Source of the DNA: Pelagibius litoralis
Lineage (GTDB): Bacteria; Pseudomonadota; Alphaproteobacteria; Kiloniellales; Kiloniellaceae
Reading direction: 5' to 3'
DNA: 64,000 nucleotides
NCBI RefSeq assembly: GCF_011683915.1
Contig: NZ_JAAQPH010000015.1
Coordinates: 62,001 to 126,000, forward strand
Under the pieces are notes generated by a model. It did no database searches. It worked only from the letters and a program-made list of their open reading frames with translations, and was not told the origin of the DNA. Shown here piece after piece: positions 1-64,000 of the stretch; within the stretch, counting starts at the first letter, position 1; each line of letters starts with the position of its first letter. Made by a program: the position numbers and the translations under genes.

Positions 1-789
1 TACCCGATAGACAACCTGCCCGCCTTCGACAGCGCGCTTTATGGGCGCGCAAGGCAGGAACTCACCCTGATTCATGAGGTCTTTGTCCAGCCGAGAGACG
101 CGGCCACGTTCGAGGTGCCGTCGGGGCATTTTTTCAGGATCGTCTGTTCGGATGGCTCACAGGTCGGCGATCTGAACCTGTGGAATGCCAACGACCTTGG
201 CGAGCGCTTCTTCAGCGGCAAAACCAGGGCCCTGCATGGTACCCATGTGAGTGTCGGGGACAGGCTTTGGAGCAATCTTCCCCATCTGCGTCCCATGGCG
301 ACAATCACGCAGGATACGCTGGACTGGTATGGATGGGATGGCGATGGCGGCAGCGTGCATGACGTCATCGGCACGCGCTGCGACCCCTACACGAACAAGC
401 TGCTGAACGGAACCGACTACCATCACTGTTGTCACTCCAACTTCACCAGGGCCTTGGCCGCGAAGACCGGGCTGGCGTTGGACGAGGCCGAGAAGCACGT
501 CCATGACGTCCTCAATGTCTTCATGTGCACCGGATTTACGGCCGATACCCATCAGTACTTCATGAAGGCCAGTCCGGCACGAACCGGCGACTATCTTGAG
601 TTCTTTGCTGAGATGGATCTGCTTGGGGCGCTTTCCGCCTGTCCCGGTGGCGACTGCGGTACCAGCCATTCCAGCGAGGAAGCGCGTTGTTTCCCGCTGC
701 GCGTTGAGGTCTACAAAGCCAAAGCCGAGGCGCTGGCGGGCCTGCCGATGTCGGCGCTGCCGGCCTATTCCGGCAGCCACGGGGTTTGA
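1..789 (+). CDS. DUF1989 (urea carboxylase-associated type) protein, 5'-truncated
   Basis: The frame is open from the first base of the window, so the start lies outside. It reads through a VPSGHFFRIVCSDGSQVGDL-type N-terminal block and a C-terminal CPGGDCGTSHSSEEARCFPL-type Cys-rich block, both typical of the DUF1989 family found beside urea carboxylase/allophanate hydrolase and in amide-degrading gene sets. The Cys and His residues (HHCCHSNF in the middle, CPGGDC near the end) suggest metal or substrate binding, but the family has no firmly established reaction. It converges on the amidase gene to its right (28-base gap), and that amidase fits a shared theme of amide/urea nitrogen use. Family assignment is confident; function is not. 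Confidence 0.85.
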   Translation, partial: YPIDNLPAFDSALYGRARQELTLIHEVFVQPRDAATFEVPSGHFFRIVCSDGSQVGDLNLWNANDLGERFFSGKTRALHGTHVSVGDRLWSNLPHLRPMATITQDTLDWYGWDGDGGSVHDVIGTRCDPYTNKLLNGTDYHHCCHSNFTRALAAKTGLALDEAEKHVHDVLNVFMCTGFTADTHQYFMKASPARTGDYLEFFAEMDLLGALSACPGGDCGTSHSSEEARCFPLRVEVYKAKAEALAGLPMSALPAYSGSHGV

Positions 790-817
790 GCTTGGCCCGG
801 TCGACGCCGTGGTCGGT

Positions 818-2101
818 TCAAAGATCCAGTGCGTCGAGCTGCCTTGCCAGGTCCAGCAGAGGCCAGTCCTGTCCCTTCGGGGCAGCCAGCATGAGGGCGC
901 CGGGGCGGTCGCCCGGTTGATCCGCCGTCTTGCGCAAAGGCATCGACAGGGCACAGGCGTCAGCAAGATTGAGCAGGGAGGTGTTGCGCAGCATCGCCGC
1001 GTTGCAGCGGTCGAACTCCGCCTCGGTCTCCGCGATGGTCGGGGGCTCGGTCCGCAAGGTGGGGGCGATCAGCGCGTCGTAGCCGGCAAGCGCGGCATCG
1101 AAGCGCCGGACGGTTTCGGCGCGTAACCCATAAGCCTCTTCGATCTCGGCGGTGGACAGGGTTTCGCCAAATCGAATGCGTTTCAGCACTCGAGGGTCGC
1201 CGAGGGTCTCCAGCCTTTCCAGGTCCTGGTTATAAATCCTGTAGGCCTCAACGGGGACGATGATGCGGTTGACGCCGATGGCGTCCTGCAGAAACCCGAG
1301 ATCAAGTTCCTCCAGGCGATGGCCGGCCTTTTCGAGCGCCGCGGCGGCGGCCTCGAAGTGGCGCGCCGTTGCCGTGTCCAGGTCGTTGACGAAGGCGCCC
1401 AGCGGCAGCGCAAGGCGTCTTGCTGCCGGTGCGGGCGTGATCGACGCTTCGCTGGCGCTCATCACCGCATAGGCGCGGACCGTGGTTTCCAGGTCTGCCG
1501 CCAACGGCCCGGCGGTATCGAAGGTGGGGGCCAGCGGATGAATACCTTCGGCCGGCACCGCATCCTGGCTGGGCTTGAACCCATAGAGGCCGTTGACGGC
1601 GGCAGGGATGCGCACCGAACCGCCGGTATCCGTTCCCAGGGCGATGTCGCAGAGGCCGAGCGCGACCGAGAGCGCGCCGCCGGAGGTGGAGCCGCCGGGG
1701 ATGCGGTCCTCGTCGAAGACATTGCCGGGCGTGCCGTGGTGCGGGTTGAGGCCGACGCCGGAGAAGGCGAATTCGCTCATGCTGGTGCGGCCGAAGGGAA
1801 TTCCGCCGGCCGCCTTGATCCGGTCCACGATGGGGCAGTCCTGTGTAGCCGTATCTCTGTCCTGGAGCAGCCGCGAGCCGGCTGTCGTGCGTTGGCTGGC
1901 CTCGTCGTAGAGATCCTTCACCGAAACCAGCAGGCCTTCCAGGGGAAGCCTGCCGCCGGCCTTCGCAGCCAGTTTCTCGACGCGCTCGGCATCGGCCAGG
2001 ATACGCGCCGGCGTGAACTCGACGAAGATCGCCGAGGCCTTTTCGCCGAGCGCCGTTACTTTCGCGATGGCGGCTTCGGCCTTTGCGACGAGCTGTCCCA
2101 T
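818..2101 (-). CDS. amidase (amidase-signature family)
   Basis: Hydrolyses a carboxamide, probably in the cytoplasm. The 427-residue product shows the full Ser-cisSer-Lys triad of the amidase-signature family: Lys in LLVSVKDLYD, the cis-Ser in PGGSTSGG, and the nucleophile Ser in TDTGGSVRIPAA. It is slightly short at the N-terminus for the family. It is the last gene of a minus-strand set that begins with a DUF1445 gene and a TRAP transporter, and it starts 21 bases after DUF2848. A purine-rich site (GGGAAAGGG) precedes the ATG. Substrate cannot be read from sequence; a catabolic amide imported by the TRAP system is the natural inference. AtzF- or GatA-like roles are less likely, since no biotin-dependent carboxylase or GatB/GatC is nearby. 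Confidence 0.85.
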   Translation of the reverse strand: MGQLVAKAEAAIAKVTALGEKASAIFVEFTPARILADAERVEKLAAKAGGRLPLEGLLVSVKDLYDEASQRTTAGSRLLQDRDTATQDCPIVDRIKAAGGIPFGRTSMSEFAFSGVGLNPHHGTPGNVFDEDRIPGGSTSGGALSVALGLCDIALGTDTGGSVRIPAAVNGLYGFKPSQDAVPAEGIHPLAPTFDTAGPLAADLETTVRAYAVMSASEASITPAPAARRLALPLGAFVNDLDTATARHFEAAAAALEKAGHRLEELDLGFLQDAIGVNRIIVPVEAYRIYNQDLERLETLGDPRVLKRIRFGETLSTAEIEEAYGLRAETVRRFDAALAGYDALIAPTLRTEPPTIAETEAEFDRCNAAMLRNTSLLNLADACALSMPLRKTADQPGDRPGALMLAAPKGQDWPLLDLARQLDALDL

Positions 2102-2122
2102 GGTTTGGCCCTTTCCCGCCGA

Positions 2123-2800
2123 TCAGGCGATGATCGGCAATGTGACAATGTCGTAGGCATGTGTGATCGAGCGGTCAAGGACCGGGTCCTTCAGTTCCAT
2201 GCGAAAGGCGCTTGCCGAGCGGACGCCGCCGCTCGACACACCGAGGGTGCCGCAAAGCATGGCCGCTGCACTGTCGGATGCGGCCGCCGTTATCCCGGAG
2301 CCCTCTATCAGGTCGGCGAGTGGTCGGATCGCGCCCAGGCTGCCGCTTTGATAGGGTACCCAGGCGTCACCATCGCCTTCACGGATCCAGGAATTCAGCA
2401 TGATGTCGTCGAGGTGGCCCGCCACCCCTTCGAAGCGCCAGAGAGCAGTGGCTGCGGGTTTGGCGCAGGCCTGCTTGGACAGGGCGACGGAGTGCGCCTC
2501 CAGGTCGCGGTCCGTGTGGTCGGACGCAAGGCCCAGGTAGAGAGCCCCTTGCTGTTGAATCAGTAAGGGCTCGACCTCGCCGGAAGTGCCGGGCCCAACG
2601 ACCTCGATCACCGATGCCTGGGTCAGGAGGCTGGAGGAAACCCGGTAGTAGAGCGGCACCGCCGACGGCGGCGCCACGCCGATCTGTGCCAACTCGTCCA
2701 CATGGTGCTGGATCGCAGCCGGGTCGCGGCCGGTCCAGCCGGCCACAATGCAATGGTTAACGTCGATATCAAGCAGGTCGTTGCCGCAGCTAAAACGCAT
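2123..2800 (-). CDS. DUF2848 family protein
   Basis: A 225-residue soluble protein matching the DUF2848 family, which usually sits beside amidases and TRAP transporters in Proteobacteria and has the look of an amidohydrolase/FAH-fold-like catabolic enzyme. Visible features are an N-terminal beta-rich segment (CIVAGWTGRD, a family hallmark), a central YLGLASDHTDRDLE motif, and a C-terminal LCGTLGVSSGG loop followed by FRMELKDPV, which resembles the substrate-binding end of fumarylacetoacetase-like enzymes. It lies between the TRAP large permease and the amidase on the same strand. The reaction is unknown; involvement in breakdown of the imported compound is inferred from context only. Confidence 0.75.
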   Translation of the reverse strand: MRFSCGNDLLDIDVNHCIVAGWTGRDPAAIQHHVDELAQIGVAPPSAVPLYYRVSSSLLTQASVIEVVGPGTSGEVEPLLIQQQGALYLGLASDHTDRDLEAHSVALSKQACAKPAATALWRFEGVAGHLDDIMLNSWIREGDGDAWVPYQSGSLGAIRPLADLIEGSGITAAASDSAAAMLCGTLGVSSGGVRSASAFRMELKDPVLDRSITHAYDIVTLPIIA

Positions 2801-2836
2801 GAAGGGGTCCTGGGGAGTTTCGAGGGGGAGGGAGCC

Positions 2837-4117
2837 TCAGAGGCTCGACGGTAGGAACAAGGCCAGGCGTGGCTCGATGACCAGCAGCGCCGCCATCACC
2901 AGCATGACCAGAACAAAGGGGATGGCGCCGATCATGACATCGGATAGCGTCCCCGATCTTCGCGCGCCCTGTACGACGTAGAGGTTCAGGCCGACAGGGG
3001 GCGTGATCAGCGCCATCTCGATCAACACGATCATCAGGATGCCGAACCAGACCTTGTCGAAGCCGAAGCCGATGACAATGGGCACGACGATGGGGATCGT
3101 GGCGACCATCAGGGACAGGGTTTCGATGAAAAAGCCGAGCACGATGTAAAGCGCGATGACAAAAAGCAGTGTCCCATAGGCGCCCAGGCCGAGGCCGGTG
3201 AGCAGCTCCTGCAACTGCCGGCCCAGGCCGGCGGAGGCCAGGGTGAAGTTCAGGAAGTAGGCGCCGGTGATGACCAGCATGATCATCGCCGTGATGCGGA
3301 TCGTGCCATAGAGGCAGTCGCGCATCATTGTGGCGTTCACGCCGCCGCTCGCCAGGGTGATCGTAAAGGCGATGGCAACACCGACAGCGGCTGATTCCGT
3401 CGGGGTCGCCCAGCCGGCATAGATGGAGCCGATGACGACGAGAAAGAGCAGCAGGATCGGCCCCAGCTGAGTCAGGCTCGCAAAGCGCTCGCGCCAGGAA
3501 AAGCTGCGCTGTGCGCCGCCGAGTTCCGGTTTTGCTTTGCAGATCAGCATTGTCACCGCCATGAAGGCGGCGGCCATCAGCAGCCCGGGCAGCAGACCGG
3601 CGAGAAACAGCTGGGGGATCGATGTCTCCGTCAGGAAGCCATAGACGATGAGATTGATCGACGGCGGGATCATGATGCCGAGCGTGCCGCCGGCGGCGAT
3701 GGCGCCGGAAAAAAGGCGCGGGTCGTAGCCGAGCTTCTCGGCCTGCGGCATCGCGACGGTTGCAACGGTGGCGGCAGTGGCGACCGATGAGCCGGAGGTC
3801 GCGGAAAACACGGTCGCTGTTCCGATATTGGCGTGGATCAATCCCCCCGGCATCCAGGAAAACCACTTGTCGAGCGAGGCATAGGTGCGCTCGGCAATAC
3901 CGCCGCGAACGAAAATCTCCCCAAGGAAGACAAAGAAGGGGATGGCGATCAGGGTGGAGGAGCTGGACGACGACCAGACCACCTGTCCGAGCCCGCGTAT
4001 CAGGGGGAGCGGTGAAAAAAAGTGATCGATGCCGAAGCCCAGCAGGAACAGGACGATGCCGACGGGAATCGACAGGGAAAGCAGGCCCAGAAGCCCGACG
4101 GTCACCGCCCAGATCAT
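2837..4117 (-). CDS. dctM: TRAP transporter large permease (DctM)
   Basis: Integral membrane subunit that couples sodium-driven transport to the periplasmic binding protein. The 426-residue product is almost entirely hydrophobic helices (about 12) and contains the conserved block of the DctM family (FSATSGSSVATAATVATVAMP and the PPSINLIVYG segment). An upstream in-frame extension exists, but I chose the ATG at 4115-4117 because its A overlaps the dctQ stop codon in an ATGA arrangement and the protein then starts MIWAVTVGLLGLL, the normal N-terminus. It sits between dctQ and the DUF2848 gene. The binding-protein type (DctP, not TAXI) defines it as a DctPQM system. Confidence 0.93.
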   Translation of the reverse strand: MIWAVTVGLLGLLSLSIPVGIVLFLLGFGIDHFFSPLPLIRGLGQVVWSSSSSSTLIAIPFFVFLGEIFVRGGIAERTYASLDKWFSWMPGGLIHANIGTATVFSATSGSSVATAATVATVAMPQAEKLGYDPRLFSGAIAAGGTLGIMIPPSINLIVYGFLTETSIPQLFLAGLLPGLLMAAAFMAVTMLICKAKPELGGAQRSFSWRERFASLTQLGPILLLFLVVIGSIYAGWATPTESAAVGVAIAFTITLASGGVNATMMRDCLYGTIRITAMIMLVITGAYFLNFTLASAGLGRQLQELLTGLGLGAYGTLLFVIALYIVLGFFIETLSLMVATIPIVVPIVIGFGFDKVWFGILMIVLIEMALITPPVGLNLYVVQGARRSGTLSDVMIGAIPFVLVMLVMAALLVIEPRLALFLPSSL

Positions 4118-4662
4118 ACCTCTGTCTCCGTCTCGCCGCGGGTTCCCACGATACTGTCCAGCCGCTTCAGGTCGCGTTTCAACAGAAGCGTGGCGGTCAG
4201 CAGGGCCATCAGGCAGGAGGAGACCGCGAACCAGACCCAGCCGGAGAACCAGACCGACTGCGGAATCCAAAGTGGGGTTTCAAGAAAGGTATTCGCCGTC
4301 GATCCGCGCACCAAGGTCTTGCTCAGAACCGTCCAGGCATGGATGGCGATAACGCTTGAGGTTGCTGCCAGGGCGAGGATTGCGATGAGATCCATCAGCG
4401 CCCTTCCCCTGGAACGGAACCTCAGCCGGACGAAGTCGATTCTGACGTGGGCCTGTTCCATCAGGGCAAAGGCCAGCCCCCAACTGGCGACACCGGCCAT
4501 GACGTATCCGGAAATCTCTTCCGAGCCGCCGAAGGAAGCGCCGAACTGGCGCAGCGTGATGTCGAGCAGAATGAAGACGATGGTCACGACGAGTACGGCG
4601 CCGACGACCAGGGCGATCCGCCGGTTGATGTGACGGAGGGCCATGAGGATGTTATCGATCAT
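4114..4662 (-). CDS. dctQ: TRAP transporter small permease (DctQ)
   Basis: Small membrane subunit of the TRAP system; 182 residues with four predicted hydrophobic helices (about 16-35, 50-70, 95-115 and 140-165) and the usual mid-region LMEQAHVRIDFVRLRFRSRGRA, where the Val-Arg-Ile-Asp motif is typical of DctQ. It overlaps dctM by four bases (ATGA) and is 32 bases downstream of the binding-protein gene, so the three are co-translated. Partner subunits are encoded at 2837-4117 and 4695-5747. Confidence 0.9.
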   Translation of the reverse strand: MIDNILMALRHINRRIALVVGAVLVVTIVFILLDITLRQFGASFGGSEEISGYVMAGVASWGLAFALMEQAHVRIDFVRLRFRSRGRALMDLIAILALAATSSVIAIHAWTVLSKTLVRGSTANTFLETPLWIPQSVWFSGWVWFAVSSCLMALLTATLLLKRDLKRLDSIVGTRGETETEV

Positions 4663-4694
4663 CGAGAAAGGCCCTCCGCCGCATTGCTCTCAGC

Positions 4695-5747
4695 CTATTT
4701 CAGCGGGATTGTAACGCCGACCGTTTTGCCGACGCTATCGTTCCAGCGCCTGGCCCAATCGTCGCCGGCGCGTTCGGCCCACTCCGGCAGCACCGTCTCG
4801 GTCAGAATCGACCTGGCCTGGGCCTCATCCGCGTCGCTGACGCTCACCAGGGTCATGCCGGCGGCCTTGCCCAGCGGGCAGTCCCCGTTGCCGGTCAGAC
4901 AGGCGATGTCCGTGGCCAGCGCACCCTCCGCCGTTTCCCAGGCCGGCGTTTCCAGCCCGTCCTTGATCTGAGCCTGGATCAGCGTCTGTGTTTCAGATGA
5001 CAGGCTGTCCCATTTGTCCATGTTCATGGCAGTTACGACCGAATCCCAGCCGCCAAGCGGTATCGGCATCAGATGATCGGATACTTCCCACCAGCCGGCA
5101 TTGTAGCCGGAACCGGCGCCGGTGACGGCACAGTCGATCACGCCTCTTTCCAGGGCGCCGGGTACCTCGGCGAAGCCGACATTGACGCCCTCGGCGCCCA
5201 GGGCTTCGAGAAGCTTGATCGTCATCCGGCCGGAGCCGCGTACCTTTTTACCCTTCAGGTCGCCGAGCGAGGCGACTGCGCCCTTGCAGAAAACGACCTG
5301 CGGCGGATAGGGCGCGATGGCCAGGAGCTTGGCGTTGAAACGGTCTTTGTAGATGTCGGCGACCATCGGCCTTGCCGCATCGACCATGGCGCGGGCCTGA
5401 TCGGCTGTGGTGGCGACCAGGGGCACGTCGAGGCCCTCCAGCTCCGGGGCGTCGGCGACCGCATAGTCGGCAACCGTCATGCCGACATCGAACACGCCGT
5501 CGCTCAGCAGGCGGAAGACATCGCCGCCTTTGATGCCCATCTGGTCATGAGTGGTAATCTGGACCGCGATTGCGCCGTTGGAGGCCTCCGGCAGCGTCTT
5601 GCTCCAGAACGGGTTTTCGTACTGCTTGTGCAGCGGCAGGCCGCTCCAGCTTCCGACGACCGAGATGTCTTGCGCAACTGCCGGTGCCGCTGTCATGGCG
5701 ACAGCCATTGCCGGTACAGCTAAAAGACGGCTGAATGATAGTGTCAT
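4695..5747 (-). CDS. dctP: TRAP transporter substrate-binding protein (DctP)
   Basis: Periplasmic solute receptor for the DctQ/DctM permease. It has a clear Sec signal peptide (residues 1-26, ending APAVAQ) followed by a DctP-type fold: a HDQMGIKGGDVFRLLSDGVFD segment early on, and the LGDLKGKKVRG...ALGAEGVNVGFAEVPGALERGVID pattern in the second half that marks the family's ligand-binding region. The conserved Arg that binds carboxylates in DctP proteins plausibly corresponds to the Arg in KKVRGSGRM. Length (350) is normal. The ligand is therefore probably a carboxylate, in keeping with an amide- or D-amino-acid-derived acid, but its identity is not determined. Confidence 0.9.
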   Translation of the reverse strand: MTLSFSRLLAVPAMAVAMTAAPAVAQDISVVGSWSGLPLHKQYENPFWSKTLPEASNGAIAVQITTHDQMGIKGGDVFRLLSDGVFDVGMTVADYAVADAPELEGLDVPLVATTADQARAMVDAARPMVADIYKDRFNAKLLAIAPYPPQVVFCKGAVASLGDLKGKKVRGSGRMTIKLLEALGAEGVNVGFAEVPGALERGVIDCAVTGAGSGYNAGWWEVSDHLMPIPLGGWDSVVTAMNMDKWDSLSSETQTLIQAQIKDGLETPAWETAEGALATDIACLTGNGDCPLGKAAGMTLVSVSDADEAQARSILTETVLPEWAERAGDDWARRWNDSVGKTVGVTIPLK

Positions 5748-5776
5748 GGTGAATTCCCCTTCGGTTGGTATCGGGC

Positions 5777-6652
5777 CTAGGCGGCGTTTGTGGTGCCCGC
5801 CGTCGCATCAAAGTAAGCCGCACCGAGAACAAACTCGGCCGCATCGGTTCTGATATCCGTGACCAGCATGCATCCCGGCTCATGGGTAATGGCAAGATCG
5901 GTGGCGGCATTGGCGATGGCGGCTTGAGGCGTCACGCCGCAGGCCCAGAAGACCGGGATGTCGCCTGGTTCCAGAACCGGGGCATCGCCGAACTCCGGCT
6001 GCATCAGATCTTTGATACCGATCTGTGCCGGATCGCCGATATGAACCGGCGCGCCGTGTGCGAGACGAAAGCGGTCGGACAGAAGCACGGCCTGAATTGC
6101 GTGTGCAGGCTTGAAGGCCCGCATGGAAACGACCAGCGGGCCGTGAAAGGCGCCCGCCGCCTTCGTCTCCAGCGTTGTGACGTACATCGGCACATTCCGC
6201 CCGGCCTGCAGATGACGAAGCGGTAGGCCGGCCCGCTCTATGGCCGCTTCGAAAGAGAAAGAGCAGCCCAGCACGAAGGTAACCAGATCGTCCCGCCAGA
6301 CTTCCTTCAGGTCCACCAGGCTGCGATAGCTGCCATCGGCGGAAAAGACCCGATAGGCCGGCAGGTCGGTTCTGATGTCCAGATCGTCGCCAAGCGCGGG
6401 GACCAGGGGCGATCCGGCCTCGGACATGCCGATCAACGGACAGGGCTTGGGATTGTTCATGCAGTAACGCAGGAAGTCCGCTGCATAGCTTTCCGGCAGG
6501 ATTGCCAGGTTGCCCTGCAGGAAGCCCGGTGCATAACCGGCAGTCGGTCCGGGTGAGTGACCGCTGCGAATCTCTCTCCGCAGCGCCTGTGGAGACAGCG
6601 CGGACAGATCGGTGGCGGCGTTGGTTGTCAAATTGGCCTCAAGCGCATTCAT
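5777..6652 (-). CDS. DUF1445 putative hydro-lyase / D-glutamate cyclase-like protein
   Basis: Matches the DUF1445 (putative hydro-lyase) family, related to the C-terminal part of eukaryotic D-glutamate cyclase, which interconverts D-glutamate and 5-oxo-D-proline. Diagnostic blocks are the N-terminal REIRSGHSPGPTAGYAPGF, FVLGCSFSFE, and GDIPVFWACGVTPQ near the C-terminus. I chose the ATG at 6650-6652 (291 residues) over an upstream TTG because the protein then begins at the normal distance from the RSG motif and has AGGGATAAG upstream. It is the first gene of the TRAP operon, directly below the LysR gene. A D-amino-acid or pyroglutamate-type substrate for the whole operon is a reasonable inference. 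Confidence 0.85.
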   Translation of the reverse strand: MNALEANLTTNAATDLSALSPQALRREIRSGHSPGPTAGYAPGFLQGNLAILPESYAADFLRYCMNNPKPCPLIGMSEAGSPLVPALGDDLDIRTDLPAYRVFSADGSYRSLVDLKEVWRDDLVTFVLGCSFSFEAAIERAGLPLRHLQAGRNVPMYVTTLETKAAGAFHGPLVVSMRAFKPAHAIQAVLLSDRFRLAHGAPVHIGDPAQIGIKDLMQPEFGDAPVLEPGDIPVFWACGVTPQAAIANAATDLAITHEPGCMLVTDIRTDAAEFVLGAAYFDATAGTTNAA

Positions 6653-6708
6653 GTCGCTCTTATCCCTGTTCAGGACATTCAAGAGCGAACCAAACGATCT
6701 TGTCAATG

Positions 6709-6754
6709 GATCGTAATAATAATTTTATGATCGATTTTACAGATCATTACGATC
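6709..6754. promoter_or_regulatory. compound inverted repeat, candidate LysR operator
   Basis: An outer inverted repeat (GATCGTAAT at 6709-6717, ATTACGATC at 6746-6754) encloses an inner one (ATGATC at 6727-6732, GATCAT at 6742-6747). The AT-rich element covers the last codons of the LysR gene and the 5' flank of the DUF1445-TRAP operon, so it is placed to control that operon. LysR proteins commonly bind such interrupted dyads. Binding is inferred, not shown. Confidence 0.5.
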
Positions 6755-7630
6755 AAACAGTTTCGCGGCTGCGGTAACTGTTTCCCCCACCTCGCGGTTT
6801 CTTGCGGGCATGTAGGCCACGGCGAAACGCAGGGCATTGAGTCTGGCGGCTTCGCAGGTTGGGATCTGCTTCAATTTCCCGCGCCGAACTTCGCCCTCCG
6901 CCATCAGGATCGGTAGGATGCCGATGCCGAATCCGTCACTGACCAAGTGGATAATGGTCGAGAGCGAGGCACAGCCGTGCAGATCCGGCTGCGGAATATC
7001 GGGCGCGGAAAGCTGCGTTTCCAGTTCCCGATAGGGCGTCGTGGATTTGGGGAAGGTCACGATGGAATGGCCGATCAATTCCCGTAGCGAAAGCAGGTGG
7101 GCGGGCAGGGCCATCATATCGGCGCAGTACCAGTCAAGAGCGACAGGCGTCAGGGGGCTGGCCGTCGCCCCCCGCGGTACCGAATCCTGCAGCAGGATCG
7201 CGACATCGATGCGGTCATCGGCGAGTGCGTTGGAAAGCTGCTCGGAGGTATCGACCGAGAGTTCGAAGCGAACCTTCTGGTGGTCGCTCTTCAGCTTGTT
7301 CAGCATATCGGACAGAATCGTATGCACGATCGTCTCGGCAACGCCGATGCGGATCGTTCCGCTGAGGCTGCCGGGTTTCGTTATCTCCTGGACGATGCGG
7401 TCGCGGGCGACGATCAGCCGCTCTGCCTCTTCCAAAAAACGGCGGCCCGCCGGCGTCAGCCGGACCCGGCGGTTACTGCGATCGAACAGCGCGATCCCAA
7501 GCCGCTTTTCGAGTGCGGCAATCCGCGAGGAGATGGCCGATTGGGATATGTCGTGTTTCTGTGCGGCTGCCCGAAAGCCCCCTGCCTGGACAATGTCGTT
7601 CAGGATCTCAATGTCGCGTAGTTCGAACAT
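6737..7630 (-). CDS. LysR-family transcriptional regulator
   Basis: DNA-binding regulator with the N-terminal winged helix (FRAAAQKHDISQSAISSRIAALEKRLG, residues about 16-45) and a C-terminal periplasmic-binding-protein-like effector domain with the usual SDGFGIGILP segment. I use the ATG at 7628-7630 (MFELRDIEIL), the typical LysR start; an in-frame TTG lies nine bases upstream. It is on the same strand as, and just upstream of, the DUF1445-TRAP-DUF2848-amidase set, so it probably regulates it in response to the catabolite. Length (297) is normal. Confidence 0.9.
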   Translation of the reverse strand: MFELRDIEILNDIVQAGGFRAAAQKHDISQSAISSRIAALEKRLGIALFDRSNRRVRLTPAGRRFLEEAERLIVARDRIVQEITKPGSLSGTIRIGVAETIVHTILSDMLNKLKSDHQKVRFELSVDTSEQLSNALADDRIDVAILLQDSVPRGATASPLTPVALDWYCADMMALPAHLLSLRELIGHSIVTFPKSTTPYRELETQLSAPDIPQPDLHGCASLSTIIHLVSDGFGIGILPILMAEGEVRRGKLKQIPTCEAARLNALRFAVAYMPARNREVGETVTAAAKLFDRNDL

Positions 7631-7637
7631 ACGTTCC

Positions 7638-7660
7638 AAATCTTGGCCTAAATCTTGGCC
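7638..7660. repeat. tandem 12-base direct repeat at the LysR 5' end
   Basis: AAATCTTGGCC occurs at 7638-7648 and again at 7650-7660, in phase by 12 bases. It lies just upstream of the LysR ATG, in the 247-base interval shared with the divergent PAS gene. Spacing close to one helical turn would suit cooperative protein binding; the function is unknown. Confidence 0.45.
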
Positions 7661-7877
7661 CGAATGCTGGCGTGTTTCTACCTGGCGGTCAGACGGTTCT
7701 GCCGACCGAAACCACTACTGTATCAGGTCTGGCGGGGCATCGGGCAGGCCGTTGATTGTCGCCGGACCGACATGGAACCGACAGGGGGCCGATCTTGGCG
7801 CCCCGGTTTTCTTTATGAAATGTTTACCATCCTCGGATCACATTCGGGTATGCAAAACAACTGTAGATTGATTTAGA

Positions 7878-8363
7878 ATGTCCTATCAGCAGATCTCCGT
7901 ATTGGATGTTCCGGAGACCCATCCGGTGGCGGCCTTTGCTGCCTTCTGGACCCTGGCATCCAACGGGGGCTCTTCGCTGCCCTGGTCGGCCTTCGACCCG
8001 GCGCAGCACAAGGACTTGCTGCCTTGGGTTTTGTTGCTGAAGCGGGACAGCGATGCCGACCCGGCCTTGGCGCAGTCCTGGAGTTACGCGATCTGTGGCA
8101 CCGGCTGTACCGAGCTGTTCGGTCGCGACTATCAAGGCAAGACATTCGGCCAGGATCTCCCCAAGCAGGCGCTGGTTGAACGTAAAGCGGAAATCGATCA
8201 GTTGATCGCCGGTTCGGGCCCTTTGTTTTCCCATGCGCCCTTACCCTGCGAAGGCCGCGAGTTTGTCCAGGTGTTTCGCGCCGCCTTTGCGTTCTGTGAC
8301 CCCGCCGGGATGGTCGATCGTCTGCTCTTTGTCGTGGCGCGCGAAGACGAGCGCCTGCCTTAA
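7878..8363 (+). CDS. PAS domain-containing protein (PAS_5 family)
   Basis: A single-domain 161-residue cytoplasmic protein of the PAS_5/DUF1457 type common in Rhodospirillales. Characteristic segments are the AAFAAFWTLASNGGSSLPWSAFDP opening, LPWVLLLKRD, and the YAICGTGCTELFGRDYQGKTFGQDLP core, which corresponds to the PAS strand-helix region ending in a 'GKTFG' turn. No output domain is attached, so it may act as a sensor or adaptor with a partner elsewhere. It is transcribed away from the LysR gene. The ligand is unknown. Confidence 0.8.
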   Translation: MSYQQISVLDVPETHPVAAFAAFWTLASNGGSSLPWSAFDPAQHKDLLPWVLLLKRDSDADPALAQSWSYAICGTGCTELFGRDYQGKTFGQDLPKQALVERKAEIDQLIAGSGPLFSHAPLPCEGREFVQVFRAAFAFCDPAGMVDRLLFVVAREDERLP

Positions 8364-8676
8364 CGCGCTTTTACGGACGGCCGAGCCATCACATCAATCG
8401 GATCGGCCTGACGTCGCCCGTCGCGCTGCTTCAAACGTCAGATGTTATCTGTCGATTGCAGCCGCAGGCACTCACACTTTTCGATTGGGGCATGGCGGAT
8501 CTGGACTGCGACAGCCGCCAGGTCGATTGCAGCGGCCCTTTGAATGCCAGTGCCGCAAGCCTGAAATTCGAAGCAAGTTCTTGAATCAAGTATACGAGTT
8601 AGCGGTTTCTGCGGCGTTTCAGTCTGCCCGCCGTTCATGTCCTTTGTTTCTAAAGCGCGAAATCATCGAGAAATAG
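8364..8676. other. non-coding interval upstream of homocysteine methyltransferase
   Basis: I see no convincing gene here. Short overlapping reading frames lack recognisable content or a ribosome-binding site. The segment is less GC-rich near its right end and leads into the structured leader annotated next. Confidence 0.5.
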
Positions 8677-8679
8677 ACA

Positions 8680-8742
8680 GGGCCTAGGTTGCTCTCCCAT
8701 CGCAGGTTCGATCCTGCATCAATAGTTTGGGAGGCCCCGATG
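8680..8742 (+). promoter_or_regulatory. structured 5' leader, candidate RNA switch over the ribosome-binding site
   Basis: GGGCCT (8680-8685) can pair with AGGCCC (8732-8737), and CTCCCA (8694-8699) with TGGGAG (8728-8733). The two helices compete for the same bases, and both mask the Shine-Dalgarno sequence GGGAGG (8729-8734), five bases before the ATG at 8740. A separate GCAGG/CCTGC hairpin (8702-8717) lies between the arms. Position ahead of a homocysteine S-methyltransferase suggests control by a methionine-cycle metabolite. It does not match the SAM-II, SAM/SAH or SAH riboswitch consensus that I can recall. Confidence 0.35.
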
Positions 8743-9717
8743 GCCGAAGTAAATGAGGCGCGCAGCGCCAAGTACCGCGCCAGCTTGCCGCAACTGGATG
8801 GCAACCTGTTTCTCACCGATGGCGGTATCGAAACCACGCTGATTTTTCACGACGGTCTCGACCTGCCCTATTTCGCCGCCTTCGATCTGATGAACAAGAG
8901 AGAAGGGCGCGACGCGCTGCGGCGCTACTTCACGCGCCATGCCGGAATCGCCAGGGATAACGGCGTCGGTTTCATTTTCGAAAGCCCGACCTGGCGCGCC
9001 TCGGCCGACTGGGGTTCGAAGCTCGGATACTCCGAGGCGGCAATCGCCCAGGTTAACAAGGACTCGGTCACCTTCCTGGCGGCTCTGCGCGATGAGATGG
9101 AAACTGCGGCAGCGCCCATGGTGATCAGCGGCTGCGTTGGCCCGCGCGGCGACGGTTACGATCCGGGTGACATGATGACCGCTATGGAAGCGGAAGCCTA
9201 TCACCGAAAACAGATCGCCGCCTTCGCCGGGAGCGAAGCCGACATGGTGACGGCGATCACCATGACCTATGTCGATGAGGCAGTCGGTCTGACCCGCGCG
9301 GCCAAGGCGGAGGGAATGCCGGTTGCGATCTCCTTCACCGTGGAAACCGACGGACGCCTGCCGTCCGGTCAAAGCCTGCGTGAAGCCATTAAGGCGGTCG
9401 ACACCGCCACCGACGCCGGCCCCGCCTACTTTATGATCAACTGTGCGCATCCCACCCATTTTGAGAGCAGCGTCAAAGCTGGTGAAGCCTGGGTGAAGCG
9501 GATCAAGGGTCTGCGCGCCAATGCCTCGCGCCTCAGCCATGCAGAACTGGACGAGGCGGAGGAACTGGACGACGGTAATCCCAGCGAGTTGGGTCAGCAG
9601 TACCGCAGCCTGCGCGGCCTGCTGACACAAGTGACGGTTCTTGGCGGTTGTTGCGGTACGGATCATCGCCACATCGAGGCGATCTGCCACGCCTGCTCAA
9701 GCGAGCAGGCGGCCTGA
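8740..9717 (+). CDS. homocysteine S-methyltransferase family protein
   Basis: Transfers a methyl group to homocysteine (making methionine) or to a related thiol. The 325-residue TIM-barrel protein has the three zinc-ligand cysteines of the family: C235 in MINCAHP and C304/C305 in GGCCGTDHRHIEAI. The N-terminal LTDGGIETTLIF is also diagnostic. I chose the ATG at 8740, preceded by GGGAGG, over a longer in-frame start. It is three bases ahead of an alpha/beta hydrolase and upstream of O-acetylhomoserine sulfhydrylase, pointing to methionine metabolism. The methyl donor (S-methylmethionine, betaine or other) cannot be decided; no cobalamin domain is present. Confidence 0.9.
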   Translation: MAEVNEARSAKYRASLPQLDGNLFLTDGGIETTLIFHDGLDLPYFAAFDLMNKREGRDALRRYFTRHAGIARDNGVGFIFESPTWRASADWGSKLGYSEAAIAQVNKDSVTFLAALRDEMETAAAPMVISGCVGPRGDGYDPGDMMTAMEAEAYHRKQIAAFAGSEADMVTAITMTYVDEAVGLTRAAKAEGMPVAISFTVETDGRLPSGQSLREAIKAVDTATDAGPAYFMINCAHPTHFESSVKAGEAWVKRIKGLRANASRLSHAELDEAEELDDGNPSELGQQYRSLRGLLTQVTVLGGCCGTDHRHIEAICHACSSEQAA

Positions 9718-9720
9718 CCG

Positions 9721-10641
9721 ATGATCCTTCTTGATAACCACAATCCTCTGTGCCAGGGGCGGGTGGTACAAGAAGGCGCAAGCGCTCAGCGGGGCCGGCG
9801 GAGCGTGCGTCTGCCGGTTCTCGCGCTGCACAGCTCGGCTTCCTCCGGCGGGCAGTGGAAGGCCTTGGGCGATTATCTCGCCTGGGAGCGAGAGGTTCTG
9901 ACCCCCGATCTGCCGGGTTACGGCGAGGCGGCGGAGAGTTCGGTGCTGATGGCGCCGGCGGATCTGGCGCGGGAGGCGGACTGGCTGCTGCGGCATGCCG
10001 GCCTGCCGCCGGGGCCGTTTCATCTCGTCGGGCATTCCTATGGCGGTGCCGTTGCGCTGAAGCTTGCTTTGCTGGCCCCCCAGAGGATCAGCAGCTTGAC
10101 CCTGATCGAGCCGGTCCTGTTCCATTTGCTCTCCACAGCCGGGAACCGGCGCGCGGGAAAGACGGAAACGACGCTTTACCGGCAGATTTTGGGGCTGCGC
10201 GATCGTGTCCGGGGTGCTGTCGCTGCCGGTTGGCCGGCACACGGCATGGAGGCTTTTGTTGACTTCTGGTCCGGCAAGGATGCCTGGCAGAGGTTGGCGC
10301 AGCCGAAGCGCCAGGCCCTGGCGCGGCAGGCCAAATCGGTTCTTCGGAACTTTGAGGCCGTGCTCGCCGAGGCCTGGCCGATCAAGGATGTCGCCGGCCT
10401 TGATCTGCCCCTGCAGACCATCTTCGGTGCGCGTTCACCTGAAGTAAGTCGGCGGTTGACCGAACTGCTGACGGACGTCACCGGCAGGGCAACGGGAACG
10501 CAGATCTTTACCGCTGGTCATATGGCACCGCTGACCCACTCCGCGACCGTCAATGCGGCAATCGTGCACCACATCGAGGTGGCGGAAGGCCGTCGCCGCC
10601 GACCGATTCCACTGCCGCCGGCCAGCCCCCTGGTTGCCTGA
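9721..10641 (+). CDS. alpha/beta hydrolase
   Basis: A 306-residue serine hydrolase of the alpha/beta fold. The catalytic pattern is intact: oxyanion-hole HSS near residue 37, nucleophile elbow GHSYGG around residue 103, an acid in TIFGARSPEV, and a catalytic His in FTAGHMAPLTH. It begins three bases after the methyltransferase stop, so the pair is co-transcribed. The C-terminus carries a basic and proline-rich tail. Ester, lactone or thioester hydrolysis are all possible; the sequence gives no substrate. It is not a homoserine O-acyltransferase, since the length and motifs differ. Confidence 0.82.
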   Translation: MILLDNHNPLCQGRVVQEGASAQRGRRSVRLPVLALHSSASSGGQWKALGDYLAWEREVLTPDLPGYGEAAESSVLMAPADLAREADWLLRHAGLPPGPFHLVGHSYGGAVALKLALLAPQRISSLTLIEPVLFHLLSTAGNRRAGKTETTLYRQILGLRDRVRGAVAAGWPAHGMEAFVDFWSGKDAWQRLAQPKRQALARQAKSVLRNFEAVLAEAWPIKDVAGLDLPLQTIFGARSPEVSRRLTELLTDVTGRATGTQIFTAGHMAPLTHSATVNAAIVHHIEVAEGRRRRPIPLPPASPLVA

Positions 10642-10701
10642 GTTCATTTCCGTTCTTTACCTGTTTTCAATTGAGATGTTTTCATTAGAGGATATGCGAT
10701 C

Positions 10702-12015
10702 ATGACCCCGACGAAACCTGAATCGCTGGCGCTGCACGCCGGCTATCGCGCCGACCCCACCACCAATGCGGTGGCGGTCCCGATCTATCAGACCACTTCC
10801 TATCAGTTCGAGGATTCGGCCCATGCGGCACGCCTCTTCGAGCTGTCCGAGATGGGCAACATCTATACGCGGGTGATGAACCCGACCAACGACATCTTCG
10901 AGCAGCGCATGGCCGCTGTCGAAGGCGGGGCGGCGGCGCTGGCCGTCAGTTCCGGCCAGGCGGCGACCACTCTTTCGATCCTCAACATCGCCGAGACCGG
11001 GGACAACATCGTTTCCTCGACCGACCTCTACGGCGGCACCTGGAACCTCTTCGCAAATACGCTGAAGACCATGGGTATCGAAGTGCGCTTCGTCGACCCG
11101 GCAGATCCGGAAAACTTCCGCCGCGCCAGTGACGCCCGCACCCGTGCTTTCTATGCCGAGACCCTGCCGAACCCGAAACTCCAGGTCTTTCCGATCCGTG
11201 AGGTCGCCGACATCGCCGAGGACATCGGCCTGCCGCTGATCATGGACAACACCGCCTCGCCGGTCATCTGCCGGCCCTTCGACCACGGCGCCCATATCAT
11301 CGTGCATTCGGCCACCAAGTACATCGGCGGCCACGGCAACTCCATCGGCGGTGTGATCATCGACGGCGGCACCTTCGACTGGGAACAGCACGCCGAACGC
11401 TTTCCCATGCTGAACCAGCCGGACCCCAGCTACCACGGCGCGGTCTGGACCGTGGCGACGAAGGAACTGGGGCCGGTGGCCTATATCGTCAAGGCGCGCT
11501 GCACCCTGCTGCGGGATCTCGGCACGGCGCTCAGCCCCTTCAACACCTTCAACTTCATCCAGGGCCTGGAAACGCTTTCCTTACGCATGCGCGAACACTG
11601 CCGCAATGCCCAGGCGGTCGCCGACTACCTGTCCGGGGACAGCCGTGTGGCGAAGGTGATCTATCCCGGCATGACACCGGACGACCGGAGCGAACGGACC
11701 GAGAAATACCTGACCGAAGGCCGCGGCGGCCTGGTCGGCTTCGAGATCAAGGACGCCACGGAGGAAACCGGCGCCCGCTTCATCGATTCCCTGCAGATGA
11801 TCTATCACGTCGCCAACATCGGCGACACGCGCACCCTGGCCATCCACCCGGCCAGCACCACCCACCAGCAGCTGAAGCCGGAAGAGCGGCTCGCCACCGG
11901 GGTCACGCCGGGCTACCTGCGCCTCTCCGTCGGCATCGAGCACATCGACGACATCCTGGCCGACCTTGACCAGGCCCTCAATGCAGCCGTTGCGGGTAAG
12001 GCCAAGGCAGCCTAG
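10702..12015 (+). CDS. metY: O-acetylhomoserine sulfhydrylase (aminocarboxypropyltransferase)
   Basis: PLP enzyme that condenses O-acetylhomoserine with sulfide (or methanethiol) to give homocysteine (or methionine). The 437-residue length is that of MetY rather than the shorter cystathionine gamma-synthases. The PLP lysine is K206 in VHSATKYIGGHG, with upstream SSGQAATTLS and NPTNDIFEQRM blocks and the downstream SVGIEHIDDILADL end. It lies 60 bases after the hydrolase gene and ends before a strong terminator, so it is the last gene of a methionine/sulfur unit. RBS: GAGGA 10 bases before the ATG. Confidence 0.93.
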   Translation: MTPTKPESLALHAGYRADPTTNAVAVPIYQTTSYQFEDSAHAARLFELSEMGNIYTRVMNPTNDIFEQRMAAVEGGAAALAVSSGQAATTLSILNIAETGDNIVSSTDLYGGTWNLFANTLKTMGIEVRFVDPADPENFRRASDARTRAFYAETLPNPKLQVFPIREVADIAEDIGLPLIMDNTASPVICRPFDHGAHIIVHSATKYIGGHGNSIGGVIIDGGTFDWEQHAERFPMLNQPDPSYHGAVWTVATKELGPVAYIVKARCTLLRDLGTALSPFNTFNFIQGLETLSLRMREHCRNAQAVADYLSGDSRVAKVIYPGMTPDDRSERTEKYLTEGRGGLVGFEIKDATEETGARFIDSLQMIYHVANIGDTRTLAIHPASTTHQQLKPEERLATGVTPGYLRLSVGIEHIDDILADLDQALNAAVAGKAKAA

Positions 12016-12045
12016 CCAATCTCGATAGCCTCTCTTGCCTTTTTG

Positions 12046-12078
12046 GGGCGGTTCCCAGCGCGGGAACCGCCCTTTTTT
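12046..12078 (+). terminator. rho-independent terminator after metY
   Basis: A perfect 11-bp GC-rich stem (GGGCGGTTCCC at 12046-12056, GGGAACCGCCC at 12062-12072) with a five-base loop is followed by TTTTTT (12073-12078). It ends the homocysteine methyltransferase-hydrolase-metY unit and isolates it from the hydantoinase gene. Confidence 0.93.
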
Positions 12079-12249
12079 CTGCCGCCCTTGACGTTGGGCG
12101 TCCGGTCCTCAATCCTGGCGCGGGTTCGAACGAAGGCTTCGGTCGCAGGAGAGGGTGGCTATGCGTATTTCAGAGGAAACCAAGGGCGTCTGTGTCGTCG
12201 CGGCAGCGGGTCACCTTGGCAACGGCCTGCTTTTGCTGGGCCGGGCCGC

Positions 12250-13707
12250 ATGAGCGACTTTGATCTGATCGTTCGGGGCGGAACCCTGGCCACGGCCAGC
12301 GAGACCTTCGCCGCCGATATCGGAGTGCGGAATGGATGTATCGCCGCTCTGGGGACCAATCTCGGCACGGCGGTGCGTGTCATCGATGCTGAGGGTTTGT
12401 TCGTTCTGCCCGGCGGGGTGGATGCCCATTGCCACGTGGAACAGGAGTCCTCGACGCGGATCTGGACGGCGGATGATTTCTACTCCGGCAGCGTTTCCGC
12501 CGCCTTCGGCGGCACCACCACCTTTCTGCCCTTTGCCGCCCAGCATCGCGGACAGTCGTTGCGCGATGTGGTGAAGGACGCCCAGGAACGCTGCGGCCCC
12601 AAAGCGGTGATCGACTATGCCTTTCATCTGATCATCTCCGATCCGACCGCCCAGATTCTGGGCCAGGAACTGCCGGCCCTCATCCAGGACGGCTACACCT
12701 CCTTCAAGGTCTACATGACCTACGACCAATTGAAGATCGACGACCGGCAGATTCTCGATGTGCTCTGCGTGGCGCGGGACTATGGCGCAACCACCATGAT
12801 CCATGCGGAGAACAACGACGTTATCGGTTGGATCAGCGAGCGGCTGCTGGATCGCGGCTACGGCGCGCCGAAGTATCATGCCGTCAGCCATCCGCGTATC
12901 GCCGAGAGCGAAGCCACGAGCCGGGCGATCCAACTGGCGCGTCTGGTCGACAGCAAGCTGCTGATCGTTCATGTCTCGGCACCGGAAGCGGCGGAGGCGA
13001 TCCTCGCGGCGCGGAACATGGGCCTCAAGATTTATGGCGAGACCTGCCCTCAATACCTTTTCCTCACGGCCGAGGATCTCGACCGTGACGGAATGGAAGG
13101 GGCGAAGTTCTGCTGTTCGCCGCCGCCGCGCGACGCGGCGGGGCAGGAGGCGATCTGGCGCGGCCTGAAGAACGATACCTTCCAGGTCTTCTCTTCCGAT
13201 CATGCGCCCTACCGCATGGACGAGACCGGCAAGCTGAAGCACGGCGCCGGCGCCACCTTCAAGCAGATCGCCAACGGCGTGCCGGGGCTGGAACTGCGCC
13301 TGGCGCTGCTGTTTTCCGAGGGCGTCGGCAAGGGGCGGTTGACCCTGAACGAGTTCGTTGCGCTTACCGCGGCCAATCCGGCGAAGATCTACGGACTGCA
13401 TCCGCGCAAGGGCAGCCTTGCCGTCGGCGCCGATGCCGATCTGGCGCTCTGGGACCCGAAATGGCAGAGAACCGTCACCTACGACATGCTTCACGACAAT
13501 GCCGGCTACACGCCATACGAAGGCATGACGATCACCGGTTGGCCGCGGTTTGTGATTTCCCGCGGGCGCGTGGTGGTCGAGGATGAAGCGTTGCAGGTCG
13601 AACGCGGCTCCGGCAGCTATCTGCAGCGCAAGCCGGAGATTGTAGCGGACGGCCTTCGGGAGCCGGAACTGGACCCGGCGCGCAACTTCGGTGCGGGACT
13701 GCTGTGA
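12250..13707 (+). CDS. hydA: dihydropyrimidinase / D-hydantoinase
   Basis: Zinc amidohydrolase opening dihydropyrimidine or hydantoin rings to N-carbamoyl amino acids. Metal ligands are visible in order: H60 and H62 (DAHCHVEQ), the carboxylated lysine K153 (SFKVYMTY), H185 (MIHAEN), the later His in IVHVSAPEAAE, and the Asp in FSSDHAPY. The DAHCH form replaces the more usual DxHTH. The start MSDFDLIVRGG gives 485 residues, the family norm; an upstream in-frame extension is rejected as non-conserved. A hydantoin racemase two genes on supports hydantoin use. No carbamoylase or dihydropyrimidine dehydrogenase is in the window. Confidence 0.92.
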   Translation: MSDFDLIVRGGTLATASETFAADIGVRNGCIAALGTNLGTAVRVIDAEGLFVLPGGVDAHCHVEQESSTRIWTADDFYSGSVSAAFGGTTTFLPFAAQHRGQSLRDVVKDAQERCGPKAVIDYAFHLIISDPTAQILGQELPALIQDGYTSFKVYMTYDQLKIDDRQILDVLCVARDYGATTMIHAENNDVIGWISERLLDRGYGAPKYHAVSHPRIAESEATSRAIQLARLVDSKLLIVHVSAPEAAEAILAARNMGLKIYGETCPQYLFLTAEDLDRDGMEGAKFCCSPPPRDAAGQEAIWRGLKNDTFQVFSSDHAPYRMDETGKLKHGAGATFKQIANGVPGLELRLALLFSEGVGKGRLTLNEFVALTAANPAKIYGLHPRKGSLAVGADADLALWDPKWQRTVTYDMLHDNAGYTPYEGMTITGWPRFVISRGRVVVEDEALQVERGSGSYLQRKPEIVADGLREPELDPARNFGAGLL

Positions 13708-13752
13708 AGTTTGGTGGGACAACAGGGGTGGATCTCATAAAGGAACCTGACC

Positions 13753-14226
13753 GTGTCAAAGAAACGGATCTTCGGCCTGCTGATGGTGTTCATCCTGCTC
13801 GCAGCAGGCTACGGTCTGGTGACCTCTTTTCCCGACCATTTTGATCTTCGGGGCCGCTACTTCACAGCGGAACCCGGGCTGCGGCAGATCGAAAACCTGT
13901 CCGCGGCGCAACCCCGCGTGCTGCTGCCGGAGCTTCTGGAGGACGATTGGCAAGGTGTTTGTTTCGTTCCGCCTTATTACGCCGTCCAGGACGATCCAAA
14001 GCTTGCAGGTGCAGATATACCCTGGACGTCGAACGATGGTCTCTACACCATCGCCCTTAGGCGTGGCGACGACTACGACTTGCACAAGATCAGCCGCGGC
14101 AAGGTGGTCGAGTTCCAATTGACGGGCATCGGTGAAAACGAGGCCTGTTATGACTCCACCGCGCTTGCCATCGAATACGTGGCAGGCAGCGGACCGATAA
14201 AACTTCGCGTCGTTCCACGGGAGTAG
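13753..14226 (+). CDS. hypothetical membrane-anchored or exported protein
   Basis: A 157-residue protein of no family I recognise. It starts with a GTG preceded by AAGGA (10 bases upstream) and has an N-terminal hydrophobic helix (residues 7-24) after three basic residues, without an obvious cleavage site, so it is probably tethered in the inner membrane facing the periplasm. Two cysteines (in GVCFVPPYYAV and NEACYDSTA) could form a periplasmic disulfide. It lies between the hydantoinase and the racemase on the same strand, but nothing else links it to hydantoin metabolism. Confidence 0.7.
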   Translation: MSKKRIFGLLMVFILLAAGYGLVTSFPDHFDLRGRYFTAEPGLRQIENLSAAQPRVLLPELLEDDWQGVCFVPPYYAVQDDPKLAGADIPWTSNDGLYTIALRRGDDYDLHKISRGKVVEFQLTGIGENEACYDSTALAIEYVAGSGPIKLRVVPRE

Positions 14227-14233
14227 TGCAGAT

Positions 14234-14878
14234 ATGAGCCGACGCATCGTCATCGTGAACCCAAACTCGACCGCGGCGGTGACCCGGGGCATCAGCGAAG
14301 CGGTGGAACCGCTGCGCCGTCCGGACGGACCGGTAATCGACTGTATCACTCTGGCGGAAGGACCGCCGGGCATCGAGACCAAAGAGCACATCGACGCTGT
14401 GGTGCCGCCACTGTTGGGGCGGTTGAAACGCGAGGCTGCGGATGCTTCGGTGATCGCCTGTTTCAGCGACCCGGGTCTTAAGGCTGCAAGAGCTGCAAGC
14501 AAGCGCCCGGTTTTTGGTATCGGCGAGAGCGCTTTTCGCCGAGCTCTCTTACAGGGTAAGCGCTTCGGAATCCTGGCGATCCTGGAGGCTTCCACCCACC
14601 GTCACCGCCGCTACATCGCCGAGCTTGGCTTGACTCAGTCCTTCATCGGGAGCCGGCCCCTCGACCTCGGGGTGTTGGAACTGCAGGAACGGGAGCGCAG
14701 CTTCGCGCGGATGCTGGCGGTCGGCAGGGTGCTGCGGGACGAAGACCGGGCCGATGTCCTGGTGCTTGGTTGCGCCGGAATGACTGGCTATTGCATCGAC
14801 CTGTCGGAAGCCCTCGGCCTGCCGGTTGTCGAACCCTGCCAGGCTGCTGCCGCCGAAGCCTTGGCGTCTCTGGGCTAG
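14234..14878 (+). CDS. Asp/Glu/hydantoin racemase
   Basis: Racemises hydantoins or acidic amino acids with two catalytic cysteines. Both are present: C76 in VIACFSDPG and C180 in VLGCAGMTGY. The N-terminus MSRRIVIVNPNST is the family signature. The 214-residue length is normal. It starts seven bases after the preceding gene and, with the hydantoinase at 12250-13707, makes a hydantoin-utilisation pair: the racemase supplies the enantiomer that the hydantoinase accepts. Aspartate/glutamate racemase activity is less likely, given the context. Confidence 0.88.
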   Translation: MSRRIVIVNPNSTAAVTRGISEAVEPLRRPDGPVIDCITLAEGPPGIETKEHIDAVVPPLLGRLKREAADASVIACFSDPGLKAARAASKRPVFGIGESAFRRALLQGKRFGILAILEASTHRHRRYIAELGLTQSFIGSRPLDLGVLELQERERSFARMLAVGRVLRDEDRADVLVLGCAGMTGYCIDLSEALGLPVVEPCQAAAAEALASLG

Positions 14879-15003
14879 ACTCTCGGGGCCGGTACAGTCC
14901 CCGCTTTCCACCGCTTCCTCATCACGAAAATAAACAAAAAGTAGAATGACGGCGTAGATATTCTATGTTGGACTGCCATTGAGGAATTCTCGGGGGAATG
15001 TCC

Positions 15004-16353
15004 ATGATTTTGAACTCTCTTCGCTTGCCCTTTAGTGTGCTTGGCCTTGCGGTCTTGGTTTCGGGATGCAATTCCACCGCGCCTTTGGACCTGCCCGATA
15101 TCGGCGAGGCGCCTAGCGTTTCGGAAGTGGGGTTGAACCTAACGCCGGAAGCGACTTTCGCGTTGACCAAGATCGTTGCCAACATCAAGCGAGGCGAGGT
15201 CATAGGGGCCTTCCCATCGCGTGGGCTGGATGTTGAGGGCTCGCTTTGCAATTACACAAGCCGCGGCAACGATGTCGTCACCTGGGGAAGTGGTCGTAGC
15301 CGCTATCTGGGCGACTGGAGTTCCGAGTTGGGTTCGATCTTCTATGAGATCATGACCTCCCATGGTTATAGCATTGCCGGTGATCCCACTGATCTGTTCA
15401 GTCAATCGCAGACAGTGAAGTCTTCGGAGTATGTCGTTGGTGGGCGGCTGCAGGCGATAAAGGGAAATTTCTGTCACCAGCACCACTGGTGGGATGGCCG
15501 TCCCCTCTATGAATACAGTGGCGATTTCTATGTCGAGGTCGAATGGTCGATCCTAAACACCCTGACACAGGATGTAGTCTACAAGGTGATGCATGCGGGC
15601 CGGTATAGACAAGAGAAGCCGGTCGACGACGGAATTGTCGTGATGATGAATGGCGCCTTTGCCGAATCAGCCGCAAGGCTCGCGGCCGCGCCGGACGTAA
15701 GCGCGCTTGCGAGTGGGCGCGCTATAACCCAGGTCGCAATCAACAAGTCGTCTGGAGCTTACGCCGTCACCAACGGGGAAAGGCCAGTCCGATTCGAGAT
15801 CGACAACATGCGCGATGCTGTCGTGACCATCCGTGTTGGACAAGGGCACGGGTCAGGTTTTTTCATCGGCAGCGCGGGGCTGGTGCTGACCAACGCCCAT
15901 GTCGTTGGCGAAGCCAATACCGTGCAAGTCAGGCTGGCCTCGGGGGTCGAACTGACAGGCCGTGTTGTTGAGAAGGACAAGTTTCACGATGTCGCTGTAA
16001 TCGATACCGGAATCAGATTTTCCACGCCGCCGTATTTGGAGCGGATAATGCCTGAAGTCGCCACCGAGGTTTATGCAGTCGGCAGCCCGATAAAGGTGAC
16101 ATTGGAGTCCACGGTCACCCGTGGAATTGTGAGTGCGTTGCGAACCGACCCGGCCAGCGGCAGGCGCTTTATCCAGGCCGACGTGGCCATTTCTCCGGGC
16201 AACAGCGGTGGGCCGCTGTTTAATGCCAAGGGAGATATTATCGGGCTTTCGGCGCAGAAGTATTCCGGGCCCGGCGCGGAGGGACTGGGTCTTTTTATTC
16301 CCATTACCGATGCCTTGTCCGCCTTGGGAATAGCACTGGAATCGGGCGCATAG
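15004..16353 (+). CDS. trypsin-like serine protease lipoprotein
   Basis: Outer- or inner-membrane-anchored periplasmic protease. A lipoprotein signal ends in the lipobox VSGC (Cys22). Residues about 45-235 form an extra N-terminal domain that I cannot assign; residues 268-449 are a Deg-type trypsin domain with the triad H299 (LTNAHVVG), D329 (HDVAVI) and S401 (SPGNSGGPL). There is no PDZ domain, unlike DegP. The ATG at 15004 sits seven bases after GGGGGA; an ATG six bases earlier is too close to that site. It stands alone, with an AT-rich upstream flank, and looks like an envelope quality-control or processing protease. Confidence 0.87.
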   Translation: MILNSLRLPFSVLGLAVLVSGCNSTAPLDLPDIGEAPSVSEVGLNLTPEATFALTKIVANIKRGEVIGAFPSRGLDVEGSLCNYTSRGNDVVTWGSGRSRYLGDWSSELGSIFYEIMTSHGYSIAGDPTDLFSQSQTVKSSEYVVGGRLQAIKGNFCHQHHWWDGRPLYEYSGDFYVEVEWSILNTLTQDVVYKVMHAGRYRQEKPVDDGIVVMMNGAFAESAARLAAAPDVSALASGRAITQVAINKSSGAYAVTNGERPVRFEIDNMRDAVVTIRVGQGHGSGFFIGSAGLVLTNAHVVGEANTVQVRLASGVELTGRVVEKDKFHDVAVIDTGIRFSTPPYLERIMPEVATEVYAVGSPIKVTLESTVTRGIVSALRTDPASGRRFIQADVAISPGNSGGPLFNAKGDIIGLSAQKYSGPGAEGLGLFIPITDALSALGIALESGA

Positions 16354-16356
16354 ATG

Positions 16357-16569
16357 TCACGACAGCCAGCAGACGTCGCCGCAACCATGTCGAAGCTGTG
16401 CCAGCCAACCAGGGATTGGGATGGGAGGCCCCAACGCTGCGCTGCGGGTGGTGAAGACCTCGGCCACCGCCTTCACCGTGCAGATGCCGGCACGATGGGC
16501 GCTGAACCCCAGGACGAAAGCCAGGGGCAGGGCCAGGGCAAGAATCAGGGCAGGGGCAAGGTGGAGCAT
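16357..16569 (-). pseudogene. remnant of a YeeE/YedE-type membrane protein
   Basis: On the minus strand the first 45 or so codons read as the N-terminus of a YeeE/YedE (sulfur-transport related) membrane protein: a hydrophobic helix followed by GFSAHRAGICTVKAVAEVFTTR, whose AGICTV motif carries the family's conserved Cys. After that the similarity stops, and the frame ends about 25 codons later beside the 3' end of the protease gene. A complete family member has some 350 residues, so nearly 90% is missing. I read this as the decayed stump of a deleted gene. It fills most of a 381-base gap that is otherwise without a gene. Confidence 0.6.
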
Positions 16570-16734
16570 TTCAGACTGTCGGTTGAAACGGGGCTTTGAG
16601 GGTTTCGATGCCCGTTGGAGGGGAAAGGCTACACCGCCGGGCTGGATAACGAAAATCCGCTGCTGTCCGGACGCGCGTCCTGTGCTAAAACGTCATTCAA
16701 CACTCCCAACACCCGAAATCCAGGATCAGGCGAC

Positions 16735-17223
16735 ATGAGCGAACGGCTTTGGAAGGTTTATCTCTCCGGCGAAATCCATAGCGACTGGCGCGAACAGATC
16801 GCCCAGGGTGTGGCTCAGGCTGGCTTGCCGGTGCGCCTCGATGCGCCGATTACCGTACATGAGGACAGCGACGACTGCGCGGCGGTGATTCTTGGTGAGG
16901 AAGACAAACCGTTCTGGCGCGACCAGAAAGGCTCACGCATGAATGCCATTCGTACCCGCACGCTGATCGGTGAGGCCGATGTCGTGGTGGTGCGTTTCGG
17001 CGACAAGTACAAGCAGTGGAACGCCGCTTTCGACGCCGGTACCGCAGCGGCCCTGGGCAAGGCCTTGATCACCCTGCACGACCCGGCCCTGACCCATGCC
17101 TTGAAAGAGGTCGACGGGGCGGCGCTGGCGGTCTGCGAGACGCCGCAGCAGGTGGTGCAGACCCTGGCCTATGTAATTCGCGGCGCACTGCCCGGCCGCA
17201 GCGGTAGCCTGGCAGCCGAATAA
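16735..17223 (+). CDS. ytoQ: YtoQ family protein
   Basis: Matches the short YtoQ family across its entire length (162 residues): LSGEIHSDWREQI at the start, SDDCAAVILGEED, FWRDQKGSRMNAIRTRTLI, and the highly conserved VVVRFGDKYKQWNAAFDAG. The fold resembles nucleoside 2-deoxyribosyltransferase/TIR-like proteins, but the family's activity is not established as far as I know. I selected the ATG at 16735, with an AGGATCAGG stretch upstream, over a longer frame with no conserved content. It converges on the SDR gene (7-base gap). Confidence 0.88.
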   Translation: MSERLWKVYLSGEIHSDWREQIAQGVAQAGLPVRLDAPITVHEDSDDCAAVILGEEDKPFWRDQKGSRMNAIRTRTLIGEADVVVVRFGDKYKQWNAAFDAGTAAALGKALITLHDPALTHALKEVDGAALAVCETPQQVVQTLAYVIRGALPGRSGSLAAE

Positions 17224-17230
17224 AGCAGTT

Positions 17231-17980
17231 TTAATGAATCAGCGAACCGCCGTTCACGTCGACCTCTGAGCCGGTGACGTAGGCCGAGAGATCGGAGGCG
17301 AGGAAGAGGCAGCAGCCCGCCACGTCCTCGGCCCGTCCTGCCCGGCCCATGGGGATGCCGTCCAGCACCATCTCGCGTTGTTCGGGTGTCAGCTTGCCGG
17401 CGGTAATGTCGGTGTCGATGAAACCGGGGCAGAGGGCGTTGGCGCGCACGTTATCTGGGGCCGCTTCGCGCGCCGTGGCCTTGGTCAGCCCCAGGATGCC
17501 CGCCTTGGCAGCGGCGTAGTGGGGGCCGCCGAAAATGCCGCCGCCGCGTTGGGCGGAAACCGACGACATATTGACGATGGAACCGCTGCGCTGCGCGCGC
17601 ATCTGCGGCAGAACCGCCTGGGTCATGTTGAGGGTGCCGCGCAGACTGACGTCCAGGACGGCGTCATAGTTCTCCTGGCTGATCTCCATCAGCTTCAGCG
17701 GCTGGGTGATGCCGGCATTGTTCACCAGCACGTCGATCTGCCCGAAGACTTTCAGTACCTGTTCGGCCGCGGCCTTGCAGGCGGCGGGATCGACGACGTT
17801 GCAGGCCAGGCCGATGTGGCCTTTGCCCAGCTCTGCGGCAACGGTTTCGCTGGCAGCCTGATCAAGATCGAGGATTGCGACCCGGGCACCGTGTTCGGCA
17901 AAGAGCTTCGCGGTGGCTTTGCCGAGACCGCGGGCCGAGGCGGCACCGGTGACGATGGCGGTCTTGTTCTTCAACAGCAT
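17231..17980 (-). CDS. SDR-family NAD(P)-dependent oxidoreductase
   Basis: Classical short-chain dehydrogenase, 249 residues: cofactor motif TGAASARGLG near the N-terminus, NNAG (residue about 91), catalytic Ser in NMSSVSA, and YxxxK in HYAAAKAGILGL. An acidic residue at the end of beta-2 (ILDLD) suggests NAD preference. It is 12 bases downstream of the transketolase C-subunit gene on the same strand, so it probably oxidises or reduces a sugar, polyol or ketose handled by that split transketolase. The substrate is not identifiable. Confidence 0.88.
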   Translation of the reverse strand: MLLKNKTAIVTGAASARGLGKATAKLFAEHGARVAILDLDQAASETVAAELGKGHIGLACNVVDPAACKAAAEQVLKVFGQIDVLVNNAGITQPLKLMEISQENYDAVLDVSLRGTLNMTQAVLPQMRAQRSGSIVNMSSVSAQRGGGIFGGPHYAAAKAGILGLTKATAREAAPDNVRANALCPGFIDTDITAGKLTPEQREMVLDGIPMGRAGRAEDVAGCCLFLASDLSAYVTGSEVDVNGGSLIH

Positions 17981-17992
17981 TCCGGGTTCCCC

Positions 17993-19057
17993 TTAGGCTT
18001 TGGCGTCCATGGTTTTCAATGCCGTACGCACCGTCTTGGCAACGCCCTCGCCGTCCAGGCCGTAGTGGGCGTAGAGATGGGTTGGCGGACCGAGGACGGA
18101 GTATTCGTCGGGCATGCCGATCTTGAAGAGGCGGCAGCCCAGCCCTTCCTCGGCGATCACGTCGGCGACCGCGCTGCCGAAGCCGGCGGTCACGTTGTGC
18201 TCTTCGGCAGAAACGACAAAGCCGTGATCGGCGGCAGCCTTGCGCACTGCGGCGCGGTCGATGGGTTCGATGGAATAGGCGTCGATCACCGTCAGCTCAA
18301 TGCCCTCCTGCGCAAGGATCTCTGAGGCATCCAGAGAAGCCTTCACCAGGTTGCCGATGGCCATTACCGTCGCGTGGCGGCCTTCGCGCAGGGTGTTCGA
18401 CCCGCCGATGCGCCAGTCCGGCGGGTTGTCGTAGACCACCGCCTCGCGGCCGCGCCCGCAACGGAAGTAAATCGGGCCGGGATGGTCCAGGGTGGACCGG
18501 ATCGCTGCCTCGATGGCGTTACCGTCGCAGGGCGCCATAACGGTGAGGTTGGCGAGGGCGCGCAGGGCGCCGATGTCCTCGTTGCAGTGATGCGACGTCC
18601 CGTAGAAACCCATGGCAATGCCGGAGTGGGTACCGATCATCCGCACTTTCAGATTGGGGTAGCAGAGGTCGTTGCGGATGTTCTCGATGCCCATCAGGGC
18701 CAGGAAGAAGGAATAGTTGGAGATGAAGGGCAGGTCGCCCACCGTTGCCATGCCGGCGGCGGCGCTGATCATGTTGCGCTCGGCGATGCCGAAGTTGTAG
18801 AGCCGCCCGGGAAACTCTTTCCCGAAAGCATGCACCTGGGTTGGCCGGGTGAGGTCGGCGGAGCAGACCACGATGTCGTCGCGGCCGTTGCGTGCCAGAT
18901 CGATGAGGACCTTGCCGGTGGTGAGTTGCTGCGACAGCGCGAGGGAAGCCGCCATGTCCCAGGTCGCTTCGTCCATCTCCGGCGTGACCCGGGAATCGCT
19001 GAGATCGACGGAGGCCTTCAGCTCCGCGGTCATATAGGGTGTGCTGGGACTGCTCAT
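17993..19057 (-). CDS. transketolase, C-terminal subunit
   Basis: Carries the pyrimidine-binding and C-terminal domains of transketolase as a separate polypeptide (354 residues). The conserved Glu that activates thiamine diphosphate is in YNFGIAERNMISAAAG, and the C-terminal domain includes TVIDAYSIEPID and AEEHNVTAGFGSAVAD. The start MSSPSTPYMT overlaps the N-subunit stop codon by four bases (ATGA), so the two halves are translationally coupled; a longer upstream frame is rejected. The two-gene form is common for catabolic transketolases acting on unusual ketose phosphates. Confidence 0.9.
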   Translation of the reverse strand: MSSPSTPYMTAELKASVDLSDSRVTPEMDEATWDMAASLALSQQLTTGKVLIDLARNGRDDIVVCSADLTRPTQVHAFGKEFPGRLYNFGIAERNMISAAAGMATVGDLPFISNYSFFLALMGIENIRNDLCYPNLKVRMIGTHSGIAMGFYGTSHHCNEDIGALRALANLTVMAPCDGNAIEAAIRSTLDHPGPIYFRCGRGREAVVYDNPPDWRIGGSNTLREGRHATVMAIGNLVKASLDASEILAQEGIELTVIDAYSIEPIDRAAVRKAAADHGFVVSAEEHNVTAGFGSAVADVIAEEGLGCRLFKIGMPDEYSVLGPPTHLYAHYGLDGEGVAKTVRTALKTMDAKA

Positions 19058-19908
19058 CCGATATCTCCCGCTGCGACCTCGGCATAGGCCTTGTCGAGGT
19101 CCTTGGGGCCGAGGAAGCCGATGTGGAACTGCCAGCCGCCCTCCATGAAGGAAACGCCCTTGCCGGCGATGGTGTAGGCCAGCACCAGGGTCGGCTTGCC
19201 GCTTGGCGCGTTGAGTGCGTGGTTCAGGGCAGAGAAGCAGGCGTCCAGGTCGTGGCCGTCTTCCAGCACCAGCACCTCCCAGCCGAAGGCTTCCCACTTT
19301 TCCTTCAGCGGTTCGGAACGCATGGTCTCCTGCGAAAACCCGTCGGAACCGGCGTCGTTGAAGTCGACGATGCCGACCAGGTTGTCGAGGCCCCAGTGCG
19401 CCGCCGCTTGCGCCGCCTCCCAGACCTGACCCTCGTTCTGCTCGCCGTCGCCCATCATGCAGATGACCCGGGCCGGCGATCCGCGCCGCCGCAGCGCCGA
19501 GGCCATGCCGACGGAGACCGAGAGGTTGTGACCGATGGAGCCGGAGGAAAAATCGACGCCCTTCACCTTGTTCATCACCGGATGGTCGCCGAGCGGCGAG
19601 CCGAGCTTGGTGTAGCCCTCCAGCTCTTCTTCCGGGAAGAAGCCGAGATCGGCCAGCACCGGGAACAGGCCGATGGCGGCATGACCCTTGCCCATGGTGA
19701 AACGGTCGCGGTCGGCCCAGCCCGGGTCGTCGGGCCTGGTGTGCATGAGCTGGTAGTAGAGCACATTCACCAACTCAGTCATGGAATAGGCTGAACCGTA
19801 GTGGCCGGAGCCGCAGATGTCGGTCATGCGCAGCACCGCGCGCCGGACCATGCGGCCCTTTTCCTTTAGCTCATCCTTGGAAACGTTGCGGACCTCGCGG
19901 CTCGGCAT
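19054..19908 (-). CDS. transketolase, N-terminal subunit
   Basis: Thiamine-diphosphate (PP) domain of a split transketolase, 284 residues. The GDG...N metal/cofactor motif is visible in MMGDGEQNEGQVWEA followed by VDFNDAGSDG, and the substrate-site histidines lie in SGHYGSAYS and GKGHAAIGL. It is the first gene of the unit with the C-subunit and SDR. The protein begins MPSREVRNVS, with AGGAAAAGG before the ATG. No sugar kinase or transporter is adjacent, so the carbon source is unknown. Confidence 0.9.
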   Translation of the reverse strand: MPSREVRNVSKDELKEKGRMVRRAVLRMTDICGSGHYGSAYSMTELVNVLYYQLMHTRPDDPGWADRDRFTMGKGHAAIGLFPVLADLGFFPEEELEGYTKLGSPLGDHPVMNKVKGVDFSSGSIGHNLSVSVGMASALRRRGSPARVICMMGDGEQNEGQVWEAAQAAAHWGLDNLVGIVDFNDAGSDGFSQETMRSEPLKEKWEAFGWEVLVLEDGHDLDACFSALNHALNAPSGKPTLVLAYTIAGKGVSFMEGGWQFHIGFLGPKDLDKAYAEVAAGDIG

Positions 19909-20007
19909 CGCCTTTTCCTCCCCTAGGCCCCCGTTTGCCGGGGTGATGGTTTTATCTCAAGACTGAGAGGAGCTTAGTGGATTGGCTGATAAGAGCAAAA
20001 TGCTCAA

Positions 20008-20895
20008 TCAAGTGGTCTGGTTGCCGACCCACTGCACCAGGTCCGCAACGAGATTGCGCAGGTTGGCGCGTAGAGGCTCGAAACCTTCGGTCGCGGTGAT
20101 GGTCGCCTCATCCATATAGAGCGCGCGCTTCATCTCGATCTGCAGGGAGTTGCGGTTTTCCGACGGACGCCCATGCGTTTTCACGATCTCGGCGCCCTTG
20201 TAAGGGTCGTTTACGGCGACGCTGTAGCCGAAGCCACGCAAGCGCTCGGCCACGAAAGCGGTGAAGGCCGGATCGCAGCTCTGTCCCTCCAGGTCGCCCA
20301 ATACCATGTCGGGCCGCTGCGCACCCGGGCCGTCCGGGGTAATGGCGGTGCCGACCGACTTCATGGAATGGACGTTCAAATGCCAGACGGCGCCATGGCG
20401 GACATGGATCCGGTCCAGTTTTTCTTGTAAGGCGCGGCGATAGGGTTTCCAGCAGCGCTCGATCCGCGCCTGCAGGGCAGCAACGGAAAGGGGGGCGTCG
20501 AGCAATGGCTCGCCGTCGCCGGTCCTGGCGCGGAACAGGCCGATGCCGAGCGCGGTCTTGGGTCCCGGGTTGAGCGGTTTCGGCCAGGGGCCGTCAAGCA
20601 GGGCGGGGTCGACATCGTCCAGGCGGCGGTTGGGGTCGATGTAGGCGCGGGGAAAGCGGGCCGTGAGCAGGCTGGCGCCGGCTGCCGGGGCATCGGCGAA
20701 AAGCACGTCGACCTGCCAGTCCTCGGCACCGCGCAGAACGGTTCCGGGCACCGCGGTGGAAAAATCGCCGGGGTAGACGCGCCCGGAGTGCGGCGAATCG
20801 ATGAGCAGCGGCGTCGGCTTTGCGCCCTCAAAAAAATCGAAGGCATCCAGGTCGAATGGCTGGCGCGTCTCTTCGAAGCCGAGGTCAGCCGTCAT
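20008..20895 (-). CDS. N-formylglutamate amidohydrolase family protein
   Basis: Zinc-dependent amidohydrolase family (295 residues) that releases formate or an acyl group from an N-acyl amino acid. Family blocks: LLIDSPHSGRVYPGDF, FPRAYIDPNRRLDDVDP, the VWHLNVHSMKSVG metal/substrate segment and GRPSENRNSLQIEMKRALYM. Its start overlaps the 3' end of the ABC ATPase gene by 11 bases, so it is part of the oligopeptide-transporter operon rather than a histidine (hut) operon. I infer that it deacylates an imported N-acylated amino acid or dipeptide; the hut-type reaction is possible but unsupported here. Confidence 0.88.
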   Translation of the reverse strand: MTADLGFEETRQPFDLDAFDFFEGAKPTPLLIDSPHSGRVYPGDFSTAVPGTVLRGAEDWQVDVLFADAPAAGASLLTARFPRAYIDPNRRLDDVDPALLDGPWPKPLNPGPKTALGIGLFRARTGDGEPLLDAPLSVAALQARIERCWKPYRRALQEKLDRIHVRHGAVWHLNVHSMKSVGTAITPDGPGAQRPDMVLGDLEGQSCDPAFTAFVAERLRGFGYSVAVNDPYKGAEIVKTHGRPSENRNSLQIEMKRALYMDEATITATEGFEPLRANLRNLVADLVQWVGNQTT

Positions 20896-21904
20896 TGAGG
20901 TGGCAGGCCGACCAGCGTCCAGGACCGATTTCCTTCAGTGCCGGGCGTTCGGCAGCGCAGCGCGCTGTGGCGAAGGGGCAGCGCGGGTGGAAATGGCAGC
21001 CCGTCGGTGGGTCAAGGGGAGAGGGGATTTCGCCCTTCACCGGCGTGTAGGCGCGCTTGCGCAGATCGATGCGCGGCACCTCTGACAGCAGCGCCTGGGT
21101 ATAGGGGTGGTTGGGTTGATCGAACAGGTCGTCGGTGGAGGAGACCTCGACGATACGCCCGAGGTACATGATGACGATCCTGTCGGAGATGTGCTCGACC
21201 ACCGAGAGATCGTGGCTGATGAAGAGGTAGGTGAGGTCCAGGTCCTGGCGCAGGTCCATGAAGAGATTGATGACCTGGGCCTGTATGGAAACGTCCAGCG
21301 CGGCGATCGCCTCGTCGCAGACCAGGAAGCGCGGCTTCACCGCCAGGGCGCGGGCGATGCCGATGCGCTGGCGCTGGCCGCCGGAGAATTGATGCGGGTA
21401 GCGGCGCCGGAAGTCCGCTTCAAGGCCGACCCGCTGCATGACCTCGGCGACATAGTCGTCCATGTCCTTGGCGCTGACGATGCCGTGCACCTTCGGCGCT
21501 TCGCCGATGATATCCAGCACGCGCATGCGCGGATCGAGTGAGGCGAAGGGGTCCTGGAAGATCATCTGCACGGCCAAAGCCGTCTCCCGTGAAACCGCTT
21601 TGCCGTCCCGCCAGATCGGCTGGCCATCGAAATAGAGGTTGCCCTCGCTCGGCGGCAGGATACCGGCCACCATGCGCCCGAAGGTCGACTTGCCGCAGCC
21701 GGACTCGCCGACCATGCCCAGCACTTCGCCCTCAGCAATGGTCAGGCTGACGCCGTCGACGGCATGGACGGTTTCTTCGCGGATCGAGGAGCCAAGGCGC
21801 TGGGCGATCTTGCCTGCCAGGTCGAGGTGCTTGACGAAGCGTTTGCTCACCCTGTCGGCAGAGAGGATGGGCGCCTTTTCCGTTTTGAGGGCCGCATCGC
21901 TCAT
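20885..21904 (-). CDS. oligopeptide/dipeptide ABC transporter ATP-binding protein (DppF type)
   Basis: Cytoplasmic ATPase of a peptide-class importer, 339 residues. Walker A GESGCGKST, signature FSGGQRQRIGIARAL, Walker B FLVCDEAIAALD and the H-loop SHD are intact. The C-terminal oligopeptide-family extension with the FHPRCPFATARCAAERP Cys-rich motif (the iron-sulfur cluster motif of DppF/OppF) is present. It overlaps the other ATPase gene by four bases (ATGA) and the amidohydrolase gene by 11. Confidence 0.93.
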   Translation of the reverse strand: MSDAALKTEKAPILSADRVSKRFVKHLDLAGKIAQRLGSSIREETVHAVDGVSLTIAEGEVLGMVGESGCGKSTFGRMVAGILPPSEGNLYFDGQPIWRDGKAVSRETALAVQMIFQDPFASLDPRMRVLDIIGEAPKVHGIVSAKDMDDYVAEVMQRVGLEADFRRRYPHQFSGGQRQRIGIARALAVKPRFLVCDEAIAALDVSIQAQVINLFMDLRQDLDLTYLFISHDLSVVEHISDRIVIMYLGRIVEVSSTDDLFDQPNHPYTQALLSEVPRIDLRKRAYTPVKGEIPSPLDPPTGCHFHPRCPFATARCAAERPALKEIGPGRWSACHLNDG

Positions 21905-22905
21905 GCCGCTGTCCCGTCGGTTTGCTGCGCGACCAGAGGCCTGACACAGCGCACCAGCCGCCCGTCTCGGGTGCGGTTTTCCGGCGGTTCCACATCGCAG
22001 GTGCCGTCGGCTTGCGGGCAGCGGCTGCGAAAGGCGCAGCCATCGGGCAGGTTCAGCAGCGAGGGCGTCATGCCGGGAATCTGGAACAGCCGCTGGCCGC
22101 GCTGGTTGCGCCCGGGGACCGAGCCGATAAGGCCGGCAGTGTAGGGATGGGCCGGGGCGTCCAGCACCCGCTCTACGGAGCCTTGCTCGACAATCCGCCC
22201 GGCATACATGACCGATATCTGATCGGCCAGGCCGGCGACCACCGCCAGGTCGTGGGTGATCCAGATCATCGCCGTGCCGGTGTCGCGGCAGAGGTTCTGC
22301 GCTTCATAGAGGATCTGGCCCTGGATGGTGACGTCCAGTGCTGTCGTCGGCTCGTCGGCGATGATCAAATCGGGTTCGTTCAGAAAGGCGATGGCGATGG
22401 CGACGCGCTGGCGCATGCCGCCGGAGAATTGATGCGGGTAGGAAACAAGACGTTCGTCCGGCGCGGCGATGCCGACCTTCACCAGGGCTTCGCGGCAGAT
22501 CTCCAGCGCCCGCTCCCGCGAAATATCGCGGTGGGCCAGCACCGCCTCGACCATCTGCGTATCGATGCGCAGCACCGGGTTCAGGGTCATCATCGGGTCC
22601 TGGAAGATCATCGCGATCTTGGAGCCGCGCAGCTTGCGCAGTTCGTCTTCGCGCAGCTTCACCAGATCGCGGCCCTGGAACAGGATCTCTCCCTCGACGA
22701 TGCGGCCGGGCGCATCGACCAGCCCCAGGACCGAAAAGCCGGTGATCGACTTGCCGCTGCCGGACTCGCCGACCAGCCCCAGTACCTCGCCCGGCGCCAC
22801 GTCGAAACTGATGCCGTTGACCGCCTTCACCACGCCCTCGCGGGTGAAGAAGTGGGTCTTCAGCCCTCTTACCGAAAGCGTCGGTTGTCCGCCGTCACTG
22901 GTCAT
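21901..22905 (-). CDS. oligopeptide/dipeptide ABC transporter ATP-binding protein (DppD type)
   Basis: Partner ATPase of the same importer, 334 residues, with Walker A GESGSGKS, signature [14 protein letters not shown], Walker [13 protein letters not shown], and the C-terminal [12 protein letters not shown] motif of the oligopeptide class. It overlaps the permease gene upstream and the second ATPase gene downstream by four bases each, so all subunits are made in step. Confidence 0.93.
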
Positions 22906-23843
22906 CGCCTGAGCCTTGGGTTCAGGACATCGCGCAACTGGTCGCCGACCAGATTGATGGCGATGATGGTGACCAAAAGGGCGATACCGGGGAAGAAGGA
23001 GACCCAGTACTTGCCGGAGAGCATGTAGCCGTAGCCGTTGGCAATCAGCAGACCCAACGAAGGTTCGGTGATCGGCACGCCGACACCCAGGAAGCTAAGG
23101 GTCGCCTCAAGCGCGATGGCGTTGGCGACCTGCACCGTGGCCACCACGATCAGCGGCGGCAGGCAGTTGGGCAGCAGGTGGTTGAAGACGATACGGCGGT
23201 GAGAGAGGGCCAGGCAGGTGGCGGCTTCGATATATTCCTTGCGCCGCTCCACCAGGGCCGTGCCGCGCACCGTGCGCGCGTAGTAGGCCCACTGGATCGC
23301 GACCAGAGCGATAATCACCTTGTCGACGCCCTTGCCCAGGGCGGCCAGCAGGATCAGTGCGATGAGGATCGTCGGGAAGGAGAGCTGCAGGTCGACGATC
23401 CGCATGATGACGGTGTCGACCCTGCCGCCGAAGTAGGCGGCGAGCACACCCAGCGACACGCCGATGCCGAGCGCGATCGCCACGCTTATGGCGCCGACCC
23501 CCAGGCTCATGCGCAGGCCGAAGATGATGGCGGAGAGCATGTCGCGGCCCTGCTCGTCGGTGCCGAGCCAGAATGTCTTGCTGCCGTCGAAAGTCGTGCC
23601 GCCCGGGGGCAGCATGCCGTCCATAATGTCGAGCTGCACCAGGTCGTAGGGGTTCTGCGGCGTGATGAAATTGGCGAAGGTCGCCAGCAGCGCCAAGATC
23701 AGAACCAGCAGCAGAGAGGCGACGGCAACGGGGCTGCGGGCGAACTCGGCGGCGAAGCGGGCGGCCGGTGTGCCGCGCCAGTGGCCGGGCCGCAAGACCT
23801 CGACTTCGGCCAGAACGCCGGTGGGCTTGGCGGCTTCGGTCAT
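22902..23843 (-). CDS. oligopeptide/dipeptide ABC transporter permease (DppC type)
   Basis: Inner-membrane permease, 313 residues with six predicted helices. An N-terminal cytoplasmic stretch is followed by the DppC-type LGTDEQGRDMLSAIIFGLRMSL block and the EAA loop (YIEAATCLALSHRRIVFNHLLPN) that docks the ATPases. It overlaps both neighbours by four bases. Confidence 0.92.
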   Translation of the reverse strand: MTEAAKPTGVLAEVEVLRPGHWRGTPAARFAAEFARSPVAVASLLLVLILALLATFANFITPQNPYDLVQLDIMDGMLPPGGTTFDGSKTFWLGTDEQGRDMLSAIIFGLRMSLGVGAISVAIALGIGVSLGVLAAYFGGRVDTVIMRIVDLQLSFPTILIALILLAALGKGVDKVIIALVAIQWAYYARTVRGTALVERRKEYIEAATCLALSHRRIVFNHLLPNCLPPLIVVATVQVANAIALEATLSFLGVGVPITEPSLGLLIANGYGYMLSGKYWVSFFPGIALLVTIIAINLVGDQLRDVLNPRLRR

Positions 23844-24820
23844 GCCTTTGCCTCCGAAAGACGCACCCGGGGATCAAGCAGGCAATAGAGCATGTCGACT
23901 ACCAGGTTGATGACGATGAACATGAAGACCGTCAGCATCAGGTAGGCGACGACGACGGGGCGGTCGAGGGCCTGGATCGAGTCGATCAGCAACTTGCCCA
24001 TGCCGGGCCAGGCGAAGACGGTCTCGGTCACGACGGCAAAGGCGATCATGCTGCCCAGTTCCAGGCCCAGGATGGTGACCACGGGGATCATGATGTTCTT
24101 GGCGATATGCACGAGCACGATGCGGCGCTCCGACAGGCCCTTGGCGCGGGCGAATTTCACGTAGTCCTGCAACGCGGCTTCCCGGGTCCCGGCGCGCGCC
24201 AGCCGTATCACCAGAGATGTCTTGAAGAGTGCCAGGTTGATGGCCGGCAGCAGCATGTGGGAGAGGCCGTCGGCGGTAAGGAAAGAGACCGGTATGCCCA
24301 GCAGGTCCACCGTCTCTCCTCGGCCGCCTGAGGGCAGGAAGCCGCGGAGAATGACCGAGAAGACGAAGATCAGCATCATGCCCTGCCAGAAGTTCGGCAG
24401 GCTGAAACCCATGATCGACCCGGTCATGATGGTCTTGCCGGCGATGGAATTGGGCTTCAGGCCGGCGATCATGCCCAGCGGCACGCCCAGGAAAACGGCA
24501 AAGACAAGGGCGAGAAAAGCCAGCTCCAGTGTTGCCGGCAGCTTGGAGAGAATAAGCTCCGCGGCCGGCGTGGCATAGACGAAGCTGTTGCCGAGATCGC
24601 CTTGCAGGGCGTTGGAGACGAAGATGAAGAACTGTTCCCAGAGCGGCTTGTCCAGGCCGAGGCGGGCAATGGCCGCCTCCATCTCCGCCTGGTCCGCGTC
24701 GGGCGCGATCATCATGTCGATCGGGCTGCCGATCGCATAGACACCGATGAAGACCAGCACCGCCATGGCGGCGATGACAAGGAGGCTCTGGCCCAGACGG
24801 CGAAGGAAATAGACGAGCAT
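23840..24820 (-). CDS. oligopeptide/dipeptide ABC transporter permease (DppB type)
   Basis: Second inner-membrane permease, 326 residues: the N-terminal helix FLRRLGQSLLVIAAMAVLVF, a large periplasmic loop, then five more helices. The EAA loop YVKFARAKGLSERRIVLVHIAKN is visible. It is the first permease gene after the binding-protein gene and is separated from it by a hairpin (24901-24926), a common arrangement that lets the binding protein be made in excess. Confidence 0.92.
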   Translation of the reverse strand: MLVYFLRRLGQSLLVIAAMAVLVFIGVYAIGSPIDMMIAPDADQAEMEAAIARLGLDKPLWEQFFIFVSNALQGDLGNSFVYATPAAELILSKLPATLELAFLALVFAVFLGVPLGMIAGLKPNSIAGKTIMTGSIMGFSLPNFWQGMMLIFVFSVILRGFLPSGGRGETVDLLGIPVSFLTADGLSHMLLPAINLALFKTSLVIRLARAGTREAALQDYVKFARAKGLSERRIVLVHIAKNIMIPVVTILGLELGSMIAFAVVTETVFAWPGMGKLLIDSIQALDRPVVVAYLMLTVFMFIVINLVVDMLYCLLDPRVRLSEAKA

Positions 24821-24900
24821 CGGCGAAGCCCTGTGCTGACGCTGCCGGATGGTTGTTTCAGGCGCCGGCTTGGATCAGCTCTCGTGAAAGCAATCCGGAA

Positions 24901-24926
24901 GGGGCGGGACCCTGAGATCCCGCCCC
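24901..24926 (-). terminator. intra-operon hairpin between binding protein and permease genes
   Basis: GGGGCGGGA (24901-24909) and TCCCGCCCC (24918-24926) form a perfect nine-bp GC stem with an eight-base loop, 20 bases after the binding-protein stop codon. There is no T-run on the minus strand, so it is more likely an mRNA-stabilising or partial-attenuation hairpin than a full terminator. Confidence 0.6.
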
Positions 24927-24945
24927 GTTCGGTTTCCTGCGACCG

Positions 24946-26550
24946 TCAGTTCGCCGGCGTCACGCCTGTGGCGATGGTGTACTGATCGGTGCGCGGCGTA
25001 TAGCTGAGCCCCTTGCGGTAGGCCCAGGGCGTCACCTCGTAGTGCAGCGGCAGGATGGCATAGTTCTTCATCGCCACCTGGCTCGCCTCACGCAGGATTG
25101 CCTCTCGCTTGTCGTCGTCAACCGTGGCCAGCGCCTTTTCGATCATCGCATCAAGCTCGGGGTTCGAGTAGCGGCCCCGGTTGGTGCCGCCCATACCCTT
25201 TTCCTTGTCGCGGGTGGCGACCAGCGCGCGCAGCGGCGAAGACATTTCACCGGTGCCCGAGCCCCAGCCCGCCATGTAGAGACTGAACTCGTACTTGTTG
25301 CGGCGGGCGAAGAAGGTGCTCTTGGTCATGGCATCGACTTCGGTGGTGATGCCGACGCGGGCCAGCATCTGGGCCACCGCCTGGGCGATCTGGGCATCGT
25401 TGATATAGCGGTCGTTGGGCGAGCCCAGGACCAGCTTGAAGCCATCGCCATAACCGGCATCGGCCAGCAGCTTCTTGGCGCCGTCCGGATCATAGCCGTC
25501 ATGCTCGGCGCCCGGCGTGGACCCGAACATGCCCTGCGGCAGCAGTTCGCCGGCCGGCACGGCGACGCCGCCCATGATGCGGGCCACGATGGCTTCACGG
25601 TTGATCGCCTTGGACACGGCCTCACGCACGCGCATGTCCTTGAAGGGGTTCTTGCCACCGGTGCCGTCGATGCCCGGTGTCGGCTCCTGCTCATGGTCGA
25701 AGTGCAGGTAGATGACGCGGTTCGACAGACCCTGGGCCACTTCGAAGCCTTCGCTCTTGATGCGCTCGAGGTCCTGAAGCGGCGGCTTGTCGATCATGTC
25801 GACGTCACCGGCCAGCAGGGCGGCGACGCGCGGCCCGTTGCTGGTAATCGGGCGGAAGGTGACGGTCTGCCAGGCCGGCTTGTCGCCCCAGTAGCTCTCG
25901 TTGCGCTCCAGCACGATCTTCTCGCCGCGGGTGAACTCCTTGAACTTGAAGGGGCCGGTGCCGTTCGCCTTGGAGCCGTCGTTGAAGGCCTGGGTCTTCG
26001 GGAAATCTCCGGTGCCGCTGCAACCGTCGCGGCTGAAGGTGATGTCGCCGGCGACCCCGTTGGCAGTGGCGGAAAGCACGCCCCAGGTCGATACCTCGAC
26101 CGGCAGCAGCGGATAGGGCTTGTCGGTCTTTACGATCAGGGTGTGGTCGTCTTTGACCTCCAGGCCGGCAATGGCCTTGGTGTAGACCGTGAAGGAGGAG
26201 GGGCTGTCTTCCACTGCAGGGATGCGGCAGACGGTGTAGACGACATCCCTGGCGGTGAAGGGCGAGCCGTCATGGAAAGTAACGCCCTGACGCAGTGTGA
26301 ACTCCCAGGTGGTGTCGTCGGTCGGCTTCCAGGAGGTCGCCAGACCCGGCTTCAATTGCTGCGACTCGTCCTGAAGGACCATCGAGTCGTACATGTGCCG
26401 TCGCATGGCGTTGTTGGGTCCGAGATTGTGGAAGTGCGGATCCAGTGCTGAAGGCTCCGACGACAGACCGATTTTCAGTTCCTGTGCGGCGACCGGCGAG
26501 GCCATGACGGCCGCCAGCGAAACCGCGCACATGAAAGTGCTCTTTCGCAT
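24946..26550 (-). CDS. ABC transporter substrate-binding protein, family 5 (peptide class)
   Basis: Periplasmic receptor of the importer at 20885-24820. It has a Sec signal (residues 1-22, ending SPVAAQ) and the SBP family 5 layout: LKIGLSSEPSALDPHFHNLG near the mature N-terminus, then WEFTLRQGVTFHDGSPFTARDV, and GTGPFKFKEFTRGEKIVLERNESYWG. I chose the ATG at 26548-26550, which has GGGGAACG eight bases upstream, over a TTG 15 bases earlier. Length 534 is typical. Adjacent deacylases suggest a ligand containing an amide-linked amino acid; the true ligand is unknown. Confidence 0.92.
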   Translation of the reverse strand: MRKSTFMCAVSLAAVMASPVAAQELKIGLSSEPSALDPHFHNLGPNNAMRRHMYDSMVLQDESQQLKPGLATSWKPTDDTTWEFTLRQGVTFHDGSPFTARDVVYTVCRIPAVEDSPSSFTVYTKAIAGLEVKDDHTLIVKTDKPYPLLPVEVSTWGVLSATANGVAGDITFSRDGCSGTGDFPKTQAFNDGSKANGTGPFKFKEFTRGEKIVLERNESYWGDKPAWQTVTFRPITSNGPRVAALLAGDVDMIDKPPLQDLERIKSEGFEVAQGLSNRVIYLHFDHEQEPTPGIDGTGGKNPFKDMRVREAVSKAINREAIVARIMGGVAVPAGELLPQGMFGSTPGAEHDGYDPDGAKKLLADAGYGDGFKLVLGSPNDRYINDAQIAQAVAQMLARVGITTEVDAMTKSTFFARRNKYEFSLYMAGWGSGTGEMSSPLRALVATRDKEKGMGGTNRGRYSNPELDAMIEKALATVDDDKREAILREASQVAMKNYAILPLHYEVTPWAYRKGLSYTPRTDQYTIATGVTPAN

Positions 26551-26831
26551 GAGTTCGTTCCCCAAAAGACGTTGCCGCAGACGCTGTCAAAACTATCGAA
26601 CGTCAAACGGCGGCGTTGTGCCTGTTCCTGTTATCCGTACTGCCAAGCGGCGCACGGTGCTTCATTCTGATTCCGTCCTGCCCTGCCAAACCGCATCCTG
26701 CGATGCGCCCTGGCTCGACGGCGGAACCTTGTCAGGTATAATGGGAGTGTCTATCGTCACTGTCAAAGTGAAATCGGCTGCATCGGATGCATGATGATCT
26801 GCGAGAGAAAGCCTGTTGATTTAGCCGATTT

Positions 26832-26854
26832 ATCCATAACATCATGTTATGGAT
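26832..26854. promoter_or_regulatory. perfect 23-bp dyad overlapping the LysR start codon
   Basis: ATCCATAACAT (26832-26842), a central C, and ATGTTATGGAT (26844-26854) form a perfect inverted repeat. The core ATAACAT-C-ATGTTAT fits the T-N11-A form of LysR-type boxes. It covers the LysR start codon and lies in the 298-base region shared with the divergent binding-protein gene, so it is a likely autoregulatory operator. I see nothing else certain in that region. Confidence 0.7.
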
Positions 26855-27805
26855 GCCATGCTTGATTCGCAAACAACGGGCGATGGTAAGGGCCATCCGA
26901 CCCCGCGCATGATGGAGGCTTTTCATGCGGTGTTGGAGGCCGGATCGGTCACTGCCGCCGCAAAGCAGCTCGGCGTTTCACAACCGGCGGTAAGCCGCCT
27001 GCTGAAACAGTTCGAGGGTGAACTGGGGGTTCCGCTGTTTCACCGGGCAAAGGGCAAGCTGACACCGACGCCCGAGGCCCATCGCCTCTCCGTCGAGGTG
27101 GGCCGCGCGCTGGATGGTATTGAGCGGGTGCGCCGCTCCGCCGAGGATGTTCGCCGCCACGGTGTTGGGCGGCTCCGCGTCGGGGTCACGCCGATGCTCT
27201 ACGATGGCGTGCTGCACGGCCTGATCGGCGATTTCTTGGCGGCACAGCCTCATTTGGTGCTGACCCTGGAAAGCGGCCTCACCGACATGATGATCGACTG
27301 GCTGCTGCGCGATCAGGTGGAACTGGCCTTTGCGTCTTTGCTGGATACCCACCCCGGTGTCGATACCGTCCCGCTGATTGAAACCCACAGTGTAGTGGTG
27401 CTGCCGCCGGACCATCCGCTGGCGGCCAAGCGGGCGATCGGCGCCGAGGATCTGGCCGATGTGCCGCTGATCACCATGACCCGCCGCTATTCCTCGCGCC
27501 ACCGCGTCGAGCAGATGTTCCGCCGGGCCGGGGTGCCGATGCGCCTGCGTGCGGAAACCAACCTGTCCGGGACGATCTGCGATCTGGTGCGCATGGGGCA
27601 GGGGGTTGCGATCCTGAATGCGTTGACCTGGGGCGGCGCCGGGCCCGGCCATCTGGTGGCGCGGCCGCTGAGCCCGCGCCTGATCAATCGCTATGGCGTC
27701 CTGCATCTGGCGGATCGCGGCTTTTCCCGCGCGGCCCGCCAGCTGATCGCCGCAGTCCGGGTTCATCTGGCCAGGACCAAGCCCGATCTCTATCTGGGCG
27801 AGTGA
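26849..27805 (+). CDS. LysR-family transcriptional regulator
   Basis: Divergently transcribed from the peptide transporter and followed 10 bases later by the M81 metallopeptidase, so it likely controls both sides. The N-terminal helix-turn-helix is VTAAAKQLGVSQPAVSRLLKQFEGELG (residues about 35-61), after a roughly 20-residue non-conserved lead. The effector domain runs from about 105 to 300. Start choice is uncertain: the ATG at 26849 is inside the operator dyad and has no good Shine-Dalgarno; a second ATG is nine bases downstream. Confidence 0.9.
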   Translation: MDAMLDSQTTGDGKGHPTPRMMEAFHAVLEAGSVTAAAKQLGVSQPAVSRLLKQFEGELGVPLFHRAKGKLTPTPEAHRLSVEVGRALDGIERVRRSAEDVRRHGVGRLRVGVTPMLYDGVLHGLIGDFLAAQPHLVLTLESGLTDMMIDWLLRDQVELAFASLLDTHPGVDTVPLIETHSVVVLPPDHPLAAKRAIGAEDLADVPLITMTRRYSSRHRVEQMFRRAGVPMRLRAETNLSGTICDLVRMGQGVAILNALTWGGAGPGHLVARPLSPRLINRYGVLHLADRGFSRAARQLIAAVRVHLARTKPDLYLGE

Positions 27806-27815
27806 GGGTTCGACG

Positions 27816-29363
27816 ATGCTGCAGGAAACCACAAAAACGTTCCGCGTTGCGGTTGGTGGCTTCGCCTTGGAATCGGTTTCCTTCCTGCCCCAAGAAACCG
27901 GGGTCGAAGCCTTTGAACGCGAGGCCCGGCGGGGCGCCGATCTGATCGAAGCGCTGGGCGGCACCGCCACGGTGGCGGGCGGCTTCCTGGCGCTCTTGGC
28001 CGAGGCGGGTGCCGAAGCGGTTCCCCTGGTCTACAGCGACTGTTCCGCCGCCGGCCCGGCCAGCGATGCGGCCTTCGAAGAGTTCGGCGATGAGATCTTG
28101 CGGGGGTTGAGCGCGGCTGAGCCTCTGGACGGGGTCTTGCTCTTCCTGCATGGCGCCATGACGACGCCCGCCCGCACGGACCCGGAGGGCGACCTGCTGC
28201 AATCCGTCAGAGCTCTGCTCGGCCCCTCTCTGCCAATCATGGTCGCCTTCGATCTTCACGCCAACCTTTCGCCGCGCACGGCGGAGCTTTGCGACGCACT
28301 CTTCGGATTTCATTTCTCACCCCATATCGACATGGCGGAAACCGGCAAACGGGCGGCGCGCTGCCTGATGGCCAGACTGAAGGGCGAAGAGGACCCGCAG
28401 TTGGCTATGGTCAAGGTGCCGATGATGCTGCCCAGCATCTTCACGGCCACGGCGCTCGCGCCGCTGTCGGATATTGTTGCCGAATCCCTGTCGCTGCCGC
28501 AGCGGGTGCCGGGGGTGATCGACGCCTCGGTCTTCTGCGGCTTTGCCTATGCCGACACGCCGGACATCGGTTTCTCCGTCGCGGTGGTTGCCGATGGAGA
28601 TCAGGCTTTGGCGGCTCAGGAAGCGGCAAGGCTGGCCGAACTGACCTGGCAAAGCCGGGATGCGCTGTTGCACGATGAACTGGTGTTGGGCCTTGAGGAC
28701 GGCCTGGTCGAGGCCCGGCGAATTGCCGTGCGGAGCGACCGGCCGGTGGTGGTGCTCGAACACGCCGACCGGCTGAACGATTCCACCTGGTGTCTGCGTT
28801 CCCTGATCGACGGTCCGTCCGGTATGGCGGTCCATTGTCCCTACCTCTGGGACCCGGACTCCGCCGCCGCTGCAGTGGCGGCCGGGGCCGGCGCCAGGCT
28901 CAACCTGGCTCTCGGCGGCAGGTCATCGGAGCGCGCCGGCGGTTCCATCGCCGTTGAAGCCGAGGTACTCTGGGCCGGGCAAAAGGTTTTCACCGGCAGC
29001 GGCCCGATGCGCAGGGGGCGCCGCATAAACCTCGGGCCCGCCGCCCTGCTGCGCATCGGCGACGTAACCGTCAGCGTGATCTCGAATTCGACCACGGCCA
29101 TCGATCTCGACGCGCTGGAACAGTTCGGCGTCGACTTCACGGCGCAGGACATTCTGTTGCTGCGCTCCAAGACGCATTTCCGTGCCGTCTTCGAACCTCT
29201 GGCGGTGGCCATTGTGATCGTCGATACGCCGGACTGGGGCACGGCCGATCTTGCCCGGTTGCCCTACCGTCATGCACCGGCCGGCCTCTTTCCTCTCGAC
29301 CGCGCGGCGCAGAAGAGCCGATCGCGGGCAGAAACCAGAACTCAAGAAAAACAGGCTCAGTAG
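27816..29363 (+). CDS. M81-family metallopeptidase (MlrC/microcystinase C type)
   Basis: A 515-residue protein of the M81 family, whose founding member MlrC cleaves linearised microcystin peptides. Recognisable blocks are FRVAVGGFALESVSFLP at the start (the usual GGFxxETxxF, here with Ser), LFLHGAMTT, the metal-binding VAFDLHANLS, HIDMAETGKRAA and the C-terminal RSKTHFRAVFEPLA. It is probably cytoplasmic, having no signal peptide. The GAGG site lies eight bases before the ATG, and the next gene starts 11 bases after its stop. Context suggests hydrolysis of peptide-like or N-acyl material imported by the neighbouring transporter. Confidence 0.88.
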   Translation: MLQETTKTFRVAVGGFALESVSFLPQETGVEAFEREARRGADLIEALGGTATVAGGFLALLAEAGAEAVPLVYSDCSAAGPASDAAFEEFGDEILRGLSAAEPLDGVLLFLHGAMTTPARTDPEGDLLQSVRALLGPSLPIMVAFDLHANLSPRTAELCDALFGFHFSPHIDMAETGKRAARCLMARLKGEEDPQLAMVKVPMMLPSIFTATALAPLSDIVAESLSLPQRVPGVIDASVFCGFAYADTPDIGFSVAVVADGDQALAAQEAARLAELTWQSRDALLHDELVLGLEDGLVEARRIAVRSDRPVVVLEHADRLNDSTWCLRSLIDGPSGMAVHCPYLWDPDSAAAAVAAGAGARLNLALGGRSSERAGGSIAVEAEVLWAGQKVFTGSGPMRRGRRINLGPAALLRIGDVTVSVISNSTTAIDLDALEQFGVDFTAQDILLLRSKTHFRAVFEPLAVAIVIVDTPDWGTADLARLPYRHAPAGLFPLDRAAQKSRSRAETRTQEKQAQ

Positions 29364-29374
29364 GGAGACGATTG

Positions 29375-30337
29375 ATGACCGACGACAGCTACCCCATCGA
29401 ACTCGACCAACCCGACATCACGCCTTACAAGGCGGGAAACACGGGCATCGACTACATCACCCGTTTCGACGCGGCCGAAGCGGGCCCTCATGTGATGATC
29501 ACCGCGGTGGTCCACGGCAACGAGGTCTGCGGTGCCATCGCGCTGGACTGGCTGTTCCGCAAGGGGGTGCAGCCGCTGAAGGGCTCGCTTTCCCTGGGTT
29601 TCATGAATATTGAGGCCTATCACAGCTTCGATCCGGCCGATCCCTCAGCCTCGCGTTTCGTCGATGAGGATTTCAACAGGCTTTGGTCCGCCCGGACGCT
29701 CGACGACCCGGCCCGCGATTCCGTCGAACTGCGCCGCGCCCGGACGGTACGGCCCTATATGGATGGTGTCGACGTCCTGCTGGATGTTCATTCCATGCAG
29801 CACAAGACGCCGCCGCTGATGATGGCCGGTCCCCTGCCCAAGGGGCGGGCGCTGGCCCGCGAAGTCGGCCTGCCGGAATTGGTGGTGACCGACGGCGGCC
29901 ATGCCGCCGGCAAGCGGTTGCGCGACTACGAAGGCTTTTCCGATCCCGACAGCCCCAAGAATGCCGTACTGATGGAATGCGGCCAGCACTGGGAAGCCGC
30001 GGCCGGGCCGCTGGCGATCCACACCGCTTTGCGGTTTTTGCTGGCCAAGGGCGTGATCGCAGCGGACTGGGCGGCAGAGGAACTGGCTGGCGTCGCACTG
30101 CCGCAGCAGCGCTTCATCGAAGTGACCGGCCCGGTCACCATCGAGAGCGAGGACTTCCGTTTCGCCGAAGACTACCGCGGCCTCGAAGTGATCCCGAAGG
30201 CCGGCAGCGTCATCGCCTATGACGGCGGCAAGGCGGTGACCACACCCTACGACGGCTGCGTGCTGATCATGCCGTCGCGGCGCCTCAATCCCGGCGCCTC
30301 TGCTGTCAGGCTCGGCCGCTACCTGGAAGCCGGCTAG
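29375..30337 (+). CDS. succinylglutamate desuccinylase/aspartoacylase-type amidohydrolase
   Basis: M14-like zinc amidohydrolase (320 residues) that removes an acyl group from an N-acyl amino acid. Zinc ligands are in VVHGNEVCG (His and Glu) and LLDVHSMQHK (the second His); the catalytic Glu is probably in VLMECGQHWE. The ATG at 29375 has AGGGAGA six bases upstream. It follows the M81 gene in the same operon. With the N-formylglutamate amidohydrolase on the other side, it makes a third hydrolase around one transporter, all acting on amide-linked amino acids. Confidence 0.87.
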   Translation: MTDDSYPIELDQPDITPYKAGNTGIDYITRFDAAEAGPHVMITAVVHGNEVCGAIALDWLFRKGVQPLKGSLSLGFMNIEAYHSFDPADPSASRFVDEDFNRLWSARTLDDPARDSVELRRARTVRPYMDGVDVLLDVHSMQHKTPPLMMAGPLPKGRALAREVGLPELVVTDGGHAAGKRLRDYEGFSDPDSPKNAVLMECGQHWEAAAGPLAIHTALRFLLAKGVIAADWAAEELAGVALPQQRFIEVTGPVTIESEDFRFAEDYRGLEVIPKAGSVIAYDGGKAVTTPYDGCVLIMPSRRLNPGASAVRLGRYLEAG

Positions 30338-30398
30338 AGCAGATCCGGGTTGGACGGAATCGCTGAAAGCGACCCATCAATCCGGTGAATCTGCTCTA
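30335..30398. repeat. imperfect palindromic intergenic repeat, copy type A
   Basis: TAGAGCAGAT (30335-30344) is matched by ATCTGCTCTA (30389-30398). The interior also pairs (CCGGGTTG with CAATCCGG) around a small TCGCT-GAA-AGCGA hairpin. I recall very similar 60-base palindromes recurring between genes in alphaproteobacterial chromosomes. It starts inside the last codon of the amidohydrolase gene. Confidence 0.65.
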
Positions 30399-30411
30399 AC
30401 TGTTTGATGTC

Positions 30412-30471
30412 GATCGGATTCACATGTTTTGTCGAAACCACGAAGTGGTTCCGTCAAAACATGATCCGATC
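30412..30471. repeat. imperfect palindromic intergenic repeat, copy type B
   Basis: Three nested paired blocks: GATCGGA/TCCGATC (30412-30418, 30465-30471), CATGTTTTG/CAAAACATG (30423-30431, 30455-30463) and AACCAC/GTGGTT (30436-30441, 30445-30450) around a GAA loop. The long hairpin touches the stop codon of the aminotransferase gene. Between convergent genes it could act as a bidirectional terminator, but it looks like a mobile-type intergenic repeat. Confidence 0.7.
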
Positions 30472-31640
30472 TAGAGGGTCGCCAACAACGTGTCGCAGAC
30501 CCGCGCCACAGTTGCTTCGTCCAGATAGCCGTGCATGGGCAGGGCGAGGACTTCTTCGGCGACTTTTTCAGAAGTCGGCAGTGAGCCGGAACCCGCGCCG
30601 AAGCCTGCGTAGGCGGCATGCAGATGCAGCGGCTTTCGATAATAGACAGCACAGGCGATGCCGGCCTCCGTTAGCGCTTGTTGCAGGATATCGCGCAGTG
30701 GTGAGCGTATGGCGTAGACCGCCCAGGCCGAATGGTCTTCGGTTTCCAGCAGCGGGGTTCGTAGCTTGGCCGAGAGCCGCGTGTCGTACCATCTTGCCGC
30801 CTGTCTCCGCGCCCGCAATTCGTCTTCGAAGGCTTCCATCTTGGCAAGCAGGACAGCAGCCTGAAGGCTGTCCAGGCGGCTGTTCAACCCAACCTGCCTG
30901 GCTTCGCCGGTGTGGTCGAAGCCATGGCCTCGCAGTCGACGGCAGGCCTCGGCTATCGCCAGGTCTCCGGTCAGGATGGCGCCGCCGTCACCGAAGCAGC
31001 CCAGAGGTTTTGAGGGATAGAAGCTGATGGTTGTTGCGGGCGCCAGCGTTCCCACGCGGCCCAGAGTTTTGGTGGCGCCCTGCGGGGTCGCCTGTGTGGC
31101 ACCGAAACTCTGGGCCGCGTCGGCCAGGACCAACAGACCCTCGGCCTTCGCCAAACCAAGGATCGTCGGATAGTCGGCGGGTCGGCCGAAGAGGTCGACC
31201 GGAATGATCGCGCGCGGCCTGAGGCCGCCGGCTTTTCTCACACCGGCAATTTGCTCTTCCAGCTGTACTGGATCCATGGTCAGTCGGTCGTCGTCGATAT
31301 CGACGAAAACCGGTGTGGCTCCGCTCATCACGACCGCGCCTGCCGTGGCGGCGAAGGTGAAGGCCGGTACGAAAACCGCATCGCCGCGCCCGACGCCCAT
31401 CGCCATCAAGGCAAGTTGCAAGGCGTCGGTGCCGTTGGCGACGGTGATCGCGGCGCCGGCACCGGAAAAATCCGTAAGCTTGGCCTCAAGCTCGGTTACC
31501 GGGGCGCCGAGGATAAAATCGCCCCGCGCCATCACCGCCTCCATACCTGCCCGGATCCGGTTGCCTAGCGCGGCGCGCTGCTTCTGGAGATCGACCAGGG
31601 GTATCGGCGGGGAAGCCGATTGCTTCGCTGCTGCCACCAT
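30471..31640 (-). CDS. DegT/DnrJ/EryC1/StrS aminotransferase, candidate GnnB
   Basis: PLP-dependent sugar aminotransferase, 389 residues. The PLP lysine is K211 in ISFYPSKPLGCFGDGG; ANGTDALQLAL and VLADAAQSFGA are further family blocks. It starts 10 bases after the oxidoreductase gene. A Gfo/Idh/MocA oxidoreductase followed by a DegT aminotransferase is the arrangement of GnnA/GnnB, which convert UDP-GlcNAc to its 3-amino derivative for lipid A with amide-linked acyl chains; I consider this the likeliest role. Another 3-amino-sugar pathway for surface polysaccharide remains possible, as no lpx gene is adjacent. Confidence 0.85.
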   Translation of the reverse strand: MVAAAKQSASPPIPLVDLQKQRAALGNRIRAGMEAVMARGDFILGAPVTELEAKLTDFSGAGAAITVANGTDALQLALMAMGVGRGDAVFVPAFTFAATAGAVVMSGATPVFVDIDDDRLTMDPVQLEEQIAGVRKAGGLRPRAIIPVDLFGRPADYPTILGLAKAEGLLVLADAAQSFGATQATPQGATKTLGRVGTLAPATTISFYPSKPLGCFGDGGAILTGDLAIAEACRRLRGHGFDHTGEARQVGLNSRLDSLQAAVLLAKMEAFEDELRARRQAARWYDTRLSAKLRTPLLETEDHSAWAVYAIRSPLRDILQQALTEAGIACAVYYRKPLHLHAAYAGFGAGSGSLPTSEKVAEEVLALPMHGYLDEATVARVCDTLLATL

Positions 31641-31650
31641 CGAACAAGCT

Positions 31651-32667
31651 CTAGCCGCCGAACCGGCGTTTCAGGTTGTGATTCAGAGGATGTTTCAGAT
31701 CCGGATCGCGGTTGGCTGCCATAACGAACTCGGCATGGGCCTGCAGCTCTCGGGTCGCAATCAGGGCCGCCTCCAGGGCGCGGCGACCCTCTTCGCCGCT
31801 AACCAGGGGGCGGCGACCTTCACGCACGCAGGCGATGAAGTCCTCGATCTCCCGCTCCAGCGCATCGACCTCTTCATAACTCACTTCGGCGATATCCGCC
31901 GCGGCCGTGCCGCCTTCTCCATCAGTCTTACGGGCGATGATCATTGTCTGGGTGTCGAAATTCACGCTCAGGTAGCTGCTTGGCTGAAAGATGCGCATAC
32001 GCCGTTCGGTCTTGAAGCTGATGCGGCTGGCGGTGATGTTCGCCAGGCAGCCGTTGGCGAATTTGACCCGCGCAGAGCAGATGTCCTCGTGGTCGGTGAA
32101 TACCGGCGCCCCGGCGGCGTCAATGGAAAGGATCGGTGAATCGACCAGTGAGAGCACGAGGTCGATATCGTGGATCATCAGGTCGAGAACCACATTCACA
32201 TCGGTGCTGCGGCCGCTGAACGGGGTGATGCGGACCGAGTCGATGTAGAGCGGCCGGCTGACATGACGCTGCAGCGCCTGCGCGACGCCGGAAAAGCGCA
32301 CCAGATGACCGACCTGGAGTACCAGGTGCTTGGTTCTGGCGAGGGCGATGAGGGCATCCGCCGTCGCGAGGCTGTCGGATATCGGTTTTTCCACGAGCAC
32401 ATGAATGCCCGCAGTCAAACAGTCGCGGGCGATGCCGAAATGCGCCTGGGTCGGCACCGTGATGCTGGCGGCTTTCACACACCCCAGGAGCTCTCGATGA
32501 TCGCTGACCGCCGGAACACCGAGCGCAGAGCCGACTTCGGCGGCACGTTCCGGGTTGATATCGGCGATACCGACCAGCTCCGCAGAATCGGAGGCGGCAA
32601 TCTTTTTGGCATGGTAGAGGCCGAAGTGGCCCGTACCAATGACGGCCATCGGCAGTTTGCCAAGCAT
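31651..32667 (-). CDS. Gfo/Idh/MocA-family oxidoreductase, candidate GnnA
   Basis: NAD(P)-dependent sugar dehydrogenase, 338 residues. Rossmann motif MAVIGTGHFGLYHAK at the N-terminus, the family's catalytic lysine motif HVLVEKPIS around residue 95, and the conserved MIHDIDLVLSL segment (an HDID dyad) are present. GGAGG lies seven bases before the ATG. It is the first gene of a two-gene unit with the DegT aminotransferase and is divergent from the CDP-alcohol phosphatidyltransferase (237-base gap without visible genes). Oxidation of UDP-GlcNAc at C3 is inferred from the pairing. Confidence 0.85.
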   Translation of the reverse strand: MLGKLPMAVIGTGHFGLYHAKKIAASDSAELVGIADINPERAAEVGSALGVPAVSDHRELLGCVKAASITVPTQAHFGIARDCLTAGIHVLVEKPISDSLATADALIALARTKHLVLQVGHLVRFSGVAQALQRHVSRPLYIDSVRITPFSGRSTDVNVVLDLMIHDIDLVLSLVDSPILSIDAAGAPVFTDHEDICSARVKFANGCLANITASRISFKTERRMRIFQPSSYLSVNFDTQTMIIARKTDGEGGTAAADIAEVSYEEVDALEREIEDFIACVREGRRPLVSGEEGRRALEAALIATRELQAHAEFVMAANRDPDLKHPLNHNLKRRFGG

Positions 32668-32904
32668 CAGGGGACCTCCGTGCGCGGCTTTGCATCCTGC
32701 ACAAGCGCTAAAGTGGGTCCCCCTGTCGCCACGCTTGCAATCTAACAGTGCTTTATATTGGCGCTTCGGCGGTGTTTGTCTATGGCGGATTGTGGGTCAA
32801 ATAACCGTATCCGGGCAAGGATAGTCGGGGGCCGACCATCGGTCGGTCTTGCCGTTGGGTATCGCCGGACTGGCCCCGAAGGGTCTGAGCGGCTATGGAA
32901 AGGC

Positions 32905-33510
32905 ATGTTGGATGCGCGCCTTCGCCAGATCATCGACCCGCCGCTCGACCGGATCGGCCGGGGCTGCGCGCGTCTGGGGATTACCGCCAACGGGGTCACG
33001 GTCACCGGTTTCCTGGTCGGCTGCGGCGCCTGGGCGATGCTGGCCCTGCAGAGTTACTGGTGGGCCCTGGCGCTGATCCTGCTGAACCGCCTGGCCGACG
33101 GCCTGGACGGGGCGGTGGCGCGCCATGGCCGCATCACCGATCTCGGCGGTTATCTCGATATCGTGCTCGACTTCCTGTTCTATGCCGGGGTGGTCTTCTT
33201 CTTCGCCGTCGGCCAGCCGGACCAGGCTCTGCCGGCGGCCTTCCTGATCTTCTCCTTCATCGGCACCGGGGCCAGCTTCCTGGCCTTTGCCGCCCTAGCC
33301 GCCAAGTTGGGTATCACCACGGCGGCGCGCGGGAAAAAATCGATCTACTACCTCGGCGGCCTGACCGAAGGGACGGAGACCATCGCGCTCTTTGTCGCCA
33401 TTTGCCTGTTCCCGCAGTTCTTCGCCTGGCTTGCCTGGATCTTCGGCGGTCTCTGCTGGCTGACCACGGCGGTGCGCATCTATTCGGCGGTGCAGACTTT
33501 CAGGAATTGA
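32905..33510 (+). CDS. CDP-alcohol phosphatidyltransferase family protein
   Basis: Integral membrane enzyme joining a CDP-activated lipid to an alcohol. The signature DxxDGxxAR...GxxxDxxxD is complete in ADGLDGAVARHG...GGYLDIVLD. About six hydrophobic helices follow. I propose the ATG at 32905 (201 residues), since the upstream in-frame residues are Arg/Gly-rich and unlike the family. The site GGAAAGG is close to that ATG, so the start is not certain. The alcohol acceptor (glycerol phosphate, serine, inositol phosphate) cannot be deduced. Confidence 0.85.
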   Translation: MLDARLRQIIDPPLDRIGRGCARLGITANGVTVTGFLVGCGAWAMLALQSYWWALALILLNRLADGLDGAVARHGRITDLGGYLDIVLDFLFYAGVVFFFAVGQPDQALPAAFLIFSFIGTGASFLAFAALAAKLGITTAARGKKSIYYLGGLTEGTETIALFVAICLFPQFFAWLAWIFGGLCWLTTAVRIYSAVQTFRN

Positions 33511-33562
33511 TTGTCGCCGCGCCGGTCTTTCATCGTTCTTAGCTATCAAAGGAAATGTGCGG

Positions 33563-33979
33563 ATGATCAAGAGCTTCAACCCGCCCGGCGTCTGGGCGCC
33601 CTTCGGGGCCTTCTCCATGGGTGTGGTGCAGGGCGAAGGGCAGGTCGTCTATCTGAAGGGGCAGGTTTCGCTCGACCCCGGCGGCAAGATCGTGGGCAAG
33701 GGCGACATGCCGGCCCAGGTGCGTCAGGTTCTGGAGAACATCCAGGCCGTGCTCGGCCATGTCGGCGGCACCATGGCGGACATCGTCTCGCTCACCCAGT
33801 ACGTGACCGACATCGAAGCCTTCATGGCCGCCGGTGCGGTGCGCAAGCAGTTCTTCGCGGAGCCCTTTCCGGTGACCACCACCGTCGAGGTCGCGCGGCT
33901 CTATGAACGCGACCTCTTGGTCGAGATTACGGCAATTGCCGTAATCCCCCGAGACCGCTTCTCAGCGGCAGGCCTGTAG
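33563..33979 (+). CDS. RidA/YjgF-family (Rid) protein
   Basis: Small trimeric protein that hydrolyses reactive imines/enamines or related intermediates. Typical blocks: VVYLKGQVSLDPGGKIVGKGDMPAQVRQVLENI, and YVTDIEAFMA. The C-terminal half has PFPVTTTVEVARLYERDLLVEI where archetypal RidA has the active-site Arg (PxRSxVxV). Here that position is Thr, so it belongs to a divergent Rid subgroup and may lack imine deaminase activity. The ATG at 33563 is nine bases after AAAGGA. The last dozen codons extend past the usual family end. Confidence 0.82.
   Translation: MIKSFNPPGVWAPFGAFSMGVVQGEGQVVYLKGQVSLDPGGKIVGKGDMPAQVRQVLENIQAVLGHVGGTMADIVSLTQYVTDIEAFMAAGAVRKQFFAEPFPVTTTVEVARLYERDLLVEITAIAVIPRDRFSAAGL
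33925..33946. repeat. 22-bp perfect palindrome at the 3' end of the Rid gene
   Basis: GATTACGGCAA followed immediately by TTGCCGTAATC is a perfect 22-base palindrome inside the codons for EITAIAVIP. It is too symmetrical to pass over, but it lacks a loop and T-run. A protein-binding site or a selected 3' mRNA hairpin are both possible. Confidence 0.5.
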
Positions 33980-34010
33980 CGGCCTGTCGGGCCGGGGTTT
34001 CAGGTGACGC

Positions 34011-34044
34011 CGGCGGAGGGCGCTTAAGAAACACCTCTCCGCCG
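34011..34044. terminator. hairpin between convergent genes, weak terminator candidate
   Basis: CGGCGGAG (34011-34018) pairs with CTCCGCCG (34037-34044) across an 18-base loop, between the Rid gene and the convergent secreted-protein gene. No T-run follows on either strand, so termination is only suggested by position. Confidence 0.35.
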
Positions 34045-34059
34045 AGTCAGGACTGTGAT

Positions 34060-34389
34060 CTAGTCGGCGTCTGGGAACGAGCAGGTGATCCCGTCGGGCC
34101 CTTGGCTCAGGCCGCCCTCGGCTTTGTCGCAGGCGGTTGTGAAATCTTCGATGCAGTGCGTCGCCGAGGCGGGCGAACAAGTAAGATCGACTGCCGCTGT
34201 TCCCGGCCGGGTCGCGAGACCGAAAGCGCGCTTTACCTCGCCCCGGTTCCGGACCACCACCTTTTTCATGCTCTTCTTTTTGGTCTGGGCGATCTGCTGG
34301 TCGCCGGCTGTGTCGGCAAAGCCCGGCACTTGTGCACCGGCGATAGCGAACAGGGCAAAGGCAGCGACAGTCATGGATAGAATCTTCAT
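34060..34389 (-). CDS. small secreted hypothetical protein
   Basis: A 109-residue protein with a Sec signal (residues 1-25, ending VPGFADTA), a Lys-rich segment (TKKKSMKKVVVRN) and three cysteines in the C-terminal half (LTCSPAS, HCIEDFTTACDK) plus one near the end (GITCSF), so two disulfides are possible. GGAGA lies seven bases before the ATG. I do not recognise a family. It is divergent from the TRIC channel gene with a 235-base gap in which I see nothing certain. Confidence 0.7.
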   Translation of the reverse strand: MKILSMTVAAFALFAIAGAQVPGFADTAGDQQIAQTKKKSMKKVVVRNRGEVKRAFGLATRPGTAAVDLTCSPASATHCIEDFTTACDKAEGGLSQGPDGITCSFPDAD

Positions 34390-34624
34390 GGAATCGTCTC
34401 CATCTTGGTTGTGCGCCGACCCACATCGGCGCCAACTTGATTGGCGACTGCGCCGCCGTAATACAGCGATGTTTCCTAAGAATTCGTTACGTAATCAATA
34501 GGCGAGGTCTGTCGACGCTGGCCGTTGTGCCTTGTGGCGCCCGCCTGCACATTTCGATTAGCATGGGTTTCAGCCGTCCGCAGCGGGACGGCATCCATTA
34601 AAGGTCGTAGAAGGCAGGTCTGAC

Positions 34625-35290
34625 ATGCTTGAAATCGAAGCGCCGCCCCAACTGGTGCTGACCATCGACATTCTCGCGGTGATCGTCTTCGCCGTTTCAG
34701 GCGCCCTGGTCGCCTCGCGCAAGCGCCTCGATATGGTCGGCTTCATGTGGCTCGCGGTCTTGACCGGTGTCGGCGGCGGCACGGTTCGCGACCTGCTGCT
34801 CGACGTGCCGGTGTTCTGGATGGTCGCGCCCCACCACATCATCGCCTGTCTGGTCACGGCGGGGGTCGTGCACTTCACCGCGCACCTGATGGAATCGCGC
34901 TACCGGCTGCTGTTGTGGTTCGATGCCCTGGGCCTCGCCCTGGTGACCGTGGCCGGCACCGCCAAGGGCCTGGACAACGGCACCGGCGCGCTGGTCGCGG
35001 TGGCCATGGGCGTGGTCACCGGCACCGTGGGCGGGATCGTCCGCGACCTCATCGGCAACGAGCCCTCGGTGATCCTGCGGCGCGAGATTTACGTGACCGC
35101 CTCGGGGCTCGGCGCCTGCACCTACGTCATCCTGGCCGAACTGGCGTTGCCGGCGCTGCTCGCCGGTGCGGCCGGCGTTCTCGTCACCTTTACCGTGCGC
35201 GGCCTTGCCATCACCTACAACTGGTCAATGCCCGCCTACCGCCACCGCCCCGGCCGCACCCTCAAGGAGATCGAGGATCTGCGGAAGTAG
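34625..35290 (+). CDS. TRIC cation channel family protein (UPF0126)
   Basis: Inner-membrane protein of 221 residues with seven predicted helices and the internal duplication typical of prokaryotic TRIC channels: the glycine-rich GVGGGTVRDLLLDVP in the first half and GTVGGIVRDLIGNEPS in the second. These kinked-helix glycines mark the cation pore. A purine-rich AGGTCGTAGAAGGCAGG stretch precedes the ATG. Likely a potassium-permeable channel; no neighbour points to a specific role. Confidence 0.88.
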   Translation: MLEIEAPPQLVLTIDILAVIVFAVSGALVASRKRLDMVGFMWLAVLTGVGGGTVRDLLLDVPVFWMVAPHHIIACLVTAGVVHFTAHLMESRYRLLLWFDALGLALVTVAGTAKGLDNGTGALVAVAMGVVTGTVGGIVRDLIGNEPSVILRREIYVTASGLGACTYVILAELALPALLAGAAGVLVTFTVRGLAITYNWSMPAYRHRPGRTLKEIEDLRK

Positions 35291-35374
35291 GAGGGCGAGG
35301 GCCGGCGTGGACGGAGGTGCATCTAACGGCCGATCAAGCTCAAACAAGAGCGGCTCATGTTGAGCCTCTCTGCA

Positions 35375-35414
35375 CTTAAGAGTTAGAGCCATGGCTTAAG
35401 AGTTTGAGCCGTGG
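35375..35414. repeat. two tandem 20-base direct repeats ahead of the FecR-domain gene
   Basis: CTTAAGAGTTAGAGCCATGG (35375-35394) is followed without gap by a copy with two mismatches (35395-35414). A dyad TCAAGA-N5-TCTTGA follows at 35448-35464. All lie upstream of the FecR-domain gene and could be operator sites. Confidence 0.55.
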
Positions 35415-35476
35415 CGAAACGCCGGTTGCGCCTCCGCTGCGACCGGCTCAAGATAATTTCTTGAACGGCGGGCTAC

Positions 35477-36139
35477 ATGGGGAAACACTCTATGAAACAT
35501 CGTCTCAATTTCTTCACCTGCCTGCTCTTGGTTGTCCCGCTGGCTGCGCTGCCGGTGCAGGCACAGCAAGTGGCCGGTCAAGTCGAACGTCAGAAGGGCA
35601 CGGCCAGCCGCAGTGCAGCCGATGGCACCGTCGATCTGGTGCAGGGCGCTCGCGTCTATGTTGGTGATGAGATCCGCACCGGCCCGGGTGCGCGGCTACA
35701 AATCCGTTTCGACGACCAGTCGATGCTCACCTTGAGCCAGGATGCACGTATCACCATCGACCAATTCATCTATGCACCCGGCAGCGACTCCAACCAGGCG
35801 CTAGACGTTGCTCAGGGCGTGTTCCGCTTTGCCACTGGCCAGATTGGCAAACTGACGCCGCTCCGCGTCTCCGTCACGACACCGGTGGCGACCATCGGCA
35901 TCCGGGGCACCGTGTTCCTCGGTGGCGAACTTACCGTGGGCATGCCGCCCGGTCAGCCGCATTACGGATTTCAGATCACTGAAGGCACAATCGAGGTGAC
36001 CTCGCCGGCCGGATCCGTGGTGCTTGACGAGCCGGGTGAAGGCACTTTTCTGCCTCTCACCCGCATTGCCGCGCCAACGCCCGTCCGGCAATGGACCGAG
36101 GAGGAAGCGGCCGAGGCTGAGGCCGCCTTAGCGTTCTAA
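35477..36139 (+). CDS. FecR-domain secreted protein
   Basis: Exported protein of about 220 residues with a Sec signal (to about residue 29, ending PVQAQQ) and one FecR domain: VQGARVYVGDEIRTGPGARLQIRFDDQSMLTLSQDARITID, then a second beta-rich part containing TPVATIGIRGTVFLGG. The family is often linked to adhesin or envelope systems rather than ferric citrate sensing when no FecA/FecI is present, as here. The tail is Glu/Ala-rich. An alternative ATG at 35492 has GGGGA at better spacing, and the start may be there. Confidence 0.82.
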   Translation: MGKHSMKHRLNFFTCLLLVVPLAALPVQAQQVAGQVERQKGTASRSAADGTVDLVQGARVYVGDEIRTGPGARLQIRFDDQSMLTLSQDARITIDQFIYAPGSDSNQALDVAQGVFRFATGQIGKLTPLRVSVTTPVATIGIRGTVFLGGELTVGMPPGQPHYGFQITEGTIEVTSPAGSVVLDEPGEGTFLPLTRIAAPTPVRQWTEEEAAEAEAALAF

Positions 36140-36365
36140 TGATCGACGTGAGCCGCCTTATAGGCATGCGGCGGCCTTGTGAGGTTCTCGGCTAGGTAAA
36201 CGGTCGAGACGACGAGGCCTTATCGATCTGATCTTGGTGCTGCAGGACGACCGACCTGACAGCGCCTAAAGGTGATTTATCCGCTTCTGGCACTTCGGTG
36301 CCGTTCTGGTTTCAGAGTTGAGCGTCTGCCAGAATTGAGAACGCGGACATGACTGCCGCCCGAAA

Positions 36366-36400
36366 AGAAAAAGGCCCACCGGAACCAACCGGCGGGCCTT
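36366..36400 (-). terminator. rho-independent terminator of the gcl-hyi-glxR operon
   Basis: On the minus strand the stem is AAGGCCC-ccgg/ccgg-GGGCCTT (36371-36400, one mismatch, six-base loop) followed by TTTTCTTTTC reading toward lower coordinates. It lies about 20 bases after the glxR stop. The rest of the 281-base gap to the FecR gene holds nothing recognisable. Confidence 0.85.
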
Positions 36401-36420
36401 CGGTGTTTTCGGTCTAGGCG

Positions 36421-37335
36421 TTACTCCGCCGCCGCTGAAGCAGCCTCGTCCTCAGCCACCGGGTGGGCGGCCATCAGCTCCAGGGCCTTCACCATGGCGG
36501 AGTGGTCCCAGCCGGCGCCGCCGTTGGCCTTGCAGGTGTTGAACAGCTCCTGTGCCGTTGCGGTGTTGGGCAGCGCGACGCCCAAGGCTTTCGCCCCTTG
36601 GAGGGCGAGGTTCAGGTCCTTCTGGTGCAGCTCGATGCGGAAGCCGGGGTCGAAGGTGCGCTTGATCATACGCTCGCCGTGGATCTCCAGAATGCGCGAG
36701 GTCGCGAGGCCGCCCATCAGGGCCTGGCGCACCTTGGCCGGGTCGGCACCGGCCTTGGAGGCGAAGACCAGCGCTTCGCCGACGGCTTCGATGGTGAGCG
36801 CGACGATGATCTGGTTGGCGACCTTGGTGGTCTGCCCGGCGCCGCTTGGCCCGACCAGGGTGATGTTTTTGCCCATCAGTTCGAAAACCGGCGTCGCCTT
36901 GGCGAAGGCGGCCTCGCTGCCGCCGACCATGATGGTGAGGGAGGCGGCCTTGGCGCCGACCTCGCCGCCGGAAACCGGCGCGTCGAGATAGTCGCTGCCC
37001 AGAGCGGCGATCTTCGCGGCAAAGACCTTGGTCTCGATGGGCGAGATCGAGCTCATGTCGATCACCAGTTTGCCGGCGCCCAGACCCTCGGCCACGCCGT
37101 TCTCCCCGAACAGCACGGTTTCGACCTGGGGCGTGTCGGGCACCATGATGATGACGATTTCGGCGGCCTCAGCCACGGCCTTCGGCGAGTCGAGGATGGT
37201 CAGGCCCTTCTCCAGCAACTCGGCCGGCGCCGGAGTGCGGTTGACGGTGCTGAAGACTTCGTGCCCGCCGTCGATGAGGTGTCCGGTCATGGGCGCGCCC
37301 ATGATACCCAGGCCGATGAATCCGATTTTTGCCAT
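36421..37335 (-). CDS. glxR: tartronate semialdehyde reductase (2-hydroxy-3-oxopropionate reductase)
   Basis: Reduces tartronate semialdehyde to D-glycerate with NAD(P)H, the last step of the glyoxylate carboligase route. The 304-residue beta-hydroxyacid dehydrogenase shows the Rossmann motif IGFIGLGIMGAPM, the substrate loop DAPVSGGEVGA, the catalytic lysine in GAGQTTKVANQ, and the FRIELHQKDLNLAL segment. It is the last gene of the gcl-hyi-glxR operon, which makes GlxR more likely than other family members. The C-terminus has an Ala/Glu-rich tail. Confidence 0.92.
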   Translation of the reverse strand: MAKIGFIGLGIMGAPMTGHLIDGGHEVFSTVNRTPAPAELLEKGLTILDSPKAVAEAAEIVIIMVPDTPQVETVLFGENGVAEGLGAGKLVIDMSSISPIETKVFAAKIAALGSDYLDAPVSGGEVGAKAASLTIMVGGSEAAFAKATPVFELMGKNITLVGPSGAGQTTKVANQIIVALTIEAVGEALVFASKAGADPAKVRQALMGGLATSRILEIHGERMIKRTFDPGFRIELHQKDLNLALQGAKALGVALPNTATAQELFNTCKANGGAGWDHSAMVKALELMAAHPVAEDEAASAAAE

Positions 37336-37376
37336 GTCTTCCGTTCCTTTTTTTGTCGTTCTTCGCCGTGCCGAAT

Positions 37377-38174
37377 TTATTCGGCGGCAGCGGTAGCCGC
37401 CAGATAGGGGCGCAGCCAGCCGAGACCTTCGGAGGTGCCGGCTTTGGGTTTGTACTCGCAGCCGATCCAGCCTTTGTAGCCCATGCGGTCCAGCGCGTCG
37501 AAGACGAAGGGATAATTGATCTCCCCCGTGCCCGGCTCGTGCCGACCCGGCGTGTCTGCCAGCTGCAGGTGCGGGATCCTGTCGAGGTTCGCCTCGATGG
37601 TGCGCACCAGATCCCCCTCCATGATCTGCATATGATAGATGTCGTACTGGAAGTAGAGGTTGTCCGAGCCGACAGAGTCGATCACCGCAAGCGCCTGCGC
37701 CGAGGTGTTCAGATAGAAGCCGGGCATGTCGATGGTGTTGATCGCTTCAATCAGCAACTTGATACCCGCTTCCTTGGTTTTCGCCGCGGCGAAGCGCAGG
37801 TTTTCGACATAGGTTTCGTCAAGCTGCTCAGGGTCGGCGCCCGCCGGGCGCAGGCCCGCCATGGTGTGCAGTTGCCCGCAGCCCAGCGCCTGGGCGTAAT
37901 CGATTGCCGTGCCGACGCTGTCCTGGAATTCCCCGACCCGGTCCGGCAGGCAGGCCAGGCCGCGCTCACCCGCGTCCCAGTCGCCTGGGGGCATGTTGTG
38001 CAGCACCTGGGTCAGGCGGTTGCTTTTCAGGTTCTCGACCAGAACGTCTTTCTCAAAACCATAGGGAAAGAGGTACTCGACGGCCTGGAAACCGTCCTTC
38101 GCGGCGGCGGCGAAGCGGTCGAGGAAGTCATGCTCGCCGTAGAGCATGGACAGGTTGGCGGCAAACTTGGGCAT
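37377..38174 (-). CDS. hyi: hydroxypyruvate isomerase
   Basis: TIM-barrel isomerase interconverting hydroxypyruvate and tartronate semialdehyde. The start MPKFAANLSMLYGE is the family N-terminus and gives 265 residues; a much longer in-frame extension runs through the gcl gene and is rejected. Metal-binding residues are in LLIEAIN (Glu), QYDIYHMQ (Asp, His) and LADTPGRHEPGTGEINYP; the closing GCEYKP supplies the last Glu. It sits between gcl and glxR. Confidence 0.92.
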   Translation of the reverse strand: MPKFAANLSMLYGEHDFLDRFAAAAKDGFQAVEYLFPYGFEKDVLVENLKSNRLTQVLHNMPPGDWDAGERGLACLPDRVGEFQDSVGTAIDYAQALGCGQLHTMAGLRPAGADPEQLDETYVENLRFAAAKTKEAGIKLLIEAINTIDMPGFYLNTSAQALAVIDSVGSDNLYFQYDIYHMQIMEGDLVRTIEANLDRIPHLQLADTPGRHEPGTGEINYPFVFDALDRMGYKGWIGCEYKPKAGTSEGLGWLRPYLAATAAAE

Positions 38175-38206
38175 GATATGGGTCCTCCTGAAAGTCCGGG
38201 CGCAGC

Positions 38207-40033
<1,827 letters not shown>

Positions 40034-40110
40034 GGCCCGGCTCCCTTCTTTGCTTTTCGCGTTTATCTGTTGATCCAACATAGGGTCTACGATTTCAGAG
40101 TCAATAAAAA

Positions 40111-40136
40111 TGGAAAACTATTCCGCATTGTGGAAA
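40111..40136. promoter_or_regulatory. IclR-type operator half-sites upstream of gcl
   Basis: GGAA (40112-40115), TTCCGCA (40121-40127) and TGTGGAA (40129-40135) form overlapping inverted repeats; TTCCGCA-T-TGTGGAA is a near-perfect 7-1-7 dyad. A further TGCGGAA lies at 40194-40200 closer to the IclR gene. The AT-rich 292-base interval between gcl and the IclR gene is the expected control region. IclR/AllR-family proteins bind TGGAAA/TTTCCA-type repeats. Confidence 0.6.
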
Positions 40137-40325
40137 ACAATTTATTCGTGCCAATGTTTCTGGGCTTTTTTTGCTGGTATCAGGGCTATGTTTTGCGGAA
40201 CCACATACCAAAATTCGACCGATCCGGGCTTTTTGAGGACCTTTCTGGCTTACATGACGGCCTCTTCGTCCCTATGCTGCCTCCACACAGGGGGCCTGTG
40301 ATTTGAAACTGGTGGAGTCTTGAGA

Positions 40326-41174
40326 ATGGCGAGAACGGCAGCACGGACGCGCGACACGGCGAAAGGCCCTCTGCGCAAGCCGGCGGCTCAGGGTGGGCAG
40401 GTTCAGTCCCTTGATCGCGCCATTTCGATCCTGGAGCGCCTGGCCGAGGCCGACGGTATGAACCTGACCGACCTCTCCCAGTCAGTGGGGCTTGCTCCCT
40501 CAACGACGCACCGTTTGCTCACCACGCTGCAGCAACGCCGCTTCGCGGATTTCGACGAGGAATATGGTGTCTGGGTTGTCGGGGTCGGCGCTTTCAATGT
40601 CGGCAACGCCTTTCTGCGGTCGCGCAAGATCGTCTCACTTGGCCGTCCGGTGATGCGGCGCCTGATGGAAGACGTCGGTGAGACCATCAATCTGGCGGTC
40701 GAGGACAAGGGCGAGTTGGTTTACGTGACCCAGTTCGAAAGCCATGCGCCGATGCGCGCCTTTTTTCGGCCGGGGCGCCGCGCGCCGATGCATTCCTCTG
40801 CTGTCGGCAAAGCCATGCTGGCGGAAATGAAGGAGGAGGAACTGCGCGATTTCCTTCATAAGAAGGGCATGCAGCGCTTTACCGATCACACCATCGTCGA
40901 TCCGGCGGTGTTGCGCCAGCAGTTGCAGCAGATCCGCCAGCGCGGCTGGGGGCTGGACGACGAAGAGCATACCATTGGTATGCGTTGCGTCGCTGCAACC
41001 ATCCATAACGAGCACAGCGAAGTGATTGCTGGAATCTCGATCTCCGGTCCAAGCGTGCGCGTAACCGAAACCCGCCTGGGCGAACTGGGGGCCAAGGTGG
41101 TTCAGGCCGCCGAGCAGATCACCGAGCAGATCGGCGGCATCGTACCCCGTGCCTCCGGGGGCGCCCTGGCCTGA
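40326..41174 (+). CDS. IclR-family transcriptional regulator of glyoxylate use
   Basis: 282-residue regulator with an N-terminal winged helix (SLDRAISILERLAEADGMNLTDLSQSVGLAPSTTHRLLTTL) and the IclR effector domain, including RRAPMHSSAVGKAMLAEM and GWGLDDEEHTIGMRCVAA. The ATG at 40326 lies eight bases after GGTGGAG; a TTG six bases earlier is rejected. Divergence from gcl-hyi-glxR suggests an AllR/GclR-like role, with glyoxylate or allantoin-derived signal. No allantoinase genes are in the window. Confidence 0.9.
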   Translation: MARTAARTRDTAKGPLRKPAAQGGQVQSLDRAISILERLAEADGMNLTDLSQSVGLAPSTTHRLLTTLQQRRFADFDEEYGVWVVGVGAFNVGNAFLRSRKIVSLGRPVMRRLMEDVGETINLAVEDKGELVYVTQFESHAPMRAFFRPGRRAPMHSSAVGKAMLAEMKEEELRDFLHKKGMQRFTDHTIVDPAVLRQQLQQIRQRGWGLDDEEHTIGMRCVAATIHNEHSEVIAGISISGPSVRVTETRLGELGAKVVQAAEQITEQIGGIVPRASGGALA

Positions 41175-41563
41175 TGGCCGCCAGGCCTCTATGGCCGGTT
41201 TCCCCTGGCTTTCGGTAACCTGAGCGGGCAATCCTCCCTGCCTTTGCAATGGCGGACATGCCGGCCTGCAGGCGATTCGCGAGGCGGATAAGCTGCGCCG
41301 AAATGCAACCAAAAGGAATGTGAGAGAAAACACGTCGACGCCATTCTCTGCGGAGTAGTATAGAGGCACTTGGGGATGCAGATTTTGGTCGAAGAATTCA
41401 CCTTGCTGGCCTCTGCGGCCGATGTCCTTGCGGTTTTCCGACAAGGCAGCGTCCGTGGTCATGCCACACGATGGTCACAGTCCCGGCAGAGGCAGCCGGG
41501 CAAGCTGTGTAAGGTTGCGCGTCGGCTATCGGGCCGGGCCGTTGGGGGAAAGGGAAGGTTGCG
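41175..41563. other. intergenic region ahead of the cyclase-YcaO-TfuA cluster
   Basis: 389 bases without a convincing gene; short frames in it lack conserved content. It must contain the promoter of the cluster. I see no strong hairpin terminator for the IclR gene and no clear -35/-10 pair. Confidence 0.5.
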
Positions 41564-44500
41564 ATGGCCATTCGTCGTTGGCTGACGGCAATCGGTCTTG
41601 GGGGCCTCGCCGATACTTTTGAAGAGAACGACGTCGATCTTGAGATCGTGCCGGATCTCAGTGAGGAGGATCTGCGTCAACTCGGCCTGACCTTGGGCCA
41701 GCGCAAGCGTCTGCTGCGGGCCGCACAGGCGCTTGGCGGCGCCGAAGAGGATTCCCAAAGCAGCGTCGGCGCAAAAATCGAAAGAGTGCCTGCCGAGCGT
41801 CGCCACCTGACGGTGATGTTCTGCGACATTGTCGGTTCCACCGTGCTCTCAGAGCGTTTGGAGGCAGAAGACCTCCTGGAGGTGGTGCGGCGCTATCAGA
41901 CCTACTGCGCCTCTATCATCGGAACCCATGAGGGCTTCATCGCGCGTTACGTCGGCGACGGCATCCTGGCCTATTTCGGCTACCCGATGGCCCATGAGGA
42001 TGCGCCGGCTCATGCCCTGCACGCGGCTCTCAGCATCACCGAGGGGATCGGCGCCCTTGAAATGCCGGCGGACACGCAGTTGGCGGTGCGCATCGGCATC
42101 GCCTCCGGTGTGGTGATCGTCGGCGACCTGATCGGTGGCGGTGCCGCCGTCGAACAGCCGGCGATTGGTGTGGCGCCCAATCTGGCGGCCAGGGTTCAGG
42201 GGGTTGCCGGGCCGAACGAGATCGTGGTGGCCGACGTGACCTATCGCCTGACCCAGGATGCTTTCGACTTCGAGGACATGGGAAGCCGCGAGTTTCACGG
42301 CATCAGCGAGCCGGTGCGGACCTGGCGCGTGCTGGGTGAGCACAGAGGGGATCGCACCGATGTGAATTTCGGACGCTGGACCCAGACGTCCTTCGCCGAC
42401 CGCAGCGAGCCGCTCGACCTGCTGCGCGCGCAGTGGCAGCAGGTGCAGGACGCGCGGGGGCGGGTGCTGGTAATCTCCGGAGAGCCTGGTATTGGCAAGT
42501 CACGCCTGACCCATCAATTCCTGCGGGGGGTCGAGCAGGAAGCCACGATTCAGATCTACCAGGCGACGCCCTACAACCAGGATTCGCCGCTGCACCCGAT
42601 CATCCAACGGTTTCGCCTGATCGCCGGTATCGACCATGGCGACGGGCCGGTGGTGGTTCGCGAGAAGCTGGCGGCCATCGTGCAGGGCGAGGGTGCGGAG
42701 CGCGAGGCGCGGGTCGAGATCTTCGCCAAGCTGCTGACCCCGGTTTCGATCGACAATCCCCAGTCGCAGAGCGCTGCCAAGCAGAATCGCGAACGGACCC
42801 TGCAGGCGATCGTCGACTATTTCGCCGTGCTCAGCCGGATACAGCCTGTCGTTGTCGTCGTTGACGATTTTCAATGGCTCGACCCGACGTCTATCGAACT
42901 GCTGGACCGGGTTATCCATTCGATCGCTGACAAGCGTGCGCAGGTTCTGGTCACCTCGCGCAGCGGTTTTCATGCCCCCTGGGAGGCACTGGCCCATGTG
43001 ACGCAGTTGGAACTCGGGCGCCTGCCGGCCAAGGATACCCAGGCGCTGATTGCCAGCCTCGCCCAGGGAACCGCCCTGTCGAAAGCGCTGGTGGGTGAGA
43101 TCGCGGAAAAGGCCGACGGGGTTCCTTTGTTTGTCGAGGAGCTCACCAAGTCGGTGATAGAGCTCGATTTCGAACGGTCGATCAGGGGCAAGAGCCGTTC
43201 GCGCAAAGAGGCTTCGCGGGTGCCGATCTCGCTTCACGATTCGCTGATGGAACGGCTCGACCGGGTCGGTCCGGCAAAGGTTGTCGCTCGTGTCGGCGCA
43301 GTGCTGGGACGTTCCTTCTCGCGCGAACTGATTTCCACGGTCGGCGGTTTTGATCCGGCGCATCTGGATGCGGCACTCGTTACCCTGTCGGATGCCGGTC
43401 TGGTGCTTCGCGAAGTCGACCAGCGCGGCAAGGAAAACTTCGTCTTCAAACACGGCCTGGTGCAGGAAGCGGCCTACGCTTCTTTGCTGCGCGAGGAACG
43501 CCAACGGCTGCACGCCGAAACGGCTCAGGGCCTGCGCAAGCTGCGCGCGCGCATCGAAGAAGAACGCCCCGATCTCTTGGCCCATCACGTCAGCGCCGCC
43601 GGTTTGCATGAGGAGGCCGTGCGGCTCTGGCTTCGGGCTGGTCGGCTCAGCCTGGCCCAGTCGGCAATCGTCGAGGCGGTTCACCACCTGCGCCGCGGCC
43701 TGGATGCGCTGGACGAACTGTCGGACAGCAAGGAGGCCAAGGCGCTGCGGCTGCAGTTGCTGATCCACCTGGGCCCGGCCCTGATCGCTTTGCATGGCCC
43801 GGGGTCAAGCGAGGTGGAGGAAATCTACAGTCAGGGTTACGAGCTGTGCCGCAGCCTGCCTGAATCCCGCGATCACTTCCCGGTCTACTGGGGCTGGTGG
43901 CGCCGCTCGCGCGACTTCAACGAGATGAGCCAGCGCGCCGATGAGTTGTTGGGGCGGGCGCAGGCACGTAACGATGAGGAGCTGATGCTGCAGGCCCATC
44001 ACTGCCAGTGGGCTTCGCACTTCAACAGCGGCGATTTTCATGGCTGCATGGATCACATCTCCAGCGGCCTGGCGCTCTACGAGAAGGGCGACTACCGCAC
44101 CCACGCCACCCTCTACGGCAACCACGACGCCAAGGTCTGCGGCCACGGCGAGCGCTCCCTGGTTTACTGGCTGCTGGGCAAGCCGGAGGAGGCGATGGAG
44201 TCCGAGCGTCTGGCGCAGCGCTGGATGGAGGCCTTGGGCCACGGCGGCAGCTGGATGCATCTGAAGGACATCAACATCATGCATCGCCTCTATCGGCGCG
44301 ATGCGGTCGAGGTTCTGCGCATCGCCCAGGAAATGATCGCCTTTGCCGAGGACCAGGGGTTTTCCGATCATCGCGCCAAGGCTTTGGTCTTTTGCGGCTG
44401 GGCCCATGCCAGGCTTGGCGATCCGTCAAAGGGGCTGAGCGAAATCCGCGAGGGCCTGGAGCGCCAGATCGCCATCGGCACCGAAGAAGACTTTCCGGTC

Positions 44501-44911
44501 TACTACGACATGTTCGCCGAAGTGCTGGCCCTCAACGGCCGCATCGACGAGGCCCTTGAAGAGACGACGGCGGTGCAGGCGAAGTTCGAGGCCATGGGAT
44601 TGCGGATCTGGGCGCCGGAGCTGCGCCGGCGCATCGGATATTTGCTGCAGCTGCGGATGCCCAATGACCCGGAACCGGCCATTGCGGCTTATCAAGGCGC
44701 GCTCGATCTTTCCACCGAGCAGGGCGCGCGGACCCTGGCCTTGCGGGCCGCGACCAGCCTGGCGGGCCTGCTGAGAGGACAGGGCTTGAGCGATGTTGCC
44801 CGCGAGACCCTGGAGCCGCGCCTGGTCGGGCTGGAGGCGATGGCCGGTACGGCCGACTATGCCGCTGCGACGGCTCTTCTGGCGACGGCGCGCGGACGCA
44901 ACAGCAGGTGA
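41564..44911 (+). CDS. SAM domain/class III nucleotide cyclase/AAA ATPase/TPR signalling protein
   Basis: A 1115-residue cytoplasmic signalling protein. Domains: SAM-type helical domain (about 1-58, WLTAIGLGGLADTFEENDVD), class III adenylate/guanylate cyclase catalytic domain (about 78-255) with metal aspartates D88 (MFCDIVGST) and D132 (RYVGDGILAYFG), AAA_16/STAND-like ATPase with Walker A GEPGIGKS (306-313) and Walker B VVVVDDFQWLD, and a TPR-like helical C-terminus from about 620. Such fusions are common in alphaproteobacteria, and many have unknown outputs. Its last codons overlap the ycaO start (GTGA), tying it to the YcaO-TfuA genes. AAGGGAAGG precedes the ATG. Confidence 0.93.
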   Translation: MAIRRWLTAIGLGGLADTFEENDVDLEIVPDLSEEDLRQLGLTLGQRKRLLRAAQALGGAEEDSQSSVGAKIERVPAERRHLTVMFCDIVGSTVLSERLEAEDLLEVVRRYQTYCASIIGTHEGFIARYVGDGILAYFGYPMAHEDAPAHALHAALSITEGIGALEMPADTQLAVRIGIASGVVIVGDLIGGGAAVEQPAIGVAPNLAARVQGVAGPNEIVVADVTYRLTQDAFDFEDMGSREFHGISEPVRTWRVLGEHRGDRTDVNFGRWTQTSFADRSEPLDLLRAQWQQVQDARGRVLVISGEPGIGKSRLTHQFLRGVEQEATIQIYQATPYNQDSPLHPIIQRFRLIAGIDHGDGPVVVREKLAAIVQGEGAEREARVEIFAKLLTPVSIDNPQSQSAAKQNRERTLQAIVDYFAVLSRIQPVVVVVDDFQWLDPTSIELLDRVIHSIADKRAQVLVTSRSGFHAPWEALAHVTQLELGRLPAKDTQALIASLAQGTALSKALVGEIAEKADGVPLFVEELTKSVIELDFERSIRGKSRSRKEASRVPISLHDSLMERLDRVGPAKVVARVGAVLGRSFSRELISTVGGFDPAHLDAALVTLSDAGLVLREVDQRGKENFVFKHGLVQEAAYASLLREERQRLHAETAQGLRKLRARIEEERPDLLAHHVSAAGLHEEAVRLWLRAGRLSLAQSAIVEAVHHLRRGLDALDELSDSKEAKALRLQLLIHLGPALIALHGPGSSEVEEIYSQGYELCRSLPESRDHFPVYWGWWRRSRDFNEMSQRADELLGRAQARNDEELMLQAHHCQWASHFNSGDFHGCMDHISSGLALYEKGDYRTHATLYGNHDAKVCGHGERSLVYWLLGKPEEAMESERLAQRWMEALGHGGSWMHLKDINIMHRLYRRDAVEVLRIAQEMIAFAEDQGFSDHRAKALVFCGWAHARLGDPSKGLSEIREGLERQIAIGTEEDFPVYYDMFAEVLALNGRIDEALEETTAVQAKFEAMGLRIWAPELRRRIGYLLQLRMPNDPEPAIAAYQGALDLSTEQGARTLALRAATSLAGLLRGQGLSDVARETLEPRLVGLEAMAGTADYAAATALLATARGRNSR

Positions 44912-46200
44912 GGGCAGGCGTGGAACCGAGCCGGCGAAATGAGGTCGAGGGTACGGCGGCACCGGGTTCGGCCAAGATTTACCGCGGCGGTACCCATCGC
45001 TGCCGGCGGCCGGCGGACACGCTGGCCCGGGTTCTGCCTTTGGCGGCGCAGATGGGTATCACCCGTCTGGCCAACGTAACGGGGCTCGATAGCATCGGCA
45101 TCCCGGTGTATATGGCCAGCCGGCCGCTGTCGCGCTCGGTTGCCGTCTCCCAGGGCAAGGGCCTGACGGCAGAAGAGGCGAAGGTCTCCGCCTTTATGGA
45201 GGCGGCGGAAACCTATCACGCGGAGAACATTACGGCGCCGATCAAGATGGCTTCGTTGAACGAACTCGGCGAGAGGCATGCGGTCATCGATGTGTCGGGC
45301 CTGCCGTACTCGGCCCTGGGCGCGTTTCATTCGGAGCGCCGCATTCTTTGGATTGAGGGTGAGAGGCTCGGCACCGGTCGGGACGCTTCCCTCTGGGTGC
45401 CCCTGGAACTGGTCTCCACCGATTTCACTTTGCCGCAGCCGCCCGGCAGTTTTGCCTTTCCTGCCAACACCAACGGCCTGGCCTCCGGCAATTCGCTGGA
45501 GGAAGCCCAGCTCCACGCGCTCTGCGAGTTGATTGAGCGCGATGCCCTCAGCCTTTGGCGCCTCGGCGGCGATGCCGTGCGCGCGGCCAGCAAGCTGGAC
45601 CCGGCGACGGTTGAAAGCTCAGCCGCGCAGTCGCTCCTGGCGCGCTATCGCGATGCCGGACTGAACGTCGGCCTCTGGGATGTGACCGCCGATACCGGTG
45701 TACCGGTGTTCTGTTGTGCGGTGGCCGAACCCAGCGACACGGCGGTCGAGGCGGAACTGGGGGCGGGCTGTCATCCCGACCGGGAAGTGGCGTTGCTGCG
45801 GGCGCTGACGGAAGCCGCCCAGTCGCGCACCACGCGGATTGCCGGGTCACGCGACGACTATGTGCCGGAGAGCTACGATTCTGCCGCCAAGCTGGCCCGC
45901 AACCGCACGGCACAGCTTTGGCTGTCCGACCCGCCGCGCCGCAGCTTCGCAGATACCCCCAACCTCGCCGGACAGACCATTGACGAGGATCTCGGCGCCG
46001 TTCTGGCACGCCTCGCGGCCCTGGGAATGGATCAGGTGGTCTCCGTTGATCTCAGCAAGCCCGAGGTCGGCATTCCGGTGGCCCGGGTTGTGGTTTCGGG
46101 CCTGGAAGGGGCTTATCAGGGTGAGGGCAGCGACTACCGGCCCGGGAACAGGGCAAGGGCCCGCGGTTTGACGCTGCCGACTTGGCGGCCTGAGGTATGA
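44908..46200 (+). CDS. ycaO: YcaO-domain protein (ATP-dependent amide backbone-modifying enzyme)
   Basis: YcaO enzymes activate a peptide amide oxygen with ATP to make azolines or, with TfuA, thioamides. The 430-residue protein has the YcaO ATP/Mg motifs: SQGKGLTAEEAKVSAFMEAAETYHAEN (Ser81, Glu98, Glu101) and LHALCELIERDA (Glu207, Glu210, Arg211). It starts with GTG inside the stop of the cyclase gene and ends in an ATGA overlap with tfuA. The C-terminus TLPTWRPEV lacks the PxPxP tail of azoline-forming YcaOs. No separate E1-like/RRE partner or flavin dehydrogenase is nearby. Thioamidation is therefore the likeliest chemistry. Confidence 0.9.
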   Translation: MRAGVEPSRRNEVEGTAAPGSAKIYRGGTHRCRRPADTLARVLPLAAQMGITRLANVTGLDSIGIPVYMASRPLSRSVAVSQGKGLTAEEAKVSAFMEAAETYHAENITAPIKMASLNELGERHAVIDVSGLPYSALGAFHSERRILWIEGERLGTGRDASLWVPLELVSTDFTLPQPPGSFAFPANTNGLASGNSLEEAQLHALCELIERDALSLWRLGGDAVRAASKLDPATVESSAAQSLLARYRDAGLNVGLWDVTADTGVPVFCCAVAEPSDTAVEAELGAGCHPDREVALLRALTEAAQSRTTRIAGSRDDYVPESYDSAAKLARNRTAQLWLSDPPRRSFADTPNLAGQTIDEDLGAVLARLAALGMDQVVSVDLSKPEVGIPVARVVVSGLEGAYQGEGSDYRPGNRARARGLTLPTWRPEV

Positions 46201-47597
46201 GACCGGCGGTTTTCCTCGGCCCCAGTATGCCGCGACAAGACGCGGAAGCGCTGCTTTCAGCAGATTTTCACCCCCCGGTTCGTCAGGGCGATGTCTACCG
46301 GATCGTGCGGGAGAAACGGCCGAGCGCCATTGCCATCATCGACGGCTACTTCCAGGAAGTGCCCTCGGTCTGGCACAAGGAAATCCTCTGGGCACTGGAT
46401 CAGGGGATCGCTGTTTTCGGGGCGGCCAGCATGGGGGCCCTGCGGGCGGCCGAGCTGGAGCGCTTTGGCATGCGCGGCGTGGGTCGGGTCTTTGAGGCTT
46501 TCCGGGATGGCATCTATCCCCCCTACGCCAATGACGTTTTCGAGGACGACGACGAAGTTGCCGTCATTCACGGTCCGCCGGAACTGGGCTTTCCCGCGCT
46601 TTCCGATGCCATGGTCGATCTGCGGTCCACCTTTGCGCGGGCGGCTGAAGAAGGCGTGATCGACGAGGCCTTCCGCGACCGGCTGGTCTCAGCTTTCAAG
46701 CAACGCTTCTATCGGGAGCGCAGCGTGGCAGACCTTCCGGATGTTCTCGCCGGTCTCGATGCCCCGTCTTCGCTCTGCGAGGCCCTGCAGGCCTGGCTGC
46801 CGGGCGGGCGCGTCGAACAGAAACGCGACGATGCCAAGGCACTTCTCGGCATTCTGGCGCGGGAGAAACCAACCGATGACAACAAAGCAGATGACAACAA
46901 AGCGAAGGACTGTGTCTTCGTTTTCGAGCGTACGACGCTTTGGGCGCAGTTCATCGAAGCAAGCCATGATCGCTCAAGCGGTTATGGTGCTGCTGCCGGC
47001 AAGGTGACGGCGGCGGAAAACCGGGTGTTGGACGAGCTGCGGCTGAACCCGCCGCTCTTTGCCGAACTCCGTCCCTTGGCCGCCTTGCGCTATGCCTGCC
47101 TCTCAGGCAAAGCCATGGACGCGCCGGGCGATGTGGAACGGCGTGCCGCACTCAACCGCCTGCGCCGGCGCATGGGGCTGTGGTCGCGCGATGCACTGGA
47201 GACCTGGGCGCGGGTCAACGACCTCGACCGTGCCGGTCTTGACCGGCTGATCGAAACCGAAGCGCTCATCGAGCAGCAGGCCACCAGTGCCGCTTCAGGG
47301 TTGGACGCCTTCTTGCTTGACATTTTGCGTAGCGAAAGTCGCTATGAAGCTTTGGCGCGGCGCGCCGTCAGCAAAGCCGAGAGCGAGGCGGATGACGAAT
47401 CACGGGGAATTGATTCACTGACGCCGGCGTTTCTGGTGGACTGGTTTTTTGAGGAACACCTTGGCAAGGCTGCGCCGCATGATCCACGCGCAGTCTCCGA
47501 AGAGCTTGGGTTTGCCACCTTTGATAGCTTTGTGGAGGCGCTGGCGCGCGAGTATCGTTACGCCCGCCGGCTTTCGGCGGGGGATGCGGAGCCGTGA
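46197..47597 (+). CDS. tfuA: TfuA-like protein (YcaO partner)
   Basis: TfuA proteins accompany YcaO in thioamide formation (methyl-coenzyme M reductase, thioviridamide family) and in trifolitoxin synthesis, where they are thought to deliver or mobilise sulfide. The N-terminal TfuA core is clear: VFLGPSM at the start, IAIIDGYFQEVPSVWHKEIL, and AVFGAASMGALRAAELERFGMRGVG, then PPYANDVFEDDDEVAVIHGP. The 466 residues exceed the roughly 200-residue core, and the C-terminal half is an extra helical region of unknown role. It overlaps ycaO by four bases. Confidence 0.9.
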   Translation: MRPAVFLGPSMPRQDAEALLSADFHPPVRQGDVYRIVREKRPSAIAIIDGYFQEVPSVWHKEILWALDQGIAVFGAASMGALRAAELERFGMRGVGRVFEAFRDGIYPPYANDVFEDDDEVAVIHGPPELGFPALSDAMVDLRSTFARAAEEGVIDEAFRDRLVSAFKQRFYRERSVADLPDVLAGLDAPSSLCEALQAWLPGGRVEQKRDDAKALLGILAREKPTDDNKADDNKAKDCVFVFERTTLWAQFIEASHDRSSGYGAAAGKVTAAENRVLDELRLNPPLFAELRPLAALRYACLSGKAMDAPGDVERRAALNRLRRRMGLWSRDALETWARVNDLDRAGLDRLIETEALIEQQATSAASGLDAFLLDILRSESRYEALARRAVSKAESEADDESRGIDSLTPAFLVDWFFEEHLGKAAPHDPRAVSEELGFATFDSFVEALAREYRYARRLSAGDAEP

Positions 47598-47640
47598 CGC
47601 GGTGTGCGGACGATGGAGCCTGTGAGCCTGGGGGATGGTG

Positions 47641-49095
47641 ATGCTGACCGATAGGCACTTGCGATTGGACGGTGTGGCGGGTGGTACCCGCTTTCGCCTC
47701 TTTCCGCAGATGCCCGATCTTGAGGGCTTTGCGGAACCGGAAACCGTTCTGGTCTCGCCGCGCCCGGGCACCATCGGGGCCGGTCCCTTCGATGGCGCCA
47801 TGCGGGTTGTCGATCCGATCGACAAGCCGGAGCCCTACGCCTTTCCGGACATGCCGCCCTTCCAGGGCGCTGTCTTCCCGCCGGCCGTTCCGAATCGCGA
47901 TGGCCACTTCGATCACATTCCCTTGGACAGCCGGCAGTTTCTCTCTGCGCATATGTACGGCTCCGTCCGTTTCGTTCTGGACATCTGGGAGAGCTACTTC
48001 GGCAAGATGGTCGATTGGTACGATCCGCGCGACGGTTTCCTTGTGGAACTGGTGCCGCAGGTTGCCTGGGACAATGCGCATGCGGGTATCGGATTCATCG
48101 AGACCGGCGGGCGGATCAATCGCCATGGCGAGTACCAACCCTTTGCATTGAATTTCGATGTGCTGGCCCATGAGGTCGGTCATACCCTGCTGTTCTCCGA
48201 ACTGGGGATCCCCAGCTCTGCCGGTCTGACCCCGCAGTTCCTGGCTTTCCACGAATCGATGTCGGACATGGTTGCATTGCTCTCCACATTGCACTTCGAG
48301 AGCATCACCGACGATCTGATCGATCGGACCGGCGGCAACCTCTATGTCCTGAATTTTCTCAACCGGATTGGCGAGTTGTCCGACAGCGAACAGATCCGCG
48401 TCGCCAGCAATTCTGCGGTCATGGCGGATCTCGCGGATCTGCAGCTTGCACCCGATGGAGAATGGATCGATCCGACCGGCCAGGGCCGCAACGGGCATCA
48501 CCTGGCGCAGCCGCTGACCGGCGCGATCTTCGATTCCCTTATTGAAATCTATCAGGATGGGCTGGCGCAGCGCGGGCTCATCGCCGGCGGTCTCGACCCC
48601 CGCGGCTGGGACCGCGAGGCGGTGGCCGGCAGCCTGGAGGGCTTCCAGGCCGCCTCGTCCAACAGCCTCGCGCTGCATCGCCCGGCTTTTCTGGACGCAC
48701 TGAACGAAGCGCGCGACATCGTTGGCCTTGCTCTGGCGCGCACCTGGCGACGGCTTGATCCCAATAACCTCAGCTTTGCCGATGTGGCGGGAACCTACCT
48801 CGATGCGATGGCCGAGTTGGGGCAGGGGCATAATCTGGAAGCCTTTGCGCGCGACTTTCTTGCCCGCGGTATCGATGTTCCCGGCATCAATGTTCCGGGC
48901 ATCAATGTTGGGGGTGGCGGGCGCCCGGTTGAAGATTCTCCGCCGCCTGCATCGGCGCCTTACCTCGTGCGTTGGCAATGGATCCAACGTCGGCGGAGGA
49001 ACCTGTCGGACGCGCAGGCAGGCGTGCCAGAAGGTGTTGATTCTTACGAGCGCGTGTATCGCATGTTTGACCACAGTTTCAGGTTGGGAATGTGA
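47641..49095 (+). CDS. gluzincin-type metalloprotease, no signal peptide
   Basis: A 484-residue predicted zinc protease. HEVGH (177-181, in VLAHEVGHTLLF) gives two zinc ligands and the catalytic Glu; FHESMSD (203-209) gives the third ligand Glu205 in the thermolysin-like ExxSD arrangement. There is no signal peptide, so it should act in the cytoplasm. Near the C-terminus a short VPGIN repeat and GGGG linker precede a basic segment. The ATG at 47641 is six bases after GGGGG. It follows tfuA by 43 bases. I infer processing of the cluster's modified peptide or protein; a general protease is less likely in this context. Confidence 0.8.
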   Translation: MLTDRHLRLDGVAGGTRFRLFPQMPDLEGFAEPETVLVSPRPGTIGAGPFDGAMRVVDPIDKPEPYAFPDMPPFQGAVFPPAVPNRDGHFDHIPLDSRQFLSAHMYGSVRFVLDIWESYFGKMVDWYDPRDGFLVELVPQVAWDNAHAGIGFIETGGRINRHGEYQPFALNFDVLAHEVGHTLLFSELGIPSSAGLTPQFLAFHESMSDMVALLSTLHFESITDDLIDRTGGNLYVLNFLNRIGELSDSEQIRVASNSAVMADLADLQLAPDGEWIDPTGQGRNGHHLAQPLTGAIFDSLIEIYQDGLAQRGLIAGGLDPRGWDREAVAGSLEGFQAASSNSLALHRPAFLDALNEARDIVGLALARTWRRLDPNNLSFADVAGTYLDAMAELGQGHNLEAFARDFLARGIDVPGINVPGINVGGGGRPVEDSPPPASAPYLVRWQWIQRRRRNLSDAQAGVPEGVDSYERVYRMFDHSFRLGM

Positions 49096-49128
49096 GCAAG
49101 CTCACTTGCTGCCTTGCAGGTTGCCGCT

Positions 49129-49215
49129 ATGATCGCCGAAGGGGCGCAGCAAGCTGGGCGATTGGATTCTTTTACACAGCAGATGCTTAGTTTATTCTGG
49201 AGGAGGGGAAATTAA
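49129..49215 (+). CDS. possible 28-residue small ORF coupled to the repeat-protein gene
   Basis: An ATG at 49129 opens a 28-codon frame (beginning MIAEGAQQAGRL) whose TAA overlaps the next gene's ATG in a TAATG arrangement. The ribosome-binding site is weak. It may be a leader peptide that couples translation, a tiny RiPP-type precursor, or chance. Confidence 0.3.
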   Translation: MIAEGAQQAGRLDSFTQQMLSLFWRRGN

Positions 49216-49796
49216 TGGCCGATGACAATGACAAACGTGGAGACGTGTCGATCTTTGACGAAACACTTCTGGCTTCATCGCAAGTGAGGCTCTTTGGAAG
49301 GGTCTTCCGCGGGTTGAAGATCGATGAGGAGGGGCTGGGGGCGTTCAATGACGACAAGCGGCCGTTCAACAAAAACCCGCTGACGGATAAGCTCGATCCG
49401 GAGCTGAAGCCGGGTTTGGCGCGGATCTATGGGTTTTCTTTCGAAGGCAGCTATTACAAGCTTCAGGCGCCTTATGTCTTCCTGGTCCATGGGCCCGGCG
49501 TTGACATCAAAGAGCCGACGAGCGTTGCCGATACCGGCATCGAGATGAAGGACGAGCGTTTTCTCGAAGGCGTGAAAATGTGGTCCTATGACAAGGTGGA
49601 TTTCTCGGTGCGCATCGACATCGTCAGCGGCTGGATGGAAGAGATTCTTCTCGATGCGGCGATCGGCAATACCAGCAACATGACGGCTGGTGAGTTTACC
49701 ACCCGGGCCGACATGGGCGCGCGGGCGGATATGACGTCGCGGGCGGATATGACGGCCAGGGCCGACATGGCCATGCGCAGCCGCTTCAAAGGGTAA
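49215..49796 (+). CDS. cysteine-free protein with C-terminal RADMxx hexapeptide repeats
   Basis: A 193-residue protein of no family I recognise, preceded by an excellent GGAGGAGGGG site. Residues 1-155 are a mixed alpha/beta, acidic region without a signal peptide or any Cys. From residue 164 a six-residue unit repeats four times (RADMGA, RADMTS, RADMTA, RADMAM), and the protein ends RSRFKG. The last gene of the YcaO-TfuA-protease group, it is the best candidate for the modified substrate: a folded leader with a repetitive core. Alternative: a structural or Met-rich metal-binding protein. The absence of Cys excludes thiazole formation. Confidence 0.7.
   Translation: MADDNDKRGDVSIFDETLLASSQVRLFGRVFRGLKIDEEGLGAFNDDKRPFNKNPLTDKLDPELKPGLARIYGFSFEGSYYKLQAPYVFLVHGPGVDIKEPTSVADTGIEMKDERFLEGVKMWSYDKVDFSVRIDIVSGWMEEILLDAAIGNTSNMTAGEFTTRADMGARADMTSRADMTARADMAMRSRFKG
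49704..49775 (+). repeat. four tandem 18-base coding repeats (RADMxx)
   Basis: Four in-frame 18-base units encode the hexapeptide repeats of the preceding gene. Wobble positions differ between units (for example GCCGACATG versus GCGGATATG), so the repeat is conserved at protein level rather than being a recent slippage expansion. Confidence 0.8.
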
Positions 49797-49827
49797 ACAG
49801 CGGCGGACGCCGGCTTAGGAGAAGCCT

Positions 49828-50715
49828 CTACCAGGCAAGGCTGCGCAACAGGAACCCAGGCGTGGCCTGGTAGTGGCGGGTGAGGCGCGCCAGGCGGTTC
49901 TCGAAATTCGGCCCGTCGTCGGGGCTGCCCAGGTCATCACAGTGGATACCCTGCAGGATGAGGGCGCTGGCCATGCCGACGCCGGCAGCCCCGGCGACGT
50001 CGTGAGCCAGCGAGTCGCCGATTGCGAGGACTCGGTCGGCGGGGGTCGGCGCGATGGCCTCCAGTATCGAACGGTACACCAGGGGATGGGGCTTGCCGAC
50101 ATAGAGCACCCTGCCGCCGGCTTCCTCATAGCTTGCCGCCAGGGCTCCCGGCGCCGGCTGCAGGCCGTCAGCCGTAATACCGGTGACATCGGGGTTGGCG
50201 CAGACCAGCGTCAGTCCCTTGTTGCCGGCCTGTATCAGGATCGACAGGAATTCGTCGGCGGCCGGCGGCATTTCGCCGAAACTTGCCAACAGCATGAAAT
50301 CGGCCTGCGAAACATCGTCGACCAGATCAATGTCCAGGCCGTCCAACAGCGCCCGTTCTGCAGCGCCCCCAAGGGCCAGGCAGCGCAGTGGCTTCCCGCT
50401 GTTGCCGCCTTCACCGCGCAATTCGTCCGGGGCGTCGCCGAGAAATGCGCGCGCTACTTCGCCCGACGTCACGAAGTCTTCATAGAGTTCGGGCGGAATG
50501 CCGAGCGTGGTAAGGCGCGCCGCGTTGGATTCTTTACGCTTACCGGAGTTTGAGAGGATGAAGACCCGCTTACCTGCATCGCGCAGTGCCGCAAGGCAGT
50601 CCAGCACGGCGGGATAGAGTTCTGTTCCGTTGTGCAGGACGCCGTATTGGTCCAAGGCAAAGACATCAAACCGCGGCGCGGCCGCGCTGAGGCCCTCCAG
50701 CAAGACAGGCTTCAT
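49828..50715 (-). CDS. HAD-superfamily class IIA hydrolase (TIGR01459-like)
   Basis: A 295-residue phosphatase-like protein. Motif I is ALDQYGVLHNG, in which the first Asp (D22) is kept but the second is Tyr, as in this HAD IIA subgroup; motif II is FILSNSGKR, motif III the Lys in YVGKPHPLVY, and motif IV GDSLAHDVAGAAG. The NagD-like C1/C2 cap lies between motifs II and III. The substrate is unknown, and loss of the second motif-I Asp makes classical phosphatase activity uncertain. It converges on the repeat-protein gene (31-base gap). Confidence 0.85.
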   Translation of the reverse strand: MKPVLLEGLSAAAPRFDVFALDQYGVLHNGTELYPAVLDCLAALRDAGKRVFILSNSGKRKESNAARLTTLGIPPELYEDFVTSGEVARAFLGDAPDELRGEGGNSGKPLRCLALGGAAERALLDGLDIDLVDDVSQADFMLLASFGEMPPAADEFLSILIQAGNKGLTLVCANPDVTGITADGLQPAPGALAASYEEAGGRVLYVGKPHPLVYRSILEAIAPTPADRVLAIGDSLAHDVAGAAGVGMASALILQGIHCDDLGSPDDGPNFENRLARLTRHYQATPGFLLRSLAW

Positions 50716-50947
50716 AACAGTCTCATCGCTTTCTTGTTCTGCATCAAAAGGTTGCGGCGGCTGGTGCGGTCGCCGGGCTGGCCGGCGTTGGTAGGGCTGG
50801 TTTTGACCCGGGTGTCATATTTCTGCAAAGCACCGGCGTTAGCTTCAAGGCAAAGAACGTGAAACCTCAGGGGCTGTAGACCTTCCGGCAGCATGACACG
50901 CCGCGATCCCCCTCTGTCTGCCCTTCAATAAAGCTTATCATCAGGGC

Positions 50948-50986
50948 TTGCCATATTTTGATATTTTGACAATTATGAAAATATGG
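50948..50986 (+). promoter_or_regulatory. promoter and operator dyad of the arsenic operon
   Basis: CCATATTTT (50951-50959) and AAAATATGG (50978-50986) are perfect nine-base arms of an inverted repeat that ends over the arsR start codon at 50983. A possible sigma-70 promoter, TTGCCA (50948-50953), 17-base spacer, AATTAT (50971-50976), would start transcription near the ATG, giving a leaderless mRNA. This fits the lack of a Shine-Dalgarno sequence. Confidence 0.5.
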
Positions 50987-51342
50987 ATGAGAACAGATCG
51001 ATACAGGCGCTGGCCGCGCTTGCTCAGTCGACCCGGCTGGCGGTTTTCCGCCTTCTGGTTCGCGAAGGGCCGGCCGGGCTTGCGGCGGGCGTCCTGGCTG
51101 AGCGGCTGGAGGTTCAGCCGGCCACCCTCTCGTTTCATCTGGCCCAGTTGGAGCGGGCGGGCCTGCTGGTCTCGCAAAGGCGCAGCCGTCAGATCATCTA
51201 TGCGGCGGATTTTGCCGGCATGCGTGGGCTTGTGGACTTCCTGTTGGCGGACTGCTGCGGTGGCCGCCCGGAAATCTGCGCCGGTCTTGCGGGATCGCTG
51301 GTGGCAGCTGGCAGGCGGGACAAGCCAGCGCCGGCAGCGTGA
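50983..51342 (+). CDS. arsR: ArsR-family arsenic-responsive repressor
   Basis: Winged-helix repressor, 119 residues: recognition helix in AERLEVQPATLSFHLAQLERAGLL and a C-terminal LLADCCGGRPEICAGL, where C91, C92 and C99 form the CC-x6-C pattern known from As(III)-sensing ArsR proteins such as that of Acidithiobacillus. Binding of As(III) should release the repressor from the dyad over its own start codon. It is the first gene of arsR-arsC-aqpS. Confidence 0.92.
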   Translation: MDENRSIQALAALAQSTRLAVFRLLVREGPAGLAAGVLAERLEVQPATLSFHLAQLERAGLLVSQRRSRQIIYAADFAGMRGLVDFLLADCCGGRPEICAGLAGSLVAAGRRDKPAPAA

Positions 51343-51413
51343 GATCGGTGGCGAGGGGCCCTGGAGGCGGCAAAACGTTCACCTGTTGCGATAACTCAGG
51401 AGCAAAGGCAGAC

Positions 51414-51938
51414 ATGAACAAAGGCGGCATGACTGACAGGGTTTACAACGTCCTCATTCTTTGCACCGGCAATTCCGCCCGCAGCATCATGGCGGAATCG
51501 ATTCTCAACCGGGTGGGCGCCGGTCGGTTCAAGGCCTACAGCGCCGGCAGCCATCCGGCCGGCCGGGTTCACCCCTATGCGATCGATCTGTTGAAGAGCC
51601 TCAATCACCCGGTCGATCATCTGGCCAGCAAGTCCTGGGATGTTTTCGCGGGCGAGGGCGCGCCCCGGATGGATTTCGTCTTCACCGTCTGCGACAACGC
51701 GGCGGGCGAGGCCTGTCCGCTCTGGCCGGGCGCGCCGATGCGGGCCCACTGGCCTTTCCGCGATCCCGCGGCAGCCGAGGGTTCCGAAGCGCAGAAGCGC
51801 CAGGTCTTCGCCGATGTCTACGGGCAGATTCACAAGCGGGCGGAGATTTTCGTGAACCTGCCCATGAGCGCTCTCGATAAGCTCAGCCTGCAGAAGCGCC
51901 TGGACGAGATGGCGGCTTCCTTTTCAGAGTCCGCTTGA
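51414..51938 (+). CDS. arsC: arsenate reductase, low-molecular-weight phosphatase type
   Basis: Reduces arsenate to arsenite with thioredoxin. The P-loop LILCTGNSARS (C-x5-R) and the second and third redox Cys in VCDNAAGEACPLWPG are all present, as is HWPFRDPAAAEG. I use the ATG at 51414 (174 residues, with CAGGAG upstream) rather than a longer in-frame extension into arsR; an ATG at 51429 is also possible. It is the middle gene of the operon. Confidence 0.93.
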   Translation: MNKGGMTDRVYNVLILCTGNSARSIMAESILNRVGAGRFKAYSAGSHPAGRVHPYAIDLLKSLNHPVDHLASKSWDVFAGEGAPRMDFVFTVCDNAAGEACPLWPGAPMRAHWPFRDPAAAEGSEAQKRQVFADVYGQIHKRAEIFVNLPMSALDKLSLQKRLDEMAASFSESA

Positions 51939-51956
51939 CGCGAAAGGCCTGATGTC

Positions 51957-52655
51957 GTGAACCAGGATCTTGCCCGCCGTCTCGCCGCAGAAGCCCTCGG
52001 CACCGCTTTTCTGCTGGCCGTGGTAGTCGGCTCCGGCATCATGGGTGAGAGCCTGGCCGGTGGGAATACCGCCATCGCCCTCCTCGGCAACACCATCGCC
52101 ACCGGCGCGATCCTGGTGGTCTTGATCCTGATTTTCGGGCCGCTTTCCGGCGCCCATTTCAACCCGGCGGTCACGCTTTCCTTCGTGATGCAGGGCAAGC
52201 TGGAAAAGCGTGTCGCCCTGCTTTATGTGGCGGTGCAGATTGCCGGGGCGCTGGCCGGCATGCTGATCGCCCATGCCATGTTCGAAGAACCGCTGTTCCA
52301 GGCCTCCGCGAAGCTGCGCACGGGGCCTGCGCAGTGGCTGGCGGAGTTCGTCGCCACCTTCGGTCTGCTGGCCACCATTCTCGGCTGCGTCAGGTTCCGG
52401 GTTGAGGCCGTGCCCTTTGCGGTAGGGCTCTACATCACCGCCGGTTATTGGTTCACGGCCTCGACCTCCTTTGCCAATCCCGCCGTTACCATCGCGCGCA
52501 GCTTCACCGATACCTTCTCCGGCATCAGGCCGCTGGATGCACCGGGCTTCATCGTCGCCCAGCTGCTGGCGGCCGTGGCGGCAACCCTGGTTTTCGGCTG
52601 GCTGCTGGCGCCCCGGGCCGCGGCATCCCGGGCCGCGGAACGGGCTGCCGAATAG
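51957..52655 (+). CDS. aqpS: MIP-family aquaglyceroporin, AqpS-like arsenite channel
   Basis: Channel protein of 232 residues with six helices and both half-helix NPA motifs (HFNPAVTLSF and FANPAVTIAR). In Sinorhizobium meliloti the equivalent AqpS lets arsenite made by ArsC leak out of the cell, replacing an ArsB/Acr3 pump. The arrangement arsR-arsC-aqpS without a pump here fits that model. Start is a GTG, with AAAGG upstream. The C-terminus is Ala/Arg-rich and probably cytoplasmic. Confidence 0.9.
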   Translation: MNQDLARRLAAEALGTAFLLAVVVGSGIMGESLAGGNTAIALLGNTIATGAILVVLILIFGPLSGAHFNPAVTLSFVMQGKLEKRVALLYVAVQIAGALAGMLIAHAMFEEPLFQASAKLRTGPAQWLAEFVATFGLLATILGCVRFRVEAVPFAVGLYITAGYWFTASTSFANPAVTIARSFTDTFSGIRPLDAPGFIVAQLLAAVAATLVFGWLLAPRAAASRAAERAAE

Positions 52656-52725
52656 GCCCACTGGTTCTCTCCGGTTTTGCGCTTTAGGATGCCGGCCCTG
52701 ACATCCTGAGGCACGAGGGACAGTT

Positions 52726-53829
52726 ATGAAGGTCGACGGCAAGCCATACAGAACCATCTGGGTCAACGGCGACGGTTGGTCGGTCGAGATCATCGACCAG
52801 ACTAGGATGCCGCACCGCTTCGAAACCGTGACCCTGAAGACCGTCGCCGATGCGGCCCATGCCATCAAGGCGATGCTGGTGCGCGGTGCGCCCCTGATCG
52901 GCGCCACGGCGGCCTACGGCGTTTGCCTCGCTCTGCGCGAAGACGACAGTGACGAGGCCATCGACCGCGCCCGCGACCTGCTGATCGAAACGCGGCCGAC
53001 GGCGGTAAACCTGCGCTGGGCCCTGGACGAGATGCGCGAGGCCCTGCGCAACCGCCCGCGCGGCGAGCGCCTTGAAGCGGCCTACAGGCGTGCGGCGGAA
53101 ATCTGCGATGAAGACGTGGAGATCTGTCGCTCCATCGGCCGCCACGGCCTTAAGCTCATTCAGGAAATCGCGGCGAAGAAACCGGCGGGCGAGCCGGTGA
53201 ACATTCTGACCCACTGTAACGCCGGCTGGCTGGCGACCGTCGACTGGGGCACGGCGACTGCGCCGATGTATATGGCCTTCGAAGACGGCATTCCGGTTCA
53301 CGTCTGGGCCGACGAGACGCGGCCGCGCAACCAGGGTGCCTCGCTCACCGCCTGGGAGCTGGGCCATCACGGCGTGCCGCACACGGTGATCGCCGATAAC
53401 GTCGGCGGCCATCTGATGCAGCACGGCCAGGTCGACCTCTGCATCGTCGGCACCGACCGCACCACGGCCTCCGGCGACGTCTGCAACAAGATCGGCACCT
53501 ACCTGAAGGCCCTGGCCGCCCACGACAACGGCGTGCCTTTCTACGTCGCGCTGCCGTCGCCGACCATCGACTGGACGGTACACGACGGCGTGAAGGAAAT
53601 CCCCATCGAACAGCGCAGCGGCGAGGAGGTCTCCCGGATGACCGGGCGCACGGCGGCGGGTGCCATCGAGACCGTGACCATCACGCCCGACGGCAGCCCG
53701 GTGGCGAACTACGCCTTCGACGTGACGCCGCGGCGCTACGTCACCGGACTGATCACCGAACGCGGCGTCGCCGAGCCCTCGCCGGAGGGTCTGGCGGCCC
53801 TGTTTCCAGAGCGGGTGGGGAGAGGCTGA
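52726..53829 (+). CDS. mtnA: S-methyl-5-thioribose-1-phosphate isomerase
   Basis: Isomerises methylthioribose-1-phosphate to methylthioribulose-1-phosphate in methylthioadenosine salvage. The 367-residue protein has the catalytic Cys164 ([10 protein letters not shown]) and Asp244 ([21 protein letters not shown]), plus [14 protein letters not shown] near residue 53. mtnK, the kinase before it in the pathway, is at 62394-63677 rather than adjacent. GAGGGACAG precedes the ATG. Confidence 0.95.
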
Positions 53830-53831
53830 CC

Positions 53832-54320
53832 GTGAGGTCTCATATCGGCCGAAGAAATGCACTGTTGTTGCTTGCGACGGGAGCAGTTGGAGCGTTGGTT
53901 CATCCCGCGACAGCCTGCACCGTCGGATGGCCATATGAGCCAGAGAAGCCGTTTAGCGAGGCTTATCTGCAAGAAGGATACACTCTGTTTCGCGGAACCG
54001 TGGTCGACTATGAAGTTGTGGGCCACTATGGCCTTGTGAGCTTTGCGGTTACACAAACATATCGAGGCCTCAGAGAGCGGGCCTGGAGGGCTGTTTGGGC
54101 CAACAGCACGTTTGGTGTTCCTAAAGATCTGGATAGCTTCAAGGTTGAAGTAGGTAAAGACCTAGTCGTCGCCTTGCGGGATGGCGGCGGCTTCTTTGAC
54201 CCGAAGGGCATTACGCTTCGTTGGAAACCGGTGATCGTACAAGACTCTTGCCGTGAGCCTGCGATGCAGAAGTTCGTGGTTATGGAACCAGTTCTTAAAA
54301 AGGCCGGTTTGATCGACTGA
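53832..54320 (+). CDS. exported hypothetical protein with twin-arginine-like signal
   Basis: 162 residues beginning with a GTG two bases after mtnA. The N-terminus has paired arginines (IGRRNALLLL) before a hydrophobic stretch ending ATA, compatible with a Tat or Sec signal. The mature part starts with Cys (CTVGWPYEP) and contains YTLFRGTVVDYEVVGHYGLVSFAVTQTYRG, which resembles the beta-barrel start of netrin/TIMP-like domains, but I would not assign that family firmly. Codon use is visibly less GC-rich than in mtnA, hinting at a different history. Confidence 0.65.
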   Translation: MRSHIGRRNALLLLATGAVGALVHPATACTVGWPYEPEKPFSEAYLQEGYTLFRGTVVDYEVVGHYGLVSFAVTQTYRGLRERAWRAVWANSTFGVPKDLDSFKVEVGKDLVVALRDGGGFFDPKGITLRWKPVIVQDSCREPAMQKFVVMEPVLKKAGLID

Positions 54321-54333
54321 CTCAGTCTATCGG

Positions 54334-55143
54334 CTAGTTTCGAAAGAACGCCTCGGTCTCCTCATCCGCCGGGAAGAAGTGTTCGACCCGCACCTCCTGC
54401 AGGGTCACGTCGAAGGGCGTGCCCAGGGTGGTGATGGTGGTGAAGAAACTCAGGCGGTGGCCGTCCTTCTCGAAGACCGTGGTGAGCACCGGCGCGCGCC
54501 ATTCGTGGGCGGTCTCCAGCGGGCAATGCTGCGGCACATCGGGATAGGTGTTGAGCGCCGCGATCAGGTCGACAATGTCCTGTGGCTCGCCGCTGGCGAT
54601 CGATTCCGCCCGCAGGCGGCAGAGCAGGAAGTGGGCGACCTTCTCCCAATCCCGGATGTAGGGCCGTAAGCCGTCGGGACTGAAGAGCGCGTGCATCAGG
54701 TTCGGGCGGCCGCCGGTGGCCAGATCGGACTGGGCATTAGCCATGAGAAGCGCCATCAGCCGCCCCGCCCCTTCGTTGGCCCGCTGCAGATTCGCCAGAT
54801 GGTCGATGACCACCGCCGGATAGGGTTCGTGCTTCTGCAGCAGGTGGTCCAGTGCCTTGGTCACGGCCGCCATTTCCGGCTCCGACAGATCGCTTTCCCG
54901 GTAGCGTGGTGCAAAGCCCGCGGCCAGCAACAGGGCGTTGCGTTCGCGCAGGGGAATTTCCAGGGCCTGGCCGAGGGACAGCACCATGCCCTCGCTGGGC
55001 CGCGCCCGGCCGGATTCGAGGAAGGAAAGGTGGCGCTGGGAGACGTCGCAGCGCAGCGACAGCTCCAGCTGGGAGATGCGCCGCGACTGCCGCCAGGCCT
55101 TCAGACGCTGGGGAAAGCTCTCGCTGCGGCTCAGGGTGGTCAT
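54334..55143 (-). CDS. XRE-family regulator with MmyB-like ligand-binding domain
   Basis: Helix-turn-helix N-terminus (RLKAWRQSRRISQLELSLRCDVSQRHLSFLESGRARPS) followed by the MmyB-like domain typical of such regulators: LLLAAGFAPRYRESDLSEPEM, YPAVVIDHLANL, NLMHALFSPDGLRPYIRDWE and EWRAPVLTTVFEKDGHRLSFFTTITTLGTPFDVTLQEVRVEHFFPAD. I chose the ATG at 55141-55143, nine bases after GGGA; an ATG nine bases upstream is close behind it. It is divergent from the membrane/SRPBCC gene, with a perfect 23-bp dyad between them. Confidence 0.9.
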   Translation of the reverse strand: MTTLSRSESFPQRLKAWRQSRRISQLELSLRCDVSQRHLSFLESGRARPSEGMVLSLGQALEIPLRERNALLLAAGFAPRYRESDLSEPEMAAVTKALDHLLQKHEPYPAVVIDHLANLQRANEGAGRLMALLMANAQSDLATGGRPNLMHALFSPDGLRPYIRDWEKVAHFLLCRLRAESIASGEPQDIVDLIAALNTYPDVPQHCPLETAHEWRAPVLTTVFEKDGHRLSFFTTITTLGTPFDVTLQEVRVEHFFPADEETEAFFRN

Positions 55144-55183
55144 CAGGTTCATTCCCGCAGTCTGGCCAAACGATGCACAAGCG

Positions 55184-55206
55184 GCAATTACCTGCCAGGT
55201 AATTGC
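55184..55206. promoter_or_regulatory. perfect 23-bp operator dyad between XRE regulator and SRPBCC gene
   Basis: GCAATTACCTG (55184-55194), a central C, and CAGGTAATTGC (55196-55206) form a perfect inverted repeat in the 152-base divergent promoter region. It is the probable binding site of the XRE/MmyB regulator controlling itself and the neighbour. Confidence 0.8.
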
Positions 55207-55295
55207 GGAGCCGCCGCGTGGACGACAGTCTGCCGTCCAATCGACGTGAAGGCCAACACTCACAGCATCAACACTCACGACAAAGGAGTTTTTCC

Positions 55296-56264
55296 ATGTC
55301 TGCTCAAGTGTCTGCTCAAGCCCCCCTCTACGAAGCAAACGACGGCCTGCTGCGCACCGCGTTGAAGGCCAACGCCGGCCTGTCCCTGACGGTGGGCCTG
55401 ATTCTGGCCCTGGCCGGCGGCCCGCTGGCGGCCTGGATAAGCCCGCTTCCGCAAACGCTCTTCGGTCTCTCGACCGAAACCCTGCTGCGGTTGACCGGCG
55501 TTGAGTTGATGATCTTCGCCGCCCTGCCGTTCTGGGTCGCGCGGCGGGACCGCTTGTCGCTGCCGCTGACCCGGCTCGTCATCGCGCTGGATCTGCTCTG
55601 GGTCGCCGGTTCCGCGATGCTGCTTTTCGCCCTGCCGGAGACTCTGACCGCGACCGGTGCCTGGGCCGTCGGGCTTTCCGCCCTGCTGGTTCTGGATTTC
55701 GTTCTGCTGCAGGCTTTCGGCCTCTGGCAGCTCTACCAGGGCAAGTCAGAACTCACCCTGCGCTGGGAAGGCAGTGATCTGCACATCCATGCTGAAGGCC
55801 TGGTGGACGCGCCGGCCGAGGTTGTCTGGCAGGTGATGGCCGATCAGGAAGGTTATGCGGCGGTCGCCGACAACATTGCCGACGTGAAGGTGGTGGAGGG
55901 GCAGGGCCTCGGGATGATCCGGCGCTGCAGCGATGCTTCGGGGCAGGCCTGGAGCGAGCGCTGCACGCTTTGGGAGGAGGGCAGGGCTTTCACCTTCGTC
56001 GTCGACACCGATGCGCCGGACTATCCCTATCCGCTGGACTACCTGCAGGGCCGCTGGTCCATGATGCCGGCGGGGGACCTGATCAGCGTGAACATGGATT
56101 TTGTCGTCCGGCCCAGGCCCGGGCTGCTGAAGGCTCTGCAGTTCCGTATTCTGCTGGCCGTGCTGCTGCCGGTCTGTGACCGTCTTCTGACGAATTGGGC
56201 AACCCGTATGCAGAGCGAGGCGGCGGCCGCCTGGGCCCAGCCGGGCCTGCGCAAGACCGCCTGA
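55296..56264 (+). CDS. four-helix membrane domain fused to SRPBCC domain
   Basis: A 322-residue fusion. Residues about 24-145 hold four hydrophobic helices; residues about 160-300 are an SRPBCC (START-like/polyketide cyclase) domain, recognised by HAEGLVDAPAEVVWQVMADQEGYAAVADNIADVKVVEGQG and the later YLQGRWSMMPAGDLISVNMDF. AAAGGAG is seven bases before the ATG; a longer upstream frame lies over the operator and is rejected. The ligand is unknown. The divergent XRE regulator probably controls it. Confidence 0.82.
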   Translation: MSAQVSAQAPLYEANDGLLRTALKANAGLSLTVGLILALAGGPLAAWISPLPQTLFGLSTETLLRLTGVELMIFAALPFWVARRDRLSLPLTRLVIALDLLWVAGSAMLLFALPETLTATGAWAVGLSALLVLDFVLLQAFGLWQLYQGKSELTLRWEGSDLHIHAEGLVDAPAEVVWQVMADQEGYAAVADNIADVKVVEGQGLGMIRRCSDASGQAWSERCTLWEEGRAFTFVVDTDAPDYPYPLDYLQGRWSMMPAGDLISVNMDFVVRPRPGLLKALQFRILLAVLLPVCDRLLTNWATRMQSEAAAAWAQPGLRKTA

Positions 56265-56305
56265 AGTCCTGAGAGGGGGCGTCGCCTTGGCGCCCTCCTT
56301 CCGGC

Positions 56306-57127
56306 CTATGCCTCCGGCGCCACCAGTTTGCGGTAGAGGTGCCAGGTGGTGTGGCCGAGAATGGGCAGGGCCACGAAAAGCCCGATGAAGAAGGGGCCGA
56401 TGGCGATCATCAGCAGGATCATGATGACAAAGGCCCAGCCGATCATCGGCACCGGATTGGTGACCACCGCGCGCACCGAGGTGATCATGGCGGTGACGAA
56501 GTCGAGTTCCCGTTCCAGCAGTAGCGGGAAGGAGACGACGGTCAGGGAAAACAGAACCAGGGCCATGGCGGCGCCGATGACATGCCCGATCGCCAGGAAC
56601 ATCAGGCCTTCGGGGGTGCCGAGCACGACCGAGACGAAAGCGTCCATGGTGGTCGGTGCGCGCAGGCCGATGAAAAGGGCGATGAGGATGCGCACCTGGT
56701 ACATCCAGACCACCAGCACGAAGAGCGAGACGAAGGCCATCCAGCCCAGTTCGCGCTTACGCTGGGCAAAGACCACGCCCAGAACCCCGGGCCAATCAAG
56801 GGCTTCGCCCGCTTCGCGGCGCCGGCTGACTTCATAGAGGCCGACGGCAACGAAGGGCCCGATGAGGGCGAAGCCGACCGCCAGGGGATAGGAGATGTAG
56901 CTCATGCCCAGGGCCGAGGCGGTCAGCACGATGAGCATCCCGCCCAGGGCATAGACCCCGCCGAAGAACAGACCGAAGCGGGGCGCGGCGCGGAAATCAC
57001 GCAGCCCCTGGCCCAGGGCGTCGACGATGTCGCCGGCGCCGATGGTCAGAACCTGCGGCGCGGCTTTTGGTCTTTCGCCGCTGTTCTCGGCCCCCTCAGA
57101 GGCCACGGGTTTTTCGTCCTGGCTCAT
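56306..57127 (-). CDS. DUF2189 family membrane protein
   Basis: Inner-membrane protein of about 273 residues with six hydrophobic helices and the DUF2189 features: GLRDFRAAPRFGLFFGGVYALGG near the N-terminus, GPFVAVGLYEVSRRREAG in the middle and FPLLLERELDFVTAMITSVRAVVTNPVPMIGW toward the end. Function unknown; the family is frequent in alphaproteobacteria. I use the ATG beginning MSQDEKP; another ATG lies 12 bases upstream. It is divergent from the LysE gene. Confidence 0.83.
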   Translation of the reverse strand: MSQDEKPVASEGAENSGERPKAAPQVLTIGAGDIVDALGQGLRDFRAAPRFGLFFGGVYALGGMLIVLTASALGMSYISYPLAVGFALIGPFVAVGLYEVSRRREAGEALDWPGVLGVVFAQRKRELGWMAFVSLFVLVVWMYQVRILIALFIGLRAPTTMDAFVSVVLGTPEGLMFLAIGHVIGAAMALVLFSLTVVSFPLLLERELDFVTAMITSVRAVVTNPVPMIGWAFVIMILLMIAIGPFFIGLFVALPILGHTTWHLYRKLVAPEA

Positions 57128-57288
57128 CGCTAGTGTCATATCCCACAAGCCAAGACCTTCCCTTGATCTGGATCAGGGCGGCATTTGGCGCCGTTTCCAA
57201 GGCTCTCCACCGTTCCCGGCAAGTCTGCTACATTTCTAATATAGTCTGCGGCTGTTCTTTGAGGATGATTTTTGAGGATCTTGCGGTA

Positions 57289-57915
57289 ATGACGTTTTCG
57301 ATGTCGCTGGAAACCTTCCTGGCCTTTGTGGTGGCCATGTCGCTGCTCTCGCTGACGCCAGGCCCCGGTTTTCTGGCGGTGGTCGCGCGCAGCCTGGGCG
57401 GCGGGCTGATGTCGGGCTTTGCCACCATCCTTGGCCTGATCCTGGGGGATATTCTCTTTTTGATCCTGGCCATCGTCGGGCTCTCGGCCCTGGCCGCGGC
57501 CATGGGCGAGTTTTTCCTGGTGGTGAAGATTCTGGGCGCGGGCTACCTGATCTGGCTGGGCATCATGACCTGGCGCGCCAGGATTTCTCCGCCTCCGGCG
57601 GGTGTCGCCATGCACAAGGCAGACTTTCACCGCTCCTTCGCCCTGGGCTTTGTGGTGACTCTGGGCAACCCCAAGACGATTCTTTTCTACAGCGCCCTGG
57701 TGCCGACCTTTATCGATATGGCGGCGCTGACCCTTGGCGACGTGGCGCTGCTCAGCCTTGTGGTTGCCCTGGTGTCGCTTGTCGTCCTCGGCGCCTATGC
57801 TTTCCTGGCGACACGCGCCGGCCGCTCGATCAAGTCGCCGCGCGCCTTTCGCTGGCTGAACCGGGCGACCGGCGGCCTGCTGGTGGGTGCCGGCGTTGCG
57901 GTGGCAACGCGATAA
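57289..57915 (+). CDS. LysE-family exporter
   Basis: Amino-acid or small-metabolite exporter of the LysE/RhtB family, 208 residues, six helices. Diagnostic motifs: LLSLTPGPGFLAVVARSLGGGLMSGFATILGLILGD at the N-terminus and LGFVVTLGNPKTILFYSALVPTF in the middle. Start is uncertain among in-frame ATGs at 57265, 57289 and 57301; 57289 (MTFSMSLETFLAF) gives the usual length. It is followed 22 bases later by the DUF1761 gene. Confidence 0.87.
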   Translation: MTFSMSLETFLAFVVAMSLLSLTPGPGFLAVVARSLGGGLMSGFATILGLILGDILFLILAIVGLSALAAAMGEFFLVVKILGAGYLIWLGIMTWRARISPPPAGVAMHKADFHRSFALGFVVTLGNPKTILFYSALVPTFIDMAALTLGDVALLSLVVALVSLVVLGAYAFLATRAGRSIKSPRAFRWLNRATGGLLVGAGVAVATR

Positions 57916-57937
57916 GATACAACTGGGGGAGGGGATC

Positions 57938-58351
57938 ATGGAATTCACAGGCATCAACTATCTGGCGGTGGTGGCCGCCATGGTGGCCAGCTACGTCTTC
58001 GGCTCGGTCTACTACATGTCGCTGGCCAAGCCCTGGATGGCAGCCCTCGGCAAGACCGAGGAAGAAGTGAAGGCCGGTGCCGGACCATCCGTCTATGTCA
58101 TCACCGCCATCGCCCAACTGGTCATGGCCTTCATGCTGGCCGGCATCATGGGGCATCTGGGCAGCGTCGGTATGGGGGCGGCGGGCGGTCTCACCACCGC
58201 GTTTTTCGTCTGGCTCGGTTTTGTCGCCACCACGCTGGTGGTGAACCACGGTTTCCAGGGCGCAAAGCGCAGCCTGACCGTCATCGACGGCGCCCACTGG
58301 CTCGGCGTCCTGCTGGTCCAGGGCCTGGTGATCGGGCTGTTCGGGATTTAG
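57938..58351 (+). CDS. DUF1761 family membrane protein
   Basis: 137-residue inner-membrane protein with four helices. The N-terminal NYLAVVAAMVASYVFGSVYYMSLAKPWMAALGK and the central TTAFFVWLGFVATTLVVNHGFQG match DUF1761. GGGGGAGGGG precedes the ATG, and the gene is co-transcribed with the LysE exporter gene. Function unknown. Confidence 0.85.
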   Translation: MEFTGINYLAVVAAMVASYVFGSVYYMSLAKPWMAALGKTEEEVKAGAGPSVYVITAIAQLVMAFMLAGIMGHLGSVGMGAAGGLTTAFFVWLGFVATTLVVNHGFQGAKRSLTVIDGAHWLGVLLVQGLVIGLFGI

Positions 58352-58376
58352 GGAAGTTCCCCCTCACCCCGGCCCC

Positions 58377-59210
58377 TCAATCCACGAACATCGGGCCGGG
58401 GTTGCTGTAGAGTTCTTCGTAGTGGACCAGGTTTTGTGCACCCTCCAGCGGACAGGGCTCGCCGTCGCGGAAAGCCCATTCGCCGCGGTCGCAGTTCTCC
58501 GCGATGACATAGCCGTTGATGTAGAAGCGCCGATCCATCGCCGAGCGGTTGGGGCCGGAGCCGTGCAGGGTATGCACATGCCAGAGTGCGACATCGCCGG
58601 GCTCCATCTCCACCACCACCGTATTCGCCGCATCGACCCCGAAGCGCGTGAGGTCGGCGTCGTCCAGGGCTTCGTGAAGAGACGGACGTGTGGGATCGAA
58701 AGGCAACTCGCCCAGGCGGTGGCTGCCGGGGCAGACCACCATGGCGCCGTTCTCCGCCCGGTGCGGGTCGATGGCGATGCCGGTCTGAACGTAGGAACGC
58801 GCCAGATCCCGGAAGGCTTCGCGCGGCCGGCGGGAGCGTGAATCCTGATGAAACCCGAACTCGGCCTCGGCCCCCGGCGCCTTCCAGTGCATCTGGTTGA
58901 TGATCTGCTTCAGATTGCGGCCGATGAGCGGCTCCAGGATTTGCAGGATGCGCGGGTCGCGGCGCGTCCGCTCCAGCGTTGCATCGATCCAGCCGGGCCA
59001 CTGCACCAGGCGCAGGATGCTGCCCAGTTTGGCGTCTTCGGCCAGGCGGAAAAAGGTATTGCGGTCGCGCCAGCTACGCCCACCGGCCAGCGCCCTGGCG
59101 TGGATACCGTCGAAGGCCCGCGCCATTTCGGTCACTTCGCCGGCATCGAAAACGCCGCGCACGATGGTATAGCCGTCGGCCTCGAACTGCGCGGCCTGTG
59201 CCTGGTTCAT
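58377..59210 (-). CDS. phytanoyl-CoA dioxygenase (PhyH) family protein
   Basis: Fe(II)/2-oxoglutarate dioxygenase fold, 277 residues. The iron triad is H121-x-D123 (FGFHQDSRS) and H216 (WHVHTLHGSGPN), with an Arg downstream (NRSAMDRRFY) for 2-oxoglutarate. AGGAG is five bases before the ATG at 59208-59210; a 14-residue longer frame is rejected. It stands alone, divergent from the first globin gene. The substrate could be a lipid, an osmolyte or a secondary metabolite; nothing nearby decides. Confidence 0.87.
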   Translation of the reverse strand: MNQAQAAQFEADGYTIVRGVFDAGEVTEMARAFDGIHARALAGGRSWRDRNTFFRLAEDAKLGSILRLVQWPGWIDATLERTRRDPRILQILEPLIGRNLKQIINQMHWKAPGAEAEFGFHQDSRSRRPREAFRDLARSYVQTGIAIDPHRAENGAMVVCPGSHRLGELPFDPTRPSLHEALDDADLTRFGVDAANTVVVEMEPGDVALWHVHTLHGSGPNRSAMDRRFYINGYVIAENCDRGEWAFRDGEPCPLEGAQNLVHYEELYSNPGPMFVD

Positions 59211-59472
59211 AAGTTCTCCTCTGGGGGGCTCCTTGGCGGCGTTCCGGTCCATTCGGCTGCGTCCTGCGGCTCCTGACTACCACGACCGCTGCGCAGAATC
59301 TCCCTCGTCGCACCCCACCCGCGTTCTGCGGGTATGGCGATGAACCTTTTTTGCCCTTTGCGCGACACAGACCTGTGCGGTGACCACCTGCGGCGATGCC
59401 GCGGGGTGTCCCTGTGTGGGCTTGGACAGCGAGGTCAGTCGGAAACCCTTTATTTTTTTGCGGAGAGTACCA

Positions 59473-59913
59473 GTGACACCCAGACAGAAGGATATCATCC
59501 ACGAAACCTGGCAGTGCGTCATTCCCATCGGGGATACGGCTGCCAAGCTGTTCTATGATCGCCTGTTTGAGATCGACAGCAGCCTCAAGCCGCTGTTTGC
59601 CAACACCGATCTGTCACAGCAGCGGATGAAGCTGCTGAAATCGCTGAACGATATCGTTGACAGCATCGACAACCTTGAGGCCTTGCTGCCGGAGGTTCAG
59701 GCGCTCGGCCGCCGTCATCTGGCTTATGGCGTGCGCGACGAAAACTATGACACGGTCGGCGCGGCCTTGCTCTGGACCTTGGAACAGGGGCTTGGCGAGG
59801 CCTGGAGCGAAGAAGCCGCTGAAGCCTGGGCGGCGGCCTATGCTCTGATCGCGGAAGTCATGGTCGATGCCACCAGGCAACCCGACGAGGCGATTGCCAG
59901 GGCGGCGCTTTAG
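59473..59913 (+). CDS. single-domain globin (paralog 1)
   Basis: Heme protein of 146 residues, bacterial hemoglobin type. Proximal His82 lies in LGRRHLAYGV; Tyr28 (LFYDRLF) and Gln50 are candidates for distal-pocket residues. The C-terminal ALLWTLEQGLGEAWSEEAAEAW is typical of Vitreoscilla-like and flavohemoglobin globin domains, but there is no reductase domain. The GTG at 59473 has GGAGAG six bases upstream. Possible roles: oxygen binding, NO or peroxide chemistry. A close paralog is at 61113-61562. It overlaps the convergent LysR gene by four bases. Confidence 0.88.
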   Translation: MTPRQKDIIHETWQCVIPIGDTAAKLFYDRLFEIDSSLKPLFANTDLSQQRMKLLKSLNDIVDSIDNLEALLPEVQALGRRHLAYGVRDENYDTVGAALLWTLEQGLGEAWSEEAAEAWAAAYALIAEVMVDATRQPDEAIARAAL

Positions 59914-60806
59914 GGCGCCGTTGGTGGCGGCGTGCTCTTAGGCTTGCGGCTTGCGGCGGTTTTCAGAATCTCCGCCAGCGCCGTGATCATCGGAGAGTCG
60001 GCGCCTTTGCGCCAGAACAGCATGGTCCAGGCCTTGTCCTGGCCCGGGGGCAGGGGGTGCAGCGACAGGCGCTTGCGTTCAGGATAAGTTGCCAGCACGC
60101 TCTTGGGCAGCAGCGTGACCCCCATGCCCACCAACACGCAGCCCAGCATGGCGTAGTAGGATGCCAGTTGCAGGGTTTGGGCGGGGGTTTCGCCGCGCTC
60201 GGCATACCAGTCCTCCAGACGTTTGCGGTGGGGGCAGCCGCTCTCAAAGGCGATCATCCTGCGCGGTGCCGGTTTGCCCGGAACGATGGGCGGTTGGTCG
60301 GCGCCGGCGATCAACACTAGATCTTCCTCGAAGACAGGGATCTGATCGAACTGTTCCCGGGCGATGGGTTCCGCCGCCAGTGCGGCATCCAGTTCCCCGG
60401 CCAGGACCGCGCGCGCCAACTGTTCCGGATTGCCGGTACGCAGTTCGATGTCGACTTCGGGATATCGTTTCATGTAAGCGCTTAAGGGTGCGGGCAGACG
60501 CACCGCCGAGGTGCTCTCCATGGCGCCGAGGCGGAAGGTGCCGCGGGGGCGTGAATCCTGTACCGCGTCGCGGGCTTCTTCGGCCAACGCCAGCAGGCGC
60601 TCGGCATAGTTCAGCAGCACCCGGCCTGCCGGCGCCAGATGCAGCCGCTTGCCCTGGCGGATGAAAAGCGCGACCCCCAGGTCCTCTTCAAGCTGGCGCA
60701 CCCGCGTGGTGACGTTGGACTGCACCCGGTGCAATCGCTCGGCGGCGCGGGTGATGCCGCCTTCTTCGACCACGGCGCGGAAGATGATCAGGTCGGAAAG
60801 ATTCAT
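59910..60806 (-). CDS. LysR-family transcriptional regulator
   Basis: 298 residues with the N-terminal winged helix (ITRAAERLHRVQSNVTTRVRQLEEDLG, about 18-45) and an effector domain containing DAALAAEPI and LVGMGVTLLPKSVL. The RVQSNVTTRVRQLE form of the recognition helix is typical of a LysR subgroup with Asn in place of the usual Ala-Val-Ser. It sits between two globin genes: convergent with the first, divergent from the second. A role in their control is inferred from this. Confidence 0.9.
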   Translation of the reverse strand: MNLSDLIIFRAVVEEGGITRAAERLHRVQSNVTTRVRQLEEDLGVALFIRQGKRLHLAPAGRVLLNYAERLLALAEEARDAVQDSRPRGTFRLGAMESTSAVRLPAPLSAYMKRYPEVDIELRTGNPEQLARAVLAGELDAALAAEPIAREQFDQIPVFEEDLVLIAGADQPPIVPGKPAPRRMIAFESGCPHRKRLEDWYAERGETPAQTLQLASYYAMLGCVLVGMGVTLLPKSVLATYPERKRLSLHPLPPGQDKAWTMLFWRKGADSPMITALAEILKTAASRKPKSTPPPTAP

Positions 60807-61112
60807 TATCTTAATAAGGGAATATAAAATTCATAATTATTCATTTTATATGATATTGGCGATTTGGTAAACCCTCCCCGGCAGGCGCAAGATTGTTCTG
60901 CGCCGCCGATACCGCTGTTTCAGTTGCCGCGATTGAAGACAGGCTGCTGCATGGGAACCCTCCAAGGCATAGCTTGGCCCCCATCCCTTTTAATTGAACC
61001 TTTCCGGTGGGGTGACGACCTATGGTCGAGGTTCCCGCACTTTTGCGTGGCGAGGCGTTCCGGTTGCCTGCGCGGCTGCGCGACGACACTTTACGATTTT
61101 TGGAGAGAATCG
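60807..61112. promoter_or_regulatory. AT-rich divergent control region, LysR gene and globin 2
   Basis: The left 50 bases are strikingly AT-rich and contain a perfect inverted repeat, ATATAAAAT (60822-60830) and ATTTTATAT (60843-60851), placed to control the LysR gene and possibly globin 2. The remaining roughly 250 bases hold no recognisable gene. Confidence 0.5.
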
Positions 61113-61562
61113 ATGACCCCCAAGCAAATTGAAATCATCCGCAACACCTGGGCACAGGTTGTCCCGCTCGGCGACGATGCGGCCAGGCTGTTTTACGCCC
61201 GCTTGTTTGAGATCGACCCCACGGCCAAGCCGCTGTTCGCGGGGACCGATATGTCGGGGCAGCGCAAAAAGCTGCTGCAGACGCTGGGCTCTGCCGTCGG
61301 CGGGCTTGAAGACCTGGACGCCCTGGTGCCGATCATCCAGGACATGGGCCGGCGACACGCCACCTACGGCGTCACCGATGCGCAGTATGATTCGGTCGGT
61401 GCCGCCCTGCTCTGGACCCTGGAGCAAGGGCTGGGCGACGCCTGGAGCGCCGAGGCGCGGGAAGCCTGGGCAACGATCTACGGCCTGATCGCCGATACCA
61501 TGCGTATGGCGGCCAAAGAAGTTTCTGGGCCTTCAGGTCAATCTGGTAAAGTTCACGCCTGA
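61113..61562 (+). CDS. single-domain globin (paralog 2)
   Basis: 149-residue bacterial globin closely similar to the product of 59473-59913 over its whole length: MTPKQIEIIRNTWAQVVPLGDD, LFYARLFEIDPTAKPLFAGTD, proximal His82 in MGRRHATYGV and AALLWTLEQGLGDAWS. Tyr28 and Gln50 are conserved between the two. The GGAGAG site is six bases before the ATG, as in paralog 1. An old local duplication followed by LysR insertion or rearrangement is inferred. A short Ser/Gly-rich tail is unique to this copy. Confidence 0.88.
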   Translation: MTPKQIEIIRNTWAQVVPLGDDAARLFYARLFEIDPTAKPLFAGTDMSGQRKKLLQTLGSAVGGLEDLDALVPIIQDMGRRHATYGVTDAQYDSVGAALLWTLEQGLGDAWSAEAREAWATIYGLIADTMRMAAKEVSGPSGQSGKVHA

Positions 61563-61609
61563 ACCACCTTCGCCGAGCAGCAATTCCACATCATCAGGAG
61601 AGAGAAGTA

Positions 61610-61894
61610 ATGGTCGCTTATTGGATCGCCCATGTCACCGTCACCGACGACGCCGTCTATGGCGAATATGCCAAGCTTGCCACCCAGGCGGTAACGAACC
61701 ACGGCGGGCGGTTCCTGGCACGCGGTGGCCGTCACGTCACCAAGGAAGGCACCGACCACGCCCGCAACGTGGTCGCGGAGTTTCCGAGCTTCGAGGCCGC
61801 CGTCGGCTGCTACGACTCGCCGGAGTATCAGGAGGCCCTGACCTATGCCAGCCGTTCGTCGGAGCGGCACCTCTCCATCATCGAAGGCGTCTGA
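61610..61894 (+). CDS. DUF1330 family protein
   Basis: 94-residue dimeric ferredoxin-like fold protein. The motifs MVAYWIAHVTVTDDAVYGEYAK, HGGRFLARGG and EFPSFEAAVGCYDSPEYQEAL are those of DUF1330. A GGAGAGAGAAG site lies just before the ATG. It follows globin 2 by 47 bases and may share its transcript. No activity is established for the family. Confidence 0.88.
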   Translation: MVAYWIAHVTVTDDAVYGEYAKLATQAVTNHGGRFLARGGRHVTKEGTDHARNVVAEFPSFEAAVGCYDSPEYQEALTYASRSSERHLSIIEGV

Positions 61895-61993
61895 CGGCAG
61901 ATCCGAACCGGCATCCTCAAGACGTTGGCGCGTGATGAGCGCTGTTCAATCGGTCGAGGCTGCAGAAGCTGGATAGTCCGTTCGGACCGTGCT

Positions 61994-62380
61994 TCAGTTT
62001 TGCTCTGGAATCTTGAGAAACTGACTCACTTTTTCGAACCAGAAATGGTGGGTCGGGTCTAGTTTCCGCCACGCCAAGTCGTAGGTCTTACGGTATTCGT
62101 AGAAATTTTCGAAGAGTTCGATGGCGACAATACTCTGGGTTTCCTCATCCCCGCCGCTCATCATCTCGTTCGTGAAATCAAAGAGGCGAGCGACCACCGG
62201 ATGGTCGTCCAGCTCATCATCGGGAAGCTCAGAAACCAGTTCAGTGATGTAGCGCCCAAACCCGCCCCATATACTGTAGGGAAGGTCAACCTCTTCGGGA
62301 CGGTAGCGTTCGTCTTCGCGGAACTCCGGAAAACGTTCCAACAGGAGTGGAACCACGTCCTTGTAAGCAATTTCGGCCAT
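61994..62380 (-). CDS. small acidic hypothetical protein (DUF7674-like)
   Basis: 128-residue soluble, acidic, aromatic-rich protein (LPYSIWGGFGRYI, FENFYEYRKTYDLAW, THHFWFEKVSQFL). It resembles the DUF7674 family, members of which occur beside polymorphic-toxin immunity genes, but there is no toxin here, so I give no function. Its base composition is lower in GC than its neighbours, suggesting horizontal acquisition. It lies 13 bases from the mtnK 3' end on the same strand, downstream of mtnK. Confidence 0.65.
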   Translation of the reverse strand: MAEIAYKDVVPLLLERFPEFREDERYRPEEVDLPYSIWGGFGRYITELVSELPDDELDDHPVVARLFDFTNEMMSGGDEETQSIVAIELFENFYEYRKTYDLAWRKLDPTHHFWFEKVSQFLKIPEQN

Positions 62381-62393
62381 CGGCTTTCTTACC

Positions 62394-63677
62394 TTAATTT
62401 CCGTTCCGCATTGCCCGGGCCGCGGCCGTCACGCCTTCGATGCTGCGGTAGTTCGCCGTGTTCACCATCAGGTCGCGGGCGAGTTTCAAACAGCGGGTTT
62501 CGCAGGCCGCTCTGACATCCGCATCCTCGATCCATTCCAGGTCGATGTTGTGGGCGAGGCCCAGGATACGGCGGATCATCTTGGCGGCTGCGAAGCTCAG
62601 GCTGTCCTGGAACAGCCTGTCCATGTAGGCCTCCTGTTCCGCCTTCAGGGCCTCTGTCCCGGCGGCATCGGCAAAGAGCGCAGGGGGATAGGCATCACCC
62701 GCTGCGCCGTTTTGCCAGAGTGCCACGAACTTTCCCCGGAAATCGTTCCAGCAGCCTTCGACGCAGTCCAGCACCCAGGTCTGATAGGCGCCGCGCGGGT
62801 CGTCGGGCGTCGCGTGGCCGTCCTGGCTGAAATAGTTGATCAGCAGGTTGGCGATGACGGCGCCGATGTCGAAGCCCATGGGGCCGTAGAAGGCGAATTC
62901 CGGATCGATAACCCGGGTATCGTCTTGCGTGACCATGACCGAGCCGGTGTGCAGGTCACCGTGCAGCAGGGCCTGAGCCTCTGAAAGGAACTTCAGCTTG
63001 AGGCGGGAGACAGCGACTTTCAGGTCGCCGTCTTCACGGATTTCCTTGGCGATGTTGTCGAGCTGCGGCGTGGTCCAGCGGTTGTTCTCCGCGACCATGT
63101 AGGGCTCGGTGAAGATCAGATCCTCGGTGATCTTGCAGAGCGCCGTATTGCCGCAAAAGGCGGCGATGGCGGCCTTCTTTTCCGCCGCCGGCAGGGCGAG
63201 ATCCGATGTGTGGAACAGCGTGCGCGCCATGAAGTCGGTGATCGTGTTTACGAAGCCGGGATAGCGCACCGCCTTGATCATGCCCTGGCGCATGATGATG
63301 TGGGGATGCAGCAGCTCCATGACGATGAGGGCGAGGGTCTCGTCATAGTGCAGCACCGCCGGTACCAGGCCCGGCGCGTGCTTTGCCTGGGTCGCCAGGG
63401 CCATCTGTTCGAAGTGGGCGCGGCTGAGGGGCAGGGGCCATGATTCCCCGACCAGGCGTACATAAGGCAAAGCTTGTTTGACCGCGACGCCGCCGGCGGG
63501 ACCCTCGACGATGAAGACCAGGTTCAGGTTGCCGTCGCCGACCTCGCGCACCCGCCAGCCGGCGGGCCCGCCGCCAAGTCGCGCGGCGACGGCGGGCACG
63601 GCGGCCAGATAAGCCGGCAGGCTGTTATCGTCCTTCGGTGCGTAACCCTCTGGTACCGGCAAGCCTCGGTCAGCCAT
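62394..63677 (-). CDS. mtnK: S-methyl-5-thioribose kinase
   Basis: Phosphorylates methylthioribose in methylthioadenosine salvage, feeding MtnA (52726-53829). The 427-residue protein has an aminoglycoside-phosphotransferase-like kinase fold: nucleotide loop EVGDGNLNLVFIVEG, the invariant Lys in VAVKQALPYVR, catalytic loop ALLHGDLHTGSVMV and metal Asp in VIDPEFAFYGP, all standard for MtnK. It is divergent from an exported protein at the window edge. Confidence 0.95.
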   Translation of the reverse strand: MADRGLPVPEGYAPKDDNSLPAYLAAVPAVAARLGGGPAGWRVREVGDGNLNLVFIVEGPAGGVAVKQALPYVRLVGESWPLPLSRAHFEQMALATQAKHAPGLVPAVLHYDETLALIVMELLHPHIIMRQGMIKAVRYPGFVNTITDFMARTLFHTSDLALPAAEKKAAIAAFCGNTALCKITEDLIFTEPYMVAENNRWTTPQLDNIAKEIREDGDLKVAVSRLKLKFLSEAQALLHGDLHTGSVMVTQDDTRVIDPEFAFYGPMGFDIGAVIANLLINYFSQDGHATPDDPRGAYQTWVLDCVEGCWNDFRGKFVALWQNGAAGDAYPPALFADAAGTEALKAEQEAYMDRLFQDSLSFAAAKMIRRILGLAHNIDLEWIEDADVRAACETRCLKLARDLMVNTANYRSIEGVTAAARAMRNGN

Positions 63678-63944
63678 CGAATCTTCCCGCCTCTGAATGC
63701 TGTCGTGACGGTTGATATCGCAGATTTGTTCAGTGATGCAACACCGCGAGGCCGACCAGACAAGACCGCCCTTGAGTGCGCCAATGGATCGGTTCGCGAT
63801 TTCTCCTGCGACTTTTCAGGTTTTTCGCGGCGGTTTTGAACCTTTTTGATGGGCGCAACGACTGAGTTGGGAATGCCTGTGGGGGCAAAACCTCAACCGA
63901 AGTCTTCCTCAGCCGCCTGGGGCAGGCATGCTTAGGAGATAGTC

Positions 63945-64000
63945 GTGTCCAAGTTTTTGAAGACCACGGTTTTGGCCCTGGCGGCCAGCGCTGCAATCGG
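63945..64000 (+). CDS. 5' end of an exported protein, truncated by the window
   Basis: A GTG six bases after AGGAG opens a frame reading MSKFLKTTVLALAASAAI, a typical Sec signal peptide start, and running off the window end. Divergence from mtnK suggests a periplasmic binding protein for methylthioribose or a nucleoside, but only 18 residues are visible, so this is a guess. The 267-base interval to mtnK contains no recognised gene. Confidence 0.6.
   Translation, partial: MSKFLKTTVLALAASAAI

Follow-up and report, generated by a model that had tools for sequence, protein, structure and literature searches.

A repeat-tailed candidate precursor in a conserved operon with YcaO, TfuA, a putative zinc peptidase, and a neighbouring nucleotide cyclase gene

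Described YcaO-TfuA systems and the Pelagibius litoralis locus

The closest described counterpart of the locus examined here is the thiovarsolin cluster of Streptomyces varsoviensis (varA-varY-varT), in which YcaO and TfuA are encoded beside a repeat-containing precursor (PMC6511847). According to the passages of that paper on the cluster, precursors of the thiovarsolin type have a variable number of imperfect C-terminal repeats (none to five), the mature short peptide has its thioamide on the residue preceding an arginine, and no specific protease is part of the cluster. In methanogens, a YcaO-TfuA pair acts on a glycine of an enzyme, McrA, as outlined in the relevant part of PMC5589413. A 2021 global survey (PMC8120280) covers proteobacterial TfuA-YcaO clusters that resemble the present one in gene pair, phylum, and rhizobial hosts; the portions of the survey concerned with them mention no repeat precursor, thermolysin-like protease, or cyclase, and its main text contains no word that starts with "repeat". 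In the pertinent sections of a 2026 source, thioamide-forming YcaO enzymes outside sulphide-rich habitats are described as tending toward a thiocarboxylated carrier together with TfuA, and YcaO enzymes as able to modify intact proteins (PMC13063428).

The stretch of DNA analysed here, 64,000 nucleotides from one contig of Pelagibius litoralis, is referred to as the window. It contains a cluster of five genes on one strand, in the order cyclase protein, YcaO, TfuA, a peptidase candidate (pep), and, last, a repeat-tailed protein (rep). The 3' end of the cyclase gene (41564–44911, + strand) overlaps the start of the YcaO gene (44908–46200, +), which encodes 430 aa and has a Pfam E value of 3.8e-85. 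TfuA (466 aa) follows at 46197–47597 (+), with PF07812 at residues 49–176 (Pfam E 3.7e-43). These matches bear out the YcaO and TfuA neighbours named by the initial annotation, and the pep gene, which it did not mention, lies between them and rep. A tandem repeat scan also picked up a small in-frame repeat of the DDNKA type (period 15) within the TfuA gene, at 46875–46903. The gene after rep encodes a HAD-type hydrolase (Pfam) and is on the opposite strand. Farther along, at 50983–52655, an ArsR-like regulator, a low-molecular-weight phosphatase/arsenate-reductase-like protein, and an aquaporin-like protein were recognized by eye and together resemble an arsenic resistance operon.

The YcaO-TfuA pair resembles the methanogen pair acting on McrA in its best NCBIfam models (TIGR03266 and NF033432) and in the nearest solved relative of YcaO, MJ1094 (6pe3, phmmer E 3.9e-42), but the scores of 254.7 bits for YcaO (cut-off 365) and 180.9 bits for TfuA (cut-off 235.2) fall under both model cut-offs. 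LynD (E 5.3e-19) and TruD (E 1.7e-18) are far weaker matches to YcaO than MJ1094, which forms thioamides. The nearest solved relative of TfuA is 6xp8 (phmmer E 7.5e-30). To our knowledge, no repeat precursor accompanies the methanogen McrA pair. Going by sequence relationships, a thioamide would be the expected modification in the product.

Like VarA of the thiovarsolin cluster, rep combines a conserved leader region with variable C-terminal repeats beside YcaO-TfuA, though not in every lineage. Unlike the thiovarsolin system, the putative leader is a conserved domain of at least ~150 aa without relatives in the searched libraries, the cluster includes a thermolysin-fold protease candidate and a cyclase gene, and the Ala/Gly-Pro-Arg core does not occur, there being no Pro in any of 13 unit types. 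Across the family, rep is 149–281 aa long (with start codons chosen by us), outside the short-precursor range of 20–120 aa given in the survey part of PMC6511847, and for this reason rep is not counted as a thiovarsolin-like member. It would work like a precursor of that type rather than belong to the class. The 20–120 aa range is the RiPPER survey window as stated there, and a filter of this kind would miss rep precursors (PMC6511847). YcaO-TfuA repeat cores as such are already known from the thiovarsolins. Among the full-text matches listed, mostly from openly accessible literature, no report of the protease-and-cyclase module or of rep precursors was found.

The reading we favour, for which we see equal chances of being right and wrong, is that rep is a precursor from which a modified oligopeptide is made in multiple copies. 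The N-terminal domain, which is conserved, would be a large leader bound by YcaO and TfuA, and these would swap one backbone carbonyl oxygen for sulphur (a thioamide) in each C-terminal unit. Pep would cut the disordered array to give several copies of a peptide of 4–7 residues, and the neighbouring nucleotide-cyclase protein would control or sense the process. Where a lineage has no array, its rep would contain just one core, and in a Rhizobium lineage without nearby YcaO-TfuA the peptide would be unmodified or the enzymes encoded elsewhere. If this is true, a set of orphan YcaO-TfuA pairs would have its substrate, its protease, and possibly its sensor in this module, which would also supply many natural unit variants for working out YcaO-TfuA specificity. 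The cluster suggests a little-studied route to many copies of a small modified peptide.

Tandem units of rep in the window and across the family

The rep gene (49215–49796, +) was taken from the open reading frame list and by direct reading; it encodes 193 aa from an ATG start, and a Shine-Dalgarno-like element, GAGGAGGGG, with a GAGGAGG stretch, is read directly ahead of it at 49200–49208 (+). Residues 164–187 are four hexapeptides, RADMGA, RADMTS, RADMTA, and RADMAM, encoded by a tandem array at 49704–49775 (+) with units starting at 49704, 49722, 49740, and 49758. The initial annotation had placed four RADMxx repeats at exactly this position, and the array scores 10 at period 6, where 300 shuffled versions of the protein reach at most 5. 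It had also described the tail as free of Cys, and Cys is indeed absent from it. Among 16 codon pairs one unit apart, eight are identical, five synonymous, and three non-synonymous.

AlphaFold predicts a beta-rich domain within residues 1–150 and a disordered tail at residues 151–193, where pLDDT is below 50. A folded N-terminal part, as annotated at first, is moderately supported in stretches (pLDDT ~76–82 at residues 21–40, 61–100, and 121–130) and less so between them, where confidence is lower; the whole model has a mean pLDDT of 58.3 and a pTM of 0.52. Foldseek with this low-confidence model returned nothing at E ≤ 0.001 (best E 1.1), a result that says nothing on whether the fold is new. 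The window protein had zero matches in Pfam, NCBIfam, PHROGs, and PDB sequences. Across 28 family members, none matched Pfam at E ≤ 0.01, NCBIfam gave a single weak hit for one member, to a dehydrogenase model (E 0.0088), and neither library placed any member in the Nif11 or nitrile-hydratase leader families. Rep thus belongs to a family absent from the searched libraries and, as described below, sits within a conserved operon.

Alignment of homologues showed that the N-terminal domain is kept and the tail is not. This is the pattern that the initial annotation had proposed to look for: the number of units varies (four in the window, five in the nearest relative, a Pelagibius metagenome-assembled genome (MAG), L040), and the unit sequence changes by lineage. 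Arrays were called by comparing a period score with 300 shuffles per member, and 27 of the 38 rep members scored, the window's included, have one. The 11 array-negative members are L035, L045, L048, and L064–L071; in L045, imperfect R-x-D-x-Q units are visible by eye even though it scored as array-free, and L078 and L079, which were outside the period scoring, have no array by eye. Units are 4–7 residues long, occur in 3–12 copies, and give way to other units from one lineage to the next. The Pelagibius group has RADM/RADL or SRVDM units, Roseobacters and L047 have SGGKAY, and the first kind of Mesorhizobium has GMSAR. Further types are GRSDLV, SGQRVRA, SRMAMA, SRSAAA, VSGAR (eight copies), GMNV (four copies), and SRAVMA and SRAAMA, whose arrays reach 11–12 copies.

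The codon pattern points to selection on the peptide of each unit, because the DNA has drifted far while the peptide is unchanged. Over 27 arrays, codon pairs one unit apart were identical in 337 cases, synonymous in 362, and non-synonymous in 39, and in 12 less redundant arrays the counts were 169, 171, and 20; since protein matches decided which segments were counted, the non-synonymous share is biased downward, and the counts are raw, not set against a neutral expectation. The synonymous wobble reported by the initial annotation is modest in this gene alone (five synonymous to three non-synonymous) and stronger in these family-wide counts. That the array is a functionless by-product of slippage is hardly credible. 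Short tandem arrays do expand in this way, and copy number varies among close relatives, but the units are near-identical as protein and far less so as DNA, and the deepest supported split of the protease tree has arrays on either side.

Unit composition was compared over 13 types, a set that excludes the imperfect L045 units and the SRSGG type from Rhizobium. No residue is common to all 13, and a universal modified residue was rejected on this ground. Six types are free of Met (RADLSA, GRSDLV, VSGAR, SGGKAY, SGQRVRA, and SRSAAA), and RADLSA, the Leu form of the window's unit, accounts for three or four units out of five in L042–L044, which are from the same genus as the window. The copper- or silver-binding tail offered as an alternative by the initial annotation does have a basis in the Met of the other seven (RADMTA, SRVDMS, GMSAR, SRMAMA, SRAVMA, SRAAMA, and GMNV), but with 6 of 13 types lacking Met, and the Leu form dominating in close relatives, we consider it highly improbable.

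Ser or Thr occurs in 12 of the 13 types and Cys in none; the exception, GMNV, has none of the three. Because a backbone thioamide needs no Cys, Ser, or Thr, it would suit GMNV units, and because these units lack all three residues, an azoline is not the product of the whole family. Linear azol(in)e-containing peptides have a Cys, Ser, or Thr in each unit, which the rep family as a whole does not. An azol(in)e-type product in place of a thioamide has in its favour that YcaO is of the cyclodehydratase superfamily and that nearly all unit types offer a Ser or Thr. It is nonetheless very unlikely: apart from the missing Cys and the GMNV units, the window's own unit, read in the register GARADM, has neither Ser nor Thr, and the YcaO is far closer to MJ1094 than to LynD or TruD and is paired with TfuA.

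If the thiovarsolin rule holds, the thioamide site would by analogy be the Ala or Ser before Arg. The motif [AGS][RK] is present in 11 of the 13 types (7.9 in shuffled units, P = 0.036) and [AGST][AGS][RK] in 10 (4.9 shuffled, P = 0.001), all of the motifs tried having been picked after the units were seen; the looser [AGS].?[RK], present in 12 types with 10.8 in shuffled units, was not significant (P = 0.25). A hydrophobic residue in each unit was considered as a thermolysin-like cleavage site and set aside, as its frequency is given by composition alone (12 of 13 types, 12.0 expected). In the array-free clade formed by L064–L071 and rhizobial plasmid loci, the C-terminus of rep is conserved as (L/M)PGxRSPxxYA or YS, and this tail is perhaps a single-copy core.

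Distribution of the module and loci that lack the array or YcaO-TfuA

Named genomes were scanned with one peptide pattern of the rep domain, followed by a tblastn check, which gave 32 loci. The hosts are Pelagibius, other Kiloniellales/Rhodospirillales, Skermanella, Mesorhizobium (two kinds), Roseobacter, Roseovarius, and Tateyamaria, along with MAGs labelled Gammaproteobacteria, Competibacteraceae, marine bacterium, and Proteobacteria. The order YcaO-TfuA-pep-rep on one strand is found in 31 of the 31 loci with a contig reaching upstream of rep (in the 32nd, L043, the contig ends there), a count that is blind to the Rhizobium lineage without YcaO, whose rep domain does not have the scanned pattern. 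Nine additional regions were fetched, of which L080 duplicates L048. In seven of the eight distinct regions YcaO, TfuA, and pep are all present, the YcaO of L077 being truncated where its contig stops. In the other, L075, TfuA, pep, and rep are together and the sole YcaO of the genome (G291) is on another contig.

Rep relatives occur in 8 of 8 genomes of the genus, 14 of 61 of the order, and 7 of 385 sampled from the class, the P. litoralis genome being counted in each. At 409 bits or more, pep was found in eight of the 385 class-sample genomes, and all eight have TfuA alongside on the same contig; TfuA occurs anywhere in only 20 of 372 genomes of the class sample. Seven of the eight also have rep, and in the eighth (G130) pep stops 39 bases before the contig end. 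These co-occurrence counts come from related genomes. This module accounts for about one-third of the places where TfuA occurs in the class sample (8 of 24, own genome included). Three weaker pep-like matches (55–78 bits) have no TfuA in their loci of 2.4–3.7 kb, and their genomes are not among the 20 with TfuA, although the TfuA sample may not include them; they were taken to be other peptidases and not members of the module. The module is also present on large rhizobial plasmids: of the 124 plasmid records with pep, 115 are from Rhizobium, and 19 of the regions were looked at.

The widely shared genes in the flanks of the loci are those of the cluster itself (cyclase, YcaO, TfuA, pep, and rep). 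Flank comparison showed no exporter or immunity gene common to more than four lineages; an ABC-type ATPase, identified by eye, appears at one locus in each of four lineages.

The initial annotation had read the array as the core of the YcaO substrate, a claim to be given up if homologues next to YcaO-TfuA lacked the tail or if the protein were common without YcaO. The presence of YcaO-TfuA beside rep in all 31 loci agrees with that reading, but both kinds of contrary locus turned up in part, which leaves it partly supported. YcaO-TfuA is present and the array absent in L048, L079, L073, L078, and L064–L071, as well as in 13 of the 19 plasmid regions, all rhizobial, where YcaO-TfuA accompanies a rep without units. 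The reverse holds in five of the 19 (L106–L109 and L117; 15 kb fetched), all on Rhizobium plasmids, which carry the cyclase, pep, and a rep with three MSRSGGA-type units and have no YcaO-TfuA within ~7 kb. Taking adjacent genes above the Pfam cut-offs as the mark of a YcaO-TfuA cluster, the window has one and the surroundings of rep at these five loci do not. Since array-free YcaO-TfuA loci and YcaO-less array loci both exist, a neighbouring YcaO-TfuA pair does not require the array, nor does the array require the pair.

The rep type of these five loci was found on 49 Rhizobium plasmid records (the five regions included) and in 22 of 130 Rhizobium genomes (one match being weak and interrupted), with a more distant rep on two Paracoccus records. 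In a second protease tree, the YcaO-less lineage forms one group within the TPR-cyclase clade (100/100, clade of 14), the rest of which consists of rows with YcaO-TfuA; YcaO presence changes twice on this tree and array presence three times. Because the YcaO-less lineage nests as one group among YcaO-TfuA rows, the pair was probably lost once in it, and occurrence of rep without YcaO looks like loss. All five regions also have a small protein of ~110 aa after rep (8979–9311 in L106), which may be a replacement part.

TfuA is present somewhere in 22 of 22 genomes with this rep type, as it is in 124 of the 130 sampled Rhizobium genomes, and a YcaO query matched all 35 Rhizobium genomes searched (21 with and 14 without this rep type). 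These counts therefore say nothing on whether the YcaO-less lineage draws on a YcaO-TfuA pair encoded at another place. In the regions around eight of these YcaO places (L191–L198; four genomes with and four without the rep type), a YcaO-TfuA pair is always accompanied by a cyclase-like match, and pep and rep are absent. In L191–L196, a conserved stretch of 88 aa (beginning MFEQ or MFDQ) follows TfuA, inside a longer frame in L191 and L195, and could be the own substrate of this separate Rhizobium pair.

The main rival to a released peptide is a tail that stays on the protein. The array would then be a multivalent disordered docking or assembly tail, YcaO-TfuA would have the N-terminal domain or its border as target, in the way that YcaO modifies McrA or uL16, and the role of pep would be to trim or activate the protein. 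The domain is the constant part of rep, YcaO-TfuA is kept without the array and the array without nearby YcaO-TfuA, and YcaO thioamidation of intact proteins is known from the relevant part of PMC13063428. We hold this explanation to be rather unlikely all the same. A mere disordered tail needs no exact units, yet 362 synonymous changes stand against 39 non-synonymous ones (with the selection bias given above), and the units, though uniform inside a gene, are exchanged wholesale for others from one lineage to the next, as would rather be expected of a product that is released.

The neighbouring cyclase and the protease

The first gene of the cluster (41564–44911, +) encodes a signalling protein of 1115 aa with a SAM domain, a class III nucleotide cyclase domain, and AAA_16 (Pfam); a weak TPR_2 match in its C-terminal part falls short of the cut-off (E 0.029). 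A class III cyclase gene lies beside the cluster in 38 of the 39 loci with enough contig, the window included; L075 is the exception, and L043 and L077, cut by contig ends, are set aside in this count. The gene can be upstream or downstream and in either orientation. Adjacency by chance is unlikely, because the whole 6.0 Mb genome has only 13 class III cyclase domains. Two types were distinguished. The type in the window combines SAM, cyclase, and AAA_16, and that of L064 has cyclase and AAA_16 with no TPR at E ≤ 0.001. The second type, for example in L047 (7206–8972), has a cyclase domain and clear TPR repeats without AAA. These types track the protease tree, in which one branch with 100/100 support divides the rows 15 to 18: the TPR type accounts for 14 of 15 on one side and the AAA type for 17 of 18 on the other, the two misses being L075 and the contig-limited L077. 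From the tree, the pattern suggests that the cyclase partner was exchanged at one stage of the module's evolution. The positions that we take to be the metal-binding Asp residues of the cyclase are kept throughout, in 31 of 31 rows at one (counting rows that have a letter at that position) and in 32 of 32 at the other, and the presumed functional Arg is kept in 32 of 32; the Asn of the motif, presumably also functional, is Ala in 6 of 32, all from the L064-type lineage.

A module that is primarily for signalling, with the released peptide as the ligand of the neighbouring cyclase protein, acting as a multi-copy intracellular or exported pheromone, is quite unlikely in our estimate. In its favour, 38 of 39 loci have a cyclase gene alongside, when the genome has only 13 such domains, and the two cyclase types track the protease tree; the TPR repeats of the L047 type point the same way, as do the flanks, where no exporter or immunity gene is common to more than four lineages. 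Against it, the ligand role of the peptide is read from gene context, TPR is not established in the window type and does not appear in L064 at the threshold above, the motif Asn is replaced in the L064-type lineage, and cyclase-AAA genes are common in these bacteria. We also regard as decidedly doubtful a widespread peptide-signal system in which rep would be a carrier presenting the array, the thioamide would protect or activate the units, pep would release them, and the cyclase protein would read them and give a cyclic-nucleotide signal. Reading would be through the TPR repeats in one of the two cyclase types, and the lineage-wise replacement of unit sequences would resemble private codes; its chances, like those of the signalling reading above, are slightly reduced by the lack of securely identified TPR repeats in the cyclase protein of the window.

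For the favoured precursor reading, release of the units would fall to pep, a candidate thermolysin-like (M4/M36 fold) zinc peptidase of 486 aa (47635–49095, +) assigned from Foldseek and invariant residues. All 25 of the 25 aligned members have H179, E180, H183, and E207 unchanged; we take H179, H183, and E207 to be the zinc ligands and E180 to be the catalytic Glu of the fold. The predicted structure has a mean pLDDT of 76 and a pTM of 0.81, and Foldseek matched it to vibriolysin (3nqx, E 1.9e-5) among 27 PDB chains at E ≤ 0.001, with TM on target of at most 0.64. Pep is like thermolysin, vibriolysin, and LasB in its fold, HExxH motif, and distal Glu. It is unlike them in that no Pfam family, the M4 model included, matched above cut-off, no signal or propeptide is visible by eye, and the gene lies in a biosynthetic-type operon; it therefore has the HExxH and third Glu of M4 peptidases without a match to the M4 sequence family. 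Reprolysin_4 was matched by 4 of the 25 members (best E 0.00023), the window protein scoring 16.2 bits against a cut-off of 22. Rep is the obvious candidate substrate of pep, because the two are together in every locus looked at whose contig reaches, except in Nostoc.

A small in-frame tandem repeat of the VPGIN type (period 15) was detected within pep at 48867–48909 by the tandem repeat scan. The Nostoc exception, the nineteenth of the plasmid regions, is from a plasmid of Nostoc sp. UHCC 0302, outside Proteobacteria, where region L100 (7995–14184) contains a relative of pep with 39.9% identity across 83% of the query. The region has no YcaO, TfuA, cyclase, or rep matches. The pep relative adjoins two ferritin-like proteins and a radical SAM protein, and the locus is perhaps a different modification system that shares the same protease.
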